From Flammeovirgaceae bacterium (GTDB lineage: Bacteria > Bacteroidota > Bacteroidia > Cytophagales > Cyclobacteriaceae): a stretch of 64,000 nucleotides of DNA. This document shows, piece by piece, positions 1-64,000 of the stretch. Both the position numbers and the translations under genes were made by a program. The DNA is taken from assembly GCA_027487845.1 (NCBI GenBank), contig JAIYCV010000042.1, positions 124,001 to 188,000 of the forward strand, given 5' to 3'. Below the pieces are notes generated by a model. That model had not been told where the DNA came from. It worked only from the letters and a program-made list of their open reading frames with translations, and did no database searches. The number at the start of each line of letters is the position of its first letter. The stretch's first letter is position 1.

Positions 1-594
1 AAAACAACTGACGTTGATGAGATGCGAATGTGCATTGACATGATAAAAACGAGAGTGCACGTTCAAGATAATTTTATTAAAGATATAATCGATTACTCAA
101 GAAATTCACGAGTAGATGTAAAACCAGAAACAATACAACTAAAAGAATTTGTCTACACAATTGTGGAAACGCTTATCTTTAATGAGGGCGCTAAAGAAAT
201 AAAGTATGAAGTAGAAATTCCAACTAACTTTGTTGTGATAGCAGACAAAACCCGCCTCAGGGTAGTACTAAGTAACTTGATCTCAAATGCCATTAAGTAT
301 AGAGATACGAAGAAGGACCATAAGTACATAAAAATCGGTGCTTTAAAGTACCCTACGCAAGTAGACATTTTCGTTGAAGACAATGGAATAGGCATTGCCG
401 ATGAAAGTCAAGGCAAAATATTCACCATGTTTTATAGGGGAACAGAACATTCGAAGGGGTCTGGCCTTGGTCTCTTCATTGCAAAAGAAGCTGTTGTAAA
501 AACTGGGGGCTCAATTCGGTTCAAGTCTACTTTTGGTGAGGGCACTACCTTTTTGTTTTCAGTTCCAATGAAAATCAAATCAAGCTTCTTCTAG
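1..594 (+). CDS. Sensor histidine kinase, C-terminal part (5' end outside window)
   Basis: The reading frame is open from base 1, so the ATG at 22 is internal and the true start lies upstream. The visible 197 residues hold the end of the dimerisation helix region and a complete HATPase_c domain: an N box (NLISNAIKY), a G1 box (DNGIGI), an F box (MFYRG) and a G2 box (GSGLGLFIAKEAV). These residues bind ATP in two-component sensor kinases that autophosphorylate on histidine and pass the phosphate to a response regulator. The phospho-accepting His and any sensor domain are not in the window, so the signal is unknown. No response regulator follows; the next gene, glyS, has its own promoter. Confidence 0.88.
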   Translation, partial: KTTDVDEMRMCIDMIKTRVHVQDNFIKDIIDYSRNSRVDVKPETIQLKEFVYTIVETLIFNEGAKEIKYEVEIPTNFVVIADKTRLRVVLSNLISNAIKYRDTKKDHKYIKIGALKYPTQVDIFVEDNGIGIADESQGKIFTMFYRGTEHSKGSGLGLFIAKEAVVKTGGSIRFKSTFGEGTTFLFSVPMKIKSSFF

Positions 595-620
595 ATTTCA
601 TCTCACTAATTAGTTATTTA

Positions 621-628
621 TATCTTTG
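621..628 (+). promoter_or_regulatory. Bacteroidota -7 promoter element for glyS
   Basis: TATCTTTG matches TAnnTTTG, the -7 element used by the primary sigma factor of Bacteroidota. It ends 6 bases before the chosen ATG at 635, so transcription would begin at or next to the start codon, giving a leaderless or near-leaderless mRNA. Confidence 0.7.
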
Positions 629-634
629 CGGCTT

Positions 635-2197
635 ATGGCAACACAAGACGACAACCTTTTGAAGAAAGTGATTTCCCATGCCAAGGAGTATGGGTTTGTT
701 TTTCCTTCCAGCGAAATTTATGATGGCCTTAGCGCTGTTTATGACTATGGTCAAAATGGAGTAGAGTTGAAAAATAACATCAAAGAATATTGGTGGAAGT
801 TTATGACTCAAACTCAGGAAAATATCGTGGGGTTAGATTCGGCCATCTTTATGCACCCCACAATTTGGAAAGCCTCTGGCCATGTGGATGCTTTCAACGA
901 TCCGATGGTTGATAATAAAGATTCGAAAAAAAGATATCGTGCCGATGTGCTGGTAGAAGATGCCATCGGAAAATTAGAAGACAAAATAGAAAAAGAGGTA
1001 GAAAAAGCTGCTAAGCGTTTTGGCGAAACATTTGACGCCAACATGTTTAAGTCTACCAATGGGCGCGTTGTTGAGTACCAAAAGAAAATTGACGAGGCCA
1101 ATATGCGGTTGAAAAACGCTATGACCAATGGCAATATGGACGAGATGAGGCAGTTGATTGTCGACTTAGAAGTGGCAGACCCAATTTCCGGAACTCGCAA
1201 TTGGACAGAAGTTCGTCAGTTTAATTTGATGTTTTCAACGGAGATGGGCAGTGTTGCTGAAGACACTAATAAAATTTATTTGCGCCCAGAAACTGCCCAA
1301 GGAATTTTCGTAAACTTTCTGAATGTTCAAAAAACGGGTCGCATGAAAATCCCGTTCGGGATTGCACAAATTGGTAAAGCATTTAGAAACGAAATAGTAG
1401 CGCGTCAATTCATTTTCAGAATGCGTGAGTTCGAACAAATGGAGATGCAATTTTTTGTGAAACCCGGTGAAGAAATGCAGTGGTACGAATTCTGGAAGGC
1501 AAAACGAATGAAGTGGCATCAGACATTGGGACTTGGTTCTGAAAATTATCGTTATCACGATCACTTAAATCTGGCTCACTATGCCAATGCTGCTTGCGAC
1601 ATACAATTCAATTTCCCGATGGGCTTTAAAGAACTAGAAGGCATTCATAGTCGCACCGATTTTGATCTGAAAAGCCATGAGAAATTCTCTGGCAAAAAAT
1701 TACAATACTTCGATTCTGAAACAAATCAAAACTACGTTCCTTATGTAGTAGAAACATCCGTAGGATTAGATAGAATGTTTTTATCTGTTTTATCGAGCGC
1801 CTACAAAGAAGAAAAACTAGCAGCAGCTGAAGGTAAAGAAGAAGGCAACGAACGCGTGGTACTTACTATACCACCCGCCCTAGCACCTAACAAGGTGGCC
1901 ATACTTCCGTTGATGAAGAAAGACGGGCTTCCCGAAAAAGCCCTTGCTATCCTCAACGATTTCAAACATGACTTCCGTTGTTATTATGAAGATAAAGATA
2001 CCATTGGCAGACGCTACCGGAGAATGGATGCCATCGGCACACCATTTTGCGTTACGGTAGATCACCAGACGCTGCAAGACGACACAGTTACGGTGCGTGA
2101 CCGCGATACCATGAAGCAAGAACGGATTTCAATTCAAAATTTAAAATCGCAGATTCAAGATGCTGTTTCGATGGCTAACCTGCTAAAGAAAATTTAA
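635..2197 (+). CDS. glyS: Glycine--tRNA ligase (class II, homodimeric type)
   Basis: Charges tRNA-Gly with glycine in the cytoplasm. The 520-residue protein has the features of the single-chain alpha2 GlyRS: the PETAQGIF segment near residues 218-225, class II motif 2 (FRNEI...RQFIFRMREFEQME) near 250-270, and motif 3 (VGLDRMFLSVL) near 379-389, followed by a C-terminal anticodon-binding domain. The start is placed at ATG 635; an upstream TTG at 626 overlaps the promoter element and would add three residues. A 1-base gap to the next gene suggests cotranscription. This is a housekeeping enzyme and nothing looks unusual in it. Confidence 0.96.
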   Translation: MATQDDNLLKKVISHAKEYGFVFPSSEIYDGLSAVYDYGQNGVELKNNIKEYWWKFMTQTQENIVGLDSAIFMHPTIWKASGHVDAFNDPMVDNKDSKKRYRADVLVEDAIGKLEDKIEKEVEKAAKRFGETFDANMFKSTNGRVVEYQKKIDEANMRLKNAMTNGNMDEMRQLIVDLEVADPISGTRNWTEVRQFNLMFSTEMGSVAEDTNKIYLRPETAQGIFVNFLNVQKTGRMKIPFGIAQIGKAFRNEIVARQFIFRMREFEQMEMQFFVKPGEEMQWYEFWKAKRMKWHQTLGLGSENYRYHDHLNLAHYANAACDIQFNFPMGFKELEGIHSRTDFDLKSHEKFSGKKLQYFDSETNQNYVPYVVETSVGLDRMFLSVLSSAYKEEKLAAAEGKEEGNERVVLTIPPALAPNKVAILPLMKKDGLPEKALAILNDFKHDFRCYYEDKDTIGRRYRRMDAIGTPFCVTVDHQTLQDDTVTVRDRDTMKQERISIQNLKSQIQDAVSMANLLKKI

Positions 2198-2198
2198 C

Positions 2199-2789
2199 AT
2201 GCACACCTCACTCAACAAAAACCTCTTCTTTGTAAAAGAACATGTAAAGATTTTTAAAGCGGCCAACAGCTTCGATATTTTAGATCCTGAAACAAAAGAA
2301 ATAGTATTGCAATGCCAAGAAGAAAACTTGGGCTTCTTTACAAAAATGTTTCGCTTTACGGATTATAAGCGGATGACCCCCTTCAATATGGAAATCAAAA
2401 CGCCTCAGGGTGAAAAGATATTAACCGTAAGGCGGGGCGTTTCATTTATTTTATCGAAAGTAGAAGTGTTGGATGCTAATGACGTTGTTGTTGGCAAATT
2501 CAAACAGCAATTTCTTTCCATTGGCGGTAAGTTTGCCGTGCTTGATGCCAGTGAGCGGCCTCTTTGTATGTTGAAGGGTAAGTGGACTAGCTGGGATTTT
2601 AAGTTTATATCAAATGACGGGAAAGAGTTTGCTTCCGTTTCCAAGCAATGGAGTGGCCTTGGTAAGGAGCTTTTTACCTCAGCGGACAACTATATTTTAC
2701 AGATCAGTGCAGATGTTCCGCCTAACAACCCGCTGCGAATGCTAATCTTGGCAGCTGTTATGTGTATTGACTTGGTATTGAAAGAGTGA
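2199..2789 (+). CDS. Scramblase / LURP-one-related family protein
   Basis: A 196-residue protein with the beta-rich pattern of the scramblase/LURP-one (Tubby-like) fold: repeated strands such as KIFKAANSFDILDPETKEIVLQC, a central KGKWTSWDFKFI stretch, and a single hydrophobic C-terminal helix (MLILAAVMCIDLVL). Bacterial members are of unknown function; phospholipid scrambling is shown only for some eukaryotic relatives, so transport should not be assumed. It starts 1 base after glyS and probably shares its transcript. The alternative is that it is simply a conserved hypothetical protein with this fold. Confidence 0.7.
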   Translation: MHTSLNKNLFFVKEHVKIFKAANSFDILDPETKEIVLQCQEENLGFFTKMFRFTDYKRMTPFNMEIKTPQGEKILTVRRGVSFILSKVEVLDANDVVVGKFKQQFLSIGGKFAVLDASERPLCMLKGKWTSWDFKFISNDGKEFASVSKQWSGLGKELFTSADNYILQISADVPPNNPLRMLILAAVMCIDLVLKE

Positions 2790-2799
2790 TTGTAATTTG

Positions 2800-2807
2800 T
2801 AAATTTG
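2800..2807 (+). promoter_or_regulatory. -7 promoter element for the antitoxin gene
   Basis: TAAATTTG matches TAnnTTTG and ends 3 bases before the ATG at 2811. This implies a separate, leaderless transcript for the antitoxin-toxin pair, independent of glyS. Confidence 0.6.
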
Positions 2808-2810
2808 ACC

Positions 2811-3047
2811 ATGGAAACGTTGATTTTAACTTTTAAAAGCAAGAAGAACTACAGGTTGATTAAGGAGTTGGCTGGCAGACTTGAGAAAAATAGTGAAAAC
2901 ACATCTCCAAAAGCAAAGCTAAAGAGTCTGCCCAAAAGTAAGTTTCAAACAGAAGAAGAATTTCGGGCTTTAGCGGGCATTGCTAAAGGGCAATTGATAA
3001 GCAAAGAGCATTTACGAAGCCTATCGTGGAAGAAAAGAAATTGGTAA
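2811..3047 (+). CDS. Putative antitoxin of a PIN-type toxin-antitoxin pair
   Basis: A 78-residue, lysine-rich protein with a predicted short strand at the N terminus (METLILTFKSKKN) followed by helices, as in small antitoxins annotated upstream of VapC-like genes in Bacteroidota. The ATG at 2811 is preferred over the TTG at 2805 because it follows the promoter element. Its 3' end overlaps the next gene by 22 bases, which is typical of translationally coupled toxin-antitoxin genes. Assignment rests mainly on this position and size; no antitoxin DNA-binding motif is clearly visible. Confidence 0.6.
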   Translation: METLILTFKSKKNYRLIKELAGRLEKNSENTSPKAKLKSLPKSKFQTEEEFRALAGIAKGQLISKEHLRSLSWKKRNW

Positions 3048-3412
3048 TTTGCGATTCAGATGTCCTTATTGAATTTCTTGATAAGGCAAACAAAACCATC
3101 GAGAATAAACTGGTTGATCTTGGCAGGGGAAATCTTTGCATAAGTTCTGTTTCACACTCTGAAATTATTTTCGGTTCGTGGAATAAGACACATCAAAAAA
3201 AGCTGACCAAAGGACTAGAAAGTTTCACGCTAATTGAAATCAACCAATCAATAGATTTCATCCATCGGCAACTGATTGGTCAATATGCACTAAGTCATCG
3301 GCTAAGCATTCAAGACGCATTAGTTGCCGCAACAGCGATAGGTGTTGACTGCGCTTTATTTACGCTTAATAAAAGGGACTTCAAATTCATTAAAGGTTTA
3401 GAACTTGTTTAA
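3026..3412 (+). CDS. PIN-domain toxin, VapC-like ribonuclease
   Basis: A 128-residue PIN domain with the expected acidic residues: D-S-D at residues 9-11 (ICDSDVLIEFL), a Glu in the SEIIFGS segment, an Asp in the SIQDALVAATAI helix, and the C-terminal NKRDFKFI. PIN toxins are magnesium-dependent RNases that cut tRNA or rRNA. Translation starts at GTG 3026, inside the antitoxin gene. Its stop codon overlaps the start of dgt in a TAATG arrangement, so the toxin gene is coupled in translation to a housekeeping-type dGTPase. Confidence 0.85.
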   Translation: MEEKKLVICDSDVLIEFLDKANKTIENKLVDLGRGNLCISSVSHSEIIFGSWNKTHQKKLTKGLESFTLIEINQSIDFIHRQLIGQYALSHRLSIQDALVAATAIGVDCALFTLNKRDFKFIKGLELV

Positions 3413-4734
3413 TGAACTGGCTACAATTACTTTCTCCCCACCGCCCTAATAAAAGAGGAAACGTTCACGAACTATCACGTAGTGCTTTTGAACAAGACTA
3501 CGATCGTATCATTTTCTCGCATCCCTTCCGCAGGCTTCAAGACAAAACGCAAGTTCATCCTTTGCCCGAAGACGATTTCGTTCATACCCGCTTAACCCAT
3601 AGCTTAGAAGTTTCGAGTGTGGGGCGGTCGCTCGGTAAAAAAGTGGGGGAAATCATTCTTAATAAAAATCCAGCTCTGTCTAAACATACTTCACTATTTG
3701 ATTTTGGTGCTATTGTGGCCGCTGGTTCATTAGCCCACGATTTAGGAAACCCTCCTTTTGGCCATTCTGGTGAAGACGCAATTTCTGATTTTTTTATTCA
3801 TCACCCTTTTGGTAAATCGCTGCAAGCAAAGGTTACCGAAGCACAATGGGCTGACCTAATAAACTTTGAGGGCAACGCACAAGGCTTCCGCATCTTAAAT
3901 AAAAAAGAATACGGCTTTAAGCTCACCCATGCTACACTTGGCGCATTCACGAAGTATCCTTGTCCTGCGCTATTTAATGGGCGCGACAAATCGAAAAAAA
4001 GCCAAAAGAAATATGGATTCTTCGCCACAGAAGCGACCCTCTTTAAAGAAGTTGCCGATCAAATAGGATTGGTTAACAAGGACAAATTTGTGTGGTCTCG
4101 GCATCCGCTTGCTTTCTTAGTGGAAGCAGCCGATGATATTTGTTATAGCATTATCGATTTAGAAGATGGATGTCGATTAGGGTTGTTGACTTTTGACGAG
4201 GTCATTGGGTTATTTTCGCCCATCTTAAAGGACAAGCTAGACAAGAAAAAGTTATCCTATAAATCAGGGCTCAACGAAAAATTGGGCATTCTACGAGCAA
4301 TGGTCATTGGCGAGCTGATAGAAGCGGCTACAAAAGTCTTTATCGAAAACGAAGAGAATATACTTAATGGTACGTTTGATGAAGCACTTACCGATCAGTG
4401 CGAACACAAAGGAGCGCTTAAAACGATAAATAAAATTTCGGTGGAAAAAATTTATCGCGCGCGGCATGTGGTAGAAATTGAGGCTGCTGGCTTTGAAATA
4501 TTACCTGGCTTGCTAGAAGAATTTGGCAAAGCCAGCGATGCGCTGCTCAAGAAAAATTTAGAAAAGAAATACATCAACTTGTCTAAGCTTTTCCCGATAG
4601 AAACAACCCAAGCAATTCTGGCTAAACCCGACAATATCTATTTGCAATTTCGCGAAGTGGTAGATTTCATTTCCGGCCTAACCGATAAACATGCGCTTTC
4701 ACTTTACAGGAAAATTAAAGGGTTTGAGATTTGA
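3412..4734 (+). CDS. dgt: Deoxyguanosinetriphosphate triphosphohydrolase (dGTPase)
   Basis: Hydrolyses dGTP (possibly other dNTPs) to the deoxynucleoside and triphosphate, controlling nucleotide pools. The 440-residue protein is an HD-domain enzyme: RLTHSLEV with metal ligand His63, the HD pair at 109-110 in LAHDLGNPPFGHSGE, and a downstream DDICYSIIDLEDG segment. The RxFRRLQDKTQV motif near 40-48 is characteristic of dGTPases. It starts on the last base of the PIN toxin stop codon. dGTPases can act in phage defence, but this family is also a common core gene, so a defence role is only a possibility here. Confidence 0.94.
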   Translation: MNWLQLLSPHRPNKRGNVHELSRSAFEQDYDRIIFSHPFRRLQDKTQVHPLPEDDFVHTRLTHSLEVSSVGRSLGKKVGEIILNKNPALSKHTSLFDFGAIVAAGSLAHDLGNPPFGHSGEDAISDFFIHHPFGKSLQAKVTEAQWADLINFEGNAQGFRILNKKEYGFKLTHATLGAFTKYPCPALFNGRDKSKKSQKKYGFFATEATLFKEVADQIGLVNKDKFVWSRHPLAFLVEAADDICYSIIDLEDGCRLGLLTFDEVIGLFSPILKDKLDKKKLSYKSGLNEKLGILRAMVIGELIEAATKVFIENEENILNGTFDEALTDQCEHKGALKTINKISVEKIYRARHVVEIEAAGFEILPGLLEEFGKASDALLKKNLEKKYINLSKLFPIETTQAILAKPDNIYLQFREVVDFISGLTDKHALSLYRKIKGFEI

Positions 4735-4803
4735 ATTTTACCCTAATCGAATTAGACGGAAGTAATTAGCCACAATTACCAAACCGAAATACTCGAAAAT
4801 CAT

Positions 4804-4811
4804 TAGCTTTG
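4804..4811 (+). promoter_or_regulatory. -7 promoter element for the RND exporter gene
   Basis: TAGCTTTG matches TAnnTTTG. It lies 35 bases upstream of the ATG at 4847, allowing a leader of roughly 30 nucleotides. Confidence 0.6.
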
Positions 4812-4846
4812 ACGTTCATTTTTTGAAATGCAAAGGCGAAAATACT

Positions 4847-7237
4847 ATGTGGGATAAAATTGCACTAGGGATCATTCGGTTTCGGTTGCCCTTGATGATT
4901 GCCATCGGGTTGATCACCATTTTCATGGGATATTACGCCTCGAAAGTGCAAATGAGCTACGATTTCGCGCGCACCGTGCCGCTGGATGACCCCGACATGG
5001 TGTTCCTGACCAAGTTCAAAGAGCAGTTCGGTGAAGACGGAAACATTATCGCCATCGGCCTTCAAGACAGTTCGCTTTACCAACTAGATAATTTTAACCG
5101 CTTCCGCGAGCTAAATCAGGTATTCAAAAAGATTTCTGGCGTAACGGCCGTACTTAGTTTACCGGCACTCAAAACAATTCAAAAAGATACGGCCAAATCA
5201 AAATTCTATTTATCGGAATTGTTTCCCAAAGAAATAAAATCACAAACGGAGCTAGACAGCCTGCTTCTGTCGCTTCGAAATCAAAAACTGTACTTCTCGC
5301 AGTTAATGAATGAACATAATGGAGCTACTCGAATGCTGATCTCAGTTCAAAAAGAAGTGATGAACTCTGTAAAGCGACTGGCTCTAACTCGTTCGATAGA
5401 TTCGGTAGGTCAGGCCTTCACGAAACAAACAAACATTCAACTTCGCTATGCAGGGCTGCCTTATGTGCGCTCGCAAGTGGCAGTACAAGTGCGGGCAGAA
5501 ATGTCGATGTTCCTGTACATGACCGCGGCAGTAACCGGCATTATCATGTTTCTGTTCTTCCGCTCTTTTCGTGCAGTAATTTTTTCCATGATTATTATAG
5601 GCATTGCCGTGGTTTGGGTAATGGGTACACTTGCTTTGTTTGGTTACAAGATTACGTTGCTCAGCGGATTGATCGCTCCCGTTATCATTACGATTGGAAT
5701 AACAAATGCTATTTACTTGTTGAATAAATATCATTTAGAATTTGCCAAACACAGAGATAAGAATGCTGCCATTGCAGCCGTAGTAAAGAAAATGGGGCTT
5801 GCTACCTTTCTAACCAACTTAACAGTTGCCATCGGATTCTTAACGCTTCTATCTACCGACATCATTATTCTTCGCGAGTTTGGTATCGTAGCGGGCATTA
5901 ACATACTCACACTATTTTTAATCAGTTTGATTATGATACCGAGTGTGTTCTCCTGGTTACCAGCCCCTGAACCAAAGCACATGAAGCATCTCGACTTCAA
6001 AATAATGGGCAAGTTTGTGAAGCTCATCGATACCATTGTGCACCATAGACGAGCTTGGATTTATATTGGCTCAGTTATCATAGCAGTTGTTTCCGTTATC
6101 GGGATTTTAAAATTGGAATCAGTGTCTTTTATGGTGGATGATATTCCAGAGGAAAGTCAAATCAAGAAAGATCTAAAATGGTTTGAAGCTAATTTCAGCG
6201 GTGTAATGCCCATGGAAATAGTCGTAGATACAGGTAAAAAGCGAGGCGTTATGAATGTGAAGAATCTTGCAAAAGTAGATCAATTTGAAAGTTTCCTAGA
6301 TTCCATTACGGTGATGTCTCCTCCTCTATCACTTGTGAGTTTAGTGAAATCATCTAAGCAGGCATTCTATAATAATAAGCCAGCCTATTATTCACTTCCT
6401 TCAAAACAAGAAAGCGGTTTTATACTTCGCTATATGAAAGGCCAAACGGATAATACAGGCTTATTCAAATCGTTTGTTGATTCTACGTTTCAAAAGATGC
6501 GCATCACGTTGCAGATTGCCGATATTGGTTCCGACAAATTAGATTCGCTGGTATCCAAAATAATAGAACCAGAAATCAAAAAACGATTTGCAGACACAGG
6601 TATCACAACTACGGTAACAGGATCAACCAAGATTTTTATTAAAGGAAACAATTTCCTAATAGCGAATCTTCAAGAAAGTTTGTTATTGGCTTTTATTCTT
6701 ATCACACTTTCCATGGCCGTGCTTTTTGCCAATGTGCGAATGATCATCATTTCATTAATACCCAACTTACTTGCGTTGATGATTACCGCAGGCATTATGG
6801 GCTTCTTTGGCATTCATTTAAAACCAAGCACCGCATTAATCTTTAGCATCACGTTTGGTATTTCAGTTGATAACTCAATACGTTTTCTAGCTAAGTACAG
6901 GCAGGAGTTGCGGACAAATAATTTCTTCGTGCCAATTTCCATCACCGAAACAATTCTTGAAACTGGCAAGAGTATCACCTACACTTCCATTGTATTATTT
7001 GCTGGTTTTATTGTTTTTGCTTTTTCTCAATTTGGTGGAACTGTAGCATTAGGCGTGCTTACGTCCACTACCTTGGTTATCTCCATGTTCACCAACTTGA
7101 TTTTATTACCCGCGTTGATCATGACGTTCGATAAACCAAAAAAATCAACTCAAGAACATTTACCTATAGACGACTTCGATACCAGCTACTATGGCGAAGA
7201 TGAAATTGATGGAAGTAAGTTGAGATTAAGGGAGTAA
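4847..7237 (+). CDS. RND-superfamily (MMPL/SSD-type) transporter
   Basis: An inner-membrane transporter of about 796 residues with the two-fold RND plan: one N-terminal helix, a large periplasmic loop starting with the SYDFARTVPLDDPD segment, a cluster of about five helices, then a second loop and helix cluster. The gxGISVDNSIRFLAKY segment in the second cluster is the MMPL/sterol-sensing-type signature. Such proteins export lipids, hopanoids or hydrophobic compounds using the proton gradient; the substrate is unknown. The ATG at 4847 is chosen over the TTG at 4823. The C-terminal tail (FDTSYYGEDEIDGSKLR) is repeated downstream of the next gene. Confidence 0.85.
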   Translation: MWDKIALGIIRFRLPLMIAIGLITIFMGYYASKVQMSYDFARTVPLDDPDMVFLTKFKEQFGEDGNIIAIGLQDSSLYQLDNFNRFRELNQVFKKISGVTAVLSLPALKTIQKDTAKSKFYLSELFPKEIKSQTELDSLLLSLRNQKLYFSQLMNEHNGATRMLISVQKEVMNSVKRLALTRSIDSVGQAFTKQTNIQLRYAGLPYVRSQVAVQVRAEMSMFLYMTAAVTGIIMFLFFRSFRAVIFSMIIIGIAVVWVMGTLALFGYKITLLSGLIAPVIITIGITNAIYLLNKYHLEFAKHRDKNAAIAAVVKKMGLATFLTNLTVAIGFLTLLSTDIIILREFGIVAGINILTLFLISLIMIPSVFSWLPAPEPKHMKHLDFKIMGKFVKLIDTIVHHRRAWIYIGSVIIAVVSVIGILKLESVSFMVDDIPEESQIKKDLKWFEANFSGVMPMEIVVDTGKKRGVMNVKNLAKVDQFESFLDSITVMSPPLSLVSLVKSSKQAFYNNKPAYYSLPSKQESGFILRYMKGQTDNTGLFKSFVDSTFQKMRITLQIADIGSDKLDSLVSKIIEPEIKKRFADTGITTTVTGSTKIFIKGNNFLIANLQESLLLAFILITLSMAVLFANVRMIIISLIPNLLALMITAGIMGFFGIHLKPSTALIFSITFGISVDNSIRFLAKYRQELRTNNFFVPISITETILETGKSITYTSIVLFAGFIVFAFSQFGGTVALGVLTSTTLVISMFTNLILLPALIMTFDKPKKSTQEHLPIDDFDTSYYGEDEIDGSKLRLRE

Positions 7238-7238
7238 G
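7173..7238 (+). repeat. Direct repeat copy A: 3' end of the RND gene
   Basis: About 66 bases covering the last codons and stop of the exporter gene. A near-identical copy (about six substitutions plus a small indel) lies at 8104-8168, on the far side of the CPBP protease gene. Confidence 0.9.
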
Positions 7239-7255
7239 AGATCTTAAATTCTTTG

Positions 7256-8098
7256 ATGGCATTCTGGTTGCGAATAATAGTTTATTTAGGTGTCTGCTTA
7301 GGAGTAGTGTTTTGTTGTTACATTCCGTTGTTCCTCCTATTCCCTGAACTGATTGGAAACAATTATCCGAATTTAATGAATGATCAGCGATACCTGATCA
7401 CGAGTCAAGTAGCCACAGCACTAGGTATTTCAATAGGCACCTATCTCATGATTGTTAAGGTTGAAAATCGAAGACTGACTGAATATCTTCTCAACGTCAA
7501 TATAATCAGCCTTTTAAAAGGATTTTTATTGGGTATCATATTAATGTCGTTTTTTTCTTCTTTAATGATTGTAATGGGTTGGATTCAATTTAATTTCAAT
7601 ATTTTCTCGTTTCATTTAGCCACAAGCTTTATTCTTTATTTTTTTGTCGCTGTTGCGGAAGAGATCTTAGCAAGAGGATATATTCTCAACAATTTAAAAG
7701 ACAGATTTAATGCTCCAGTTGCATTGGTGGTTTCATCCGTAATTTTCGGAGCCATGCATGTTGGCAATGATTATTTTACTTGGATTGGCTTTGCAAATAT
7801 CTCCCTTTCGGGATTCTTAATGGGGCAGGTGGCATTGAAATCAAAAAGCATATCAGCCGCCATTGGGTTACATTGGTCATGGAATTTCTTCCAAGGACCC
7901 GTTTTTGGCTTTGCTGTAAGTGGTCATAAAGAAACTGGGATATTTAAAACTGATGTTCTTGGAAATGAAATTTTTACTGGCGGCAATTTTGGCGCTGAGG
8001 GCTCAATAATACTCATATCGATTTCGATTGTTTTCATCGCTCTGATTTATCGATTTTATGAAAATTTTCCAAATTCTAATTCAAAAGAATTGCGTTAG
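7256..8098 (+). CDS. CPBP-family intramembrane metalloprotease
   Basis: A 280-residue membrane protein with about seven or eight hydrophobic segments and the CPBP (CAAX protease/bacteriocin-processing) motifs: EEILARGYILNNL near 135-147, GAMHVGNDYF near 165-174, and LHWSWNFF near 205-212. These supply the Glu and His residues thought to bind metal. Start at ATG 7256, next to an alternative TTG at 7253. Family members process prenylated proteins or peptides, or give self-immunity to bacteriocins; the target here is unknown. The gene sits between two copies of the exporter's 3' end, so it looks inserted. Confidence 0.88.
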   Translation: MAFWLRIIVYLGVCLGVVFCCYIPLFLLFPELIGNNYPNLMNDQRYLITSQVATALGISIGTYLMIVKVENRRLTEYLLNVNIISLLKGFLLGIILMSFFSSLMIVMGWIQFNFNIFSFHLATSFILYFFVAVAEEILARGYILNNLKDRFNAPVALVVSSVIFGAMHVGNDYFTWIGFANISLSGFLMGQVALKSKSISAAIGLHWSWNFFQGPVFGFAVSGHKETGIFKTDVLGNEIFTGGNFGAEGSIILISISIVFIALIYRFYENFPNSNSKELR

Positions 8099-8103
8099 AT
8101 TAC

Positions 8104-8168
8104 ACTTCGACAACAGCTACTATGGCGAAGATGAAATTGATGGAAGCAAGTTGAGGTGAGAGAGTAAG
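8104..8168 (+). repeat. Direct repeat copy B: orphan copy of the RND 3' end
   Basis: Read in frame, this segment still encodes FDNSYYGEDEIDGSKLR followed by a stop codon, nearly the same as the real exporter tail at 7173-7238 but with several base changes. No coding sequence leads into it. It is best explained as the original or a second allele's gene end, displaced by arrival of the CPBP gene. Confidence 0.88.
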
Positions 8169-8270
8169 AAGCTTCAGTAGATATTCAGATGTGAATCAAG
8201 AAAAATCTAGTAATACATTCTTGACTTGGATAGTAAGCACAGGCGACATTCTGGAAACAAATAATCTATA

Positions 8271-10370
8271 TCATTCTTTTATAAATTGCACTTGCTTTAT
8301 TTGTCTTCCCTGTTGTGCTTTTAACAGGTAGTTGCCAGTGGCTAAGTGAGACACCTCTATCAATAAATCACTGCCGCCTGTTGCTGATACTTTGTCCATT
8401 CTCCTTCCGGCAAGATCATAGATAAACACGTCAACACTTTTTCCTATATCAAAGCTGTTTAGCGACAACGTGAGTTTATCTTTTACTGGATTAGGAAACA
8501 AGGTAATCTCTTTGTTTGCGGTGGGCAGATCGCCTGTGATGACCATCTCAAAATCAGATAATGGCCTCGACCAAACCCCGCCTTCTAAAGTACCTGCAAA
8601 CAAGTCACTGCCGCTTACAATAAGTGATCGAACATGCGTATTGCCCAGCTTCGTCCCTGTTGTCACATTACTCCAGCTACCTCCATTGTTTGTGGAGAGT
8701 AATACCCCATCCCCATCAGTACCCGCGAACAGTTTACTGCCGCTCACCGCGAAAGATCGGATATACAAACTATTCCTGTTATCTGGCAGTCCAGTGTTCA
8801 CGGCATTCCAGCTGATGCCATTGTTGGTGGAGAGGAATATCCCGCCTCCATAAGTACCCGCAAAAATGTTGCTGCCGATCACCGCAAGGGAGTAAACATT
8901 CTTGTTACCCAGCCCCGTATTCACGGCACTCCAGCTGATGCCATTGTTAGTGGAGAGGAATATTCCGCTTCCATAAGCACCCACGAACAGGTTGCTGCCA
9001 CTTATCGTGAGGCAGTTAACATCCAAACTATTATCTGGTAGTCCCGTGTTCACGGCACTCCAGCTGCTGCCATTGTTGGTGGAAAGGTATACCCCGGCAT
9101 TAGTGCCCGCAAACAGGTTGCTGCCGCTCAATGCGAAGGATCGAATATTCATTCCATAATTGGCCAGTCCCGTGTTCACGGCATTCCAGCTTGAACCATT
9201 GTTGGTAGAAAGGTATACCCCACCATCGGGATAATAATAATCAGTGCCAGCGAAAATGTTGCTGCCGCTCGCCACGAGAGATCGAACATACAATCCATAA
9301 TTGGCAAGTCCTGTGTTCACTGCATTCCAGATAGATCCATTGTTGGTGGAGAGGTATGCCCCGTATTGAGTGCCAGCAAACAGGTTGCTGCCGCTAACCA
9401 ATAAGGAGCTAACAGACGGATAAATACTTCCCAGTCCAGTGTTTACGTCAATCCAGCTGTTGCCATTGTTGGTAGACAGGAACACTCCGCTATTAGTGCC
9501 CGCGAACAGGTTGCTGCCACTCACCAAGAGGGAGTAAACAGTCTTATTACCTAGCCCTATGTTAACGGCACTCCATCTGGTGCCATTGTTGGTGGAGAGG
9601 TAGACCCCACCACCAAAAAAGCCCGCAAACAGGTTGCTGCCACTCACCGCGAGGGAGAGAACAGAACCAGAAAAACCCTGCCCCGCGCTAGCGACACCCC
9701 AGCTGGCTCCATTGTTGGTGGAGAGGTATACCCTGTTTTGAGTGCCCGCAAACAGGTTGCTGCCGCTCACCGCAAGGGATTGAACATACATATTGGTCAG
9801 CCCGGTGTTCACGTCATTCCAGCTGGTGCCATTGTTAATTGAAAAGAACACCCCACCACCGTTAGTGCCTGCAAACAGGTTACTCCCATTCACCGCAAGG
9901 GAATTAACAAATTTATTTGTCAAGCCCGTGTTCACGGCTGTCCAACTAATACCATTATCGGTGGAAAGGAATACTCCGCTCCCATAGGTGCCAGCGAACA
10001 GGCTGCTGCCGCTCACCGCAAAAGAGATAACATCCATATTGGTCAGCCCCATGGCACTCCAGTTGGTGCCATTGTTGATGGAGAGGTATACCCCCTTATC
10101 AGTGCCCGCGAACAAGTTGCTGCCGCTCACCGCAAGGGATTGAACATGGGCATTACCCAGCCCAGTGTTCACGGCACTCCAGCTGGTGCCGTTGTTGTTG
10201 GAAAGGTATACTCCTCCCTCAGTGGCCGCGAACAGGTTGCTATTCATGGCGGCCAAAGCATAAATTTGAATTCTAATAGTCAGACCATTATTTTTTTCTA
10301 CCCATTGGGCGTGCAAGGGCAATACAAAAGCTACTAATAGAAATAAGGAACTGAGGATAAATCTTTTCAT
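8271..10370 (-). CDS. T9SS-secreted repeat protein, propeller-like
   Basis: A 699-residue secreted protein. It has a signal peptide (residues 1-21, ending LPLHAQ), about 14 tandem units of 38-47 residues with the core SGSNLFAGT-x-GGVYLSTNNGxSWxAVNTGL, and a C-terminal type IX secretion sorting domain starting at LFPNPVKDKLTL and ending QVQFIKE. The units resemble BNR/sialidase-type or two-component-regulator propeller blades, with an Asp-box-like STNNGxSW. The product is expected on the cell surface or released by T9SS. The repeats are conserved at DNA level too, so unit number may vary between strains. Ligand unknown. Confidence 0.88.
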   Translation of the reverse strand: MKRFILSSLFLLVAFVLPLHAQWVEKNNGLTIRIQIYALAAMNSNLFAATEGGVYLSNNNGTSWSAVNTGLGNAHVQSLAVSGSNLFAGTDKGVYLSINNGTNWSAMGLTNMDVISFAVSGSSLFAGTYGSGVFLSTDNGISWTAVNTGLTNKFVNSLAVNGSNLFAGTNGGGVFFSINNGTSWNDVNTGLTNMYVQSLAVSGSNLFAGTQNRVYLSTNNGASWGVASAGQGFSGSVLSLAVSGSNLFAGFFGGGVYLSTNNGTRWSAVNIGLGNKTVYSLLVSGSNLFAGTNSGVFLSTNNGNSWIDVNTGLGSIYPSVSSLLVSGSNLFAGTQYGAYLSTNNGSIWNAVNTGLANYGLYVRSLVASGSNIFAGTDYYYPDGGVYLSTNNGSSWNAVNTGLANYGMNIRSFALSGSNLFAGTNAGVYLSTNNGSSWSAVNTGLPDNSLDVNCLTISGSNLFVGAYGSGIFLSTNNGISWSAVNTGLGNKNVYSLAVIGSNIFAGTYGGGIFLSTNNGISWNAVNTGLPDNRNSLYIRSFAVSGSKLFAGTDGDGVLLSTNNGGSWSNVTTGTKLGNTHVRSLIVSGSDLFAGTLEGGVWSRPLSDFEMVITGDLPTANKEITLFPNPVKDKLTLSLNSFDIGKSVDVFIYDLAGRRMDKVSATGGSDLLIEVSHLATGNYLLKAQQGRQIKQVQFIKE
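8560..10300 (-). repeat. Tandem 120-140 bp coding repeats
   Basis: About 14 imperfect tandem units within the T9SS-exported protein gene, each encoding one SGSNLFAGT...WSAVNTGL blade. Conserved stretches such as the segment encoding STNNG recur in nearly every unit, which favours unequal recombination. Confidence 0.9.
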
Positions 10371-10897
10371 AATTGAATTTACTGTGAACTTGTTTTAGCT
10401 AAAGGTTGGAAACGAAAATGACAATTGCAAGGTATTGTAGAACCTTCAATAGAATTGTAAAATGGTTAAACAAAAAGCCAAGAAAAGAAAAACGATTGCA
10501 AAGAAATTGACAAAACCATTCAACTGATTATAGTCAGTAAAGCCCTTTCGAGCAGCACGCGCTCATTAAATACCGCTATTCGGAATTTGAAAAATCACAA
10601 ACCCAGATAAAAGGTTTTAAAATGCAGTTCATCGATGGTTCAGCATTGAAAATGTCGAACATCGCGAGCCACTTTGGTAGGCCGTGCGATTGTTTGCGCA
10701 CGCGGGCAAGGGATTGCAGTGGAAAGCCCGAAGTGAGTAGGCTTGTGTGGTGGGCGGACTTGGAACGGAAAGCCCGGTGGCCTTGCGTTTCGCTTGGCCA
10801 TGCCCCCAAAATAGCTACTCGGTTTTAATTCGGCGTTGGTGGCCGCCCTGCTGCCAAATCCCTTATTCTTTCTAAATTGCGCCTTTATTTTTAGCCA
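10371..10897. other. Gene-free region upstream of ileS with a GC-rich structured element
   Basis: This 527-base stretch has no convincing gene. Bases 10371-10640 are AT-rich and would hold the promoter of the minus-strand repeat protein. Bases about 10660-10850 are far richer in GC and hold two strong hairpins: CGTGCG/CGCACG at 10683-10702, and TGGCC/GGCCA with an inner GCG/CGC at 10778-10800. The decamer GGAAAGCCCG occurs twice (10721-10730 and 10767-10776). Open frames on both strands here look like by-products of high GC. It may be a structured RNA or a dispersed intergenic repeat; I cannot decide from one copy. Confidence 0.5.
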
Positions 10898-13800
10898 GTG
10901 AGTAAGTACAACGAATACAAAGACCTGAACTTTGCGGCCATCGCCTCTGAAATCCTTAAATTCTGGAAAGAGGAAAATATTTTTGAGAAATCGGTAAGCC
11001 TGCGCGAAGGCAAACCAACTTTTACTTTTTACGAAGGCCCGCCTTCGGCCAACGGTACGCCGGGCATTCACCACGTAATGGCGCGCACTGTAAAAGATTT
11101 GTTTTGCCGCTATAAAACCTTACAAGGGTTTCAAGTAAAACGCAAAGGCGGTTGGGACACCCACGGCTTGCCCGTGGAGCTGCAAGTAGAAAAACAACTG
11201 GGCATTACCAAGGACGATATCGGCAAAAAAATATCCATTGAAGAATACAACACCAAGTGCCGCGAAACGGTAATGATGTATAAAGATCAGTGGGACGAAC
11301 TTACCGAGAAGATGGGCTATTGGGTGGACTTGAAAAACCCGTACATAACCTACCAAAAAGAATACATTGAATCGGTTTGGTGGATATTAAAGCAGTTTTA
11401 CGATAAGGGTTTGCTATATAAAGGGTACACCATTCAACCGTACTCACCTTCAGATGGCACGGGCTTGAGTTCGCATGAGTTGAACCAACCGGGCTGTTAC
11501 AAAGAGGTGAAAGATACCAGTGTGGTGGCACAGTTTAAGTTAATTCAAGATTCAAAATTCAAGGTTGTGTTTGGTGAACAAATAGATGCCATTTACATCT
11601 TAGCTTGGACTACTACGCCTTGGACATTGCCATCGAACGCTGCATTAACTGTTGGCGAAAAGATAAAATATGTGTTAATAAATACGTTCAACCAATACAC
11701 TCATTTGCCTATTAGCGTTGTGCTGGCTAAAGATTTGGTTGGAAAATATTTCTCTGAAAAGAATCAGGGTTTAAAACTTGAAGACTATAAAGCGGGCGAC
11801 AAAGTAATTCCATTTGCGATCGTAAAAGAAATTACCGGCAAAGATTTGTTGGGCTTAAAGTATGAACAACTCATGCCATACGTTCAGCCATTGCATGATC
11901 AAGAGAATGCATTTGTTGTTGTAGCTGGCGATTTCGTAACTACCGAAGATGGAACTGGCGTTGTGCATACTTCTCCCACCTTTGGTGCAGACGACTTCCG
12001 TGTGGCGAAACAAAATGGAATTCCTCCACTGATGGTGCGCGATGAAAATGGAAACGAAGTACCAACTGTAGATAAGAAAGGAAAGTTTGTTTCTGAAATC
12101 GGTAAGCATTTGGTAGAGGAAGTTGCCAAGTATAAAATCAAAACGCACAAGCCTCTCGGTGTCGATGATTTTTATGTAAAGAATTATACTGACGAAGATG
12201 AAACCCATCCGGATTATAAGAATACCGATGTAATCATCTCCATCATACTCAAAGAACAAAACAAAGCATTTAAAGTAGAGAAGTACGAACACACCTATCC
12301 GCACTCATGGCGCACCGACAAGCCCGTGTTGTATTATCCATTGGATGCTTGGTTCATTAAAACCACAGCCTTGAAAGATAAGATGGTGGCTGTGAATAAG
12401 ACCATCAACTGGAAACCTGAATCAACGGGCACTGGCCGATTTGGCAACTGGTTAGAAAATTTGGTTGACTGGAATTTATCGCGTTCACGCTACTGGGGAA
12501 CACCGCTGCCAATTTGGAGAACAACGGATGGCAAGGAAGAAGTTTGTATTGGTTCAATTGAGCAATTATCAGAAGAAATCGAGAAAGCTAAAAAGGCAGG
12601 AATCTCAAATCTCACATCTCACGTCTTAAATCCTGAATTTGATCTCCACCGTCCTTATGTTGATGAGATCGTTTTAGTAAGCCCAAGTGGCCAACCGATG
12701 CATCGCGAGACTGATCTCATCGATGTGTGGTTTGATTCTGGCGCTATGCCTTATGCACAATGGCATTATCCTTTCGAGAACAAAGAAATTTTTGAACAAG
12801 CGTATCCTGCAGATTATATTGCTGAAGGCGTTGATCAAACACGTGGTTGGTTCTTTACGCTTCATGCTATTGCTGTTTTACTCAGCGAAAGCAGCGAAGA
12901 AATTAAAAAAATAAATTCGAAAGTTGGCAATAATGGCAAAGCCTTTAAGAATGTAATCTCCAACGGTCTGGTGCTCGACAAGTTTGGTGAGAAGATGAGC
13001 AAGCGCAAAGGCAATGTGGTTAATCCCTTTGATGCCCTTGCAAAATATGGATCGGATGTGGTGCGCTGGTATATGATTGAAAATGCTCCCCCATGGGACA
13101 ATCTTAAATTTGATATTGCCGGCATTGAAGAAACGCAACGCAGGTTCTTTGGCACGTTAATGAACATCTATTCTTTCTTCGCTTTGTACGCCAACATTGA
13201 TGGGTTCGTTAAAGATGAAATGAACAATGTTCCGTTTGATAAGTTAACTCCGTTAGATCGTTGGATCATCACCAAAGAGCAAGCGTTGATTGAAGACGTT
13301 ACAGCAGCCTATGAAGATTACGAACCAACAAAAGCCGCCCGTGCTATTCAAGAATTTGTGAATGACAATCTCTCCAATTGGTATGTGCGCTTGAATCGCA
13401 AACGCTTTTGGCAACCCACTGCGGAAGGGCGACAAGAATTGAATGAAGATAAAAAAGCTGCATACGAAACACTTTATGAATGTTTGATGGTAACAGCTCA
13501 GTTGATGGCGCCCATCGCTCCTTTCTTTAGTGAGTGGTTGTATAAAAATTTAACGGATAACATTCGCGATCGCGCCAAGCAATTCAATACTCCACTCCAG
13601 TATGAGTCTATTCATCATACCCTTTTTGTGAAAGCAGAAGACAATCGCAAAGACAAGGAACTTGAGATTGCAATGGATTATGCGCAACGGATTTGTTCGC
13701 TGGTACATTCGATAAGAAAAAATAGCAAGATTAAAGTTCGTACACCGTTACAAAAAATATTACTTCCTGTTTTAGATGAAAGGTTTGATCAACGGGTTCG

Positions 13801-14386
13801 TTCTGTGGAAGCGATCATTAAATCGGAAGTAAATGTGAAGTTGATTGAATACATTGACGATACATCGGGACTTCTGGTGAAAAAAGTAAAGCCGAACTTC
13901 GCTAAACTAGGCAAGCAATACGGCTCAAAATTGAAAGAGGTCTCTGCGATTATTAATACGTTGAGTAAAGAAGAAATCTCTATCCTAGAAAAGAAAAACG
14001 CCTTATCAAAAGGTGGATTTGATTTAGTGTTGGAAGATGTGTTGATTAGTTCAGAAGACATCCCAGGCTGGGCAGTCGCTTCGGAAGGCAGTATTACGGT
14101 TGCGCTGGATATTACCCTGACTGATGAATTGAAAAAAGAAGGCTTTGCCCGCGATTTTGTAAACCGAATCCAGAATTTACGAAAGGATAGTGGTCTAGAC
14201 GTGTTGGATAAGATAAAAATTGAGGTAGAATCTACGGACACAATTGTGATAGATTCGCTGGTAACCCATAAAAATTATATCTCTACTGAAACTCAAGCAC
14301 TTTCTTTAGAGTTTGTAAGTAAGTTAAGTGATCCTTCAGAAATTGAAATGGATGAATTAATTATCAAAGTAAAAATCTCGAAATAA
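10898..14386 (+). CDS. ileS: Isoleucine--tRNA ligase
   Basis: A class I synthetase that charges tRNA-Ile and edits valine. The 1162-residue protein has the HIGH-like GIHH at residues 56-59 (ANGTPGIHHV), the editing (CP1) domain with TTPWTLPSN and GTGVVHTSP, and KMSKR near 698-702. Length above 1,100 residues and the C-terminal extension resemble the eukaryote-like IleRS2 type common in Bacteroidota rather than the zinc-ended E. coli type; members of that type are often less sensitive to mupirocin, which is inference here. The start is GTG 10898, just after TATTTTTA, a one-base mismatch to the -7 element, so translation may be leaderless. Confidence 0.95.
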   Translation: MSKYNEYKDLNFAAIASEILKFWKEENIFEKSVSLREGKPTFTFYEGPPSANGTPGIHHVMARTVKDLFCRYKTLQGFQVKRKGGWDTHGLPVELQVEKQLGITKDDIGKKISIEEYNTKCRETVMMYKDQWDELTEKMGYWVDLKNPYITYQKEYIESVWWILKQFYDKGLLYKGYTIQPYSPSDGTGLSSHELNQPGCYKEVKDTSVVAQFKLIQDSKFKVVFGEQIDAIYILAWTTTPWTLPSNAALTVGEKIKYVLINTFNQYTHLPISVVLAKDLVGKYFSEKNQGLKLEDYKAGDKVIPFAIVKEITGKDLLGLKYEQLMPYVQPLHDQENAFVVVAGDFVTTEDGTGVVHTSPTFGADDFRVAKQNGIPPLMVRDENGNEVPTVDKKGKFVSEIGKHLVEEVAKYKIKTHKPLGVDDFYVKNYTDEDETHPDYKNTDVIISIILKEQNKAFKVEKYEHTYPHSWRTDKPVLYYPLDAWFIKTTALKDKMVAVNKTINWKPESTGTGRFGNWLENLVDWNLSRSRYWGTPLPIWRTTDGKEEVCIGSIEQLSEEIEKAKKAGISNLTSHVLNPEFDLHRPYVDEIVLVSPSGQPMHRETDLIDVWFDSGAMPYAQWHYPFENKEIFEQAYPADYIAEGVDQTRGWFFTLHAIAVLLSESSEEIKKINSKVGNNGKAFKNVISNGLVLDKFGEKMSKRKGNVVNPFDALAKYGSDVVRWYMIENAPPWDNLKFDIAGIEETQRRFFGTLMNIYSFFALYANIDGFVKDEMNNVPFDKLTPLDRWIITKEQALIEDVTAAYEDYEPTKAARAIQEFVNDNLSNWYVRLNRKRFWQPTAEGRQELNEDKKAAYETLYECLMVTAQLMAPIAPFFSEWLYKNLTDNIRDRAKQFNTPLQYESIHHTLFVKAEDNRKDKELEIAMDYAQRICSLVHSIRKNSKIKVRTPLQKILLPVLDERFDQRVRSVEAIIKSEVNVKLIEYIDDTSGLLVKKVKPNFAKLGKQYGSKLKEVSAIINTLSKEEISILEKKNALSKGGFDLVLEDVLISSEDIPGWAVASEGSITVALDITLTDELKKEGFARDFVNRIQNLRKDSGLDVLDKIKIEVESTDTIVIDSLVTHKNYISTETQALSLEFVSKLSDPSEIEMDELIIKVKISK

Positions 14387-14405
14387 ACTCTTCATCAATT
14401 AATAA

Positions 14406-15074
14406 ATGAAAGCCACCAAATATTTTTTAGTTGCCTTGTTGGTAATTATAATTGATCAAACCAGTAAGCTGCTTGTGTATAAATACATGTACATCCATCA
14501 AGAGGTAAATGTGTTGGGCGATTGGTTTCGCATTCATTACCTGCTCAACCCGGGCATGGCTTTCGGCATTCGCTGGGAAAATGAATTTGGTAAACTTGCT
14601 CTAACCTTGTTTAGGATTGTAGCCATGTTTGGCATTGGCTACTACTTGGTTAAGATGGTGAATAAAGGAGTGCACGCGGGTTTTCTTTTCTGCATGGCGC
14701 TCATACTTGGAGGGGCGTTAGGCAATGTGATTGATAGTACTTTCTATGGCGTGTTTCTTAACAATGCCCCGTTTGATTCGCCCACAAAATGGTTCCACGG
14801 CCAAGTAATTGATATGCTCTATTTTCCTTTGTTTTCCACTACGCTACCCGAGTGGGTTCCATTACGAGGAGGTGGAGAATTTAGTTTTTTTGATCCCGTG
14901 TTTAACATTGCCGATTCTTCAATTTTTATTGGGGTGGCTATCATTTTATTGAGACAAAAGCATTTTTTTAAAGAAGCTCAAATAAAAAATGATGAACCGA
15001 CAACAGATGAACCGATGGAAGCAAAATCAGACGCATCGATTGCTCGCGATAATGGCTTAAGTAACTTAAATTGA
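14406..15074 (+). CDS. lspA: Lipoprotein signal peptidase (signal peptidase II)
   Basis: An inner-membrane aspartyl protease that cleaves the signal peptide of prolipoproteins before the lipid-modified Cys. The 222-residue protein has the conserved IIDQTSK near 19-25, the NPGMAFG segment, and the two catalytic Asp motifs GNVIDS and NIADSS. Compared with E. coli LspA it has an insert rich in aromatic residues between these motifs (from the HGQVID segment to about FSFFDP), as is usual in Bacteroidota, and an acidic C-terminal tail. It follows ileS by 19 bases, the classic ileS-lspA order. GldH and the Cys-lipoprotein at 43294-44853 are likely substrates. Confidence 0.95.
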   Translation: MKATKYFLVALLVIIIDQTSKLLVYKYMYIHQEVNVLGDWFRIHYLLNPGMAFGIRWENEFGKLALTLFRIVAMFGIGYYLVKMVNKGVHAGFLFCMALILGGALGNVIDSTFYGVFLNNAPFDSPTKWFHGQVIDMLYFPLFSTTLPEWVPLRGGGEFSFFDPVFNIADSSIFIGVAIILLRQKHFFKEAQIKNDEPTTDEPMEAKSDASIARDNGLSNLN

Positions 15075-15075
15075 C

Positions 15076-15558
15076 ATGGCAGAAGAATTGTTAATCGTTG
15101 AAAGTGCAACGAAGGAAGAACAGTATAAATCACTCATTCCGCAGATTGACTCGTTGATAAAAGACGAGCCTGATTTGATTGCCAATCTTTCCAACATTAC
15201 TGCAGCACTAAAGCAAACGTTTAATTTCTTTTGGGTTGGATTTTATATCGTGAAAGGCGATGAACTTGTTTTAGGTCCATTCCAAGGACCCATTGCTTGC
15301 ACGCGCATAGGGTTTGGCAAAGGTGTTTGTGGTACCTGTTGGAAAGAGGAAAAAGTAATGCTAGTTCCTAACGTAGAGGAATTTTCAGGTCATATAGCTT
15401 GCAACTCAGCATCCAAATCTGAAATTGTATTGCCTGCTTTTAAAAATAGCGAGGTGGCGCTTGTTCTTGACGTGGATAGTGATAAGCTTAACGATTTTGA
15501 TTTAATAGACCAAAGCTACTTAATGAAAATTATTAAGTTGGTAGAAAATCTCTCGTAA
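15076..15558 (+). CDS. msrC: Free methionine-(R)-sulfoxide reductase (GAF domain)
   Basis: Reduces free Met-R-sulfoxide in the cytoplasm. A single GAF domain of 160 residues with the fRMsr pattern: FFWVGFY, GPFQGPIACTRI, GKGVCGTCW, and HIACNSASKSEIVLP. The three family cysteines are seen in IAC, GVC and HIAC. It begins one base after the lspA stop, so it is the last gene of an ileS-lspA-msrC transcript. Its stop codon is one base from the end of the convergent desaturase gene, leaving no room for a separate terminator. Confidence 0.9.
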   Translation: MAEELLIVESATKEEQYKSLIPQIDSLIKDEPDLIANLSNITAALKQTFNFFWVGFYIVKGDELVLGPFQGPIACTRIGFGKGVCGTCWKEEKVMLVPNVEEFSGHIACNSASKSEIVLPAFKNSEVALVLDVDSDKLNDFDLIDQSYLMKIIKLVENLS

Positions 15559-15559
15559 C

Positions 15560-16681
15560 CTAAGCGGTTGCCAAACCAACCTTTATTTCTGGCTGTGGCC
15601 TTGCTCCCAATTCCCTTAACAGACTTGCATGGGCTGCAACTGCCTCAAAAAAAGTGTCTTTTGATTTGTACGGCACTCCAAATTCTTCTGCAGTTTGCTT
15701 TACAATGTGTGCTATTTTACGATAATGCACATGGCAAATTGTGGGAAACAAATGATGTTCTACTTGATAGTTCAATCCGCCCACATACCAAGAGAACAAT
15801 TTCTCTCTGTGTCCAAAATTGGTGGTTGTGTGCATTTGGTGAATGGCCCAGTTGTTTTCAAGGTTTCCAGCTAGATCTGGTTTAGGATATTCGGTGCCTT
15901 CAATTACGTGGGCAGGTTGAAAAATAATCGCCAGAATAAAGCCACTAATGTAGTGCATTACAAAAAAGGCTAAGAAAATTTGTCCGAACGAAAACGGTGT
16001 AAGCAAGAAAGGAATTACCAAAATGTAGGATAGGTAGATAACTTTAGTCAAAATTAGAACTGTCCATTCTCTCGCAATCGAAGCTTTCTGCTTCTTCACA
16101 AGACCTTCTTTTTGATAGCGAACTAAACGGACGTAGTCCTTCACTAATATCCACACGAAAGTCAACAACCCGTAGAAAAACCATGCATAGATATGTTGAA
16201 ATTTGTGCATTGGCTTCCAATCCGAATCGGGGCTCATGCGCAATACCCCGCGAGGGCTGATGTCTTCATCCACCTCATGTATGTTTGTATAGGTGTGGTG
16301 GAGTACGTTGTGCTGCACAATCCAGTTAAAAGAATGACCGCCTACTAAATTAAGCGAATAGCCCATCAATTTATTTATCCAATTTTTAGATGAATAAGCG
16401 CCATGGTTTGCATCGTGCATTACGGACAGTCCAATACCCGCCTTCCCGAAACCCATTAAAATGGCCAAGCCCAGATAAACCCAGTAACTTTGAGTCAACC
16501 CGCTTATCATAAAAAAATAAGGGATTAAGTACAGGCTAAACATAAAAGTAGTTTTAACTACCATTTCTGAGTTGCTGTACTTGTTGATGTTATTCGCCCG
16601 AAAATATTCGTTGACGCGTTTTGAGAGTGTAGGGAAGAACTCAGGTCTTGTAGGAGCAAATTTAATATTGGCGGTATTCAT
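15560..16681 (-). CDS. Membrane fatty acid desaturase (front-end/linoleoyl-CoA desaturase-like)
   Basis: A 373-residue di-iron membrane desaturase with three histidine boxes: HDANH, HNVLHH with the following HTYTNIHEVDED, and QVEHH (LNYQVEHHLFP). The Q-x-x-H-H third box is typical of acyl-CoA/acyl-lipid delta-6-type desaturases. There is no fused cytochrome b5 domain, so electrons must come from a ferredoxin or separate carrier. Four hydrophobic segments flank the boxes. It would introduce double bonds in membrane fatty acids; regiochemistry cannot be read from sequence. A one-mismatch -7 element (TACCTTTA) lies about 75 bases upstream. Confidence 0.88.
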   Translation of the reverse strand: MNTANIKFAPTRPEFFPTLSKRVNEYFRANNINKYSNSEMVVKTTFMFSLYLIPYFFMISGLTQSYWVYLGLAILMGFGKAGIGLSVMHDANHGAYSSKNWINKLMGYSLNLVGGHSFNWIVQHNVLHHTYTNIHEVDEDISPRGVLRMSPDSDWKPMHKFQHIYAWFFYGLLTFVWILVKDYVRLVRYQKEGLVKKQKASIAREWTVLILTKVIYLSYILVIPFLLTPFSFGQIFLAFFVMHYISGFILAIIFQPAHVIEGTEYPKPDLAGNLENNWAIHQMHTTTNFGHREKLFSWYVGGLNYQVEHHLFPTICHVHYRKIAHIVKQTAEEFGVPYKSKDTFFEAVAAHASLLRELGARPQPEIKVGLATA

Positions 16682-16826
16682 AGTCGAATTTGTTATACAA
16701 TTCCCACCAATTTTCAGGCTAGCGAAATCGATATAGAATTTAAAGGTACGGAAGTCTAAACGAGCAACAAGTGTTAGGCATTAAAATTTAACAACACCTT
16801 ACACAAATCTGCATATTCTTTACACA

Positions 16827-17486
16827 TTAATGCAGTTCGGCCAGAATTGTTTTACCTCCTTTGCTAATTTCTCCAATTTTTACTTTGACAATCGCATTGA
16901 CTGGAAGAAATATGTCTACCCGCGATCCAAACTTAATAAAGCCAAACTCCTGCCCTTGTTCTAGTGCTTGGCCTTCTTTTACATAACACAAAATTCTCCT
17001 TGCTAAAGCCCCCGCAATTTGCCTGAAAAGAACTTCAGTGCCGTTTTTCATTTTGGCCACTACGGTAGTTCGTTCGTTTTCGGTGCTTGATTTAGGATGC
17101 CAAGCGACCAGGTACTTCCCGGGATGGTATTTTGAGAAAACAATTTTACCAGCTACCGGCATTCGGTTTATGTGCACGTTAATGGGCGACATAAATATTG
17201 AAATCTGCTTGCGTTTCTCTTTGAAATACTCGGTTTCAACCACTTCTTCAATAACCACTACTTTTCCATCGGCTGGAGCCAATACATACTTCTCGTTCTT
17301 TTTAACATCAAAAACAGGTACCCTAAAAAATTGAAGTATAAGTAAATAAAGCCCTATACTTATCACTATCGCGATATTCTGAATTACAGAAGCCCCTGGG
17401 AAAAAATACGATACGCCCCAATTGAGCGCAAACAAGATAACGAGTAAAACAAATAACAAAACCCTTCCTTCCCGGTGAATAATCAT
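16827..17486 (-). CDS. psd: Phosphatidylserine decarboxylase proenzyme (short, type A)
   Basis: Converts phosphatidylserine to phosphatidylethanolamine at the inner membrane. The 219-residue protein has two N-terminal hydrophobic helices, then ADGKVVVIEE, the HINRMPVAGKI motif and the C-terminal FGSRVDIFLP. Self-cleavage is expected between Gly and Ser in GS to make the pyruvoyl group, giving a large beta and a small alpha chain. The short length fits the archaetidylserine/PSD-A class used by Bacteroidota. It lies downstream of gdhA, with a strong hairpin between them. Confidence 0.93.
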   Translation of the reverse strand: MIIHREGRVLLFVLLVILFALNWGVSYFFPGASVIQNIAIVISIGLYLLILQFFRVPVFDVKKNEKYVLAPADGKVVVIEEVVETEYFKEKRKQISIFMSPINVHINRMPVAGKIVFSKYHPGKYLVAWHPKSSTENERTTVVAKMKNGTEVLFRQIAGALARRILCYVKEGQALEQGQEFGFIKFGSRVDIFLPVNAIVKVKIGEISKGGKTILAELH

Positions 17487-17510
17487 ATTGCAATAAATAA
17501 AGACTCAAAG

Positions 17511-17550
17511 TTCAATATTCAAAGTTCAAAGTCCAACTTTGTATATTGAA
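17511..17550 (-). terminator. Intercistronic hairpin between gdhA and psd
   Basis: Arms TTCAATATTCAAAGTT (17511-17526) and AACTTTGTATATTGAA (17535-17550) pair at 15 of 16 positions with an 8-base loop. No clean U-run follows on either strand, so it may stabilise or process the message rather than terminate it. Confidence 0.45.
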
Positions 17551-17564
17551 TTTTAAAGGTTGAA

Positions 17565-18839
17565 TTAATAACCTCCTCGGAATTTATAGGTTTTAGCGAC
17601 CTTATCAATCGCTACCATGTAAGCAGCAATTCTAAGCGAAACTTTGTATTCGACTGCGGTTTTATAAACGTTGTCAAAGGCATCCTTCATGATGCGGTCA
17701 CTTCTGCGATTCACGCGCTCTGCCGTCCATTTATACCCAAGTCGATTTTGAACCCATTCAAAGTAAGAAACGGTAACACCACCCGCGTTGGCAAGAATGT
17801 CTGGTACAACACTTATTCCCTTTTCATAAATAATATTATCTGCTTTGGATGAAGTAGGGCCATTTGCGCCTTCAATAATCAATTTTGCTTTGATTTCTGA
17901 CGCGTTGTTGGCGGTAATGACATCCTCTGTTGCTGCTGGCACGAGCACGTCTACCGGAAGGGTTAAGATGTCTTGAGTTCCGAGGGATTCGGCCTCGGCA
18001 AAACCAGTTAAAAGGCCTTTGTTCTTATCGCGATAAGCAACTGCCTTCTCAATGTCAATTCCATTTTCATTGTAATAAGCACCGGTAATGTCACTTATTG
18101 CTTGAACTTTCAAACCGCGTTCAGAAAGTAATCGGGCAGCCCAAGAGCCAACGTTCCCAAAGCCTTGCACTGCACAAGTAGCTTTGTAAGGATTGATTTT
18201 TAGTTTTTCCATCGCGGCCAGTGTGCTCACCATTACTCCTCGGCCGGTTGCTTCCGTTCTCCCCAATGATCCACCCAATACGATCGGCTTTCCGGTAACA
18301 ACAGCATTTACGGTCATGCCCTGTGTTCTAGAATATTCGTCCATTAGCCAAGCCATTTCGCGCGGGCCAGTGCCCATATCGGGGGCTGGAATATCCTTGT
18401 CGGGGCCAAAAATATCTATCATGGAAAGTGTGTAGGCACGAACTAAGCGTTCTATCTCGCCCGCAGACATTTCACGTGGATTGCAAGCTACACCACCTTT
18501 TGCCCCGCCATAAGGGATATCCACAACGGCACATTTCCAGGTCATCCAAGCTGCCAATGCCTTTACCTCGTCTAAGTTTACGTGGGGATCAAAGCGAATA
18601 CCTCCTTTTGAAGGGCCAAGAATAGTAGAGTGAACTACGCGATATCCTTCAAACACCCGAATATTGCCAGCATCCATGGTAACGGGTAATGAAACAATGA
18701 CCTGCCGTGCAGGCACTTTCAACACATTATACACCTCTTCTTCTAAGCCTAAGATTTGCGATGCTGCTCGAAAACGAGACATCATTGCTTCAAATGGATT
18801 TTCCTTGTCTAGCAGGGGTGCGGGTTCTAGATATGCCAT
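17565..18839 (-). CDS. gdhA: Glutamate dehydrogenase (Glu/Leu/Phe/Val dehydrogenase family)
   Basis: A 424-residue NAD(P)-dependent dehydrogenase linking glutamate and 2-oxoglutarate. It shows the substrate-binding GPSKGGIRFDPHV, the catalytic Lys region KCAVVDIPYGGAKGG, DMGTGPREMAW, and a Rossmann GFGNVGSWAARLL. The C-terminal half ends with the usual AAYMVAIDKVAKTYKFRG. Family members with this arrangement are about 420 residues, as here. It has its own promoter element about 70 bases upstream. Which cofactor it prefers cannot be settled by eye. Confidence 0.93.
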   Translation of the reverse strand: MAYLEPAPLLDKENPFEAMMSRFRAASQILGLEEEVYNVLKVPARQVIVSLPVTMDAGNIRVFEGYRVVHSTILGPSKGGIRFDPHVNLDEVKALAAWMTWKCAVVDIPYGGAKGGVACNPREMSAGEIERLVRAYTLSMIDIFGPDKDIPAPDMGTGPREMAWLMDEYSRTQGMTVNAVVTGKPIVLGGSLGRTEATGRGVMVSTLAAMEKLKINPYKATCAVQGFGNVGSWAARLLSERGLKVQAISDITGAYYNENGIDIEKAVAYRDKNKGLLTGFAEAESLGTQDILTLPVDVLVPAATEDVITANNASEIKAKLIIEGANGPTSSKADNIIYEKGISVVPDILANAGGVTVSYFEWVQNRLGYKWTAERVNRRSDRIMKDAFDNVYKTAVEYKVSLRIAAYMVAIDKVAKTYKFRGGY

Positions 18840-18908
18840 AAAATTGGTTAAGAAATTGTTACTGTTCTATTATTTGAAAAATGCGTTTGCAATGATTTAA
18901 AACGGTTG

Positions 18909-18916
18909 CAAAGATA
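18909..18916 (-). promoter_or_regulatory. -7 promoter element for gdhA
   Basis: On the minus strand this reads TATCTTTG, a full match to TAnnTTTG. It leaves a leader of about 65 bases before the gdhA ATG at 18839. Confidence 0.6.
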
Positions 18917-19050
18917 GAAAAATTGGCGATAAGCACGTATTTAGCCAGCCGAAATATGGCACCTAATTGTTAGTCTATTATGCTGATTTTTTAGCTGCCA
19001 CCCGAAGAAAAATTGGCAAATCCTTCGTTGAACAAGTCACTATTCTGATT

Positions 19051-19881
19051 TCAGAAAATCTCTAGAAAAGCAACAATAAATGGCGCGGAAATGAGAAGGC
19101 CATCAAAACGATCGAGAAAGCCGCCATGACCCGGCAGGGAATCGCCCGAATCTTTGATTTCAATGCTCCGCTTCAACAGCGATTCCACCAAGTCGCCATA
19201 GATTCCTCCGATAATTATTATCAAATCAATCACCATCCATTGCCAAAAAGCAAGTGTGTGAAAATAGTACGCAATGCCAAGTGCAAAAGCCGTTGCCAGA
19301 AGTGCGCCACCAATGGCACCCTCCCACGATTTTTTAGGCGATATTCGTTCAAACAGTTTGCGCTTACCAAAATATGTTCCGGCAAAATAAGCACCCGTAT
19401 CGCTTGCCCAAAGAATGAAAAGGCAACCAAAAATAATTTCAAAATTGTACGTGCCTTTTACAAATGCAGCGGCATTGAGCAACGCAAAAGGGACAGCCAC
19501 ATAGAAAACGCCTAGGAAGGTGAAGGCTATGTTGGTGAAGGGCTTTCGCTCAAATTTCTTGTAGAGCTTAATCATGTAAACGCACGAAAGCAAGGGGAAG
19601 AAGAGAAAGTAAAATTTTGAAGAAATATCATTGCGCTCAATAAAAAAGGAGAGGCAGTAGATCACTACTCCGCAGAGCGTGCCAAATACTTTTTGTGGTT
19701 TTAATCCATCCAGTCCCGTCAAATTATAAAACTCAATGAGCGAGAAAAAGCAAATGGTGAAGAAAATCAGGAAGTAAGTCCAGTCGCTGTAAACAACTCC
19801 AAAAATTATTCCGGCAGCACCTAAAATACCGGTTATAATTCGTTGGGTTAGGTTGTTATATTTTTTTAAAAGAGCTGTCAA
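19051..19881 (-). CDS. cdsA: Phosphatidate cytidylyltransferase
   Basis: Makes CDP-diacylglycerol from phosphatidate and CTP at the inner membrane, the branch point to phosphatidylserine and so to the psd substrate encoded nearby. About eight hydrophobic helices and the CDS signature at the C terminus: SPKKSWEGAIGG, then LKRSIEIKDSGDSLPGHGGFLDRFDGL. An ATG further up (19953) would place 24 residues of odd Cys-rich sequence inside the preceding gene. I prefer TTG 19881, which overlaps the CPBP stop codon as TTGA and gives 276 residues. Confidence 0.9.
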   Translation of the reverse strand: MTALLKKYNNLTQRIITGILGAAGIIFGVVYSDWTYFLIFFTICFFSLIEFYNLTGLDGLKPQKVFGTLCGVVIYCLSFFIERNDISSKFYFLFFPLLSCVYMIKLYKKFERKPFTNIAFTFLGVFYVAVPFALLNAAAFVKGTYNFEIIFGCLFILWASDTGAYFAGTYFGKRKLFERISPKKSWEGAIGGALLATAFALGIAYYFHTLAFWQWMVIDLIIIIGGIYGDLVESLLKRSIEIKDSGDSLPGHGGFLDRFDGLLISAPFIVAFLEIF

Positions 19882-20810
19882 GTAGCGGGTAGTTTGCGTG
19901 ATTGAAAATAGCGCTGAAACTGCACAAGTAAAACAACGGCAACAGCAGCACAAATAATGACAAGCGCCCAGGGCGCTGCTTCTGTGTCTTCAATATCAAC
20001 TGGGATTTTACCCTGCTGATATAAATAAATTCCAATTACCGAAAGCCCATTGTTGATGAAGTGTGCTAACATCGAAATAACCAAGTTACCCGACCAGTAA
20101 TAAAGATAGCCAAAGAGCGCACCTAGCAACATGCGCGGCACAAAACCAAAAAATTGCATGTGTATGGCACTAAATAGAATGGCCGAAAACCAAATGGCCA
20201 CATGTATATTGTTGGTAGCTCGGTGAAGTGTTGGCTGCAAAAATCCCCTAAACACCAATTCCTCGCCAATGCCCGGCAGCACTGCAATCACAATCATTCC
20301 AATCACAAAATCGCCAAACGAATCGAATGTCGTTAAGAATTTTGTCACCTCACCGGCTTTCGTTTCAAAAGAACGAGCCCAATCCTCAAAGCCTTTTAAA
20401 AAACTCGGAAAAGTAAGATTTGAATTCCATTCAATAATTACACTATCCACCACAATGAAACTAATCATGAGAACTAAAACAAAAGGCACAAGCAGCGGAT
20501 TAAATGCTTTAACATCTTGAAATGGATTTCTTTTTTCAACCGCCCACCAATACAAGCTGGGTAAAGCAATCAAACCAAAAAGTGTAGCTGACCCTTGAAC
20601 GATCATGTAAGGGGTCTTTACCTCCGGGTAAAGAAGGGGGTTGCCCATTTGCGATACGAAATCAAGGAGGCCATTATTGCTAAAGGGAGCCGCAATCAAC
20701 ACCCCGAGCACAGGCCCAAAAAAAACAAACCCGACCATTGCCACTAAAAGCACCAAAATAAAGGTTACAAAAGGTGGCCGGGGGTAGGGTTGATTATCTA
20801 ATTCCGACAT
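19878..20810 (-). CDS. CPBP-family intramembrane metalloprotease
   Basis: A 310-residue polytopic membrane protein with the CPBP motifs GEELVFRGFLQ, FSAIHMQFFGF and HFINNG, each carrying a predicted metal-binding or catalytic Glu/His. The N terminus is cytoplasmic-looking and proline-rich (NQPYPRPPF). It is the second CPBP gene in the window and is not closely similar to the one at 7256-8098. It overlaps cdsA and is divergent from dusB with only 32 bases between start codons. Function could be peptide or protein maturation; unknown. Confidence 0.87.
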   Translation of the reverse strand: MSELDNQPYPRPPFVTFILVLLVAMVGFVFFGPVLGVLIAAPFSNNGLLDFVSQMGNPLLYPEVKTPYMIVQGSATLFGLIALPSLYWWAVEKRNPFQDVKAFNPLLVPFVLVLMISFIVVDSVIIEWNSNLTFPSFLKGFEDWARSFETKAGEVTKFLTTFDSFGDFVIGMIVIAVLPGIGEELVFRGFLQPTLHRATNNIHVAIWFSAILFSAIHMQFFGFVPRMLLGALFGYLYYWSGNLVISMLAHFINNGLSVIGIYLYQQGKIPVDIEDTEAAPWALVIICAAVAVVLLVQFQRYFQSRKLPAT

Positions 20811-20825
20811 CTCGACTAATTAAAT

Positions 20826-20833
20826 TATTTTTG
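20826..20833 (+). promoter_or_regulatory. -7 promoter element for the dusB-hicAB operon
   Basis: TATTTTTG matches TAnnTTTG, 9 bases before the dusB ATG. It lies inside the 32-base gap to the divergent CPBP gene, so the two promoters must overlap. Confidence 0.65.
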
Positions 20834-20842
20834 CGGGCAAAT

Positions 20843-21835
20843 ATGGTAAAAATCGGCAACATCGAACTGGGAGATTTTCCACTCTTGCTCGCTCCTATGG
20901 AAGATGTGAGCGATCCGCCCTTTCGCGCGGTGTGTAAAGAGGGTGGCGCAGATTTGATGTACACTGAATTTATCTCTTCGGAAGGGCTTATCCGCGATGC
21001 TGCCAAAAGTAGACAGAAGCTGGATATTTTTGAGTATGAACGGCCTATCGGTATTCAATTGTTTGGGGGTGATATTGGCAATATGGTGGAATCGGCAAAA
21101 ATTGCCACCGAAGTAAGCCCTGATTTAATAGATATTAATTATGGCTGCCCGGTAAAGGCTGTGGCGTGCCGCGGTGCCGGGGCTGCGCTTCTTCAAGACA
21201 TACCAAAAATGGTAAAAATGACAGAAGAAATAGTGAAATGTACGCGCCTTCCTGTAACGGTAAAAACGCGCCTTGGCTGGGATGATAAGACCAAGAACAT
21301 TGTTGAAGTGGCAGAACGCCTGCAAGACATTGGCATAAAAGCATTGACCGTACATGGTCGCACACGCGTGCAGATGTACAAGGGCGAAGCCGACTGGACG
21401 TTGATCGGGGACATAAAAAATAATCCAAGAATGCATATCCCGATTTTTGGAAACGGTGATGTAGATACACCCCAAAAGGCATTGCACAATAAAAACCGAT
21501 ATGGCGTGGATGGAATCATGATTGGCCGCGCTTCTATTGGCTACCCTTGGATTTTTAATGAAATAAAAAATTATTTGGCGAACGGTGAAATTGCATTGCC
21601 CCCCTCGCTTACCGAAAGAATCCGCGTTACCAAAAAACACCTTGCGTTTTCCATTCAATGGAAGGGGAATAAACTCGGCATTTTTGAGATGCGTAGGCAT
21701 TACGCTAGCTATTTTAAGGGCTTCCCCGATTTTAAACCCTATCGTGCTCGGTTAGTAGAAGCTATGACGGGTGAGGAAATTTTTTCGATTTTGAAGGAGG
21801 TGGAAGAAAAGTATATAGAAGTAGTTTTGGCATGA
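20843..21835 (+). CDS. dusB: tRNA-dihydrouridine synthase
   Basis: A flavin enzyme reducing uridine to dihydrouridine in tRNA. The 330-residue TIM barrel shows the FMN-binding LLAPMEDVSDPPFR near residues 13-26, INYGCPVKAVACRGAGAALL with the catalytic Cys near 102, VKTRLGWDD, VHGRTRVQMYKGEADW and IMIGRASIGYPWIF. The ATG at 20843 follows the promoter element; the longer frame from 20774 would extend into the divergent gene. The stop codon overlaps the hicA start as ATGA, beginning a chain of four coupled genes. Confidence 0.93.
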   Translation: MVKIGNIELGDFPLLLAPMEDVSDPPFRAVCKEGGADLMYTEFISSEGLIRDAAKSRQKLDIFEYERPIGIQLFGGDIGNMVESAKIATEVSPDLIDINYGCPVKAVACRGAGAALLQDIPKMVKMTEEIVKCTRLPVTVKTRLGWDDKTKNIVEVAERLQDIGIKALTVHGRTRVQMYKGEADWTLIGDIKNNPRMHIPIFGNGDVDTPQKALHNKNRYGVDGIMIGRASIGYPWIFNEIKNYLANGEIALPPSLTERIRVTKKHLAFSIQWKGNKLGIFEMRRHYASYFKGFPDFKPYRARLVEAMTGEEIFSILKEVEEKYIEVVLA

Positions 21836-22083
21836 GCAAGATTGAAAAAACAATCGATAAACTTCTCAGGGGTTCATCAGATAACAATTTTGACTTTGAT
21901 GAACTTGTTTCACTCTTAAAGTATTTCGGTTTTAGTTTTAGAATAAGGGGCAGTCACAATATTTTTTACATGGATGGGATAGCAGAGATAATTAACTTGC
22001 AATCAAAATCAGGTAAAGCAAAAGCATATCAAGTAAAACAAGTAAGGAACATAATTGTGAAATACCGATTAATAAAAATATGA
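21832..22083 (+). CDS. hicA: HicA-like mRNA interferase toxin
   Basis: An 83-residue small basic protein with the HicA double-stranded-RNA-binding-like fold signature: LVSLLKYFGFSFRIRGSHNIFYM, where the Gly-Ser-His carries the catalytic His, and a C-terminal KAYQVKQVRNIIVKY helix. HicA toxins cleave mRNA. It begins inside the dusB stop codon (ATGA) and ends inside the hicB start (ATGA). The order hicA then hicB is the standard one. It is slightly longer at the N terminus than the usual 60-residue HicA. Confidence 0.82.
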   Translation: MSKIEKTIDKLLRGSSDNNFDFDELVSLLKYFGFSFRIRGSHNIFYMDGIAEIINLQSKSGKAKAYQVKQVRNIIVKYRLIKI

Positions 22084-22298
22084 TTGGCAACTATAAATAC
22101 GAAGTGGTCATTTATTGGAGTAAAGAGGATGAAGCTTTTATAGCTGAAGTTCCCGAATTGCCAGGTTGTGCAGCAGATGGCAGCAACTACCAAGAGGCTC
22201 TTTCAAATGTAGAAGTGGTGATAGGTGAATGGATAGAGACTGCAATTGAATTGAAGAGAACTATTCCAGAGCCGAAAGGGAAGCTGATGTATGCTTGA
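22080..22298 (+). CDS. hicB: HicB-family antitoxin
   Basis: A 72-residue protein with the HicB partial RNase H-like fold: KYEVVIYWSKEDEAFIAEVPELPGCAADGSNYQEALSNV. The PELPGCxADG motif is diagnostic of the family. It neutralises HicA by direct binding. No C-terminal ribbon-helix-helix or HTH domain is present, so it probably cannot autoregulate by DNA binding alone; expression would depend on the dusB promoter. The next gene begins on the base after its stop. Confidence 0.88.
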   Translation: MIGNYKYEVVIYWSKEDEAFIAEVPELPGCAADGSNYQEALSNVEVVIGEWIETAIELKRTIPEPKGKLMYA

Positions 22299-23189
22299 AT
22301 GGAATCCGTGCCTGAAAAAAAATTGTTCCCCCCTTTTCTGATTCTACTAGCACTCGCCTTAATATGGGGCACTTCTTTCATCCTGATAAAGCAAGGCCTA
22401 AAAGTGTTTGCCCCTGAAGAAGTGGGTGCCCTCAGGGTGTCAGCGGCAGCCGTAATTTTAATTCCTATTGCACTCACCAAACTGAAAGAACTAAATCAAG
22501 CACATTATTTCAGATTGTTTTTGGCCGGTTTAATGGGCACTTTTATTCCCTCTTTTCTTTTTGCTTTTGCTCAAACACGGCTCAGCAGTTCCGTTGCCGG
22601 GATTTTAAACACACTCTCGCCCTTGTGGACAATTATTTTTGGGGCACTGTTTTTTCAACAACGATTTAAGCCCATCGTTATCGTGGGCATAGTATTAAGT
22701 TTTGGTGGGGCAATTCTTTTGGCGTTGAGCCGATCAGGTGGCTCTATTTCAGGCATCAATGTTTTTGCACTACTTATTGTGCTGGCTTGCGCCTGCTATG
22801 GTATGAATCTAAATTGGGTGAAGTTCAGAGTTCCCGAGCTTGGCTCATTAACCATAACCAGCGTAGCTTTAGCATTAACAGGCCCTTTCGGGATTGCCTA
22901 CCTGCTGGGCTTCACCGACTTCACCCACAAGATGAGCACTCACCCCGAAGCATGGAAGGCCTTAGGTTTTATCTGCTTATTGGCACTCATGAGCACAGCG
23001 GTAGCAACCGTTTTATTTAACAAACTGGTAAAAATAACAACACCACTTTATGCAAGTTCAGTAACCTATCTTATGCCGATCGTTTCTGTAATGTGGGGTG
23101 TGTTAGATGGTGAAGAACTCGTATTTTTTCATTTTCTCGGAATGGCATTAATACTAGGAGGTGTGTATCTGGCGAACAAAAAGAAATAA
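22299..23189 (+). CDS. EamA-family DMT transporter
   Basis: A 296-residue inner-membrane protein with ten hydrophobic segments arranged as two EamA halves: the first opens with LALIWGTSFILIKQGL and the second with VLACACYGMNLNWVKF. DMT proteins export metabolites or amino acids; the substrate is unknown. It abuts the hicB stop with no gap, so it is the last gene of the dusB-hicA-hicB-DMT unit. Short convergent gap (8 bases) to the next gene. Confidence 0.88.
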   Translation: MESVPEKKLFPPFLILLALALIWGTSFILIKQGLKVFAPEEVGALRVSAAAVILIPIALTKLKELNQAHYFRLFLAGLMGTFIPSFLFAFAQTRLSSSVAGILNTLSPLWTIIFGALFFQQRFKPIVIVGIVLSFGGAILLALSRSGGSISGINVFALLIVLACACYGMNLNWVKFRVPELGSLTITSVALALTGPFGIAYLLGFTDFTHKMSTHPEAWKALGFICLLALMSTAVATVLFNKLVKITTPLYASSVTYLMPIVSVMWGVLDGEELVFFHFLGMALILGGVYLANKKK

Positions 23190-23197
23190 AGTGAATA

Positions 23198-24835
23198 TCA
23201 TTTTACGATTCCTAGCAGCGTGTTTAAATCCTGTGCCAGCAACGGATTACTCGGCTTCAGCGTATTGAGTTCAGTCACGCCATTTTTATCAATCAATACA
23301 AAGTTTGGCATCTCTTTCAGTTGAAATAATTTCAAAAGCACTGCGTCTTCTTCGATCCGATAGTTGATAATCCCGTCCGAAAACAGGTTATACTTGGTGA
23401 TAGTCTTCTGCCAGACTTCCTCATTTTTTTCGATGCAGAGAATCACAAAAGTGATTTTACCACGGTATTCGTTATTCAATCGTTTGACGTATTCCAGCTC
23501 GGACAGGTAGGTGCTACAATCTGCCTTAATGAAAGTAACGAAAAGAATTTTCTTGTTTTTGCTATAATCTCTTAACCAATTGAATTTCAATTCGCCCTGC
23601 CTACCTCCTTTACTGGTGTTAATTTCAAATTGATGATACAGCTCAAATTGTTTATTCAACGAAGTCCCGCCACCTAAATCGTGGATAATGAAGTCTTCTA
23701 GGGGTGTGGTTTTTAGTATGCTATTGGTACTCCAAAAAACTGAATCGTACTTAATTTTCAGCAGTTCTTCTTTCACTGGTGGCTCACCAATTACCTTCTC
23801 CGCCTCTCCTTTCTTAATTTCTACTGACATCAGCTCAACATGAAATGAATGCTTACTTTCATCGGCTGACTGATTCTCGCCATCGCGAATAAGATGATAG
23901 GGATAATACTTTCCCTCATACGCTCGATAGTAGACCGATGTTTTTGTCATATTCTTACCAAACGTTTTAACCTCCTCTGTTTTTAGAATGGCATAGGTAT
24001 CCATTTCAATAAACAACGAACCAGTAATTTCTGTAAGTTTTAGGTACCCTGAAGTAGTTTGCGCAGAATCTTTTTTATACTCATAATCGATCTCATAAAC
24101 ATCTTTACCATCATAATTGGTCACACCACTGAATGAAAAGGTATAGTTTTCAATATCTGTTTTTAGGTTGCTCACATCTGTGTAAAACGACACGTGTGGA
24201 CTCCTTACCGGGGTTTGGTAGCCAACTATATCCGATTGAAGCACGTAGCCAATTGACATTGGCTCATGCCCTTGTGACATAACGGTATTGTCCAGACTTC
24301 TTCTAAGTTGCGTTACACGAATTTCTTCTTTGTTACTTACTGCCTTCTGTGCAAACTTATATCCTTGGTATTTCCACACATCTGCAAACGCTTCAATCAA
24401 ACGACCATAAACAAAATTATCCATACAGTAATGACGATAAAAAAATTTTTGAAGAAAGGGTTGACTATCATAATTAGCGGCAACGGCTGCAAAGGCTTTA
24501 CGCACTACTTTTTTTGGATTAATCTCCTTTGAAAAAACAACCACAGCATTTAGTTGTGTTGGCAATGGCTTTAGTAGAATGCGCTGGGCTTCAGAGGAAT
24601 TCATTTCTAACGACTCGTAGCCGATACATGTCACCCGTAGGATAGCAATGCCTGTAATCGCCAAAGAAAACTTCCCGTCAAGATTTGTACTAGTGCCCCT
24701 GGAGGTGCCCACGATACCCACGGACGCGAACGGAATCGGTTCTGAGGTTTCTTTATCAAGCACTTGACCTTCCATTAATTGCTGGCCGAGTGCCGTTAAA
24801 CTGGTCCCCAAAAAAAGAATAAGAAACTTGATCAT
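23198..24835 (-). CDS. Exported protein with carboxypeptidase-like regulatory and thioredoxin-fold domains
   Basis: A 545-residue secreted protein. The ATG at 24835 places a signal peptide (MIKFLILFLGTSLTALGQ) at the very start; the longer frame from 24871 does not. Residues 20-100 form a CarboxypepD_reg-like domain (EGQVLDKETSEPIPFASVGIVGTSRGTSTNLDGKF). The C-terminal 130 residues have a TlpA/thioredoxin-like pattern (ILFVTFIKADCSTYLSELEYVKRL), but the second Cys of CxxC is replaced (C-S-T-Y), so it is probably not a disulfide oxidoreductase. Likely at the outer membrane or in the periplasm; role unknown. Confidence 0.75.
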   Translation of the reverse strand: MIKFLILFLGTSLTALGQQLMEGQVLDKETSEPIPFASVGIVGTSRGTSTNLDGKFSLAITGIAILRVTCIGYESLEMNSSEAQRILLKPLPTQLNAVVVFSKEINPKKVVRKAFAAVAANYDSQPFLQKFFYRHYCMDNFVYGRLIEAFADVWKYQGYKFAQKAVSNKEEIRVTQLRRSLDNTVMSQGHEPMSIGYVLQSDIVGYQTPVRSPHVSFYTDVSNLKTDIENYTFSFSGVTNYDGKDVYEIDYEYKKDSAQTTSGYLKLTEITGSLFIEMDTYAILKTEEVKTFGKNMTKTSVYYRAYEGKYYPYHLIRDGENQSADESKHSFHVELMSVEIKKGEAEKVIGEPPVKEELLKIKYDSVFWSTNSILKTTPLEDFIIHDLGGGTSLNKQFELYHQFEINTSKGGRQGELKFNWLRDYSKNKKILFVTFIKADCSTYLSELEYVKRLNNEYRGKITFVILCIEKNEEVWQKTITKYNLFSDGIINYRIEEDAVLLKLFQLKEMPNFVLIDKNGVTELNTLKPSNPLLAQDLNTLLGIVK

Positions 24836-24973
24836 GCATTTTCGAAACGCATTCAGCGCTTTCAAAAGCAATTTCGCAAATGTTTCGACTTGTTAACAGA
24901 ATTTTAACAAAACAATAACAAAGTTAAGCCTTAGCGGAAGTTAGAAAGGTATTGAAAAAAACTGCGCGCCCTT

Positions 24974-25555
24974 TTACCCTAGCGCTTCTACCTCATTTAC
25001 CTCTTCGGGCATCATTCTCTTTAGTAGATTTTCAATACCTGCCTTAAGGGTTATTGTAGAGGATGGACAGCCACTGCAAGAACCTTGCAGCATTACGGTC
25101 ACCTTCTTTTCAATATCTTGATAGGAATGGAATGTGATTGCTCCGCCATCTTGTTCTACTGCTGGGCGAATGTACTCATCCAAAATACCCTTAATTTTTT
25201 TTATTGTTTCGGTCTCTTCCTGCTGGTTTGCGACAGGAGTGCTTACGTCCAAAATCAATTTGCCGCTTTCCAAAAAGTCTTGAATATGCTTTCTCAGCTT
25301 CTCCTGAACTTCGAGCCATTCCACCTCTTCATTTTTTGTTACCGTAACAAAATTGCTGGCGTAAAAAACGCGCTCCACAAATGGATAGGCAAACAATTCA
25401 AGCGCGAGCGGAGCATCTAAAGCACGTGCGGCATCGGGGAAATCAAAACTCATTCCTTCTGGAACCAGCATTTCATTTACCACAAATTTCAATGAATTAG
25501 GGTTTGGATTTGATTCTAGGTATATATGGATGGCTTTAGGCGCAGGTTTTAACAT
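24974..25555 (-). CDS. nfuA: NifU-family iron-sulfur carrier (Nfu)
   Basis: Carries and delivers Fe-S clusters. The 193-residue protein has an N-terminal Nfu domain (HIYLESNPNPNSLKFVVN, residues about 9-95) and a C-terminal NifU domain whose GSCSGCPSSTITLK supplies the CxxC that holds a 4Fe-4S cluster in a dimer. The two-domain order matches Nfu proteins of Bacteroidota and mitochondria. It stands alone, without suf or isc genes nearby. Confidence 0.92.
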   Translation of the reverse strand: MLKPAPKAIHIYLESNPNPNSLKFVVNEMLVPEGMSFDFPDAARALDAPLALELFAYPFVERVFYASNFVTVTKNEEVEWLEVQEKLRKHIQDFLESGKLILDVSTPVANQQEETETIKKIKGILDEYIRPAVEQDGGAITFHSYQDIEKKVTVMLQGSCSGCPSSTITLKAGIENLLKRMMPEEVNEVEALG

Positions 25556-25644
25556 AAAAATAGTTTGTGTTGAAAGAACAAAAGTAGGAAATTAAAGTTC
25601 GTTCTGGTCATTTAAATACTTGTGGTGTTTGATCCAAAAGAATT

Positions 25645-26793
25645 TTAAAGTTGTCCTATATTTTTCCAGTTATACACCGAAAAGGATTTATGTTGCTTTT
25701 CGTCCCCCGTATAAATTAGTTGACCCCCTGTTTGCCCCGTCAGTTTTTCCCAATAATTCAATCCTTTAAAGAAGTCTAAATTGAGCGTTGCCGCTGATTT
25801 TATCTCCATTGGAACTTGTTTGGCACCGTTATCAACCAGTATGTCTATTTCGTTACTGCTGCCATCGCGCCAATAAAACAAGTTGCTGCGCTGGCCTTTA
25901 TTATAACGGTTTTTTAATAACTCTGAGATCACAAAATTTTCGAATAAAGGGCCTCGATAACCATGATTTGATAGCTCACTTGCATTTTTTATTCCCAATA
26001 GGTAACACGCCAAACCAGTATCATAAAAGTATAGTTTAGTAGTTTTGGTCAGGCGCTTATTAAAATTTTTATAAAATGGTGGTAGTGTATAAACAATATA
26101 ACTGGCTTGCAAAACACCTAGCCATGATTGGATTGTTTTATGATCCACACCTGTATCGTTAGCCAAATTGGTCAAGTTAATTTGTTGACCTATTCGGCCA
26201 GCACACAAGTATAGAAATCGCTGAAAAGTGGGCAAGTCCGAAATATTTTTTACCAATCGCACATCGCGCTCCACATACGTGCGCACATAATTTGCAAACC
26301 ATGTTTCGGGCTTTATCCTATCGTGCACCACCGAGGGATAACCTCCTAAGAAAATAGCTTCTTCTAATGTAACGGAGGGCTGCGGACAAATACCACTTTC
26401 GTGGATTGAAAACGGAAGCAGATCCAAGTAGCCAACCCTGCCCGCCAGCGACTGAGAAATGGATTCAAGCAGCAAAAAGTTATTTGATCCCGTAAGGACA
26501 AATTTCCCCTTCTCAGTACTGTCATCTAAAATTCCCTGAAGGTATGAAAACAGTTCGGGCGCCTTTTGCACCTCGTCCAGGATTGCGCCTTGCGGGAATA
26601 AGGAAAGAAAGCTGACTGGATCGGCCAACGCCAAATTTCTATCAGTCGGGTTTTCAAGTGTTACGTAAGGCTTTTCAGGAAAAAATGTTTTTGTCAACGT
26701 GGTTTTTCCGCTCTGCCGTGGGCCGGTAATGGCGATTGCCTTAAATGAAGAGGCTATTTCTTTCAGTAGCTTAGATGAGTCTCTATCAATCAT
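25645..26793 (-). CDS. AAA ATPase with DUF4143 domain
   Basis: A 382-residue protein of the widespread prokaryotic ATPase/DUF4143 family. It has a Walker A GPRQSGKTT at residues 24-32, a Walker B GAILDEVQ, an arginine-rich sensor region (GYRGPLFENFVISELL), and a C-terminal EIDILVDNG...MEIKSA segment that fits a PD-(D/E)XK-like nuclease core. The family's function is unsettled; members are patchy across strains, suggesting mobility. The start codon lies 3 bases from a perfect 31-bp inverted repeat. No partner gene is evident on either side. Confidence 0.85.
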   Translation of the reverse strand: MIDRDSSKLLKEIASSFKAIAITGPRQSGKTTLTKTFFPEKPYVTLENPTDRNLALADPVSFLSLFPQGAILDEVQKAPELFSYLQGILDDSTEKGKFVLTGSNNFLLLESISQSLAGRVGYLDLLPFSIHESGICPQPSVTLEEAIFLGGYPSVVHDRIKPETWFANYVRTYVERDVRLVKNISDLPTFQRFLYLCAGRIGQQINLTNLANDTGVDHKTIQSWLGVLQASYIVYTLPPFYKNFNKRLTKTTKLYFYDTGLACYLLGIKNASELSNHGYRGPLFENFVISELLKNRYNKGQRSNLFYWRDGSSNEIDILVDNGAKQVPMEIKSAATLNLDFFKGLNYWEKLTGQTGGQLIYTGDEKQHKSFSVYNWKNIGQL

Positions 26794-26796
26794 TCA

Positions 26797-26827
26797 TGCA
26801 AATTGGGAATTAAATTCCCAATTTGCA
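26797..26827. repeat. Perfect 31-bp inverted repeat at the DUF4143 start
   Basis: TGCAAATTGGGAATT, a single A, then AATTCCCAATTTGCA: 15-base arms with no mismatch. It ends 3 bases before the ATG of the minus-strand ATPase gene. It could be an operator, a hairpin in the 5' leader that hides the start, or a terminal/recombination site. Confidence 0.85.
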
Positions 26828-26866
26828 AAGTATTTTAATAATCAACTAGTTACACCAATATTTTAA

Positions 26867-28258
26867 CTATTTTTCCTCGGCTCCAAGCGAGTTCTCCCAC
26901 TTGCTTACTACTGCAGTGGCAATGCTATTACCAACTACATTGGTTGCGCTCCGCCCCATATCCAGCAGCGGATCGATGCCTAAAAGCAATGCCAGGCCCG
27001 CTTCGGGGATATTAAAAGTGGCCAGCGTGCCAGCAATAACAACGAGCGATGCGCGAGGCACACCTGCAATGCCCTTACTGGTGAGCATCAATACTAGCAA
27101 CATGCTTATTTGAGTGGAAACTGGTAGCACTATTCCGTAGGATTGAGCAATGAACAACGAAGCGAATGTCATGTACATCATGCTTCCATCAAGGTTGAAG
27201 GAATAACCTAGTGGCAGCACAAAACTTACGATTTTATCTTTGCAACCAAATTTCTGAAGGAGTTCCATTGTTTTAGGAAATGCCGCCTCGCTGCTGCTGG
27301 TGCTAAAGGCAAGTAAAATGGGCTCACGCATTTTCTTCAAAAGGGCTATTACTCGTTTGCCTATAATAACCGATCCGGCAAGGGCCAACACAATCCATAA
27401 AATCAGCAACCCCGAATAAAATTCGGTGATAAAAATGGAATAGGTTTTTAAGATGCCAAGCCCCTGCTTGGCTATAATTGCGGTCATTGCACCAAACACG
27501 GCCAGTGGAGCCAAGTTCATGACATAACCTGTCACTTTTAAAATAACATGAGCAATGGCATCCATGGCTTTAATAACAATTTTGCCTTGTTCGCCAATGG
27601 CGGCTGTGGCCACGCCAAAGAAAAGAGAGAACACCACGATTTGTAAAATTTCATTTTTGGCCATCGCATCAATTACGCTGGCAGGAAAAACATGGTATAA
27701 AAAATCTTTTAGCGATAGGCCACTGTGGGTAATGCCTATGTCTGTACCCGCGTCTGGCACAGGTAAGTTCATGGCAATGCCTGGTTGAAAAACATTCACT
27801 AATATCATACCCAACAATAGACTGGTAAGAGACGCGCCTATAAACCACAGCAGCGTTTTACCGCCAATACGCCCAACGGAGTTAATGTCGCCTAACTTAG
27901 CGACACCTACAACAAGCGTGGTAAAAACGAGTGGCGCAACAATCATCTTGATAAGCCTAAGAAATATATCGGCAATGATCGAGAAGGGTTCTATCTTTTT
28001 ATCGCGCAAAGAGAGTGTGGCACTTCTATCCTTCACCAACGCTGTTTCCTTTTGCTTTAATGAAAGTTTAGAAAGACTATCAGCAGAAGTTTGAAGGTGT
28101 TGATTTTCTTTGATTTTTATTTCTATTGATTCAAGCTTCTGATTCTCATTCAGTACATAAGTTTTATTAAGTGCAAAGCCCAAGGCTATGCCTATCACCA
28201 AAGCAATGATAATGTAGAGGGTGAGGTTGCTTTTTTTGGGTGGGGTTTGCTCGGTCAT
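26867..28258 (-). CDS. Dicarboxylate/amino acid:cation symporter (SDF/DAACS family)
   Basis: A 463-residue inner-membrane transporter of the glutamate/aspartate/C4-dicarboxylate type. Visible family marks are AFSTSSSEAAFPKTMELL (the serine-rich re-entrant loop), SKGIAGVPRASLVVIAGTL, and DPLLDMGRSATNVVGNSIA in the last helix, which binds substrate and sodium. About 70 polar, lysine- and glutamate-rich residues sit between the first two helices, longer than in E. coli GltP and common in Bacteroidota members. It imports acidic amino acids or dicarboxylates with cations; the exact substrate is uncertain. Confidence 0.9.
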   Translation of the reverse strand: MTEQTPPKKSNLTLYIIIALVIGIALGFALNKTYVLNENQKLESIEIKIKENQHLQTSADSLSKLSLKQKETALVKDRSATLSLRDKKIEPFSIIADIFLRLIKMIVAPLVFTTLVVGVAKLGDINSVGRIGGKTLLWFIGASLTSLLLGMILVNVFQPGIAMNLPVPDAGTDIGITHSGLSLKDFLYHVFPASVIDAMAKNEILQIVVFSLFFGVATAAIGEQGKIVIKAMDAIAHVILKVTGYVMNLAPLAVFGAMTAIIAKQGLGILKTYSIFITEFYSGLLILWIVLALAGSVIIGKRVIALLKKMREPILLAFSTSSSEAAFPKTMELLQKFGCKDKIVSFVLPLGYSFNLDGSMMYMTFASLFIAQSYGIVLPVSTQISMLLVLMLTSKGIAGVPRASLVVIAGTLATFNIPEAGLALLLGIDPLLDMGRSATNVVGNSIATAVVSKWENSLGAEEK

Positions 28259-28270
28259 TTAATTACTTTT

Positions 28271-28828
28271 TTATGTAAGTATGTTTTTTTCGACCTCATT
28301 AAAAAGCAAGTCGATTTTTTGTTGCACTAAAATGGTTTCTTGTAAAGCCGTAGCCATTTTGCAGTAGTGGGCAGGGTCTTCCATTAGCCTTCCCTTTCTA
28401 TCTTTCAAATGTTTTTCCATTATTTGATAGCCGCCAAATTAGAAACAAACTCTAAGTGCGTGTTTTTATAAATCAAACCCCAAGACGAATGATTCTTATT
28501 TGAAAAGAATAGTTCATTTTTATTTGAGGCTATATTAAGGAGTAAGTGCTGTCGGTGTCCCACGTATTTTAAATGCCGATAACCTGCCTTTCTGAAAGTC
28601 TCTTTCATAATCTTATTTTGATGAATCTGAATAACTTCTATAGTACATTTTTTTATGAACTTCAATATTAAGTGTCAGTGGCGAAATAAATTTAAAAATT
28701 GATTTTTTTCTACTTATGCTTTCTTCAAACAATTCAATAAAACCCGATAAATGCGAACAATAGTGTTTTTCTCGGACATCGCCTTGGGCGGTTGTGTCGG
28801 CTATTTTTTTGAGGTAGTCTTGAAGCAT
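28271..28828 (-). pseudogene. Remnants of a type ISP/IIG restriction-modification gene
   Basis: Three short frames lie head to tail. The first (28828-28613, 71 residues) opens with LQDYLKKIADTTAQGDVREKHYCSHL, like the N terminus of type ISP/IIG restriction-methylase proteins. The last (28420-28271, 49 residues) reads KDRKGRLMEDPAHYCKMATALQET, like the extreme C terminus of the same proteins (KxRKGRxLxxEDxxHYxKxxxALxETI). The middle frame (28665-28420, 81 residues) is not recognised. All methyltransferase motifs are gone, so this looks like a gene that lost its centre. The first fragment starts 11 bases after the Uma2 stop. Recognition of the ends is from memory. Confidence 0.5.
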
Positions 28829-28839
28829 TTAAAGGAAAA

Positions 28840-29376
28840 TCAAAACTCAACTACTTTTTTCAGCAATTTGGAGTCAATTGTACCTTTAAGGGATTTGAGT
28901 TCTCGATAGCTTCCGTTATGCCATTGGTAGCCGGTAGTTTCTTTTGTAGCAGGATCAATAATCCAGTATTCTTTGACACCAAAATGCTCATACAGGTTTT
29001 TTTTGATCACTTTATCATGGTCAGGATTTCCAAGAGATAATATTTCAATAATTAAATCGGGCACGCCATGAATTACATCATCATCGTCTACGATAGATGA
29101 ATTTTCAGTTGAAACAAAGATAATATCAGGTTGAACTGCATTTTGTTCATTGTCAAGATAAACATCGAAAGGAGCAACATACAGCTCTCCCGAATTCGTA
29201 GACTCTATATGATTTCCTATTTTGATTACCAGTTGGGTAAGCAAACGTTGATGCCTTCCATTTGGGCTGGGTGAAATATACAAATGGTTATTAATCAACT
29301 CAGCCAATGTGCCTTCAGGAAGCATGTTAAAAACTTGCATCATCGTACGTGGAGCTGAGATGATTGTTGGAATCAT
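28840..29376 (-). CDS. Uma2-family putative endonuclease (DUF820)
   Basis: A 178-residue protein of the Uma2/DUF820 family with a PD-(D/E)XK nuclease core: AELINNHLYISPSP, VQPDIIFVS, GVPDLIIEILS and the following YEHFGVKEYWIIDP. The Asp of PDIIF, the Glu of IIEIL and a following Lys are the expected catalytic residues. The family is abundant in cyanobacteria and scattered in Bacteroidota, and its biological role is unproven. A -7 element lies about 48 bases upstream. It sits beside the restriction-gene remnants and near the DUF4143 gene, a small accessory pocket. Confidence 0.85.
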   Translation of the reverse strand: MIPTIISAPRTMMQVFNMLPEGTLAELINNHLYISPSPNGRHQRLLTQLVIKIGNHIESTNSGELYVAPFDVYLDNEQNAVQPDIIFVSTENSSIVDDDDVIHGVPDLIIEILSLGNPDHDKVIKKNLYEHFGVKEYWIIDPATKETTGYQWHNGSYRELKSLKGTIDSKLLKKVVEF

Positions 29377-29423
29377 AATTGAAAGTTACAATTTTTTCTT
29401 ACACCACCGAAGAACAATCTTTA

Positions 29424-29431
29424 CAAAATTA
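29424..29431 (-). promoter_or_regulatory. -7 promoter element for the Uma2 gene
   Basis: Minus-strand TAATTTTG matches TAnnTTTG, leaving a leader of about 40 bases before the ATG at 29376. Confidence 0.5.
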
Positions 29432-29439
29432 ACATGTAG

Positions 29440-30513
29440 TTAAATCTTAGAGACTTGGTTTCTCAACAAAAAATCGACCAACACCAACGCGGCCATGGCC
29501 TCCACAATGGGCACAGCGCGCGGCACCACACAGGGGTCGTGTCTTCCTTTGCCCGAAACCGTAGCATCGTTACCTTCCTTGTCAACGGTTTGTTGATCCT
29601 GCATAATGGTAGCCACGGGCTTAAAGGCCACATTAAAATAAATATCTTCTCCATTGCTAATGCCGCCTTGAACGCCACCAGAATGGTTTGTCTTGGTTCT
29701 TATTTTTCCTTGATCATTGTAAAACTCATCGTTGTGCTGGGAGCCGCGAAGTTGCACGCCTTCAAACCCACTGCCATATTCAAACCCTTTCACTGCGTTA
29801 ATACTCAACATAGCCTTGCCTAATTCGGCATGAAGTTTATCAAACACGGGTTCGCCCAAACCAACAGGCGTGTTTTTGATAACACAGGTAACAATCCCAC
29901 CGATAGTATCTCTTTCCAACCGAACTTGATCTATCAACGCAATCATTTTTTCCGCCATAGCGGGATCTGGGCAACGCACTATATTGTCTTCGGTTTTAGA
30001 TAAATCAAGTAAAGAATAATGTGGTGCCTTCAATTCACCTACTTGCGAGACAAACGCATTAATCTCAATTGAATACTCCTTCAACAACAACTTAGCAATT
30101 GCCCCGGCTGCCACTCGTGCAGCGGTCTCTCTTGCCGAGCTCCTGCCACCACCTCGATGATCGCGGATGCCATATTTTTCTTGGTAAGTAAAATCAGCAT
30201 GCGAGGGGCGAAACGTGTTCTCAATGTGCCCATAATCTTTGCTGCGCTGATCTTGATTTTCAATCACAATGGCAATGGGTGTGCCAGTGCTTTTACCTTC
30301 AAACACTCCCGAAAGGATTTTGAACGTGTCTTCTTCCTTTCGCTGAGTAGTTATTTTTGACTGCCCGGGTTTCCGTCTGCTCAATTCTGACTGGACAAAT
30401 AGCTCATCGATTTGCAATCCCGCTGGGCAGCCGTCAATAATTACTCCTATGGCCACCCCGTGGCTTTCGCCAAAAGTGGTTATCTTAAAAAGTGTTCCGT
30501 ACGAATTGCTCAC
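29440..30513 (-). CDS. aroC: Chorismate synthase
   Basis: Last step of the shikimate pathway: EPSP to chorismate, using reduced FMN as cofactor. The 357-residue protein carries the family motifs [19 protein letters not shown] near residues 14-32, the [29 protein letters not shown] block, and GSQHNDEF. Length is normal. Only two bases separate it from the end of batD, so the two share a transcript although their functions are unrelated. No other aro genes are nearby. Confidence 0.96.
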
Positions 30514-30515
30514 AA

Positions 30516-31982
30516 CTATTTCTTCTTAAAAATAAAATATACCGACAACCCAAGCACTAGCAAGATAAAAACATTAACCGCTGTTTTTAACCATTGGTTT
30601 GTCGCGGTTGATTGAAGCGTATTGTCTGCAAAAGAAATTTTATCATAAAAAGAACCTAAGTCATTGCTCTCAATTGCCTGATTTCGCTGACTTTCCCCCA
30701 CTACCTTTACCACTTGCGAAGACCTTAGCGTATCATACCTTTTTGAGTTGGTGTTAAAATAAACCCATTGAAAATAATCTCCGAGTTTATAAATACCGGG
30801 TTCTTTGGGAATCATAAAATAACTGAACGATTTATTACCCATCACTCGTCCACCGTCTCGGGTTATGTTTTGCTTCACGTTTGGTTCGTAGAGTTCAAAC
30901 GTATCGTCTCGTTTTACAACTGGTTTTTCTATCGATGAAATATTCCCTTCCCCCACCACGTTAAATTCATAGCTAACGCTCTGGCCGGTTTGCAATTCGG
31001 TGTTACTGATTTTTTCCTCTAACCTATAATTGCCAACACCAACAGCATCCCGCCAAGGGTGTGGAGGAAGTTCGCGTACTTTAATTGTCTTTGTCTTTGA
31101 GTAAAATTTCTTGAAATCTTCTTTTCTATTTTGCCCAAAAAAGCTTGGATTTTTTGCTACCTTAAATTTAATCATGTCCAATCCTACGCTTGGAAAAACC
31201 ACTGACTGAGTATTTAATGGATAATATGTTGCTTGATACACTTTATATTGCGTGTAGCCTTTGCCATTTATTTGAACTGGCTCACCTTCAATGTTTTCAA
31301 TATTAAAGTTTTCTTCCCAACAATTGGTTGGCTTTAACTTTTTTAGAATCTCGGTAAGCTGTTTACCGAGTTCATAAAACTGCATTGGCGCGCGGTTGTT
31401 GTCAGCCACCAAAAACGAAAGCGTTGCAGTAAATCCTTCACCCACATACACTTCGTCTTTGGAGGTGGATAACGCAAGCAGCGCATCTTCTTTCACATCA
31501 ACAAATTCGGTTTCGCCTCTGCCAAAAAAATCTCGGGCTGGGTCGCGGTCAAAAAAACTTCTGAACGGATCGTTCGACTGAACTTGAACTGGTTGACCAA
31601 CCTTTATTTTTTTACCAGTAACATTGAATACTTGGTCATTTACCTTCATTTTAAATGACGGTAATGTAAATATTCCTCGTTGAGTAGGCGTATAGGTCAT
31701 AATAACGCTTTGTGATGAACTCATCTGTCCATTTACTATATTAGTTTGAGACGAGGACGAAGTGCCGCGCTTCCTAAATCCTTCTATTTCCGGGAAGTTT
31801 TCGTAGCTCTTGAGGCGATCGTTATTGACTGTTATTGTGATCGTCCATGCTTGATTATCGCCAATTTCATCAGGCCCTAGGGTAATCTGAATATTTTGCG
31901 CGTTGGCAACCCAACCTAAGCACAAGAAAAATAAAAAAAAGCTCGTTTTTCTGATCAATTCCATAGTTGCAACTAGTTGCAT
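30516..31982 (-). CDS. batD: BatD family protein
   Basis: A 482-488-residue membrane-anchored periplasmic protein: signal peptide ([22 protein letters not shown] region), several Ig-like beta domains, and one C-terminal helix ([17 protein letters not shown]) ending in KKK. The [19 protein letters not shown] and [14 protein letters not shown] segments are typical of BatD (oxygen/aerotolerance, Bat operon). No batA, batB or batE gene is next to it; a second, stand-alone BatD-like gene is common in Bacteroidota. Start is either ATG 31982, 3 bases from the -7 element, or ATG 31964, which gives the better signal peptide. Confidence 0.82.
31968..31981. promoter_or_regulatory. 14-bp palindrome at the batD transcription start
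   Basis: TGCAACTAGTTGCA is a perfect palindrome lying between the -7 element (31986-31993) and the ATG at 31964, overlapping the expected first transcribed bases. A regulator bound here would block transcription of batD-aroC. It also overlaps the alternative start codon at 31982. Confidence 0.45.
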
Positions 31983-31985
31983 TCA

Positions 31986-31993
31986 CAAAGTTA
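31986..31993 (-). promoter_or_regulatory. -7 promoter element for batD-aroC
   Basis: Minus-strand TAACTTTG matches TAnnTTTG and ends 3 bases before the upstream batD ATG. Confidence 0.6.
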
Positions 31994-32095
31994 AAATCTT
32001 CTGGTTACTGTTATACTGATTTTGTATATTCACCGTTACAATAGTTGTGTTCAGGTGCTTTTTTCGAGTGTGGTTGTTTATTAAAAGTGGTTGTT

Positions 32096-32287
32096 ATGAA
32101 AATGTTGAACTATTTTAAAACTGTTCTTTCGCGTGTTAGTTTTGACGCAAAACTTTTTGAGAAAGAACTCCGAAAAGCAATAAAATCGCTGATTGCCGAA
32201 GAAATTCAGGAGTTAAAAAATTGGTGTTATCAGCACTATGCTGCAGAATATGAATTGGTTCTTAATCGGTGTTTTGTAAGCTCATAA
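32096..32287 (+). CDS. Small conserved-looking hypothetical protein
   Basis: A 63-residue protein starting at ATG 32096 (MKMLNYFKTVLSRVSFD) with amphipathic helices (LFEKELRKAIKSLIAEEIQELKNWCYQHY). It resembles short proteins I recall in other Cytophagales but cannot name. The longer frame from 32045 adds an implausible Cys-rich leader. TAGTTGTG at 32042-32049 is a one-mismatch -7 element. Its stop overlaps the convergent gldH end by six bases. It is bracketed by divergent batD and convergent gldH, so it is a single-gene transcript. Confidence 0.6.
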   Translation: MKMLNYFKTVLSRVSFDAKLFEKELRKAIKSLIAEEIQELKNWCYQHYAAEYELVLNRCFVSS

Positions 32288-32758
32288 GTTACTTATTTGC
32301 TTCTCCACTCGTATTCCTATTGATTCTACCCCTGGCAGGGTGTCGGTACGCATAAATTGTTCAAGTGTAACTTTGAATTTCCCTGTTTTATTGAATTTTT
32401 GTTTATCCAAAATCAAAAATTGGTGGTCGAATTTGTCACCAATACCACTGCTACCAAGGGGCACGCCACTTTTTTGATCAAACAAATAATTTGAAACCAA
32501 CTTGGATTGGAGTTCTTTGTTTGCTGGATCCATCAAACTATACTTTACAAAAATCCTGGCATAGGGGTACTCACTCGAGTTTCGAACCCGATAATAAATG
32601 TTGTAGAGCTGTGTGGAATCTGTAACGGCAAATTCAAAAGTGGGAATCTCCTTTACCCTCCAAAAATGACCATCTAAATCGTGATCTAGCTCATAGACCC
32701 TAGATTGATCGCATCCCGAAAGGACTAAAAGAAAGCCAATCACCGCGAAAATTCTCAT
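32282..32758 (-). CDS. gldH: Gliding motility lipoprotein GldH
   Basis: A 158-residue lipoprotein: short signal peptide with lipobox LSGC (Cys near residue 16), then a beta-rich domain with the GldH pattern RVYELDHDLDGHFW near the N terminus, YYRVRNSSEYPYARIFVKYS and KFKVTLEQFMRTDTL near the C terminus. GldH is needed for gliding and T9SS function in Flavobacterium johnsoniae. Three bases separate it from ricT, an order seen across Bacteroidota. It needs LspA (encoded at 14406-15074) for maturation. Confidence 0.9.
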   Translation of the reverse strand: MRIFAVIGFLLVLSGCDQSRVYELDHDLDGHFWRVKEIPTFEFAVTDSTQLYNIYYRVRNSSEYPYARIFVKYSLMDPANKELQSKLVSNYLFDQKSGVPLGSSGIGDKFDHQFLILDKQKFNKTGKFKVTLEQFMRTDTLPGVESIGIRVEKQISNL

Positions 32759-32761
32759 GGG

Positions 32762-34063
32762 TTAATCTTTCTTGCTGTTGGGATTGTTGGGATTGGGGCC
32801 TTGGCGATTTGGGTTGGGGCGCGGCCGATTCGGTTTTGGCCGATTTCGGTTAGTAGGCGTAGACCCGGGTTGATTGGGGTTTTCCTGATTGGGGCGCGGC
32901 CGATTTGGATTGTTTTGATTAGTTGGCTTGTTCCCCCGATTTTTATTTCTATTCGGTTGATTGCCTCCACCTTGCGGCCTCTTACCAGCATTGATTTTGA
33001 ACTTCCTATCGAGACTTTCTAAATCGCTATTTAATTTTGCTATCGGTTGCTTTATTATAGCCGCATCTTCCGTCAAAGTTGCTGGTTTCTTGCCTTCGCG
33101 GTTCAGTCTCAATATCTCGTTTACTCGGTCCACGTTAAGCGGATACCAATTACTATCCTCCTTAAAACCAAACCACATTATTTTTCTGAAAATATCTGTT
33201 TTTTGGAGTTGGGCTTCGCCTCGTTCTGTTAATAAAGGCCCTTCTACTTTTGGAATATGCTCAAGTGCCTCCATATACGTTTCCAATTCATAGTTAAGAC
33301 AGCATTTCAGCCTGCCACACTGGCCTGATAGTTTGCTAGGATTGAGCGAAAGATTTTGGTAGCGTGCCGCGCTAGTGGCCACATTTTTAAAATCTCCTAG
33401 CCAAGTAGAACAACACAATTCTCGGCCACAAACCCCAATGCCACCGAGTCGTCCTGCTTCCTGGCGCAACGAAATCTGCCTCATCTCTACGCGAATTCTA
33501 AATTCCGTTGCGAGCAATTTGATGAGTTCTCTAAAATCGACACGGTCTTCAGCCGAATAAAAGAAAGTGGCTTTGGTATTATCTGATTGGTACTCAATGT
33601 CAGAAAGTTTCATATCCAGCTTAAGTTGTTGGATGATCTCTCTGCCTCTATAAAGTGTCGGTGATTCTCTCTTTTGAACCTCTTGATGTTTTTCAAGATC
33701 CCGCTGGTGTGCCAAGCGATAAATTTTCTTGATTTCGTGGTCGTTGGCCACCTTTTTCTTTTGCATTTGAAGCCTCACCAACTCGCCTTGCAACGAAACA
33801 TGCCCTAAATGATGCCCATTCGGCACTTCTACGATCACCGCATCCCCCGTGGTGAGGTGCAGCTTTTCTGAATTTCTAAAAAACTCCTTTCTGCCTCCCT
33901 TGAATCGGATTTCAACAATATCAAACTTTTCTTCCTTTGGCATATCCATATTAGAAAGCCAATCAAACACGTTCATTTTGTTGCAACCGCCTGTCTGGCA
34001 AGCACCATTGTTATTACAGCCTGCTGTTTTGCCCCCTTTACCTGACCCACAAGAACAACTCAT
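32762..34063 (-). CDS. ricT: PSP1-domain protein RicT (YaaT homologue)
   Basis: A 433-residue cytoplasmic protein. Residues 1-30 are Cys-rich (MSCSCGSGKGG, with five Cys). The central PSP1 domain carries FFYSAEDRVDFRELIKLLA and the cysteine clusters CGRELCCSTWLGDF and CGRLKCCLNYE, which in Bacillus YaaT take part in an Fe-S-containing Ric complex. The last 75 residues are a low-complexity tail of Asn, Pro, Arg and Gly (GNKPTNQNNPNRPRPNQ and similar). Partner proteins RicA and RicF are not present here. It is followed by gldH and preceded by purD on the same strand. Confidence 0.88.
   Translation of the reverse strand: MSCSCGSGKGGKTAGCNNNGACQTGGCNKMNVFDWLSNMDMPKEEKFDIVEIRFKGGRKEFFRNSEKLHLTTGDAVIVEVPNGHHLGHVSLQGELVRLQMQKKKVANDHEIKKIYRLAHQRDLEKHQEVQKRESPTLYRGREIIQQLKLDMKLSDIEYQSDNTKATFFYSAEDRVDFRELIKLLATEFRIRVEMRQISLRQEAGRLGGIGVCGRELCCSTWLGDFKNVATSAARYQNLSLNPSKLSGQCGRLKCCLNYELETYMEALEHIPKVEGPLLTERGEAQLQKTDIFRKIMWFGFKEDSNWYPLNVDRVNEILRLNREGKKPATLTEDAAIIKQPIAKLNSDLESLDRKFKINAGKRPQGGGNQPNRNKNRGNKPTNQNNPNRPRPNQENPNQPGSTPTNRNRPKPNRPRPNPNRQGPNPNNPNSKKD
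32779..32820 (+). repeat. G-rich run in the ricT tail, possible G-quadruplex
   Basis: On the plus strand, GGG/GGGG runs occur at 32780, 32789, 32795, 32811 and 32816. Five runs of three or more G within 40 bases can fold as a quadruplex. This is the template strand of ricT, and it is set by the Asn/Pro-rich tail codons. Confidence 0.5.
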
Positions 34064-34094
34064 AATTCCGTTTGTATATAATCAGCAAGGTCTA

Positions 34095-35390
34095 TCATTT
34101 TCTGTTATCTTCCAACCGTTGTAAGTCTAACCCTATATCCGCCCTATTATAAGCACCATCCCAATTTATGGTTGCTACCCTAGCGTATGCCTTTTCTCGC
34201 GCTATTTCTAGGGTCGATCCTAAACCTGTAACAGCTATGACCCTTCCACCATCCGAAAAAACTTCATCATTAACTAGTTTAGTGCCTGCATAAAAAGTTA
34301 GCGCCTCGGTTTCAGCCGTCAAGCCACTTATTTTCTTCCCTTTCTCAAAATCAGCAGGATAACCACCGCTCACCATAAAAATGGTAACTGCATACTCGCT
34401 GCTGACGGATGTTGATTTACCTTTTAATTTGCCTAGGGCTGTTGCAATGAGCAATTCAAGAAAATCACCCTTAATGCGAGGCATTACAACTTCAGTTTCA
34501 GGGTCACCCATGCGGGCATTATACTCAATTACAAAAGGCTCGCCACCTACGTTCATAAGGCCTATAAAAATAAAACCCCTGTAGGGAATACGCTCGTCTT
34601 TCAAACCGGTAATAGTTGGCTGAATTACTTTTTCTTCCACTTTCTTCATGAAATCGGCGTCAGCGAAAACTACAGGAGATACAGCCCCCATGCCCCCTGT
34701 GTTAGGCCCTTCGTCATTGTCACCAATTCTTTTGTAATCTTTCGCTTCGGGTAAGATAACATAGTCTTCGCCATCCGTCAGTACAAAAACAGAAAGCTCA
34801 ATACCATCAAGAAATTCTTCTACCAACACTTTGGCGCTTGCTTCACCAAATTTTTTGCCTTCTAGCATTTCGCGCAAGTTGTCTTTTGCCTCAGACACTG
34901 AAGAACAAATTATCACTCCTTTTCCCGCTGCTAGTCCATCCGCCTTCAAAACAATAGGCGGTTTAAACGTCTCCACAAATTTGAATGATTCTTGTAGCTG
35001 ATGGGAACTGAACGTCTTTGCCCTTGCTGTTGGCACATTATTTCTGAGCATAAATTGCTTCGAGAAATCCTTGCTGCCTTCCAGTCGAGCACCTGATTGG
35101 CCTGGGCCAACTAACAAAATATGTTTCAGGAGAGAGTCAGCCTGAAAGTAATCGCGAATGCCTTTTACTAATGGGCCTTCGGGGCCAACTACTATCAGAC
35201 CGATTGAATTACCTAACGCGAACTTTGCTAGATCCGGAAAGTTATCAGCCGCTATGGAAACATTCTTTGCGAGTGAGGCGGTGCCCGCATTGCCAGGAGC
35301 GACAAAAAGCTGATCGCAAAGGCTGCTTTGCTTAATCTTCCATGCAAGGGCGTGCTCACGGCCACCATTGCCAATAATTAATACGTTCAT
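34095..35390 (-). CDS. purD: Phosphoribosylamine--glycine ligase (GARS)
   Basis: Second step of purine synthesis: joins phosphoribosylamine and glycine with ATP. The 431-residue ATP-grasp protein shows NVLIIGNGGREHALAWK at the N terminus, VLKADGLAAGKGVIIC, PEAKDYKRIGDNDEGPNTGGMGAVSP and EYNARMGDPETEVVMPR. Length is normal. A -7 element lies 17 bases upstream of the ATG. The gene is followed by ricT after 31 bases, so purD-ricT-gldH probably form one transcript. Confidence 0.96.
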   Translation of the reverse strand: MNVLIIGNGGREHALAWKIKQSSLCDQLFVAPGNAGTASLAKNVSIAADNFPDLAKFALGNSIGLIVVGPEGPLVKGIRDYFQADSLLKHILLVGPGQSGARLEGSKDFSKQFMLRNNVPTARAKTFSSHQLQESFKFVETFKPPIVLKADGLAAGKGVIICSSVSEAKDNLREMLEGKKFGEASAKVLVEEFLDGIELSVFVLTDGEDYVILPEAKDYKRIGDNDEGPNTGGMGAVSPVVFADADFMKKVEEKVIQPTITGLKDERIPYRGFIFIGLMNVGGEPFVIEYNARMGDPETEVVMPRIKGDFLELLIATALGKLKGKSTSVSSEYAVTIFMVSGGYPADFEKGKKISGLTAETEALTFYAGTKLVNDEVFSDGGRVIAVTGLGSTLEIAREKAYARVATINWDGAYNRADIGLDLQRLEDNRK

Positions 35391-35406
35391 TTTATCCTTA
35401 AAAAAT

Positions 35407-35414
35407 CAAAGATA
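35407..35414 (-). promoter_or_regulatory. -7 promoter element for purD
   Basis: Minus-strand TATCTTTG, a full match to TAnnTTTG, 16 bases before the purD ATG at 35390. Confidence 0.65.
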
Positions 35415-35444
35415 AAACAAACGTATCGTAATTGAAGTAGTGAC

Positions 35445-37634
35445 TTAATTCGCGTACTCACTTAAAAATTTAACGCGCATTAAGCGAATATCGTCTTCCG
35501 TAAAATCAGCATTATTGGGGTCATTGATAGCTTCCTCTAAACTGTCTGTTTCGGAATTTAGAAAATAATCATAAAGAACTTCTTGCCTGTTCTCGTCCAT
35601 GATTTCGTCAATGTAGTAGTCGAGGTTCAATTTTGTTCCAGAGAAACAAATGTTCTCAATTTCCGTAAGCAACTCGGCAAAATTCAGGTTCTTAGATTCG
35701 GCTATTTCATCTAAATCCACCTTTCGATCAATCTGCTGGATAATGAAGATTTTAATTTTAGACTTATTAACGCTTGATTTAACAACCACTTCAGTAGCCG
35801 TCTCAATGTCGTTTTCATCCACATATTTTTGAATCAATTCCAAAAATTCCTTTCCGAATTTGTTCACTTTGCCCATTCCTACACCATTTACCGAAGCAAG
35901 TTCTTCTTTTGTAGTTGGATAGGTAGTGGCCATTTCCTCCAAAGACGGATCTTGAAAAATAACGTAGGGAGGTAAATCCTTTGTCTTGGCTATTTTCTTC
36001 CGAAGCGATTTGAGCAGTTCAAACAGACGCGCATCATACGATTTTGTATTGACAGCTACACGGTCCATTACCTCCTCGTCTTCCGCCACGGTAGTAAAAT
36101 CGTGATCGCGCGCTAATTCAATAGAATGTGATTTCTTTAAGAATTTATGTCCCTTTTCAGAAATTTTTAGTACCCCAATATTTTCAATATCTTTTTCTAA
36201 ATACTGATAAATAAGCGCTTGACGAATCACCGATTTCCAAAAATCGGCATCCTCTTGTTTGCCTTTTCCATACACCGCGAGGTCAAAATGTCCATAGCTT
36301 TTTACGTATTCATCTTCCACACCCCTGATAACGTTCACCAGATGGGCAAGGCCAAATCGCTCATTTGTTTGCTTAACTGCTTCCAGCGAAAGCATCACAT
36401 ACGCTGAACCTTCAAAGCGCTCGCGTGGATGGTTACAATTGTCGCACATTCCACAGTTCTTTTCTGTGTATTCTTCGCCAAAATAATGGAGCAATTGTCT
36501 CCTTCTGCAAACAGGCGATTCGGCATAATATTCCATCTCCTGCAAAAGAACGCGCGCGTTTTCTCTCTCTTGCACCGACTTATCTTTGTTGAATTTCTCT
36601 AATTTATTAAGATCATTATGGCTGTAAAACATCAGACAGTGGCCTTCGAGCCCATCGCGGCCAGATCTGCCCGTTTCCTGATAATAACCTTCTAGCGATT
36701 TGGGCACATCATAGTGAACCACAAAACGAACATCGGGCTTATCGATACCCATGCCAAAAGCAATAGTGGCAACAATTACATCGACCTCTTCATTCAAAAA
36801 GTCGTCTTGATTTTTTATTCTCACATCGGGATCTAAACCCGCGTGATAAGGGGCTGCTTTGAAGCCGTTTACATTTAATAGTTGCGCTATTTCTTCTACT
36901 TTCTTTCTACTCAAGCAATAGATTACACCTGACTTGCCTTTATGGGCTTTAAGAAAACCAATCAATTGCTTCTTCGTTTCTTTTTTTGGTCTTACCTCAT
37001 AGAAAAGATTTTTGCGATTGAAGGATGAAAGGAATATGTCCGCTTCCTCCATTTGCAAATTCTTTTGAATGTCTTGCTGAACTTTTGGGGTGGCGGTTGC
37101 CGTAAGTGCAATTACAGGCATGTTGCCAAGTTGAGCAATCATGGTTTTTATTTTCCGGTATTCGGGGCGAAAGTCATGACCCCACTCAGAAATACAATGC
37201 GCTTCGTCAATCGCCACAAATGCGATTTGAGCCTTTTGTAGGAATAGAATATTTTCTTCTTTATTTAATGATTCGGGTGCTACATAAAGCATTTTTACCG
37301 CACCTGTTAAACATTCTTTCTTTAATCGAGTAATCTCCCCTTTACTCAATGTTGAGTTAAGAAAGCGCGCGTTGATTCCGTAGGCGTTCATCTGGTCTAC
37401 CTGATTTTTCATCAATGCAATCAAGGGTGAAATAACAATGGCCAACCCATCTTTTATCATTGCTGGCAATTGATAGCAAAGTGACTTGCCAGCACCTGTT
37501 GGCATAATGACAAACGTATTTTTGCCACTCAGTAAATTCTTGATAACAACCTCCTGATTACCTCTAAACTGGGTATATCCAAAAAACTCCTTTAACTTCT
37601 CTTTCAATATGTCCTTTTCTTCAGCCACTACCAT
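35445..37634 (-). CDS. recQ: ATP-dependent DNA helicase RecQ
   Basis: A 729-residue superfamily 2 helicase acting in recombination and repair. Visible motifs: FIMPTGAGKSLCYQLPA (Walker A), AIDEAHCISEWGHDFRPEY (DEAH), GVIYCLSRKKVE, IAFGMGIDKPDVRFVVHYD and YYQETGRSGRDG. A zinc-binding set CRRRQLLHYFGE...CGMCDNC follows, then winged-helix and HRDC domains, and an acidic extra C-terminal region of about 100 residues ending near FLSEYAN. It uses its own upstream region; purD begins 54 bases after its end. Confidence 0.96.
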   Translation of the reverse strand: MVVAEEKDILKEKLKEFFGYTQFRGNQEVVIKNLLSGKNTFVIMPTGAGKSLCYQLPAMIKDGLAIVISPLIALMKNQVDQMNAYGINARFLNSTLSKGEITRLKKECLTGAVKMLYVAPESLNKEENILFLQKAQIAFVAIDEAHCISEWGHDFRPEYRKIKTMIAQLGNMPVIALTATATPKVQQDIQKNLQMEEADIFLSSFNRKNLFYEVRPKKETKKQLIGFLKAHKGKSGVIYCLSRKKVEEIAQLLNVNGFKAAPYHAGLDPDVRIKNQDDFLNEEVDVIVATIAFGMGIDKPDVRFVVHYDVPKSLEGYYQETGRSGRDGLEGHCLMFYSHNDLNKLEKFNKDKSVQERENARVLLQEMEYYAESPVCRRRQLLHYFGEEYTEKNCGMCDNCNHPRERFEGSAYVMLSLEAVKQTNERFGLAHLVNVIRGVEDEYVKSYGHFDLAVYGKGKQEDADFWKSVIRQALIYQYLEKDIENIGVLKISEKGHKFLKKSHSIELARDHDFTTVAEDEEVMDRVAVNTKSYDARLFELLKSLRKKIAKTKDLPPYVIFQDPSLEEMATTYPTTKEELASVNGVGMGKVNKFGKEFLELIQKYVDENDIETATEVVVKSSVNKSKIKIFIIQQIDRKVDLDEIAESKNLNFAELLTEIENICFSGTKLNLDYYIDEIMDENRQEVLYDYFLNSETDSLEEAINDPNNADFTEDDIRLMRVKFLSEYAN

Positions 37635-37844
37635 TTTCGTTTAATTCTTATGTTTCGATTAACTGTTTAACAAAATAAAATGTTCTCAAAATTGAATATA
37701 CAACAAAACATTAAATTATTAGCAAAAGAATATGAATAAAAGAGTAGATTATTTGTTAAACCTTCGCCTACATCGATTTCGGTGAATACATCTGTTGTTT
37801 AGAAATCAAATTTTTCTACCGTTGTTGCACTTAAAAGTTTACGC

Positions 37845-37852
37845 TATTTTTG
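37845..37852 (+). promoter_or_regulatory. -7 promoter element for manC
   Basis: TATTTTTG matches TAnnTTTG. A TTG at 37822-37824, 20 bases upstream, could be the -33 element. The leader to the ATG at 37888 would be about 30 bases. Confidence 0.65.
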
Positions 37853-37887
37853 GCACTTTGTTCTAATAAATTAATGAACTAATACTC

Positions 37888-38964
37888 ATGAATCGTGACC
37901 TTTATGTAGTGCTGATGGCTGGCGGAGTGGGAACTCGTTTTTGGCCTTATTCCAGAAATACGAAACCAAAGCAATTTTTAGATGTTCTAGGGACAGGGAA
38001 GACTCTTTTGCAATCAACCTATGATCGGTTTCTGCCGCTTTGCCCACCAGAAAACATTTTCATTGTAACTAATGAAGAGCATGAACAGATCACGCGTGAG
38101 CAAATTCCGCAAATAGGTAATGACCAGCTTCTTACTGAGCCCATGCGGAAAAACACCGCACCTTGCATTGCCTATGCGTGTACCAAAATTGCGAAGGTGA
38201 ATCAAAACGCGGTGGTTGTGGTGGCTCCGTCTGACCATTTAATTTTAAACGAAGAAGATTTTCAAAATACAGTTGTTAAATCGGCCGAACAGGCGAAAGC
38301 CCAAGATAAGCTTATCACACTGGGCATGAAACCCACCCGGCCAGAAACTGGTTATGGCTACATTCAATATTTAGAATCAAAAAATCCATTAAAGAAGGTA
38401 AAAACATTTACCGAAAAACCCGAGTTATCACTTGCCAAAAAATTTGTTGAAAGCGGTGATTTCGTGTGGAATGCTGGTATTTTTATTTGGGGAGTCCAAG
38501 CCATATTGAATTCTTTCTCAGATTATCTGCCGGAAATGGCAGAAGTTTTTGAAGAAATTGTTCCTAAACTCTACACTGCCGAAGAGAAAACCGCCCTTCA
38601 AACTGCCTATGCTCAATGCAAAAGCGTTTCGATTGATTACGGCATAATGGAAAAAGCAGAGAATGTATACGTTTGGTTGAGCAGTTTTGCCTGGTCTGAT
38701 CTGGGGTCTTGGAATTCACTGCATGAAATTTCACAAAAAGATGAACATAACAATGCCATAAGCATTGACTCTTTAATCTACGAAAGCCGCAATTGTGTGG
38801 TGACAGGCGACCCAGGGAAACTAGCCGTAGTGCAAGGACTAAATGGCTACTTGGTTGGCGCTTTTGGCAACGTAGTTATTGTTTGTGAAAAAGAAAAAGA
38901 AGAGCTTTTTAGAAGGTTTGTGAACGATTTGAAAGATCGGCCGAATGGCGCAGAGTTTTTGTAG
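37888..38964 (+). CDS. manC: Mannose-1-phosphate guanylyltransferase
   Basis: Makes GDP-mannose from mannose-1-phosphate and GTP, the donor for polysaccharide and glycoprotein mannose or fucose. The 358-residue protein has the nucleotidyltransferase signature AGGVGTRFWPYSRNTKPKQF near residues 11-30, VVVAPSDHLI, TLGMKPTRPETGYGYI and FTEKP. It lacks the phosphomannose isomerase domain found in two-domain ManC/AlgA. No polysaccharide cluster surrounds it, so it probably supplies a general pool. Confidence 0.93.
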   Translation: MNRDLYVVLMAGGVGTRFWPYSRNTKPKQFLDVLGTGKTLLQSTYDRFLPLCPPENIFIVTNEEHEQITREQIPQIGNDQLLTEPMRKNTAPCIAYACTKIAKVNQNAVVVVAPSDHLILNEEDFQNTVVKSAEQAKAQDKLITLGMKPTRPETGYGYIQYLESKNPLKKVKTFTEKPELSLAKKFVESGDFVWNAGIFIWGVQAILNSFSDYLPEMAEVFEEIVPKLYTAEEKTALQTAYAQCKSVSIDYGIMEKAENVYVWLSSFAWSDLGSWNSLHEISQKDEHNNAISIDSLIYESRNCVVTGDPGKLAVVQGLNGYLVGAFGNVVIVCEKEKEELFRRFVNDLKDRPNGAEFL

Positions 38965-38985
38965 CTTCCAAAAAACGGCTACAAA
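38958..38985. terminator. Bidirectional hairpin between manC and rlmB
   Basis: TTTGTAGC (38958-38965) and GCTACAAA (38978-38985) form a perfect 8-base stem with a 12-base loop. The stop codons of both convergent genes lie in the arms. Confidence 0.6.
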
Positions 38986-39716
38986 TTCTTCTGCCTCACT
39001 ACTTCATAAATAGCGATTCCTGCTGCTACCGAAACATTTAACGAGTTGATATTCCCCATCATAGGAATTTTCGCAACGGCATCGCTTGCGCGGATGAGAG
39101 GCTCTGAAATGCCGTCCTCTTCCGACCCCAATAGCAAAGCCGTAGGTACTTTTAGGTCTAGTTTGTAGAGCGATTTTTCTGACTTTTCTGTGCAAGCCAC
39201 AATTTGAATTCCGTTCTCCTTAAGTGTTTGAAACGTTCTGCCCAAATCTTTTACACGACAAACCGGCAAAAAGTTAAGAGCTCCGGCTGATGTCTTTACG
39301 GCATCGGCAGTAATTGGCGCATTGCCTTTTTCTTCAATGATAATTGCGTCCAGCCCCGCGCATTCGGCCGTTCTTGCCATTGCCCCAAAATTGCGAACAT
39401 CGGTCACTCGATCTAAAATTAGGAAAAAAGGAGCCCTGCCTTCAGCGTAGGCTTTGTCAATTATATTCTCAAGCGGCACATATTCAATCGCGGAAAGAAT
39501 ACAAACAACACCTTGATGATTTTTCATGGTGTAGCTATTCAACTTTTGGATCGGGATAAAAGAAAAAGGAACGCTATTCTGCTTAGCCGTATTGATAAGC
39601 TCTTTTATCAAATCATTGTTCAGACCGGCTTGAATGTAAACCTTCTCGATTTGGCGGGCCGATTTTATGGCCTCCATTACAGCACGCGTGCCAAATATTG
39701 TTTCTTTCTTGTCCAT
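38979..39716 (-). CDS. rlmB: TrmH-family rRNA 2'-O-methyltransferase (RlmB-like)
   Basis: A SPOUT methyltransferase that most likely 2'-O-methylates G2251 of 23S rRNA. The 245-residue protein has an N-terminal substrate-binding domain (FGTRAVMEAIKS, NHQGVVCIL) and the SPOUT core: LDRVTDVRNFGAMARTAECAG, ALLLGSEEDGIS and IPMMGNINSLNVSVAAGIAIYE. These three are the AdoMet knot motifs. The ATG at 39716 is preferred; the earlier one at 39737 adds seven weak residues. Confidence 0.9.
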   Translation of the reverse strand: MDKKETIFGTRAVMEAIKSARQIEKVYIQAGLNNDLIKELINTAKQNSVPFSFIPIQKLNSYTMKNHQGVVCILSAIEYVPLENIIDKAYAEGRAPFFLILDRVTDVRNFGAMARTAECAGLDAIIIEEKGNAPITADAVKTSAGALNFLPVCRVKDLGRTFQTLKENGIQIVACTEKSEKSLYKLDLKVPTALLLGSEEDGISEPLIRASDAVAKIPMMGNINSLNVSVAAGIAIYEVVRQKNL

Positions 39717-39757
39717 TGTGGCAAGGTAGGCAGACAAATGCCAATGTCAAAAACTTA

Positions 39758-40927
39758 CTAGTACCTGCTTTTTCTCCAAAGGTCGATGGTGCCGAACCAA
39801 ACCTCCATAAAATTATTATCCCGAATTAAGGTATAGTAGTTCGGGTCATAAACACTTCCCGACTTGACGAATGTAAATCGCGCCTTGGTGTCTCGGTAAT
39901 ACCAAATTTCTTTTAAGCCCGTTTTGCTTACTTCATCGGGTAGCCCAAAAATAAGATAAATCATGCCTCGGTCAGTTTTCCAGCCTTCTTTGTAAGAACT
40001 AAAATACGTATTGGCTAACTCCACGCGTCTAAAATAACTACGCATAAAATTCTTTGCCCGGTCTTTATCTTTTGTGATGTCAAGAATTACCTTATCAAAT
40101 TTCGCCTTATCCCCTTTCGAATCCAGTAATTGATCATGTTCTTCTTTGGTACAAAGAAAAATCAATGGGGCGGCCAAGTCTTCAATTTTGGTGAATTTTG
40201 GAAAGGCTTCCTTTACCACTCTGAAAGCAAAGCCTTCCAATGCGGTGGTATCTTGCTGCACCAGATAAAGCCCTTCCTTATCAAAACTAACTTTATCACC
40301 ACTTTTTAAGGTAAATATGGAATCCGGAAACATAAATCGATCAGGCTTTGCTTGCTTTTCAGCAAAAGGGGGAGATGCCACATCAAAAATTGTTTTATGG
40401 TAATCTACGTGCAGAGGCTTATCTCCCGATCCAAAAAGTGTAACTGATTTTGATTTTGTAATGAATGGCCTTAGCGAAATGCCATCGGCATCTTCAATAA
40501 AACCTACAACTGGATATTTCGAGTCAATAACCTGAACAAAGTTCCAGCTTTTCAAACTAGATGTATTTGTTACTTTGCCCACTAAAACCCAAGGTTTTTC
40601 GGGTACCGGAAAAACAAATTTACCTGACTTGGTAGCTTTCTGTACCGATGGAAGTTCCATTGGCACTTGCTCGATCGCGATCCCTTGTCTTGAATTGAAC
40701 GACTCCCATTGCTGCCAATCAATTTTGTAATTCTCAATGGCATTTTGGTTGGTATTGCTTTGCAGCTGAAATAGGATTGAAAGTTGACTGGCCTCCTTTA
40801 CAACTTCCATGGAAAGCCGCACCTCTTGTTGCGGATCGTATAGATAGTTAAGATTTAAGCTTGAGAGAGATTGCCCGAAAGAAATGGCGCTTAATAGAAA
40901 GAGGGAAAAAGTAAGCTTTGTTCGCAT
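39758..40927 (-). CDS. GWxTD-domain exported protein
   Basis: A 389-residue secreted protein with signal peptide (residues 1-18, ending ISFGQ). The C-terminal third holds the GWxTD motif (GWKTDRGMIYLIFGLPDEV) and a following IWYYRDTKARFTFV strand. GWxTD proteins are common in Bacteroidota and Acidobacteriota; function is not established. The remaining N-terminal region is beta-rich and unrecognised. It is divergent from the methyltransferase gene with 67 bases between starts. Confidence 0.85.
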   Translation of the reverse strand: MRTKLTFSLFLLSAISFGQSLSSLNLNYLYDPQQEVRLSMEVVKEASQLSILFQLQSNTNQNAIENYKIDWQQWESFNSRQGIAIEQVPMELPSVQKATKSGKFVFPVPEKPWVLVGKVTNTSSLKSWNFVQVIDSKYPVVGFIEDADGISLRPFITKSKSVTLFGSGDKPLHVDYHKTIFDVASPPFAEKQAKPDRFMFPDSIFTLKSGDKVSFDKEGLYLVQQDTTALEGFAFRVVKEAFPKFTKIEDLAAPLIFLCTKEEHDQLLDSKGDKAKFDKVILDITKDKDRAKNFMRSYFRRVELANTYFSSYKEGWKTDRGMIYLIFGLPDEVSKTGLKEIWYYRDTKARFTFVKSGSVYDPNYYTLIRDNNFMEVWFGTIDLWRKSRY

Positions 40928-40974
40928 ATGTAAGTTGAAAATTAAATTCGCCCTTTAAATCTACTATTTTACTT

Positions 40975-40982
40975 TATTTTTG
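40975..40982 (+). promoter_or_regulatory. -7 promoter element for the methyltransferase gene
   Basis: TATTTTTG matches TAnnTTTG, 12 bases before the ATG at 40995. Confidence 0.6.
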
Positions 40983-40994
40983 TTCCACTTCTTT

Positions 40995-41804
40995 ATGAGC
41001 AAAGTATATACCACAGAAATTACTTCGGAAAACATCCCTTCCGACAATCCCATTCATCAACGCTTATTAAAGGCCTATGTTGCTGCCGAACCATATGTTT
41101 TTGGCGATGTCTTGGAGGTGGGCTGTGGTGAAGGGCGTGGAATTGACTTGATCATAAACAAAGCAACTAGTTACATGGCACTTGATAAAATTGAAAGTGC
41201 GCTCGATGTACTCAGAAAAAAGTATCCCACCGGAAAATTCGTCAGTGCCAATATTCCTCCCTTTGCGGGCATAGCCGATAACTCGTTTGATCGAGTTTTT
41301 AGTTTTCAAGTAATTGAACACATTAAAGACGACTTTGCGTTTTTGAAAGAAATAAATAGAGTGCTTAAGCCGGGCGGATTGGCGTTACTTACCACGCCTA
41401 ACAGGCCGTTGTCACTTTCAAGGAATCCTTGGCATATCCGCGAATATACAGCAGCAGAGCTTACCGACTTGGCAAAAAGGGTGTTCTCAAATGTAGAGAT
41501 GAAGGGCATTGCGGGAAATGAAAAAGTAATGCACTATCATGAACGCAACCGCCAGTCTGTGCAGCGTATAATGCGATGGGATATTCTCAATCTACAGCAT
41601 GTTTTGCCTGCCTCGTTGCTTCAAATTCCGTATGAGTTTTTAAATAGGAGAAATCGTGAAAAATTAATCGACTCTGCAGATGAATTAGTGCGCAACATTA
41701 GCCATGAAGATTTTTTAGTTACTGATGAAGCGGCAACAGCCTTGGATCTGTTTCTGATCGTTAAGAAAGGTACATCGATTACCAAAGAAAATCAATCGAA
41801 GTAA
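40995..41804 (+). CDS. Class I SAM-dependent methyltransferase
   Basis: A 269-residue protein with a Methyltransf_11-type Rossmann fold: motif I VLEVGCGEGRGIDLI near residues 41-55, an acidic residue ending strand 2 (YMALDKIE), SFDRVFSFQVIEHIKDD (motif IV) and LKPGGLALLTTPN. The substrate is unknown; the long helical C-terminal part after residue 170 may bind it. The ATG at 40995 is preferred over the TTG at 40980, which lies within the promoter element. The gene stands alone. Confidence 0.85.
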   Translation: MSKVYTTEITSENIPSDNPIHQRLLKAYVAAEPYVFGDVLEVGCGEGRGIDLIINKATSYMALDKIESALDVLRKKYPTGKFVSANIPPFAGIADNSFDRVFSFQVIEHIKDDFAFLKEINRVLKPGGLALLTTPNRPLSLSRNPWHIREYTAAELTDLAKRVFSNVEMKGIAGNEKVMHYHERNRQSVQRIMRWDILNLQHVLPASLLQIPYEFLNRRNREKLIDSADELVRNISHEDFLVTDEAATALDLFLIVKKGTSITKENQSK

Positions 41805-41811
41805 CTCGATT
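41794..41811. terminator. Short hairpin between convergent genes
   Basis: AATCGA and TCGATT form a 6-base stem with a 6-base loop over the methyltransferase stop codon. A T-run on the plus strand follows at about 41822-41826. The stem is short, so this is a tentative terminator. Confidence 0.35.
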
Positions 41812-41818
41812 AATGGAA

Positions 41819-43297
41819 TTACCTTTTTGTTTTAACAATCTGACCTGGCTTTCTCCTTTTACCTTTATCTTTCAATGACTTTCCGCTCTTCCCTTTTGGT
41901 CCACCTTTTAGTGTTTTGGGTTTAGGTATAACGCCCGAATCGCGGCCAAAAACAAAGTTGATTCCTGTTCTTACATTAAAATACTTAGTATCATTAATGT
42001 AGCTATTTAGATTTTGTGACGTAGCCAACGAAATAGGGGCGTTCAATAAATTATCGCCAACAATATAGAACTGGATTGGAGCAAAGTTCAATGACAACCC
42101 GGCACCGAAATTATTGAGGGATCGTTCAGCAACGGTATAACTCAGTGACAAACTAGCTATTCGCCCAAAGTGCTTGTTTACTGAACCCGTCCAGCCAGCG
42201 GAGACGCGATTGCGAAATGTTTCGGAATAAAAAACAGCTCCGAAACTCAAATTTTTAATTAGCTCATAATTTCCACTCAAATAAACCTTGGACGGTAGGG
42301 TGGTTGAGTATGACCCAATTTTAGTCTCCACAAATTTAAATCTATTCTGTAACGTATCGGATATTCCAGGAAACAGATCGGTGTTACCTTTTACTAACTT
42401 TTGTACGTCAATACCTTCGAGTGTATAAGTTGCTCTCGCCTTATCAAGGGAATATTGGTAGAGATCGTTTGTCCAAGAAATTTGGCCAATATCAATAATA
42501 CTGGCAGCCACTGAGAGTTTTTCTGTAACCTTAAAAGTAGCACCGATATCAATGGCTGCGCCATTATTTTTTAGATAATTACTAACTGAATTGCCAACAT
42601 CAAACCCGCTTTGAGTAGCCGCATAAATTCCAGAAGTCTTCAACTTCGCATCCGCGGCAGAGGTAATCTGGTAATTTTCTGCTACTGCAACAGACGCGTT
42701 TGACGATTCGGTGGTAGCATTTGCTACTCCTTTCAAATATTTAAACCTGCCTCCAATTGTTAATCTGTTGTTAATTTGATAAGAAACCCCAACCGCAGTC
42801 TCAAGATAAGCCAGTCCTTCTCCTTCGATTGAGAAGTTGGCTGTCTTACCCAAAAACTGGGAGTTCCCGTCTATCAGTAAGGAGGTAAAATCTTTGGGCA
42901 ACATCAACCTTGAGTATACTTTTCCAGTCGCACTAACCGTTACATAGAGTTTTCTTATTTTCAAGCCCATCCTGAACAGATCCACTTGGGCACTGGGTGT
43001 AATGTAATTCTTATCTGCCAGCGCACTGCTTAGTTTTGAAAGATCTGCCTTCGTTTCACCATTCTCTTTTTTGATTAAATCATTGTATGAAAAACCATTA
43101 TTTGCATAACCCAACGCGACTGATGAAATGCCAGGTAGCCCAAGAGTAAACTTATACTTTGGAACAAAGGCAGGGTTGCTAACTACCACTTGAGGCAAGC
43201 TATTCATGTTATACAAGGTGCCTTCAATCTGGGCCAGTGCAGGAATCGAAAAAAATATAACGGCAACCAACGTGAATGTCCGGATAAACTTGCTCAT
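41819..43297 (-). CDS. DUF5723-family outer-membrane protein
   Basis: A 492-residue protein with a signal peptide (residues 1-22, ending PALAQ) and a beta-barrel pattern of alternating amphipathic strands with short turns, such as RLTIGGRFKYLKGV, KLSVAASIIDIGQISW and LSFGAVFYSETFRNRVSAGW. The N-terminal SLPQVVVSNPAFVPKYKFTLGLPG resembles the DUF5723/PorP-SprF-like group of Bacteroidota barrels. The last 25 residues are very basic. Its start codon overlaps the end of the preceding lipoprotein gene (ATGA), so the two are made together. Confidence 0.78.
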   Translation of the reverse strand: MSKFIRTFTLVAVIFFSIPALAQIEGTLYNMNSLPQVVVSNPAFVPKYKFTLGLPGISSVALGYANNGFSYNDLIKKENGETKADLSKLSSALADKNYITPSAQVDLFRMGLKIRKLYVTVSATGKVYSRLMLPKDFTSLLIDGNSQFLGKTANFSIEGEGLAYLETAVGVSYQINNRLTIGGRFKYLKGVANATTESSNASVAVAENYQITSAADAKLKTSGIYAATQSGFDVGNSVSNYLKNNGAAIDIGATFKVTEKLSVAASIIDIGQISWTNDLYQYSLDKARATYTLEGIDVQKLVKGNTDLFPGISDTLQNRFKFVETKIGSYSTTLPSKVYLSGNYELIKNLSFGAVFYSETFRNRVSAGWTGSVNKHFGRIASLSLSYTVAERSLNNFGAGLSLNFAPIQFYIVGDNLLNAPISLATSQNLNSYINDTKYFNVRTGINFVFGRDSGVIPKPKTLKGGPKGKSGKSLKDKGKRRKPGQIVKTKR

Positions 43298-44853
43298 ATT
43301 TTTACATTTAAGTTAAGCTTAGCCGAAATACCAGTCTCAACAGTCATCTTATATTGAGTTTTAAACTTTACATCTACAAAATTGCCGTTTGCATCTTTTG
43401 ATGTACTCATAATCGCTGACAAAATAATGTATTTTGCGCTAAACAGCTTATTCAATTTTGTTTTATCCAACGCGAGAGATTGATCTGAAAGTCCCGCTGT
43501 TTTTAAATCTCCTGACTCGTCCACACTACTTCCCTTTATTAGAGAGGTTTGCTCGGAGGTTAGCAATTGATCTAATATCACATAGTCCTTATCGGCCAAA
43601 TAAAATTGAACAGTTCCATCCAATGGTATCTGATTTGTAATTTTCACTTTCAGGGTAGCCTCTTCAATTTGTGATTGATTAACATCTGATAAATCGACCG
43701 ACACGGTATCCGAAAGCATTATTCCCGAAGCCTTAGCTTGCAAGGGAATATTCACATTTAGTCTAACCCTTAGTTTGCTAGTATCTGCAAGAAAATTATT
43801 CCCCACACTCAACCCTTTGTTTATATTGACTGAAGCTTGATAATAGAATTGCGTGGGGGCGTAGTTAATAACTTGATTTGTATTTGTAATTGCTATAGAT
43901 GTGGTGGCTGAGGTGCCTAACGTTGTTGGCGAATTTAGCAAAACTGGATTAATAGGGTTCAATGAAATAGCAACGGGAGCGGCTCCGGTTTTTCGCGCCT
44001 CAAAAATTTTATAATTCACCGTGACGGGAACACCGTAGTCGCTTGTTACTACAAAGTCAACTTGAGGCTGTGAGAACGAAATGGACGCCTTATTTAGTGA
44101 GTTACCAAATGCAGCAATATCCAGCGTACTGGCGGGAATATCTGTTACTTGGTCTCCGAAAAACCCTTTGATATAAACGAAGTTCATTCCTAACAACGAT
44201 ACTTGATAGGATGCGTTTACGTTTGCCCCTATTGTAACTACTGATGTTGTCTTTTTTAGGACGAATACGATTTTGAGCGTAAACTTATTCTTGTTCAACT
44301 TCACAATATAATTGCTCAATTGAATGTTAACTGGGTCTTTGCCTTGGATCGTTAATGGTTGATTTGTTGTCTTTGAAAAAAAATCGGGTAGGGAAGCGAT
44401 AAGCTCGTAATCTAGATTTGAACTAGGAATAAGTGATGTTGTAAACGATAGCTGACCACCGCTAAAACTTATTTCACTTAACTGTTCTGGAGAGAGCTGT
44501 AAATCAACTAGTGTGGTAATACTATCTAATCGAATATCTTCAGGAACTTGTGGGAGTTTGAACTCTGGAAGCTTAATTGCATTATCAACCCTAACATCGG
44601 GAATGGAAAAAAGACCTCTAATATCTTCAGACAAGAGATTCTCGGAATAGACTAAAGAAAGCAAACCATCTTTATCTGCTTTGAAGTAGGATGAATCTTT
44701 ATCATTGAGAAAATCTCTTATTGAAACACTTCCATTTGTCAAAGGAATTAAGATCGTTGGCTTAACGTCTACGGATGAAAGACTGTAATCCTTATCGTCA
44801 ATGCACGAAAACAACGAGAGGCCAAACAGTAAAAAATAACTTAAACTTTTCAT
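43294..44853 (-). CDS. Putative lipoprotein, beta-rich, unknown function
   Basis: A 519-residue protein with a lipoprotein signal (FGLSLFSC, Cys near residue 17) and long runs of alternating polar and hydrophobic residues, which suggest repeated beta-sandwich domains; no catalytic motif is visible. It is rich in Ser, Thr, Asn and Asp. Its 3' end overlaps the DUF5723 barrel gene by four bases, so the two probably act as a pair, the lipoprotein being exposed at the surface or bound to the barrel. No family name can be assigned. Confidence 0.6.
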   Translation of the reverse strand: MKSLSYFLLFGLSLFSCIDDKDYSLSSVDVKPTILIPLTNGSVSIRDFLNDKDSSYFKADKDGLLSLVYSENLLSEDIRGLFSIPDVRVDNAIKLPEFKLPQVPEDIRLDSITTLVDLQLSPEQLSEISFSGGQLSFTTSLIPSSNLDYELIASLPDFFSKTTNQPLTIQGKDPVNIQLSNYIVKLNKNKFTLKIVFVLKKTTSVVTIGANVNASYQVSLLGMNFVYIKGFFGDQVTDIPASTLDIAAFGNSLNKASISFSQPQVDFVVTSDYGVPVTVNYKIFEARKTGAAPVAISLNPINPVLLNSPTTLGTSATTSIAITNTNQVINYAPTQFYYQASVNINKGLSVGNNFLADTSKLRVRLNVNIPLQAKASGIMLSDTVSVDLSDVNQSQIEEATLKVKITNQIPLDGTVQFYLADKDYVILDQLLTSEQTSLIKGSSVDESGDLKTAGLSDQSLALDKTKLNKLFSAKYIILSAIMSTSKDANGNFVDVKFKTQYKMTVETGISAKLNLNVKI

Positions 44854-45142
44854 GTGTTAATAATTGTTTTTTAGTTGCCACATTGCCTGTCCCGCCTTAG
44901 CGGTGGAATCGCTGAGCTTAACATGCTGTTGGGGGCAGAGAATCTTAATGGCGATTTCATGTATTTAAATTAGTAGTGAATAGTGAGCCATTTGTATAGA
45001 GACGTGAGACCTCATAATCATACTATTGGGTGCAGCGGTGGTTCTTAAAAAATGTTAAATATCAAAATAATATTGGAAAGTAACCTGCTACAGAACATGA
45101 AAGTTATGTTACGTTCTGGTTCTTTGAAAATTACTCTTAATT

Positions 45143-47041
45143 TTACAGTGCTCCCGCCTTTATTTCCTCTACCACATTTGGATCTAAAAGGGTTGTGGTA
45201 TCGCCTATGTTTGAAATCTCGCCTTCTGCCACTTTGCGCAAAATTCGCCTCATTATTTTTCCCGACCGAGTTTTAGGCAAACCACTTACAAACTGAATTT
45301 TATCCGGTTTTGCAATCGGGCCGATAATCTTAGAAACCAGCTCCTTTATTTCCTTTCTAAGCGTTTCCTCTTCGTGAGGTTTTTCGTAGCAAATCACGAA
45401 AGCATATACGCCCTGTCCTTTTATATTGTGCGGAAAGCCAACCACAGCCGTCTCACAAACGGACGAGTGCTCATCGATCGCACTTTCTATTTCGGCAGTG
45501 CCTAAGTTATGCCCAGAAACAATAATAATGTCATCTACCCGGCCTGTTATTCGATAGTAACCCTCCTCATCGCGCTTGCAACCGTCTCCCGTAAAATATT
45601 TTCCAGCGAAGGTCGAAAAGTAAGTGTCGTGAAAACGCTGGTGATCGCCATAAATGGTGCGCGCCATGGACGGCCAAGGAAATTTAATCGTCAATCTCCC
45701 TTCCACATTGTTTTCGCTGATTTCTTCACCCTTCTCGCTCATTACCGCTGGTTGAATGCCAGGCATAGGCAGCGTGGCAAAGGCGGGTTTCAAAGGCGTA
45801 ATTCCTGCTATTGGTGAAATCATTATTCCCCCAGTTTCAGTTTGCCACCACGTATCTACGATCGGGCAATTTTTCTTACCGATATTATCGTCATACCAAT
45901 GCCACGCTTCCGCGTTAATTGGTTCTCCTACTGAACCTAGCACCTGAAGTGAAGAAAGATCGTAATTCGTAACAAAGCTCAACGGGGCTTGCTCCAACGA
46001 GCGTATTGCAGTAGGTGCGGTGTAAAAAATATTCACTTTATGTTTTTCAATCACGTGCCAGAAACGTCCCATATCTGGCCATGAAGGCACTCCTTCAAAC
46101 AACACCGTAGTGGCACCGGCACTTAAAGGCCCATAAAGAATATAAGAATGACCCGTGATCCAACCAATATCTGCCGTACACCAAAACAGCTGATTTGTTT
46201 TATATTGAAATACGGTTTTAAAAGTATAGTTGGTGTAGACCATATAACCACCACATGTATGAACCATTCCTTTTGGTTTGCCTGTGGACCCAGAGGTGTA
46301 AAGTATAAATAGCATGTCTTCCGCATCCATTTCTTCGGCTTCACAGACTTTAGCTTGGTTGCCAACAACATCATGCCACCAAAAATCGCGATTGGGCAGC
46401 ATCGATATCTTGCCCCTGCTGCGCTGATAAACAATCGCTTTTTCGATTGTGGGACAATTGACCAAAGCCTCGTCAACAATACTCTTTAGGTCAAGCGTTT
46501 TGTCTCCGCGATACGCGCCATCGGAAGTTAAGATTAGTTTACAACCTGAATCGTTAATACGGTCTGCCAAAGATCCAGAAGAAAAGCCAGCGAACACAAC
46601 AGAATGGACAGCTCCAATACGAGCGCAAGCCAAAACTGCAAACGCCAATTCCGGAACCATGGGCAAGTAAATACAGACACGGTCGCCCTTCTTCACACCT
46701 TGTTGGCGAAGCATATTGGCTACTTGGTTTACTGACTCAAATAACTCTTGATAGCTGATGTGGCGCGATGGCTCATCGGTAAAATTAGATTCCCAAATAA
46801 TGGCCGTTTGATTTGCTCTATCGGCCAAATGACGGTCGATGCAATTTTCAACTATATTCAGCTTTCCGCCTTCAAACCAAGTTACTTCGGGTTTGGTGAA
46901 ATCCCATTTTAAAACCGAATCATATTTCTTTTTCCACACGAAAGTATCGGCAATTTGCTCCCAAAATTTCTCTGGATTTTCAATGCTCTGTTGGTATTGT
47001 TCTTTGTATTCGTCAAAAGTGGAAATAGTTGACATGCTCAA
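45143..47041 (-). CDS. acs: Acetyl-CoA synthetase
   Basis: Makes acetyl-CoA from acetate, ATP and CoA. The 632-residue AMP-forming enzyme has the P-loop-like YTSGSTGKPKGMVH, the TWWQTETGGIMISP motif, YFTGDGCKRDEEGYYRITGRVDD, and the C-terminal KTRSGKIMRRILR, whose Lys is the known acetylation site that turns the enzyme off. Length and motif order are normal. It has a good promoter. ATG 47041 is used; ATG 47035 is an equal alternative. No regulator gene lies beside it. Confidence 0.95.
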   Translation of the reverse strand: MSMSTISTFDEYKEQYQQSIENPEKFWEQIADTFVWKKKYDSVLKWDFTKPEVTWFEGGKLNIVENCIDRHLADRANQTAIIWESNFTDEPSRHISYQELFESVNQVANMLRQQGVKKGDRVCIYLPMVPELAFAVLACARIGAVHSVVFAGFSSGSLADRINDSGCKLILTSDGAYRGDKTLDLKSIVDEALVNCPTIEKAIVYQRSRGKISMLPNRDFWWHDVVGNQAKVCEAEEMDAEDMLFILYTSGSTGKPKGMVHTCGGYMVYTNYTFKTVFQYKTNQLFWCTADIGWITGHSYILYGPLSAGATTVLFEGVPSWPDMGRFWHVIEKHKVNIFYTAPTAIRSLEQAPLSFVTNYDLSSLQVLGSVGEPINAEAWHWYDDNIGKKNCPIVDTWWQTETGGIMISPIAGITPLKPAFATLPMPGIQPAVMSEKGEEISENNVEGRLTIKFPWPSMARTIYGDHQRFHDTYFSTFAGKYFTGDGCKRDEEGYYRITGRVDDIIIVSGHNLGTAEIESAIDEHSSVCETAVVGFPHNIKGQGVYAFVICYEKPHEEETLRKEIKELVSKIIGPIAKPDKIQFVSGLPKTRSGKIMRRILRKVAEGEISNIGDTTTLLDPNVVEEIKAGAL

Positions 47042-47088
47042 TTTGGGATTAAAATTGAATTAAAATTGAAATCTTTTTAGGAGTATGC

Positions 47089-47096
47089 CAAATCTA
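47089..47096 (-). promoter_or_regulatory. -7 promoter element for acs
   Basis: Minus-strand TAGATTTG matches TAnnTTTG, with a TTTG 19 bases upstream fitting the -33 element. The leader would be about 45 bases. This is the best two-part promoter in the window. Confidence 0.7.
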
Positions 47097-47129
47097 TAAC
47101 TAACAAGTTTTTGATCAAATGGCATAAAT

Positions 47130-47804
47130 TCATTTTAGTGCTCTTACCATCTCGCGCTTGCCGGGTGGCCCAGATAACGTTTCGATTTTCATTCCGAATG
47201 ATTTAAGGTCACGTTTAACCTGCCCTTTGGCGCAATAGGTAACAAACACGCCTTTTGGTTTCATCGCTTGCACTACTTTTTCTAAAATACCCACTTCCCA
47301 CATTTCCGGTTGTTTGTTGGGTGCAAAGGCATCAAAAAAAACTAAATCAAAATCACTTGGCCGGAAGCTGCTCTCCTGTAATGTCATTTTTCTTTTTTCC
47401 AGCGTAAAGTTCGCGAGAATTGAAACGGGCTCATTCCAACCCGATTCGTGTAAAGACATGAACAATTGTTTTGAATGTGGAAACAGCACATCATTATAAT
47501 AGCTGAGTTGATCAGCTATTTCAATTGAGATTGGGAACGCCTCTAGTGAAGTATAGTGAACTTTGATTTTTGAATCTTGAATTTGCCTGGCTGTGAGCAA
47601 CGCATTAAGGCCGGTGCCAAAACCTACTTCCAAAATGTTTATTTCGTCTGGTGTATTCTGTTCAATAAAGAAATCCAATCCATTCTTGATAAATACATGT
47701 TGCGACTCTTGCACAGCGCCATGAGTGGAATGATAGGTTTCGTTTAAATCGGTATTTAATAATGAGTGAGAACCATCGCCCGTGGTGATGAGTTGCAATG
47801 CCAT
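47130..47804 (-). CDS. mnmD: MnmC-like tRNA wobble-uridine methyltransferase (MnmD)
   Basis: Finishes mnm5(s2)U at the tRNA wobble position by SAM-dependent methylation. The 224-residue protein is the methyltransferase half only: NILEVGFGTGLNALLTAR (motif I), FDLVFFDAFAPNKQPEMWE (motif IV), and GVFVTYCAKGQVKRDL. It lacks the FAD-dependent oxidoreductase half of E. coli MnmC, as in other bacteria with MnmD. A long frame from 47993 overlaps ispF and encodes implausible sequence, so I start at ATG 47804, which overlaps the ispF stop as TAATG. Confidence 0.85.
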   Translation of the reverse strand: MALQLITTGDGSHSLLNTDLNETYHSTHGAVQESQHVFIKNGLDFFIEQNTPDEINILEVGFGTGLNALLTARQIQDSKIKVHYTSLEAFPISIEIADQLSYYNDVLFPHSKQLFMSLHESGWNEPVSILANFTLEKRKMTLQESSFRPSDFDLVFFDAFAPNKQPEMWEVGILEKVVQAMKPKGVFVTYCAKGQVKRDLKSFGMKIETLSGPPGKREMVRALK

Positions 47805-48289
47805 TATTCCTTTATTATTAACACTACAGCATAGGCGTTGATGCCTTCCCTCCTTCCGACATATCCAATTGTTTCGTTGGTGGTGGCTTTTATGGATACA
47901 TCGTCTTCGCTGATATTCATTAATGGAGCGAGCACTTGCTTCATAGCGGGTATGTGAGGATTGATTTTTGGTAGTTCCAATGTGAGCGTACAATCCACGT
48001 TGCCGATAGTCCAGCCTTTATCTGTAAGCATTCGGGTGACATCTTTCAAAAAGAATTTGCTGTCCATACCCTTCCAACGATCATCTTTATTAGAATAGTG
48101 AAAACCTATGTCGCGCATGTTGGCGGCACCGAGTAGTGCATCGCAGATGGCATGAATGAGCACATCCGCATCGGAATGACCAACGGCCCCTTTGTCTGCC
48201 GGAATGTTAATGCCCCCCAACCACAACGGACGATCGCTTTCCAGCTGGTGAACGTCAAAACCCAATCCAACTCGTATTTTTGTCTTCAT
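47804..48289 (-). CDS. ispF: 2-C-methyl-D-erythritol 2,4-cyclodiphosphate synthase
   Basis: MEP isoprenoid pathway step forming MEcPP. The 161-residue protein carries GLGFDVHQL at residues 8-16, with Asp and His as zinc ligands, VGHSDADVLIHAICDALLGAA, DIGFHYSNKDDRWKG, and the C-terminal KATTNETIGYVGRREGINAYAV. It is a homotrimer in known cases. Its stop overlaps the mnmD start, and an M16 peptidase gene ends 27 bases upstream, so M16-ispF-mnmD look like an operon. No ispD gene is adjacent. Confidence 0.95.
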   Translation of the reverse strand: MKTKIRVGLGFDVHQLESDRPLWLGGINIPADKGAVGHSDADVLIHAICDALLGAANMRDIGFHYSNKDDRWKGMDSKFFLKDVTRMLTDKGWTIGNVDCTLTLELPKINPHIPAMKQVLAPLMNISEDDVSIKATTNETIGYVGRREGINAYAVVLIIKE

Positions 48290-48316
48290 TGAAATAGCTG
48301 AGGGTTTTTAGAATTT

Positions 48317-49558
48317 TTACTTTCCGCTTGCTTTGTAATACATCGCACTTGAATTCGTCTCAGTCAAAATTTCAGTTGCCATTCTGTTAATATCTTCGTT
48401 TGTCACCGATTTTATCCTGTCGGGTTCTTTATTCACTAAGTCAGGGTCACCCGAAAGAGAAGCAAACGCCAAGTTCATGGCACGGTTTAGTACTTCCACT
48501 TTATCAAACTCCATTGTGGCAAGGGCCTGATTCTTTACCTTTTCAAGTTCGCTATTTTGGACGCCCTCTGTTTTAAACTTTGTCAAAACGAGTTCAAGTT
48601 CGTCCTCCGCCTGTTCGAGCGTTATGCCCTCCTTTACTCGTCCATTGATGACCAACATCCCCGGATCAATGGTGCCCATCACAAAAGAAGATATGGAAGT
48701 AAAAATCTCCTTTTCTTTCACGAGTGTTTGATACAGCCTGCTCGAATGCCCTCTACTTAACACATCGCTCATCAGATCTGAGGCATAATAATCTTTGTTA
48801 AATCTACCGGGCATATGATACGTTTTGTATAATGCATTTGCGGGTACATTGGCCTCTACGGTCAGCATCCGTTTTTCAACTTGCTTGGGCTCAGCGGGCA
48901 AATTTCTAACTTTCCTTTTGCCTGATGGAATAGGCGCAAACCATTTTTCAGAAAGGTCCTTTACTTGATTGAAAGTTACTTTACCAGCCACCACCATAAT
49001 CGCATTGCTTGGAATGTAATGGGTAAAGAAAAATTCTTTTACATCATCCATGGTAGCGTTCTCGATATGGCTAATTTCCTTGCCAATAGTCGCCCACAAG
49101 TAGGGATGAGTTTTGTAAGCAAGCGGCCGTAGCTTGAGCCAAACATCCCCGTAAGGTTGATTCAGATAGCGTTGTTTAAATTCTTCTATCACCACTTTGC
49201 GTTGTACTTCTAGCACGTTGGGGTCAAATGATAAACTCAACATACGATCGCTTTCCAGCCAAAAGGCTGTTTCCAGATTTGCCGCTGGCAGTGTTAAATA
49301 ATAATTGGTAATATCGGTACTGGTAAAAGCATTGTTTTCGCCCCCAACCAATTGAAGTGGTTCGTCATAACTAGGTATGTTAGCAGAGCCTCCAAACATT
49401 AAATGCTCAAAAAGATGCGCAAAACCTGTTTTAGTAGGAAGTTCATCGCGCGAACCAACATCGTATAAAATATTCATGACTGCAATCTGCACGGCTGGGT
49501 CTTCATGCACCAACACACGCAAGCCATTCTCTAAGGTAAACTGTTTATAAGGAATCAT
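48317..49558 (-). CDS. M16-family zinc peptidase
   Basis: A 413-residue peptidase of the pitrilysin/mitochondrial processing peptidase family. The inverted zinc motif HxxEH is HLFEH near residues 44-48 (FAHLFEHLMFGG), with the third ligand Glu in the ERKVVIEEFKQRY helix. The C-terminal half is the inactive M16_C domain. There is no signal peptide, so a cytoplasmic oligopeptidase role is likely, although Bacteroidota often pair active and inactive M16 subunits in the periplasm. No partner subunit is adjacent. Confidence 0.9.
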   Translation of the reverse strand: MIPYKQFTLENGLRVLVHEDPAVQIAVMNILYDVGSRDELPTKTGFAHLFEHLMFGGSANIPSYDEPLQLVGGENNAFTSTDITNYYLTLPAANLETAFWLESDRMLSLSFDPNVLEVQRKVVIEEFKQRYLNQPYGDVWLKLRPLAYKTHPYLWATIGKEISHIENATMDDVKEFFFTHYIPSNAIMVVAGKVTFNQVKDLSEKWFAPIPSGKRKVRNLPAEPKQVEKRMLTVEANVPANALYKTYHMPGRFNKDYYASDLMSDVLSRGHSSRLYQTLVKEKEIFTSISSFVMGTIDPGMLVINGRVKEGITLEQAEDELELVLTKFKTEGVQNSELEKVKNQALATMEFDKVEVLNRAMNLAFASLSGDPDLVNKEPDRIKSVTNEDINRMATEILTETNSSAMYYKASGK

Positions 49559-49566
49559 AGGAGGGT

Positions 49567-49574
49567 CAAAAATA
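49567..49574 (-). promoter_or_regulatory. -7 promoter element for the M16 peptidase operon
   Basis: Minus-strand TATTTTTG matches TAnnTTTG, 8 bases before the ATG at 49558. Confidence 0.6.
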
Positions 49575-49740
49575 AGAAAGAGAAGCGGATATTGACCTCT
49601 CTTGTTTTAAAGATAAGGCATGTTGCCGAAAAAATACTCTTTTTTAGTTGACGGAGAACTTTATGAATTGATTCTGGAATTCGGTTCTGGAACTTAGACT
49701 ATTTTTAAGAGCAATTTCGACTATCAAAAAAAATCAGTTT

Positions 49741-50652
49741 ATGCAAACCATATTAGGAGCCAACGGAGCCATTGCTACCCAGCTTTCAAAATATTTACCC
49801 GCTTATACCACGCAAATAAGGCAAGTAAGTCGCAATCCAAAAAAGGTAAATGCAACCGATGAATTGGTTTCAGCCGATTTTTTAAGTTATGAACAAACAG
49901 AAAAAGCGGTAGCCGGAAGTGAAGTTGTTTACTTTTTGGCAGGCTTGAAATACGACATAAAAGTGTGGCAGCGCGATTGGCCTATGCTGATGCGTAATGT
50001 TATTGATGCGTGCAAGAAGCACAATGCCAAGTTGGTATTCTTCGACAACGTATACCCTTATGGTTTTGTAAAAGGCCCGATGACCGAAGAAACGCCTTTT
50101 AACCCAATAAGCAAAAAGGGTGAGGTTAGGGCAAAAGTTGACACGATGCTTTTGGATGAAATAAAAGCCAAGAATCTGAACGGAATGATTGTACGCGCTG
50201 CTGATTTTTATGGCCCAAACGTGCTCTTGAGCTTACCTCATACCCTGGTTACCGAAAAATTAAAAGCGAAGAAAACGTCTCAATGGTTTGGGAACGCTAA
50301 AGCGGTTCACAGTTTTACGTATACCCCTGATGCAGGAAAATGCGTTGCTTTACTTGGTAACACGCCTTCAGCGTTTAACCAAACCTGGCATGCGCTAACT
50401 AGCAACCAAAAAATTACTGGAGAAGCGTATGTGAAAATTGCCTGCGAATTGGCGAATCGACCTTATAAAATCCAACCATTATCGAAGGGAATGGTAAAGG
50501 TGATTGGCTTATTTGTGCCTGTCCTCAAAGAGTTTGGCGAAATGATGTACCAATATGAGAACGACTATTTTTTCGATAGCTCTAAATTCGAAAAGGCATT
50601 TAATCTGACAGCTATCAGTTACAGGGCAGGCATCGCGGAAACGCTCAAATAA
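49741..50652 (+). CDS. NAD-dependent epimerase/dehydratase family protein
   Basis: A 303-residue extended short-chain dehydrogenase. Seen are a nucleotide-binding GANGAIATQL at residues 6-15, VVYFLAGLKYDIKVW, NVYPYGFVKGPMTEETPFNPISKKGEVR, where Tyr and Lys around YGF and SKKG may be catalytic, and RAADFYGPNV. It may act on a nucleotide sugar or a similar substrate; the reaction is unknown. A one-mismatch -7 element (TATTTTTA) lies about 40 bases upstream. It is followed by the sphingolipid-desaturase-like gene, which has its own promoter. Confidence 0.83.
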   Translation: MQTILGANGAIATQLSKYLPAYTTQIRQVSRNPKKVNATDELVSADFLSYEQTEKAVAGSEVVYFLAGLKYDIKVWQRDWPMLMRNVIDACKKHNAKLVFFDNVYPYGFVKGPMTEETPFNPISKKGEVRAKVDTMLLDEIKAKNLNGMIVRAADFYGPNVLLSLPHTLVTEKLKAKKTSQWFGNAKAVHSFTYTPDAGKCVALLGNTPSAFNQTWHALTSNQKITGEAYVKIACELANRPYKIQPLSKGMVKVIGLFVPVLKEFGEMMYQYENDYFFDSSKFEKAFNLTAISYRAGIAETLK

Positions 50653-50715
50653 GCGATCTGATAAAAATCATCAACCAACAAAAAAACTCATTTGTGCTTT
50701 TGTTGTTGTAGAGTC

Positions 50716-50723
50716 TATATTTG
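50716..50723 (+). promoter_or_regulatory. -7 promoter element for the desaturase gene
   Basis: TATATTTG matches TAnnTTTG, 6 bases before the ATG at 50730, giving a leaderless or near-leaderless message. Confidence 0.65.
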
Positions 50724-50729
50724 CGCCCT

Positions 50730-51734
50730 ATGTCAACAGCCAATTTTTATTTTTCTGCCGAGCCAGAGCCTCATCGCGTTCGCACCCTTCAAATTCTTAA
50801 GCAATATCCCGAAGTAAAGAAGCTCATGGGCAGAAACCCACTTACCATTTTCGCGATTATTGGTTTGGTAGGCGGAATGATCGGAATCTCTTATTTGGTG
50901 AAAGATTCTGCCTGGTGGCTGGTTCTTTTGGTGGCCTATGGCGTAGGTGCATTTTTCAATCATTCTTTGTTTGTAATGATCCACGAGTGTTCGCATCATT
51001 TGTTATTCAAAAACAAAACACTCAACAGGTTGGCCGCTATTGCATCTAACCTGCCCCACGTGTTTCCTTCGGCTATTTCCTTCGAACGCTACCATATCAA
51101 ACATCATTCTTTTCAAGGTGTGCACGAGCTAGATGCCGATTTGCCCGATTATTGGGAAGCTAAATTGATCCGTAACTCAACACTGGGCAAAGCATTCTGG
51201 TTATTGATATTTCCTGTTTTTCAGGTTATTCGCACATTTCGGTTGAGTGAAATAAAACCAGTTGATGGTTGGACGATCACCAATTGGGTTATTCAATTAA
51301 GCTTCAATGTTGCTATTTGGGTGTTCTTTGGCCCTAAGGCACTCATCTTTATGCTAGCTAGTTTTTTCTTTTCTGTGGGATTACATCCGCTTGGCGCGAG
51401 ATGGATTCAAGAACATTTTTTGACCATCGATGAAAATCAAGAAACGTATAGTTATTATGGCCCTCTTAATGCAGTTGCATTCAATGTAGGTTTCCACAAT
51501 GAACACCATGATTTTCCGTCCATTCCGTGGAACAGGCTGCCTCAGTTAAAAGCTAAGGCACCTGCTTTCTATGACACGCTCCACTCGCATAATTCATGGA
51601 CAAAGCTTTGGTTGCGCTTTTTGTTCGACAGCAAAATTTCCCTCTTCAGCCGCACCATGCGGAACGAACGCGGAAAAGTTGCCCTTACGGATGAGAGCAA
51701 GCCCGATATGGAGATGGCAACCCAGAAAGTCTAG
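50730..51734 (+). CDS. Sphingolipid delta-4-desaturase-like fatty acid desaturase
   Basis: A 334-residue membrane di-iron desaturase. Its histidine boxes are HECSHH, HIKHH and HNEHHDFPSIPW, and the block ETYSYYGPLN...FNVGFHNEHHDFP is nearly the same as in animal DEGS1, the dihydroceramide delta-4-desaturase. The N-terminal PHRVRTLQILKQYPEVKKLMG also matches the sphingolipid-delta4-desaturase N-terminal domain. It would add a 4,5-trans double bond to a sphingoid base in the inner membrane. Bacteroidota make dihydrosphingolipids, so a substrate is plausible. Spt or other sphingolipid genes are not in the window. The TTG at 50721 lies in the promoter and is not used. Confidence 0.82.
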   Translation: MSTANFYFSAEPEPHRVRTLQILKQYPEVKKLMGRNPLTIFAIIGLVGGMIGISYLVKDSAWWLVLLVAYGVGAFFNHSLFVMIHECSHHLLFKNKTLNRLAAIASNLPHVFPSAISFERYHIKHHSFQGVHELDADLPDYWEAKLIRNSTLGKAFWLLIFPVFQVIRTFRLSEIKPVDGWTITNWVIQLSFNVAIWVFFGPKALIFMLASFFFSVGLHPLGARWIQEHFLTIDENQETYSYYGPLNAVAFNVGFHNEHHDFPSIPWNRLPQLKAKAPAFYDTLHSHNSWTKLWLRFLFDSKISLFSRTMRNERGKVALTDESKPDMEMATQKV

Positions 51735-52147
51735 GAGATTAGAGATTTTAAAAATCCTTCGGCCGTCATTACCGGTAGTGGCGAACGTCTATAATCCTTT
51801 AGATTTCGTGTAATAATCACGGATGCTTTATTTTCTATTGCCGCATAATTTTGAACGCCATCTTCAAAGTCTGTAAAATTGGAAGCTAGTGCCAATTCGA
51901 CAGCTTTTTCACCCACATTCGCAATTTGGATCAACGCTTTTATTCTGGTTAATGCTTTTCTAGATTCCGTGTTGGAATACTTTTTTCTCAAAACATAATG
52001 GGCGTTGGTAAAACTAAGGGCGGAAATTAAAATAGTTATTTCCTTGCGGTCGGCCTTGGAAAATAGCTGAGCGGCACTTTTGTAAAATGGCTCACGCCTA
52101 TCTAATAAATCCAGCAAAATATCGGTATCGACAAAGGCTCGTTCCAT
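51731..52147 (-). CDS. PIN-domain toxin (VapC-like)
   Basis: A 138-residue PIN domain protein: FVDTDILLDLLDRREPF at residues 5-21, with Asp8 as the first acidic residue, an SFTNAHYVLR helix, and DFEDGVQNYAAIENKASVIITRNLKDY, carrying the later Asp/Glu and the final Asp. Predicted RNase toxin. It overlaps the antitoxin stop by one base (TAATG). Its TAG stop codon shares the CTAG tetramer with the stop codon of the convergent desaturase gene, so both genes end on the same four bases. Confidence 0.85.
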   Translation of the reverse strand: MERAFVDTDILLDLLDRREPFYKSAAQLFSKADRKEITILISALSFTNAHYVLRKKYSNTESRKALTRIKALIQIANVGEKAVELALASNFTDFEDGVQNYAAIENKASVIITRNLKDYRRSPLPVMTAEGFLKSLIS

Positions 52148-52383
52148 TATTTGTATTTCCTTTCAAGATAATCGGCATAACCCTTTTGATGATCTACTGA
52201 CTCTCCTTGTAAAATACCAGAAATACTTTTTACTAAAGGGGTAATTTCATCGTCATTGCCTTGAGTAATTTTATCTAAATAATTTTCTACCATTTTGGAA
52301 AGGCTCGTATTGCGCTTCTTGGCAAAGCCTTTCCCACGCTCAATAGTTTTTGTTTTAATGCGAAGCGTTAACTTTGTTTCCAT
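52147..52383 (-). CDS. Antitoxin, DUF6364-like
   Basis: A 78-residue protein with the N-terminal pattern of DUF6364-type antitoxins: KLTLRIKTKTIERGKGFAKKRNTSLSKMVENYL, a strand followed by two helices as in ribbon-helix-helix DNA-binding proteins. The C-terminal 30 residues would bind the PIN toxin. The -7 element lies 5 bases upstream of the start codon, so the pair is expressed from its own leaderless promoter, probably autorepressed; that regulation is inferred from the family. Confidence 0.8.
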   Translation of the reverse strand: METKLTLRIKTKTIERGKGFAKKRNTSLSKMVENYLDKITQGNDDEITPLVKSISGILQGESVDHQKGYADYLERKYK

Positions 52384-52388
52384 ACGTA

Positions 52389-52396
52389 CAAAATTA
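52389..52396 (-). promoter_or_regulatory. -7 promoter element for the DUF6364-PIN pair
   Basis: Minus-strand TAATTTTG matches TAnnTTTG, 5 bases before the antitoxin ATG at 52383. Confidence 0.6.
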
Positions 52397-52562
52397 GAAA
52401 ATATATACGCAATTAAAACACGACTATATTTGTTTTTTCTATTCTTATCTTGCGTTTCAAATCCTTATTTTAGGTGTGATTCTAAAGTCATGACCCAAAT
52501 ACATGAAATTGCCATCAACAAACGTTGCACTCACTGTATGATAAAACACCATTAATTAGCAC

Positions 52563-54542
52563 ATGAAATTCGTACGAAAAAAATATTCCGATAAAGTACT
52601 AAAACATCTTTACGAAGAATTGCTCAAACCCCGCTTAATCGAGGAGAAGATGCTCATTTTGTTGAGGCAAAACAAGATCAGTAAGTGGTTTAGCGGCATT
52701 GGTCAAGAGGCAATATCTGTAGGCATAGCCCAAGCGCTGGATTCGGACGATTATATTCTGCCCATGCACCGTAATCTGGGAGTCTTTACTAGCCGCAAAC
52801 TTCCCTTTGCGCGACTTTTTGCTCAGTGGCAAGGCACACCGAAAGGATATACAAAAGGCCGCGATCGTTCTTTCCATTTCGGAACCAATGAGCACCACAT
52901 TGTTGGAATGATTTCGCATTTGGGGCCTCAAAACGCAGTGGCCGATGGCATTGCTTTAGCCTCCAAAATAAAACAAGAAAAAAAGGTAACAGCAGTTTTT
53001 AATGGCGATGGAGGAACGAGCGAAGGTGATTTTCATGAAGCCATCAATGTGGCGGCCGTGTGGGATCTGCCTGTAATTTTTGTGATTGAAAATAATGGCT
53101 ACGGCCTTTCCACGCCTAGTAACGAGCAGTTCCGATGCAACTATTTTGTTGAGAAAGCCATTGGATATGGTATTGAAGGTGTTCAAGTAGATGGCAATAA
53201 TATTTTGGAAGTTTACGATGTGGTGAAATCAATTGCTGAAAGCATTCGTAAAAATCCGCGCCCGGTTTTGCTTGAGTGTCTTACTTTCCGGATGCGCGGC
53301 CATGAAGAAGCCTCGGGCACAAAGTACGTCCCGAAAGAGTTAATGGAAGAATGGGCAAAGAAAGACCCCATCGATAATTACGAAAATTATTTGTTGCAGG
53401 AAACGGTAATTGATGAGGCCTTTGTGGCCGACACGAGAGAAAGAATTAAAAAAGAAATTGAAGATGGTTTAGAGGAGGCGTTTCAGGAGACACATCCAGT
53501 GCCAGACACGGAAGAAGAACTGCAAGACGTGTATGCCCCTTTCATTCAAACAGTGGTTGAGCCTTACTCTGAAACAAAAATAGAAAAGCGATTTATTGAT
53601 GCCATCAGTGATGGCCTCCGTCAAAGTATGGAGCGTTTTCCCAATCTCGTATTGATGGGACAAGACATTGCGGAGTATGGCGGAGTGTTTAAAATCACGG
53701 ATGGCTTCGTTGAAAAATTTGGAAAAGACAGAGTTCGCAACACACCGATTTGTGAGTCTGCAATTGTTGGCGCGGGCTTAGGCCTTTCCATTAAAGGCAT
53801 GAAAGCCATGGTAGAAATGCAGTTTGCTGATTTTGTAACCGAAGGCTTCAATCAAATTATTAACAACTTAGCGAAAACACATTGGCGTTGGGGGCAATGT
53901 GCCGATGTGGTGGTGCGCATGCCAACCGGTGCCGGCACTGCCGCAGGCCCCTTCCATAGCCAGAGCAACGAAGCTTGGTTCTTTCACACGCCTGGGTTGA
54001 AAATCGTATATCCCTCCAACCCATATGACGCCAAGGGACTGTTGAATGCCGCGTTAGAAGACCCAAACCCTTACCTGTATTTTGAACATAAGGTGCTTTA
54101 TCGATCTGTTAAGGAGAGCATTCCGGAAGATTATTATACCATCGAAATCGGAAAAGCAAATTTAACAAGAGAAGGCAACAGCTTTTCGATCATCACCTAC
54201 GGTATGGGAGTGCACTGGGCAAAAGAAATTCTAGACACAATGCCAGAAGTAAGTGCCGATGTACTTGATCTAAGAACGCTTTTACCTTGGGATAAAAAGG
54301 CAGTCGAGGCTACAGTTCAAAAGACAAATCGAGTTCTTATTCTCCATGAAGACACGCTAACCGGAGGTATTGGGGCTGAAATTGCCGCTTGGATAAGCGA
54401 ACACTGCTTTGAATATTTAGACGCTCCCGTCATGCGGGTGGCCAGCTTGGATACGGCAATTCCATTTGCCCCTACACTTGAAAATAATTTCCTGCCAAAA
54501 GGAAGATTAAAGGAAAGGATAGAAGAATTGTTAAGGTATTGA
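52563..54542 (+). CDS. 2-oxoacid dehydrogenase E1, fused alpha and beta subunits
   Basis: A thiamine-diphosphate enzyme of the pyruvate or branched-chain 2-oxoacid dehydrogenase complex; 659 residues. The alpha half (1-320) has the TPP motif GDGGTSEGDFHEAINVAAVWDLPVIFVIENN. The beta half (from about 340) has LMGQDIAEYGGVFKITDGF, RNTPICESAIVGAGLGLS and a C-terminal transketolase domain (DVLDLRTLLPWDKKAVEATV). Separate subunits are the usual arrangement; the fused form is found in many Bacteroidota. E2 and E3 genes are not adjacent. The exact oxoacid cannot be told from sequence alone. Confidence 0.92.
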   Translation: MKFVRKKYSDKVLKHLYEELLKPRLIEEKMLILLRQNKISKWFSGIGQEAISVGIAQALDSDDYILPMHRNLGVFTSRKLPFARLFAQWQGTPKGYTKGRDRSFHFGTNEHHIVGMISHLGPQNAVADGIALASKIKQEKKVTAVFNGDGGTSEGDFHEAINVAAVWDLPVIFVIENNGYGLSTPSNEQFRCNYFVEKAIGYGIEGVQVDGNNILEVYDVVKSIAESIRKNPRPVLLECLTFRMRGHEEASGTKYVPKELMEEWAKKDPIDNYENYLLQETVIDEAFVADTRERIKKEIEDGLEEAFQETHPVPDTEEELQDVYAPFIQTVVEPYSETKIEKRFIDAISDGLRQSMERFPNLVLMGQDIAEYGGVFKITDGFVEKFGKDRVRNTPICESAIVGAGLGLSIKGMKAMVEMQFADFVTEGFNQIINNLAKTHWRWGQCADVVVRMPTGAGTAAGPFHSQSNEAWFFHTPGLKIVYPSNPYDAKGLLNAALEDPNPYLYFEHKVLYRSVKESIPEDYYTIEIGKANLTREGNSFSIITYGMGVHWAKEILDTMPEVSADVLDLRTLLPWDKKAVEATVQKTNRVLILHEDTLTGGIGAEIAAWISEHCFEYLDAPVMRVASLDTAIPFAPTLENNFLPKGRLKERIEELLRY

Positions 54543-54614
54543 TAGTAATTCGAAAAATTTAGCGTTTTAAGCCTTCAACTATTTATATTACCTTAGCTTG
54601 ATTAAAGTAGCGTT

Positions 54615-57089
54615 TTGACCAATCAAACAAACAATAAGGCAGTTGTCGTTATCCTTAGATGGAGATTTTTCCCTCTATTGTTAGTTGCTTTCTTACTTTC
54701 ATTTCACGCTTTCGCTCAAAACACCAAAGGAGATCGCCCTGTTTCTAACCAAGAACAGATTAAAGAATCCAAAGCTCGATTGAAAGTTCAAAAGAAAACC
54801 CGTAGAGCGAATCAAAAAGCTTCCAAGCGAATACCAGGGGGATCGTCTTCTTATAAGGCCAACAATAACCTTTATCAAGGGCGAAATTTTAAGAATACCG
54901 ATCGACCAGCCAAGCCCATTGGGCCGATTTTTAGTTACACTCCAAACGAAGGCCGAAGCAAGGCTTGGAAAGGTGATATTAGAGGAGAGAAATTGAGAAC
55001 GAAAAAAGAGGCATTAAAGAATTCAGGCAAAAAAGTAATTGTTTACCCACAGCCAACCGAATATAAGAAATACTTAGCTAAAAAATCAAAAAAAGGAGAA
55101 AAGCCATGGAAAGGCGATGCCCAAGGTAACCCGATCGTCAAACGCGTTCCTAGTAAAGCATCAACCCAATATTTGTCTCTACAAGACGGTGGCTTCTCCT
55201 CAGGGTTCGCTCGCAGTAAGAACAAAGAATCGGGAAAGTATCAGGCTTATAGCGAATCTGGAACCATAAAAAATGTTTTCCCATTATCCAGGTTTCCACT
55301 GTCGCGTCCACGGAAAAAAAGGAAAGAATTTGGAGACTATCAGGCATTTGGTGAATCTGGCGGGCGCAAAAGCAAGTTTTCTCAGCAGCCACTTGGCTAC
55401 CAATCCGAAGAATCAAAGGCAAAGATTAGAACAGCGTCAGGGGAGCTACCTATACAAATATTCCCGCGGGCCTCAGAAAGATTCCAAAAGCCACAAGGGC
55501 CTTTTGGAAATGCTTCTTCAATTCCCCACTCCTTTGTAACGAGAGGGAGAAAGAACGTGTATTGGGGTAAATTTAGGAAAGGGGAAAAACCTTTTTTGAC
55601 AGATCTTGCTGGGTTTTCAATAAGGCGTAAGAATTACAAAAGTGGCTTACCACCCATTACACTTCAGGAAAATCTGTTTAATAGGAGAAGTACCAAAAAT
55701 AAACCTTATCTCGGAGATGGTGGAATTCCATCTGGAAACAAAAGAGATAATGCTTGGCTGGGTGATCTCAGTGGTCAAAAAATTAGATTTAAAAAGTTTA
55801 GGGATATTGAAAAGGTAGGTTTTAATCCAGACGTGACAGCAGCAACTAACTACAAAAAAAATATTCGCCTAGCCCCTGGCGCAAGGTCGATTAGCGGCAG
55901 CAGAGGTGCAGGTAGCCAACTTCCTTCAAATAGTAAAGTTGGGATAGGAAGTAATTTTAGTGGATGGACTAAAACACGCAGGCCGCTCAAAGGTGGAGGA
56001 AGCATCAGTGGAAAGACCTGGAACAATAAGAATAATCCGGTAACCGATCGTTTTTCAATTGGTCGGGATCTATCACATAGTTATTCGGGTTTTATAAAAG
56101 GAGTGTACGAAAAGCCAGGACCAGGAACTCCAGGGGCTAATTTTAGCGGAAACGTAAAGGCAATAAAACGCGAAAAAGGCGGAGAAAGCATTAGCGGAAT
56201 AACATGGAATAACTATGGAAAATCAATTTCCCACCAACGACCCCATGCCTACCAAGGCTATGATTTCTCGGGCATTACAAAAGCAGAAAAACCGAGAGTA
56301 GGAGGTCAAAGCATAAGTGGCCGTTTGTGGAATAATTTCGAGGAACCAATTGCAAGAAAGCGCAATCACGCCTACCAAGGGTATGATTTTGCAGGGAATG
56401 TGAAAGCAACTAAACCAAAAATTGGAGGGCAGAGCATAAGTGGCAGGTTATGGAACAACTTTGAAAAGCCAATTGCAAGCGTATATGCAAGAAACCCTAG
56501 GATGAGCGTAGCCACTTCAGGAAAGATAAAGCAGCGCGAGTACATTCAGCATCCGAAAGCCAACATTGCTTCTGTAAAAAAGGTACGCCCGCTGCCTAGC
56601 GCATTGGCGGTGGCTGCCATAAAATCAAAAATGAAGCAGGGTAACTATCAACGTAAACCAAAAGGAGTTGAAAATGCGCTGCTCGGGCTAGGACCAGGGA
56701 AGAACACCGTCAGAGCTAGCTTATTTGCGGGTAAAACAAAACTGAAACGCGAATACGTCCATAATCCAAAAAGTGCAGCGCTTGCGCTAAAAGTATTATC
56801 TCAGCCAAAATCATATGCAAAAATGGCGGACTTCCAAGGGAATTTGAAAATGAGGAAAGCATCACATAAAAACACTCATCCAGATGCTCGTTTCGCCCAC
56901 TTAAAAGAAAATAATACAAAAGATGAACGAACTTTTCTAACTAATATCAAGTTGGCTTGGGCAAAGATGTTTAGGAAAAACGAAATACAGCCAGCTGCCG
57001 CAAAACCAAAGGAACACCCGCTGAGATACGATAGAAAAGAGAAGGACTTATGGAAGCCTTTATATGACTATAATGAGTTGAAAAAATGA
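54615..57089 (+). CDS. Large basic exported repeat protein, unknown function
   Basis: An 824-residue protein I do not recognise as a named family. The most plausible start is TTG 54615, giving a signal peptide up to about residue 35 (LLLVAFLLSFHAFAQ). The mature part is very rich in Lys, Arg, Gly, Asn and Ser. Units of the form KAWKGDIRG, KPWKGDAQG, KPFLTDLAG and NAWLGDLSG occur between residues 115 and 390. Four GG-x-SISG-xx-WNN units start at residues 460, 522, 563 and 604, alternating with HAYQGYDFSG. The C terminus ends LWKPLYDYNELKK. It overlaps ytxJ by four bases. A structural, wall- or matrix-associated role is possible but unproven. Confidence 0.7.
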   Translation: MTNQTNNKAVVVILRWRFFPLLLVAFLLSFHAFAQNTKGDRPVSNQEQIKESKARLKVQKKTRRANQKASKRIPGGSSSYKANNNLYQGRNFKNTDRPAKPIGPIFSYTPNEGRSKAWKGDIRGEKLRTKKEALKNSGKKVIVYPQPTEYKKYLAKKSKKGEKPWKGDAQGNPIVKRVPSKASTQYLSLQDGGFSSGFARSKNKESGKYQAYSESGTIKNVFPLSRFPLSRPRKKRKEFGDYQAFGESGGRKSKFSQQPLGYQSEESKAKIRTASGELPIQIFPRASERFQKPQGPFGNASSIPHSFVTRGRKNVYWGKFRKGEKPFLTDLAGFSIRRKNYKSGLPPITLQENLFNRRSTKNKPYLGDGGIPSGNKRDNAWLGDLSGQKIRFKKFRDIEKVGFNPDVTAATNYKKNIRLAPGARSISGSRGAGSQLPSNSKVGIGSNFSGWTKTRRPLKGGGSISGKTWNNKNNPVTDRFSIGRDLSHSYSGFIKGVYEKPGPGTPGANFSGNVKAIKREKGGESISGITWNNYGKSISHQRPHAYQGYDFSGITKAEKPRVGGQSISGRLWNNFEEPIARKRNHAYQGYDFAGNVKATKPKIGGQSISGRLWNNFEKPIASVYARNPRMSVATSGKIKQREYIQHPKANIASVKKVRPLPSALAVAAIKSKMKQGNYQRKPKGVENALLGLGPGKNTVRASLFAGKTKLKREYVHNPKSAALALKVLSQPKSYAKMADFQGNLKMRKASHKNTHPDARFAHLKENNTKDERTFLTNIKLAWAKMFRKNEIQPAAAKPKEHPLRYDRKEKDLWKPLYDYNELKK
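55992..56463 (+). repeat. Internal coding repeats of the basic exported protein
   Basis: Four units encoding GG-x-SISG-xx-WNN with spacings of 62, 41 and 41 residues; the last two are about 123 bases apart and very similar in DNA sequence, indicating recent duplication. Confidence 0.85.
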
Positions 57090-57451
57090 CGTGGAACGAA
57101 CTTACCAGTATAGACCAGCTAGATCAACTAGTGGACGAGTCCAAAGAACGGCCTGTTTTGATTTTCAAGCACAGTACCAGGTGTTCTATTAGCAGCACTT
57201 CGCTGGGCAGGCTGGAACGCAATTGGAAGTTAGAAGAAGTGGGGGCGTTGAAGCCTTATTACCTTGATCTAATTTCGTTTCGAGAAGTTTCTAATTTGAT
57301 TGCTCAAAAATTTGAAGTTGAACACCAATCGCCCCAAATACTTATTATTGAAAACGGAAAATGTGTTTTTGACCGATCTCACCTCGAAATTGATTACGCT
57401 TCTATCAAAAATCGTTTGTTAGCATTTCAGAAATCAAAAGTTACCGTTTGA
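57086..57451 (+). CDS. ytxJ: YtxJ-family bacillithiol-linked redox protein
   Basis: A 121-residue thioredoxin-fold protein of the YtxJ (DUF2847) family: VLIFKHSTRCSISSTSL, where the single Cys sits at the CxxC position with Ser as the fourth residue, and the cis-Pro region HQSPQILIIENG. It is thought to be a monothiol bacilliredoxin. Firmicutes and some Bacteroidota make bacillithiol. It begins inside the stop of the basic repeat protein gene (ATGA), so the two are translated together. Its 3' end overlaps the convergent osmC gene by 25 bases. Confidence 0.87.
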   Translation: MTWNELTSIDQLDQLVDESKERPVLIFKHSTRCSISSTSLGRLERNWKLEEVGALKPYYLDLISFREVSNLIAQKFEVEHQSPQILIIENGKCVFDRSHLEIDYASIKNRLLAFQKSKVTV

Positions 57452-57831
57452 GTTAAAGAATCTGATAAACTAAGGGCAACAGGGCAAGTTAACGCTGCTC
57501 GTTTAAGTTTTTCCTTTTGGTCGCTGGTAGCATTCAAGCCCGAATGAGTAAACGCAATCTGAACTTCCTTCACTTTTCTTGGGTTTTCTGCCATCACTTT
57601 TACAACGTCCGCTTTCAATCCTTTCAGGTCAATTTTTTCTCTTTCTGCTAATATCCCCATAATGGTCATCATGCAACTGCATAAAGCGGAACAAAGCAGA
57701 TCAGTAGGACTGAAGGCTTCCCCTTTGCCATTATTATCAGGAGGGGCATCGGTTAAAATTGTATTTCCTGATCGTGCGTGAACTGCCTGCGTGCGCAATG
57801 AGCCAAGGTATTCGGATGATATTGTTGCCAT
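57427..57831 (-). CDS. osmC: OsmC-family peroxiredoxin-like protein
   Basis: A 134-residue OsmC/Ohr-type protein that reduces organic peroxides or acts on related substrates. It shows the conserved SPTDLLCSALCSCMMTIM, with Cys near residue 47-50 as the peroxidatic thiol, and the second Cys in LTCPVALSL near residue 113. The family forms intertwined dimers. It overlaps the ytxJ 3' end in the convergent direction. Whether it belongs to OsmC or YhfA subtype is unclear. Confidence 0.88.
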   Translation of the reverse strand: MATISSEYLGSLRTQAVHARSGNTILTDAPPDNNGKGEAFSPTDLLCSALCSCMMTIMGILAEREKIDLKGLKADVVKVMAENPRKVKEVQIAFTHSGLNATSDQKEKLKRAALTCPVALSLSDSLTQTVTFDF

Positions 57832-57908
57832 TGGGGTTAAACTAAAGATTTAAATTTTGCGTTGTGGTATTTGATTTTGGTTTAAATTTATCCAAAGTTT
57901 TAGTAACC

Positions 57909-58646
57909 ATGTTGGTTTCAAAAAAGATTGTAACAGCGTTTTTTTTATTTATGAGCTTCAGCAGTTGGGCTCAAACTCAAGATAGCTATGATTATGATTC
58001 TGAGTTTACGTGGGGGATCAACAAAAATTCTTCTGGTGGTTTAATTGGCGGCTTTGTTTTCAAAAAAGCAAGAAAACTTTCTAATAGGAATATTTTAGAG
58101 ACTTATGGTCTTGAAATTATGAACGTCAAAAATCCCGAGGAGATAAGGTATCCATCCTCGAGAACGGGCAATTATTTCATTTATGGAAAAACGAACTATC
58201 TGTATGCCCTTCGACTACAATATGGCCGAGATTTCATTTTCTTTAAAAAAGCGCCACAACAAGGAGTTGAAATAAAAGCAGTGCTCGCGGCTGGTCCTTC
58301 GTTTGGCATTTTAGCCCCTTACTATATTGAAAGATCCGTAGATAATAGCCGATTTCTTTCCGTAACCGAGCAATATGATCCAAATAATCCAAGGCATCAA
58401 TTTAGCAACATACTAGGCACGGGCGGTCTATTTCAAGGTATTGGTGATTCAAAAATACAATTGGGTGGAAATGCCAAGTTGGCGCTCAACTTTGAACTAG
58501 GAACCATTAAAAGTCAAGTCACAGGCTTTGAAGTTGGCTTTTTAGTGGACGCCTACTTTAATGAAATAATATTGATGCCTGCCGCTCCTAACAATGCGGT
58601 CTTTCCAACAATTTTTTTCACGCTCTTCTACGGAAGTCGTAAATAG
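57909..58646 (+). CDS. Outer-membrane beta-barrel-like exported protein, unknown
   Basis: A 245-residue protein. The ATG at 57909 puts a signal peptide (VSKKIVTAFFLFMSFSSWAQ) at the N terminus; the longer frame from 57864 does not. The rest alternates polar and hydrophobic residues with aromatic strand ends (YGKTNYLYALRLQYGRDFIFF, FFTLFYGSRK) like a small barrel. The last residues end in a basic KR-type pattern rather than the usual C-terminal aromatic. No family recognised. It abuts the convergent chrA gene with no gap. Confidence 0.65.
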   Translation: MLVSKKIVTAFFLFMSFSSWAQTQDSYDYDSEFTWGINKNSSGGLIGGFVFKKARKLSNRNILETYGLEIMNVKNPEEIRYPSSRTGNYFIYGKTNYLYALRLQYGRDFIFFKKAPQQGVEIKAVLAAGPSFGILAPYYIERSVDNSRFLSVTEQYDPNNPRHQFSNILGTGGLFQGIGDSKIQLGGNAKLALNFELGTIKSQVTGFEVGFLVDAYFNEIILMPAAPNNAVFPTIFFTLFYGSRK

Positions 58647-59828
58647 TTACAACACAAATCCTAAAGCCACACCTAATATTATCAACGCCCAAGAGGGTGT
58701 TTTCGTGAAAGTCATTAACAAGAAGGTGGAAATTGTAATGAAATAGTTGACGAAAGAATTCTCTAACGGCTGAAAAAGTATGAGCGCTGCGGCTGCAATC
58801 AATCCTGCGCTAGCAGCATTAATGCCTTCGAGTGAGGCGCGGATAGGGCGATAGCTCTTTAGGCTGTCCCAAATTCTGATGACAAAAAAACTAAGAAACG
58901 TACCCGGTAAAAAAATTCCAGCAGCGGCCATAAATCCGCCCAAAATTTGCCCACCGATACCTACTTCCCGCATCGACAAAGATCCAATGTAGGCGCTAAA
59001 AGAAAATACGGGCCCAGGCAACGCTTGCACCAATGCAAACCCAGATAAAAATTCCTGGGACGACAAATAGTGTTTAGGTGCATATTCTACAAATTCAGTA
59101 TATAAAAGTGGGGTCAACACTTGACCTCCACCAAATATCAAACTCCCGTTGCGATAGAAATTTTCGAATAGCCTAATTGGTAGTGATTTTGTGACGCCAC
59201 CAAGAATGGCCGCAATTATTAACACTCCTGCCCACAAAAAGAAATTAGCCCAACGAACGTCAAATTTATTTTTTGGCGTTTTCGGATGAGCTTTGTAGTT
59301 AAAGGCAGTTATCAATCCAGCTATTAATAAAGTGAGCGGAAATACAAAAGGAGTTTTGATAAAATAGGAAGCGACACCGGCCGCCACCATTATCACAAGT
59401 CCGCGTCTTCTAGTTACCGTTTTTAGACTAATGGTGTAGGCTGCATAGCTAATAAAGCCAACGGCCATGGGTTGAATGAATCGGACGAAATCAAGTGAAA
59501 CGCTCCTTTCCTTAAGACTGGCCATAAGAATTCCCGCCACGATCATAACGGAAACAGAAGGCATCATCCAAATAAAGAGTGTGAGGTAAGCCAACTTTGC
59601 ACCACCCAATCGATACCCAATGGCACTTAATGTTTGCGTGGAGGATGGGCCAGGCAAAATTTGACACAAAGCATTTACTTCTAGTAATTCGTCTTCCTTT
59701 AAATATCCTCTTTTTGCAACTAATATTTTTTGAAAATGAGCCAGGTGTGCTTGTGGCCCGCCAAAACTAGAAATGGATAGCAACCAAACATCTTTCAAAA
59801 AACCGATATATGTGAACTTCTTATCCAA
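58647..59828 (-). CDS. chrA: Chromate efflux transporter ChrA
   Basis: A 393-residue two-domain CHR protein. Each half carries the family motif: SFGGPQAHLAHF and ILPGPSSTQTLSAIG in the first, FGGGQVLTPLLYTEFV and ALPGPVFSFSAYIG in the second. Ten to twelve hydrophobic segments. ChrA exports chromate with protons in known cases; many bacterial homologues have untested substrates. The gene begins 4 bases after the oxygenase stop, so the two form an operon. No chromate regulator is visible. Confidence 0.88.
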   Translation of the reverse strand: MDKKFTYIGFLKDVWLLSISSFGGPQAHLAHFQKILVAKRGYLKEDELLEVNALCQILPGPSSTQTLSAIGYRLGGAKLAYLTLFIWMMPSVSVMIVAGILMASLKERSVSLDFVRFIQPMAVGFISYAAYTISLKTVTRRRGLVIMVAAGVASYFIKTPFVFPLTLLIAGLITAFNYKAHPKTPKNKFDVRWANFFLWAGVLIIAAILGGVTKSLPIRLFENFYRNGSLIFGGGQVLTPLLYTEFVEYAPKHYLSSQEFLSGFALVQALPGPVFSFSAYIGSLSMREVGIGGQILGGFMAAAGIFLPGTFLSFFVIRIWDSLKSYRPIRASLEGINAASAGLIAAAALILFQPLENSFVNYFITISTFLLMTFTKTPSWALIILGVALGFVL

Positions 59829-59831
59829 CCG

Positions 59832-60803
59832 CTATTTTTTTAGTCCTATTTCTTTTAGGCGTTGGTTTAAGAAATCTCCTGCTGTAATGTCCTCCCACTG
59901 TTTTGAATGTTGCTCATCAATACATTGAGGCAAAGCAGCCAAGCTTACTTCCGATCGCGGGTGCATAAAAAACGGAATAGAGTAACGCGGGAGATTCATC
60001 ATGCTTCGAGGCGGATTTACCACCCTGTGAATTGTGGACTTCAATTTTTTATTTGTAAGTCGCTCTAACATATCTCCCACATTTACCACTAGCTGTTCTG
60101 GCAAGGCAGTAATTGGAATCCACGTGCCGTCATGCCTTAGCACTTGCAAGCCATCGGCACTGGCGCCCATTAACAATGTAATCAAATTTATGTCTCCATG
60201 CTCTGCTGCACGAACAGCGTCTGCGGGAACGGCATCTGGGTTTTCAATTGGAAAGTAGTGGATTGGTCTGAGTATACTGTTGCCATGTTTCACCTTACTA
60301 TCAAAATAGTGCTCATCCAATCCCAAATAAAGTGCAATAGCACGAAGCATTTCAACACCTGTTTTTTCTAGGCTTCGATAACCTTCTAGCGCAATTGCCT
60401 CCATCTCAGGTAACTCTGCTGGCCACACATTTTCAGGGTATTCTGATTTAATGGGATCATCCTCTTCTACTAATTGACCCACATGAAAAAATTCTTTTAA
60501 GTCGCCCGTATTTCTGCCTTTGGCATGTTCTTTACCCTTCCCAATATATCCGCGCTGCCCCGCCAAACCAGGTATTTCATATTTTTGCTTTACCTCGTCT
60601 GGCAAGGCAAAGAATTTCTTTATAGCTGTATATAGCTGGGCAGAGAGATCTTCCGAAAGGTAATGACCGCGGATTGCCACAAACCCAATAGTGTTGTAGG
60701 CTGCTCCTAGCTTCTCTACAAATTTTTGCTTCTGTTGGGGATTGCCCGAAGTAAAATCGGTAAGATCTAAAGACGGCACTTGGTCATATAATACTTCGCT
60801 CAT
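59832..60803 (-). CDS. Isopenicillin N synthase-family 2-oxoglutarate/Fe(II) oxygenase
   Basis: A 323-residue non-haem iron oxygenase of the IPNS/plant gibberellin oxidase family. The iron-binding triad is His and Asp in AAEHGDINLITLLMG and His in KSTIHRVVNPP; the 2-oxoglutarate-binding Arg is in RYSIPFF. The N-terminal DIOX_N domain (VPSLDLTDFT) is present. The substrate is unknown; in bacteria these enzymes act in small-molecule metabolism. The neighbouring chrA gene gives no clear clue. TAGCTTGC, a one-mismatch -7 element, lies upstream. Confidence 0.85.
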   Translation of the reverse strand: MSEVLYDQVPSLDLTDFTSGNPQQKQKFVEKLGAAYNTIGFVAIRGHYLSEDLSAQLYTAIKKFFALPDEVKQKYEIPGLAGQRGYIGKGKEHAKGRNTGDLKEFFHVGQLVEEDDPIKSEYPENVWPAELPEMEAIALEGYRSLEKTGVEMLRAIALYLGLDEHYFDSKVKHGNSILRPIHYFPIENPDAVPADAVRAAEHGDINLITLLMGASADGLQVLRHDGTWIPITALPEQLVVNVGDMLERLTNKKLKSTIHRVVNPPRSMMNLPRYSIPFFMHPRSEVSLAALPQCIDEQHSKQWEDITAGDFLNQRLKEIGLKK

Positions 60804-60910
60804 GGCACGATTTTTTAGAATAAGGGTTGAAATGCAAGCTAATTATTTTTGACTAAATTTACCTTTACACATTTGTTTGTCCACATCTAAATAATTTAAT
60901 CTGATATATT

Positions 60911-61627
60911 ATGAAGCCCATTAGTAGAAGGAAATTTGTAAGCGACAGCTTAAAAACAGCGGCTGTCGCATCGCTCGGTTCAACAATGTTGTTTAAGAGT
61001 ACAGAGGCGAGCAGTAATGCGATGGTTTTACAATTCTCTCAAGTAGCGTTGCCCTATACCTCCAGTGCACTTGAACCCTACATTGACACAATGACAATGG
61101 AGATTCACTACAGTAAACATCATGCGGCATACATCAAAAATGTAAATGAGGCGATTACCGCAGAAAACATTGCCTTTGCCACCGAGAAAGATTTTTTCGC
61201 TAACACCGCGAAACTATCAGCGAAAGCAAGAAACAATGGTGGCGGTGCGTGGAATCATAATTTCTTTTGGTTGAGCATGAAAGCAGGAAGCGCCACTCCT
61301 TCCGGAAAACTTTTGGACGCCATTAACGCTAGCTTTGGTTCGCTGGAGGAATTCAAGAAACAATTTAGCGATGCAGGCATGAAACGCTTTGGTTCCGGCT
61401 GGGCTTGGCTTGTGAGCGATGGCGGAAAATTAAAAATAGGATCAACCCCTAATCAGGATAATCCCATGATGAACGTGAGCGAAATTAAAGGAACTCCGCT
61501 ATTAGCCCTTGATGTTTGGGAACATGCCTATTATTTAAAATATCAGAACAAACGTGTTGAATATATTACTAACTGGTGGAACGTTGTGAATTGGGATGAA
61601 GTAGCGAAACGAGCCGCGAGCCTTTAG
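60911..61627 (+). CDS. sod: Superoxide dismutase (Fe/Mn), Tat-exported
   Basis: Dismutates superoxide. The 238-residue protein carries an N-terminal twin-arginine signal (residues 1-36, SRRKFVSDSLKTAAVASLGS), then the Fe/Mn SOD fold. Metal ligands are the His in EIHYSKHHAAY, the His in GAWNHNFFW, and Asp and His in ALDVWEHAYYLKY. Also seen are GSGWAWLV and NWWNVVNWDEV. Cytosolic SODs are about 200 residues, so the extra 36 are the signal. Export of a folded, metal-loaded enzyme to the periplasm is implied. Whether the metal is Fe or Mn is uncertain. Confidence 0.9.
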   Translation: MKPISRRKFVSDSLKTAAVASLGSTMLFKSTEASSNAMVLQFSQVALPYTSSALEPYIDTMTMEIHYSKHHAAYIKNVNEAITAENIAFATEKDFFANTAKLSAKARNNGGGAWNHNFFWLSMKAGSATPSGKLLDAINASFGSLEEFKKQFSDAGMKRFGSGWAWLVSDGGKLKIGSTPNQDNPMMNVSEIKGTPLLALDVWEHAYYLKYQNKRVEYITNWWNVVNWDEVAKRAASL

Positions 61628-61673
61628 TTTCCTTTGTCTTTTTACTTATGTCTTGCTACTTACGTCTAGTGGA

Positions 61674-62048
61674 ATGAAACTAACTGCCGATAACAAACTT
61701 AAGAAACTAATTGTGGTGGGCGATCGTGTGTTGATCAAACCATCAAAGCAATCCGACCAAACTGAAAGCGGGTTGTACTTGCCTCCTACTGTTCAAGAAA
61801 AAGAGAAAATACAAAAGGGATATGTTATTAAGGTAGGCCCCGGTTATCCGTTGCCCGTGCCTGCCGATGAAGACGACATGTGGAAAGGGAAAGAAGAACA
61901 AATAAAATATTTACCCTTGCAAGCACAAGAAGGCGACCTTGCCATCTTCTTGCAGAAAGGCGCGATTGAGGTAATGTATGAAAGTGAAAAGTATTTTATT
62001 GTGCCGCAAGTATCTATTTTAATGTTGGAACGCGAAGAAGAATTGTAA
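61674..62048 (+). CDS. GroES-like co-chaperonin family protein, stand-alone
   Basis: A 124-residue protein of the Cpn10 family: VVGDRVLIKPSKQSDQTESGLYLPPTVQEKEKIQKGYVIKVGPG in the first half. It is about 30 residues longer than GroES (about 95) because of an insert rich in acidic residues and Trp/Lys (PADEDDMWKGKEEQIKYLPL), after which QEGDLAIFLQKGAIEV resumes the fold. No groEL gene adjoins it. The ATG at 61674 is preferred to the TTG at 61653. Its stop overlaps the next small gene as TAATG. It may be a paralogue with altered partner binding. Confidence 0.82.
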   Translation: MKLTADNKLKKLIVVGDRVLIKPSKQSDQTESGLYLPPTVQEKEKIQKGYVIKVGPGYPLPVPADEDDMWKGKEEQIKYLPLQAQEGDLAIFLQKGAIEVMYESEKYFIVPQVSILMLEREEEL

Positions 62049-62257
62049 TGGCTGGACTTTCGTTTGATGTGCTTCGGCATGGAAAAAAATATAAACTCAC
62101 CAACTACGGTGAGACTTTTGAATTCACGATCGAGCAAATGCTGGTAAATGGCGACTTCAAAGTAAAAGACCATACCACTTTAGAACGCTACTTTCTTAAA
62201 GACCTTATTAAATTTGGGAGAGGAAAAGATTTTGAGATTAGAGAGTTGGAATCATAA
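62048..62257 (+). CDS. Small hypothetical protein coupled to the GroES-like gene
   Basis: A 69-residue protein (MAGLSFDVLRHGKKYKLTNYGETFEFTIEQML) with alternating strands in the first half and a KDLIKFGRGKDFEIRELE C terminus. It starts on the last base of the GroES-like stop codon, so translation is coupled. Small proteins of this kind occur in other Bacteroidota, but I cannot name a family. A beta-rich binding domain is a guess. Confidence 0.6.
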   Translation: MAGLSFDVLRHGKKYKLTNYGETFEFTIEQMLVNGDFKVKDHTTLERYFLKDLIKFGRGKDFEIRELES

Positions 62258-62395
62258 AAACTCGATTTATACGAGGCAAAAAAACAGTCTCCTACAAAAA
62301 TCAGGAACGGCACGAGCTGCAAAATGGCCTTTAGTCGAGTCCTTCAACAAGCCACGATTAAAAAGAACTACGGCAAAGTATTAAAAAAGATATAG

Positions 62396-62881
62396 ATGCA
62401 GCAAGGATTGATAATAGTCGTGATTTTAACAGGTCTTTTCTCATTCAGTGAAAAAAAGGTACGAATGCGAGAAGGTTATTATTTTTCCTCACATGGGCAT
62501 GCCAATGGGTTGCTTAAAATAAAGAGTAATAAGATTGAGTATTATGCGGATAATATTGCTAAAAGTTGGGGATATGGAAAATATGAACTTAATGAAGTTG
62601 ATTCGGTGATAAAAGTATCTTATGAAAGAATTTGGAAGTCAAAGAGGGAGGATTCACACTTTACATTCGAGAAAGTCTATAAGATAAGATGGAATAAAGA
62701 ACGAGATGCTTTTGAACTAAGCGAATATGAATACAGGAAAAAAACGGATGCAATAGAAAATTTGAAGAAAAGAGTGAAAGCAAGTTCTGAAATTAAAGTC
62801 GATCGTGAAGAGACTAATTTATGTTCAGGAAGCATTCGCATTGTTTCCTCTTTTACAGCCAAGTATCGTCTCTGGACTTAG
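62396..62881 (+). CDS. Hypothetical exported protein
   Basis: A 161-residue protein with a hydrophobic N terminus (LIIVVILTGLFSFSEKK), consistent with a signal peptide or anchor, followed by charged beta/helix sequence (YYFSSHGHANGLLKIKSNKIEYYADN, KVYKIRWNKERDAFELSEYEYR). No motif recognised. Base use is more AT-rich than the neighbours. A 23-codon frame ending in TAG abuts its start directly (62324-62395). Confidence that this is a real gene is moderate. Confidence 0.5.
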   Translation: MQQGLIIVVILTGLFSFSEKKVRMREGYYFSSHGHANGLLKIKSNKIEYYADNIAKSWGYGKYELNEVDSVIKVSYERIWKSKREDSHFTFEKVYKIRWNKERDAFELSEYEYRKKTDAIENLKKRVKASSEIKVDREETNLCSGSIRIVSSFTAKYRLWT

Positions 62882-63149
62882 AGCTTACTTGATCAATTGT
62901 CATTACTTTTAATAAACCGAAATACTCAGAAGAATTTTCGCTACTTTTTAAATTCGAATACCACTCTATCAATGATCTAGTAACATTCGTAAAGCTGCTC
63001 TGCGGTAATCATTAAAGTATGCGCAAAGCAAAGGGATGTTAACGTGAGTAAGTTTGGCCAGCTAGTAATTCTCGGTCAGTATAGCGCAATTTTTGATCTC
63101 ATGCGAAATTTCTAAATGGCCTGACAACGCTGCGCTCCTTTTGAACACT

Positions 63150-64000
63150 TTACTTCTTCCCCAATGAAAAATCAAACTTGTCGGGCGTGCCTTTGATACG
63201 CACATTCAAAAAACGAACTCGTTTATCCTTATCTCGGTACTGAATCGCATCAACTTGGTCGGGATCTATTTCCTCCTTTTTCTTTCCACCAAACAAAGCT
63301 TGAAAGCCTACTTGTGTAACTAACCGCCAAGGCACACGGATGAGATAGTCCATTTTTAAATCCAATGATTGACTGCCCGCCATTTCAATAAAACCAAGCG
63401 AGGTATTGATGGTCATGGCAGGAATTTGCAGTACCCCGTTTTTTAAGTCAAGCTTATTCTGCAAGGTATCGAAACGAACAAGTCGGATATTTTTGTCTTT
63501 AAAATAACTCGCCATAGCATGCAACGGAGCAAAATCGATCAAACTTCCATTTGTTATGCGGACATCTAAATGGGCTTCCCCTTCATTGAGTATCGGGGTT
63601 AAATCGGGATGCACATGAAATAAGCTGCTGACTTTGCCCGATAGCGAGCCACGCAAACTTCTATTCAACATTACATCTTGGCCGAAATTTTCAAACTTAA
63701 TGAGTAGTTGATCGAGGTTAATATTTGAAAACTTTGTTTCGTTTTTGAAATAGATTTTCTTGGGATCAGAAGCGTTGAAATAGCCGTTCATCGCCATCGA
63801 TCCGCCAGCCAAATCCATCGCTAGCGTATCAATGAACATATAATGGTTTGCCTGCAATCGAAAGTTACTTTTTAAATTACTGATCTTGATGTTATGATGA
63901 GTTAGTTTCTTAATAGTCGCCTTTGCACGCATGTCCGTAAAAGGTATTTCAAAGATGTTAAACGCCCTACTGTGCTGTTCAGCTGTTTTTACTGAATCTT
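63150..64000 (-). CDS. AsmA-like protein, C-terminal part (start outside window)
   Basis: The frame stays open to the end of the window, so the ATG at 63932 is internal and the gene starts further on. The visible 283 residues have the AsmA-like C-terminal repeat pattern: beta strands with DTLAMDLAGGSMAMNGYFNASDP, SLRGSLSGKVSSLFHV, and RFDTLQNKLDLKNGVLQIPAMTINTSLGFIEMAGSQSLDLKMDYLIRVPW. AsmA-family proteins span the periplasm and are implicated in lipid transport to the outer membrane. The C terminus here is beyond the family domain and ends in DKFDFSLGKK. Confidence 0.82.
   Translation of the reverse strand, partial: DSVKTAEQHSRAFNIFEIPFTDMRAKATIKKLTHHNIKISNLKSNFRLQANHYMFIDTLAMDLAGGSMAMNGYFNASDPKKIYFKNETKFSNINLDQLLIKFENFGQDVMLNRSLRGSLSGKVSSLFHVHPDLTPILNEGEAHLDVRITNGSLIDFAPLHAMASYFKDKNIRLVRFDTLQNKLDLKNGVLQIPAMTINTSLGFIEMAGSQSLDLKMDYLIRVPWRLVTQVGFQALFGGKKKEEIDPDQVDAIQYRDKDKRVRFLNVRIKGTPDKFDFSLGKK

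Follow-up and report, generated by a model that had tools for sequence, protein, structure and literature searches.

The window, that is, the whole 64,000-nucleotide stretch of DNA that was analysed, encodes an exported, strongly basic protein of 824 residues with internal repeats (hereafter the repeat protein), which is a real and probably useful part of the cell envelope, preserved under selection. The computation shows a basic chain with repeats, an N-terminus resembling a signal peptide and a conserved C-terminal module, whose gene is single-copy, occurs in much of the order, is under purifying selection and lies in a conserved operon; all beyond "exported, basic and conserved" is what we infer from these properties. 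The most economical account, which we tentatively propose, is that it is a Sec-exported, disordered, multivalent polycation, tethered at its C-terminus and binding anionic polymers of the envelope. The gene and its parts lie in the window as follows.

54615 to 57089, forward strand: exported polycationic repeat protein, 824 aa, TTG start, stop codon included; supported by relatives and purifying selection
54615 to 54719, forward strand: signal peptide, residues 1-35, cleaved presumably after AFAQ; hydrophobic core, aligned in relatives
55551 to 55586, forward strand: KNVYWGKF...E motif (residues 313-324), holding the longest stretch of invariant columns among the 22 aligned rows
55992 to 56489, forward strand: GG-x-SISG-x-x-WNN repeat region, residues 460-625, ending in two tandem 41-residue units
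56244 to 56366 and 56367 to 56489, forward strand: the two tandem 41-residue (123-base) units, from comparison of the units
56787 to 57086, forward strand: conserved C-terminal module, last 100 residues, with an [LP]-R-Y-D-x-x-E-x-x-L-W tail; seen in alignments A1 and A2, the tail also in relatives

An earlier note, made from the letters of the window and a list of its ORFs, had described an 824-residue ORF with a signal peptide, and both are upheld: a hydrophobic core is followed by AFAQ and, past the likely cleavage site, by NTKGD. Residues 7-30 form a helix in the AlphaFold model, and QNTKGD[KR]P is present in 19 of the 22 rows of the alignment, one of the remaining three being without its N-terminus. 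No ATG occurs in the frame of the repeat gene between the upstream stop and the hydrophobic core, so that a non-ATG start is needed. Of 66 relatives, 65 have such a core, and 36 of these, including 14 of 19 among loci L021-L046, likewise offer no ATG before it. For comparison, 12 of 52 genes for a neighbouring small barrel protein also have no ATG before their hydrophobic peak, some of these non-ATG starts looking real and others reflecting a misplaced peak; non-ATG starts are not special to the repeat gene.

The mature part of the repeat protein contains 13.6% Lys, 7.2% Arg and 9.8% Gly and has a net charge of +108. Lys plus Arg come to 20% and Asn to 6.7%, the pI is about 10.5, and Cys is absent. 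The extreme Lys/Arg/Asn content claimed in the earlier note therefore applies to Lys and Arg, Asn being modest. The repeat classes named there are all present, with three copies of W-x-GD-x-x-G, four of GG-x-SISG-x-x-WN and two of HAYQGYDF. The two 123-base units had been called almost alike and the product of a recent internal duplication; they share only 85 of 123 bases and 30 of 41 residues, the best 113 bases match at 75%, and synonymous sites between them are saturated (pS 0.78). As residues are kept while synonymous sites are saturated, the duplication is old, and a recent origin is rejected. In the 22-row alignment, the KNVYWGKF...E motif comprises the invariant columns K313-F320 and E324, and the number and spacing of repeats vary widely between more distant relatives. 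Elsewhere in the window, about 12 copies of a 123-base unit occur at 8787-10241, inside a 699-residue ORF on the minus strand (8271-10370).

The chemistry of the protein is shared by its relatives. In a set of 70 (185-1100 aa, some cut by contig ends, close relatives included), net charge ranges from +13 to +197 and Lys plus Arg from 18 to 34%, and 66 are without Cys past the first 45 codons. The count of [FWY]xG[DN] is above that of all 300 shuffles in 44 of the 70, and many distant relatives have one copy of the motif or none. The C-terminal module has the consensus HPSxxY .. W-x-K-L-F-K .. RYDxxExxLW; in 64 of the 70, the last 60 residues hold a tail of Glu, 1-3 residues and Trp (in a pattern that also permits Ala for Glu), and the remaining six, judged by eye, end in E-x-x-I-W.

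Searches of known families agree with the earlier statement that no domain is recognisable. Pfam gave no match at E<=1, NCBIfam gave only H-NS at E 0.19, far under its cut-off, PHROGs gave a single unknown family (E 0.0012) for which no individual stretch passed, and the best PDB values (0.14 by profile, 0.31 by protein) indicate no relative there. Among those relatives tested, nothing stood above a curated cut-off; below it were L022 against an acylphosphatase model (6e-11, 42.5 bits where the cut-off is 86, no stretch, lying on the repeats) and L074 against DUF2635 (0.013). Neither Pfam nor NCBIfam matched a T9SS C-terminal sorting domain or other surface-anchoring family in the repeat protein, and no lipobox Cys follows its signal peptide. 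The family is without a name in the databases searched, and none of the open-access titles consulted was devoted to it. The structure prediction that the earlier note recommended returned no fold: AlphaFold modelled the full protein with isolated short strands only (pLDDT 41.7, pTM 0.21), from an alignment of 22 rows, too shallow for the low confidence to establish disorder. The balance of charge and hydropathy is that of a disordered chain, and by this computation together with the lack of a confident fold from a shallow alignment, the protein is probably largely disordered.

Within the window's family, the whole protein used as query matched 32 of 98 genomes. Profile A1, built from the final 100 residues, found 59 of 96 family genomes, with one match each, and 43 of 194 genomes of the order; a broader profile (A2) found 71 of the 194, and it is through the C-terminal part that relatives across the order were found. 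Weak A2 matches in families f15 and f19 (7e-9 to 7e-4) may include false ones: neither of two f19 loci inspected is backed by synteny, and at one of two f15 loci the small upstream ORF is all that is shared. The class sample and the phylum sample each gave 4 matches in 247, the same four genomes, all in the window's own family, so that in these samples sequence searches place the repeat protein only inside the order. Named relatives belong to Cyclobacteriaceae, Flammeovirgaceae, Cytophagales or unclassified Bacteroidetes/Bacteroidia. Among the 96 family genomes, 29 gave no relative: A1 missed 37, and eight divergent copies were recovered through their position, with E-values from a small set searched without filtering. 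The gene is thus dispensable in some lineages.

Where the gene is present, it is constrained. The proteins of loci L028 and L035 are 92% identical in a gapless alignment of 910 residues, with dS 1.49, dN 0.053 and a ratio of 0.035 that is much alike in the N-terminal, middle and C-terminal parts. Other close pairs gave 0.036, 0.027, 0.071 and, for L034/L041, 0.163 (0.206 in its middle part); these are simple Nei-Gojobori counts in which dS is high or saturated in several pairs, and the pair of L021 and the window was not computable. The range of 0.027 to 0.163 over five close pairs does not support the fast change proposed earlier, although over greater distances the number of repeats does change. 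In four of the five pairs the repeat protein is more alike than ytxJ, the gene just downstream, read from its own start (92/75, 86/77, 87/78 and 78/76% identity), with the reverse in one (86/89%). In L028/L035, where the barrel neighbour is 94% and the upstream E1 98% identical, the repeat protein at 92% stands between its neighbours, given the 75% of ytxJ.

Upstream of the gene lies a further conserved feature.

54589 to 54602, forward strand: promoter-like conserved element TAnnTTAGC, 26 bases 5' of the start codon; conserved in relatives, promoter role putative

TAnnTTAGC is found 26-52 bases 5' of the first in-frame start in 23 of 29 relatives, a set that, like the 70 above, includes close relatives, several of the 23 being closely related. 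Among 1581 plus-strand stretches of 180 bases from L021-L046, a background that counts those of the element itself, 26 have it, and the whole window holds 4 copies where 9 are expected. In the stretch 54589-54617, and at the same place in relatives among L001-L046, TAnnTTAGC(CTGTT) stands together with a non-ATG start (TTG in the window). TAnnTTAGC is a candidate promoter, and with the non-ATG start it may point to weak initiation, a very short leader and a promoter of a special kind.

The gene sits in a block with the following neighbours.

52563 to 54542, forward strand: 2-oxoacid dehydrogenase E1, conserved upstream neighbour (Pfam, synteny)
57086 to 57451, forward strand: ytxJ / brxC, monothiol bacilliredoxin with an HSTRCSIS segment (PF11009 3.4e-37, TIGR04019 1e-37), overlapping the repeat gene by 4 bases
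57427 to 57831, reverse strand: OsmC-like gene, conserved downstream neighbour (Pfam, synteny)
57864 to 58646, forward strand: small outer-membrane beta-barrel, conserved downstream neighbour of no Pfam family, first in-frame ATG at 57909 (AlphaFold, Foldseek)

Close relatives usually show E1 first, then the repeat gene and ytxJ, followed by OsmC on the other strand and the small barrel. Among 40 wider loci, E1 is upstream in 24, directly or with one small ORF between, and ytxJ is directly downstream in 25 (23 at the loci themselves, plus L130 and L166, seen in their genomes); IspF, an M16 peptidase and lipoyl synthase surround the repeat gene in many loci, the Pfam names being taken from one locus. 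The repeat gene and ytxJ are part of a gene block kept across several families. Also in this region, at 51731-52383 on the minus strand, is a PIN-domain gene (PIN_3) preceded by a small gene, the two probably forming a toxin-antitoxin pair of the VapBC kind; a relative of the PIN gene is at the same place in three other loci.

The barrel (AlphaFold pLDDT 73) resembles small barrels of the OmpX/OmpA kind, with OmpX 1qj9 as the best Foldseek match at a weak E of 1.4e-3 and NspA and OmpA near; this likeness concerns the neighbour only. It occurs in 93 of 96 family genomes, including genomes where the repeat gene was not found, and so is not a dedicated partner of the repeat protein; an obligate partnership of the two is rejected. 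Of 25 loci from other families, 15 have a small lipoprotein-like ORF, its tail basic, immediately 5' of the repeat gene; the 15 loci from the window's family showed none, in a listing of ORFs of at least 90 codons that covered all 40. Pfam matched nothing in three such ORFs tested, and NCBIfam gave matches in two, both sub-threshold. Examples, each just upstream of the repeat gene, are:

L136, 5318 to 5632: small lipoprotein-like ORF
L138, 5122 to 5409: small lipoprotein-like ORF
L142, 5324 to 5614: small lipoprotein-like ORF
L143, 7029 to 7433: small lipoprotein-like ORF

The closest neighbour is ytxJ, whose ATG at 57086 lies, as had been noted earlier, inside the ATGA that holds the stop of the repeat gene. 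L021, the nearest relative in the alignment, has this overlap too; in most other relatives a short gap separates the two genes. The likeness to BrxC/YtxJ monothiol bacilliredoxins, a near full-length match above cut-off to PF11009 and TIGR04019, holds for ytxJ and not for the repeat protein. YtxJ has a BrxC domain, a single Cys in the HSTRCSIS segment, which we take to be the active site, and by sequence no signal peptide. The placing of an exported protein beside a cytosolic thiol protein, which had seemed odd, is real and is not unique to this strain: in 50 of the 59 family carriers ytxJ is directly downstream on the same strand, with 6 to 287 bases between profile matches, while ytxJ was not found in six and is elsewhere in three (one by a weak match). 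PF11009 occurs in 86 of 96 family genomes. From 33 genomes with ytxJ and no A1 match, 34 ytxJ regions were inspected, and ytxJ was missed by ORF picking in three; among the remaining 31, ytxJ directly follows a very divergent relative with a similar type of C-terminal tail in eight, L174 has E1 and then ytxJ at once, and 22 have other neighbours. With carriers lacking ytxJ and ytxJ occurring without the repeat gene, the pairing is old but each gene can live alone, and it looks like shared operon history rather than joint chemistry.

These data bear unequally on the possible roles. A functional link to the bacilliredoxin, with the repeat protein as its partner or substrate and, for example, protected at thiols in the envelope, is very improbable: the frequent pairing and the eight divergent copies that also precede ytxJ fit such a role, but YtxJ lacks a signal peptide and many genomes carry ytxJ without the repeat gene. 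As six carriers have no ytxJ and 66 of 70 relatives no Cys, YtxJ looks like an operon neighbour and not a redox partner, and the repeat protein as its substrate is rejected. A place in type 9 secretion or the gliding machinery is improbable as well; the setting is specific to the same phylum and the location is presumably the envelope, but SprA occurs in 95 of the 96 family genomes, whether or not the repeat gene is present, and the one without it is 52% complete; the repeat gene is therefore not needed for the core T9SS and is rejected as a core part of it. The chance that the gene is a low-complexity ORF arisen by accident, or an annotation artefact, is negligible, since the low-complexity composition and TTG start that might suggest it are outweighed by the dN/dS values of all five close pairs, homologues through the order and a conserved operon, which refute it.

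The remaining alternatives concern what an envelope protein of this kind would do. The earlier note pointed to surface or matrix proteins, and a surface-exposed or extracellular matrix or adhesion protein would stick cells to surfaces, eDNA or polysaccharide; the repeats of the protein, its polycationic composition, signal peptide and the variable repeat number between more distant relatives are in keeping with this, but the lack of a match to a T9SS C-terminal domain or surface-anchoring family and a dN/dS in close pairs that is low, unlike that of diversifying surface proteins, leave it possible yet doubtful. Rather unlikely is an ordered repeat protein, a beta-rich fibre or sleeve assembling in the envelope, for which AlphaFold would have failed for lack of alignment depth. 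The gapless L028/L035 alignment and the conserved Gly, Trp and Asn of the 41-residue unit argue for it, and constraint of this strength is unusual for a disordered chain, so that prediction could have missed an ordered repeat fold; the low pLDDT (42) and pTM and the wide variation of copy number and spacing argue against it.

In the multivalent tether that we tentatively prefer, the C-terminal module would fasten the chain to a partner located at the outer membrane or close to it, and the repeated aromatic-x-G-D/N and GGGS-I-SG-x-x-WNN units, set in Lys/Arg-rich spacers, would bind at many sites to anionic polymers, be these LPS phosphates, peptidoglycan or exopolysaccharide, so that the chain may act as an electrostatic tether or glue. 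Here ytxJ would be co-transcribed through shared ancestry of the gene block, with no action on the repeat protein. Charge, disorder, the aromatic motif, the C-terminal profile, low dN/dS, envelope neighbours and the six ytxJ-less carriers count for the tether; the shallow alignment behind the AlphaFold model, a constraint unusual for a disordered chain, the rarity of the aromatic motif in distant relatives, a barrel that is not dedicated, the lipoprotein-like ORF at none of 15 loci in the window's family and the 29 family genomes that gave no relative count against it. Lys/Tyr/Gly-rich disordered adhesive or matrix proteins, for example those with mussel-foot-like repeats, form a protein type that is likewise polycationic, with aromatic-Gly motifs, tandem units and low predicted order; the repeat protein differs in being bacterial and constrained and in having a conserved C-terminal module, and the likeness is one of general features.

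More broadly, and with considerable doubt, it is conceivable that many Cytophagales carry a disordered yet constrained polycation of up to about 1100 residues that serves as a multivalent envelope tether with a C-terminal dock, a lineage-specific protein of no named counterpart, whose gene has an upstream element that is conserved and starts, in the clade of the window, with a conserved non-ATG codon. The pairing with ytxJ is a warning against inferring shared chemistry from a conserved operon. The combination of low complexity and strong constraint makes the family a good case for studying sequence conservation in apparently disordered bacterial proteins, and an old, single-copy, selected envelope protein family that is spread through much of one order and unnamed in the libraries searched marks a gap in the knowledge of how the envelope is built.
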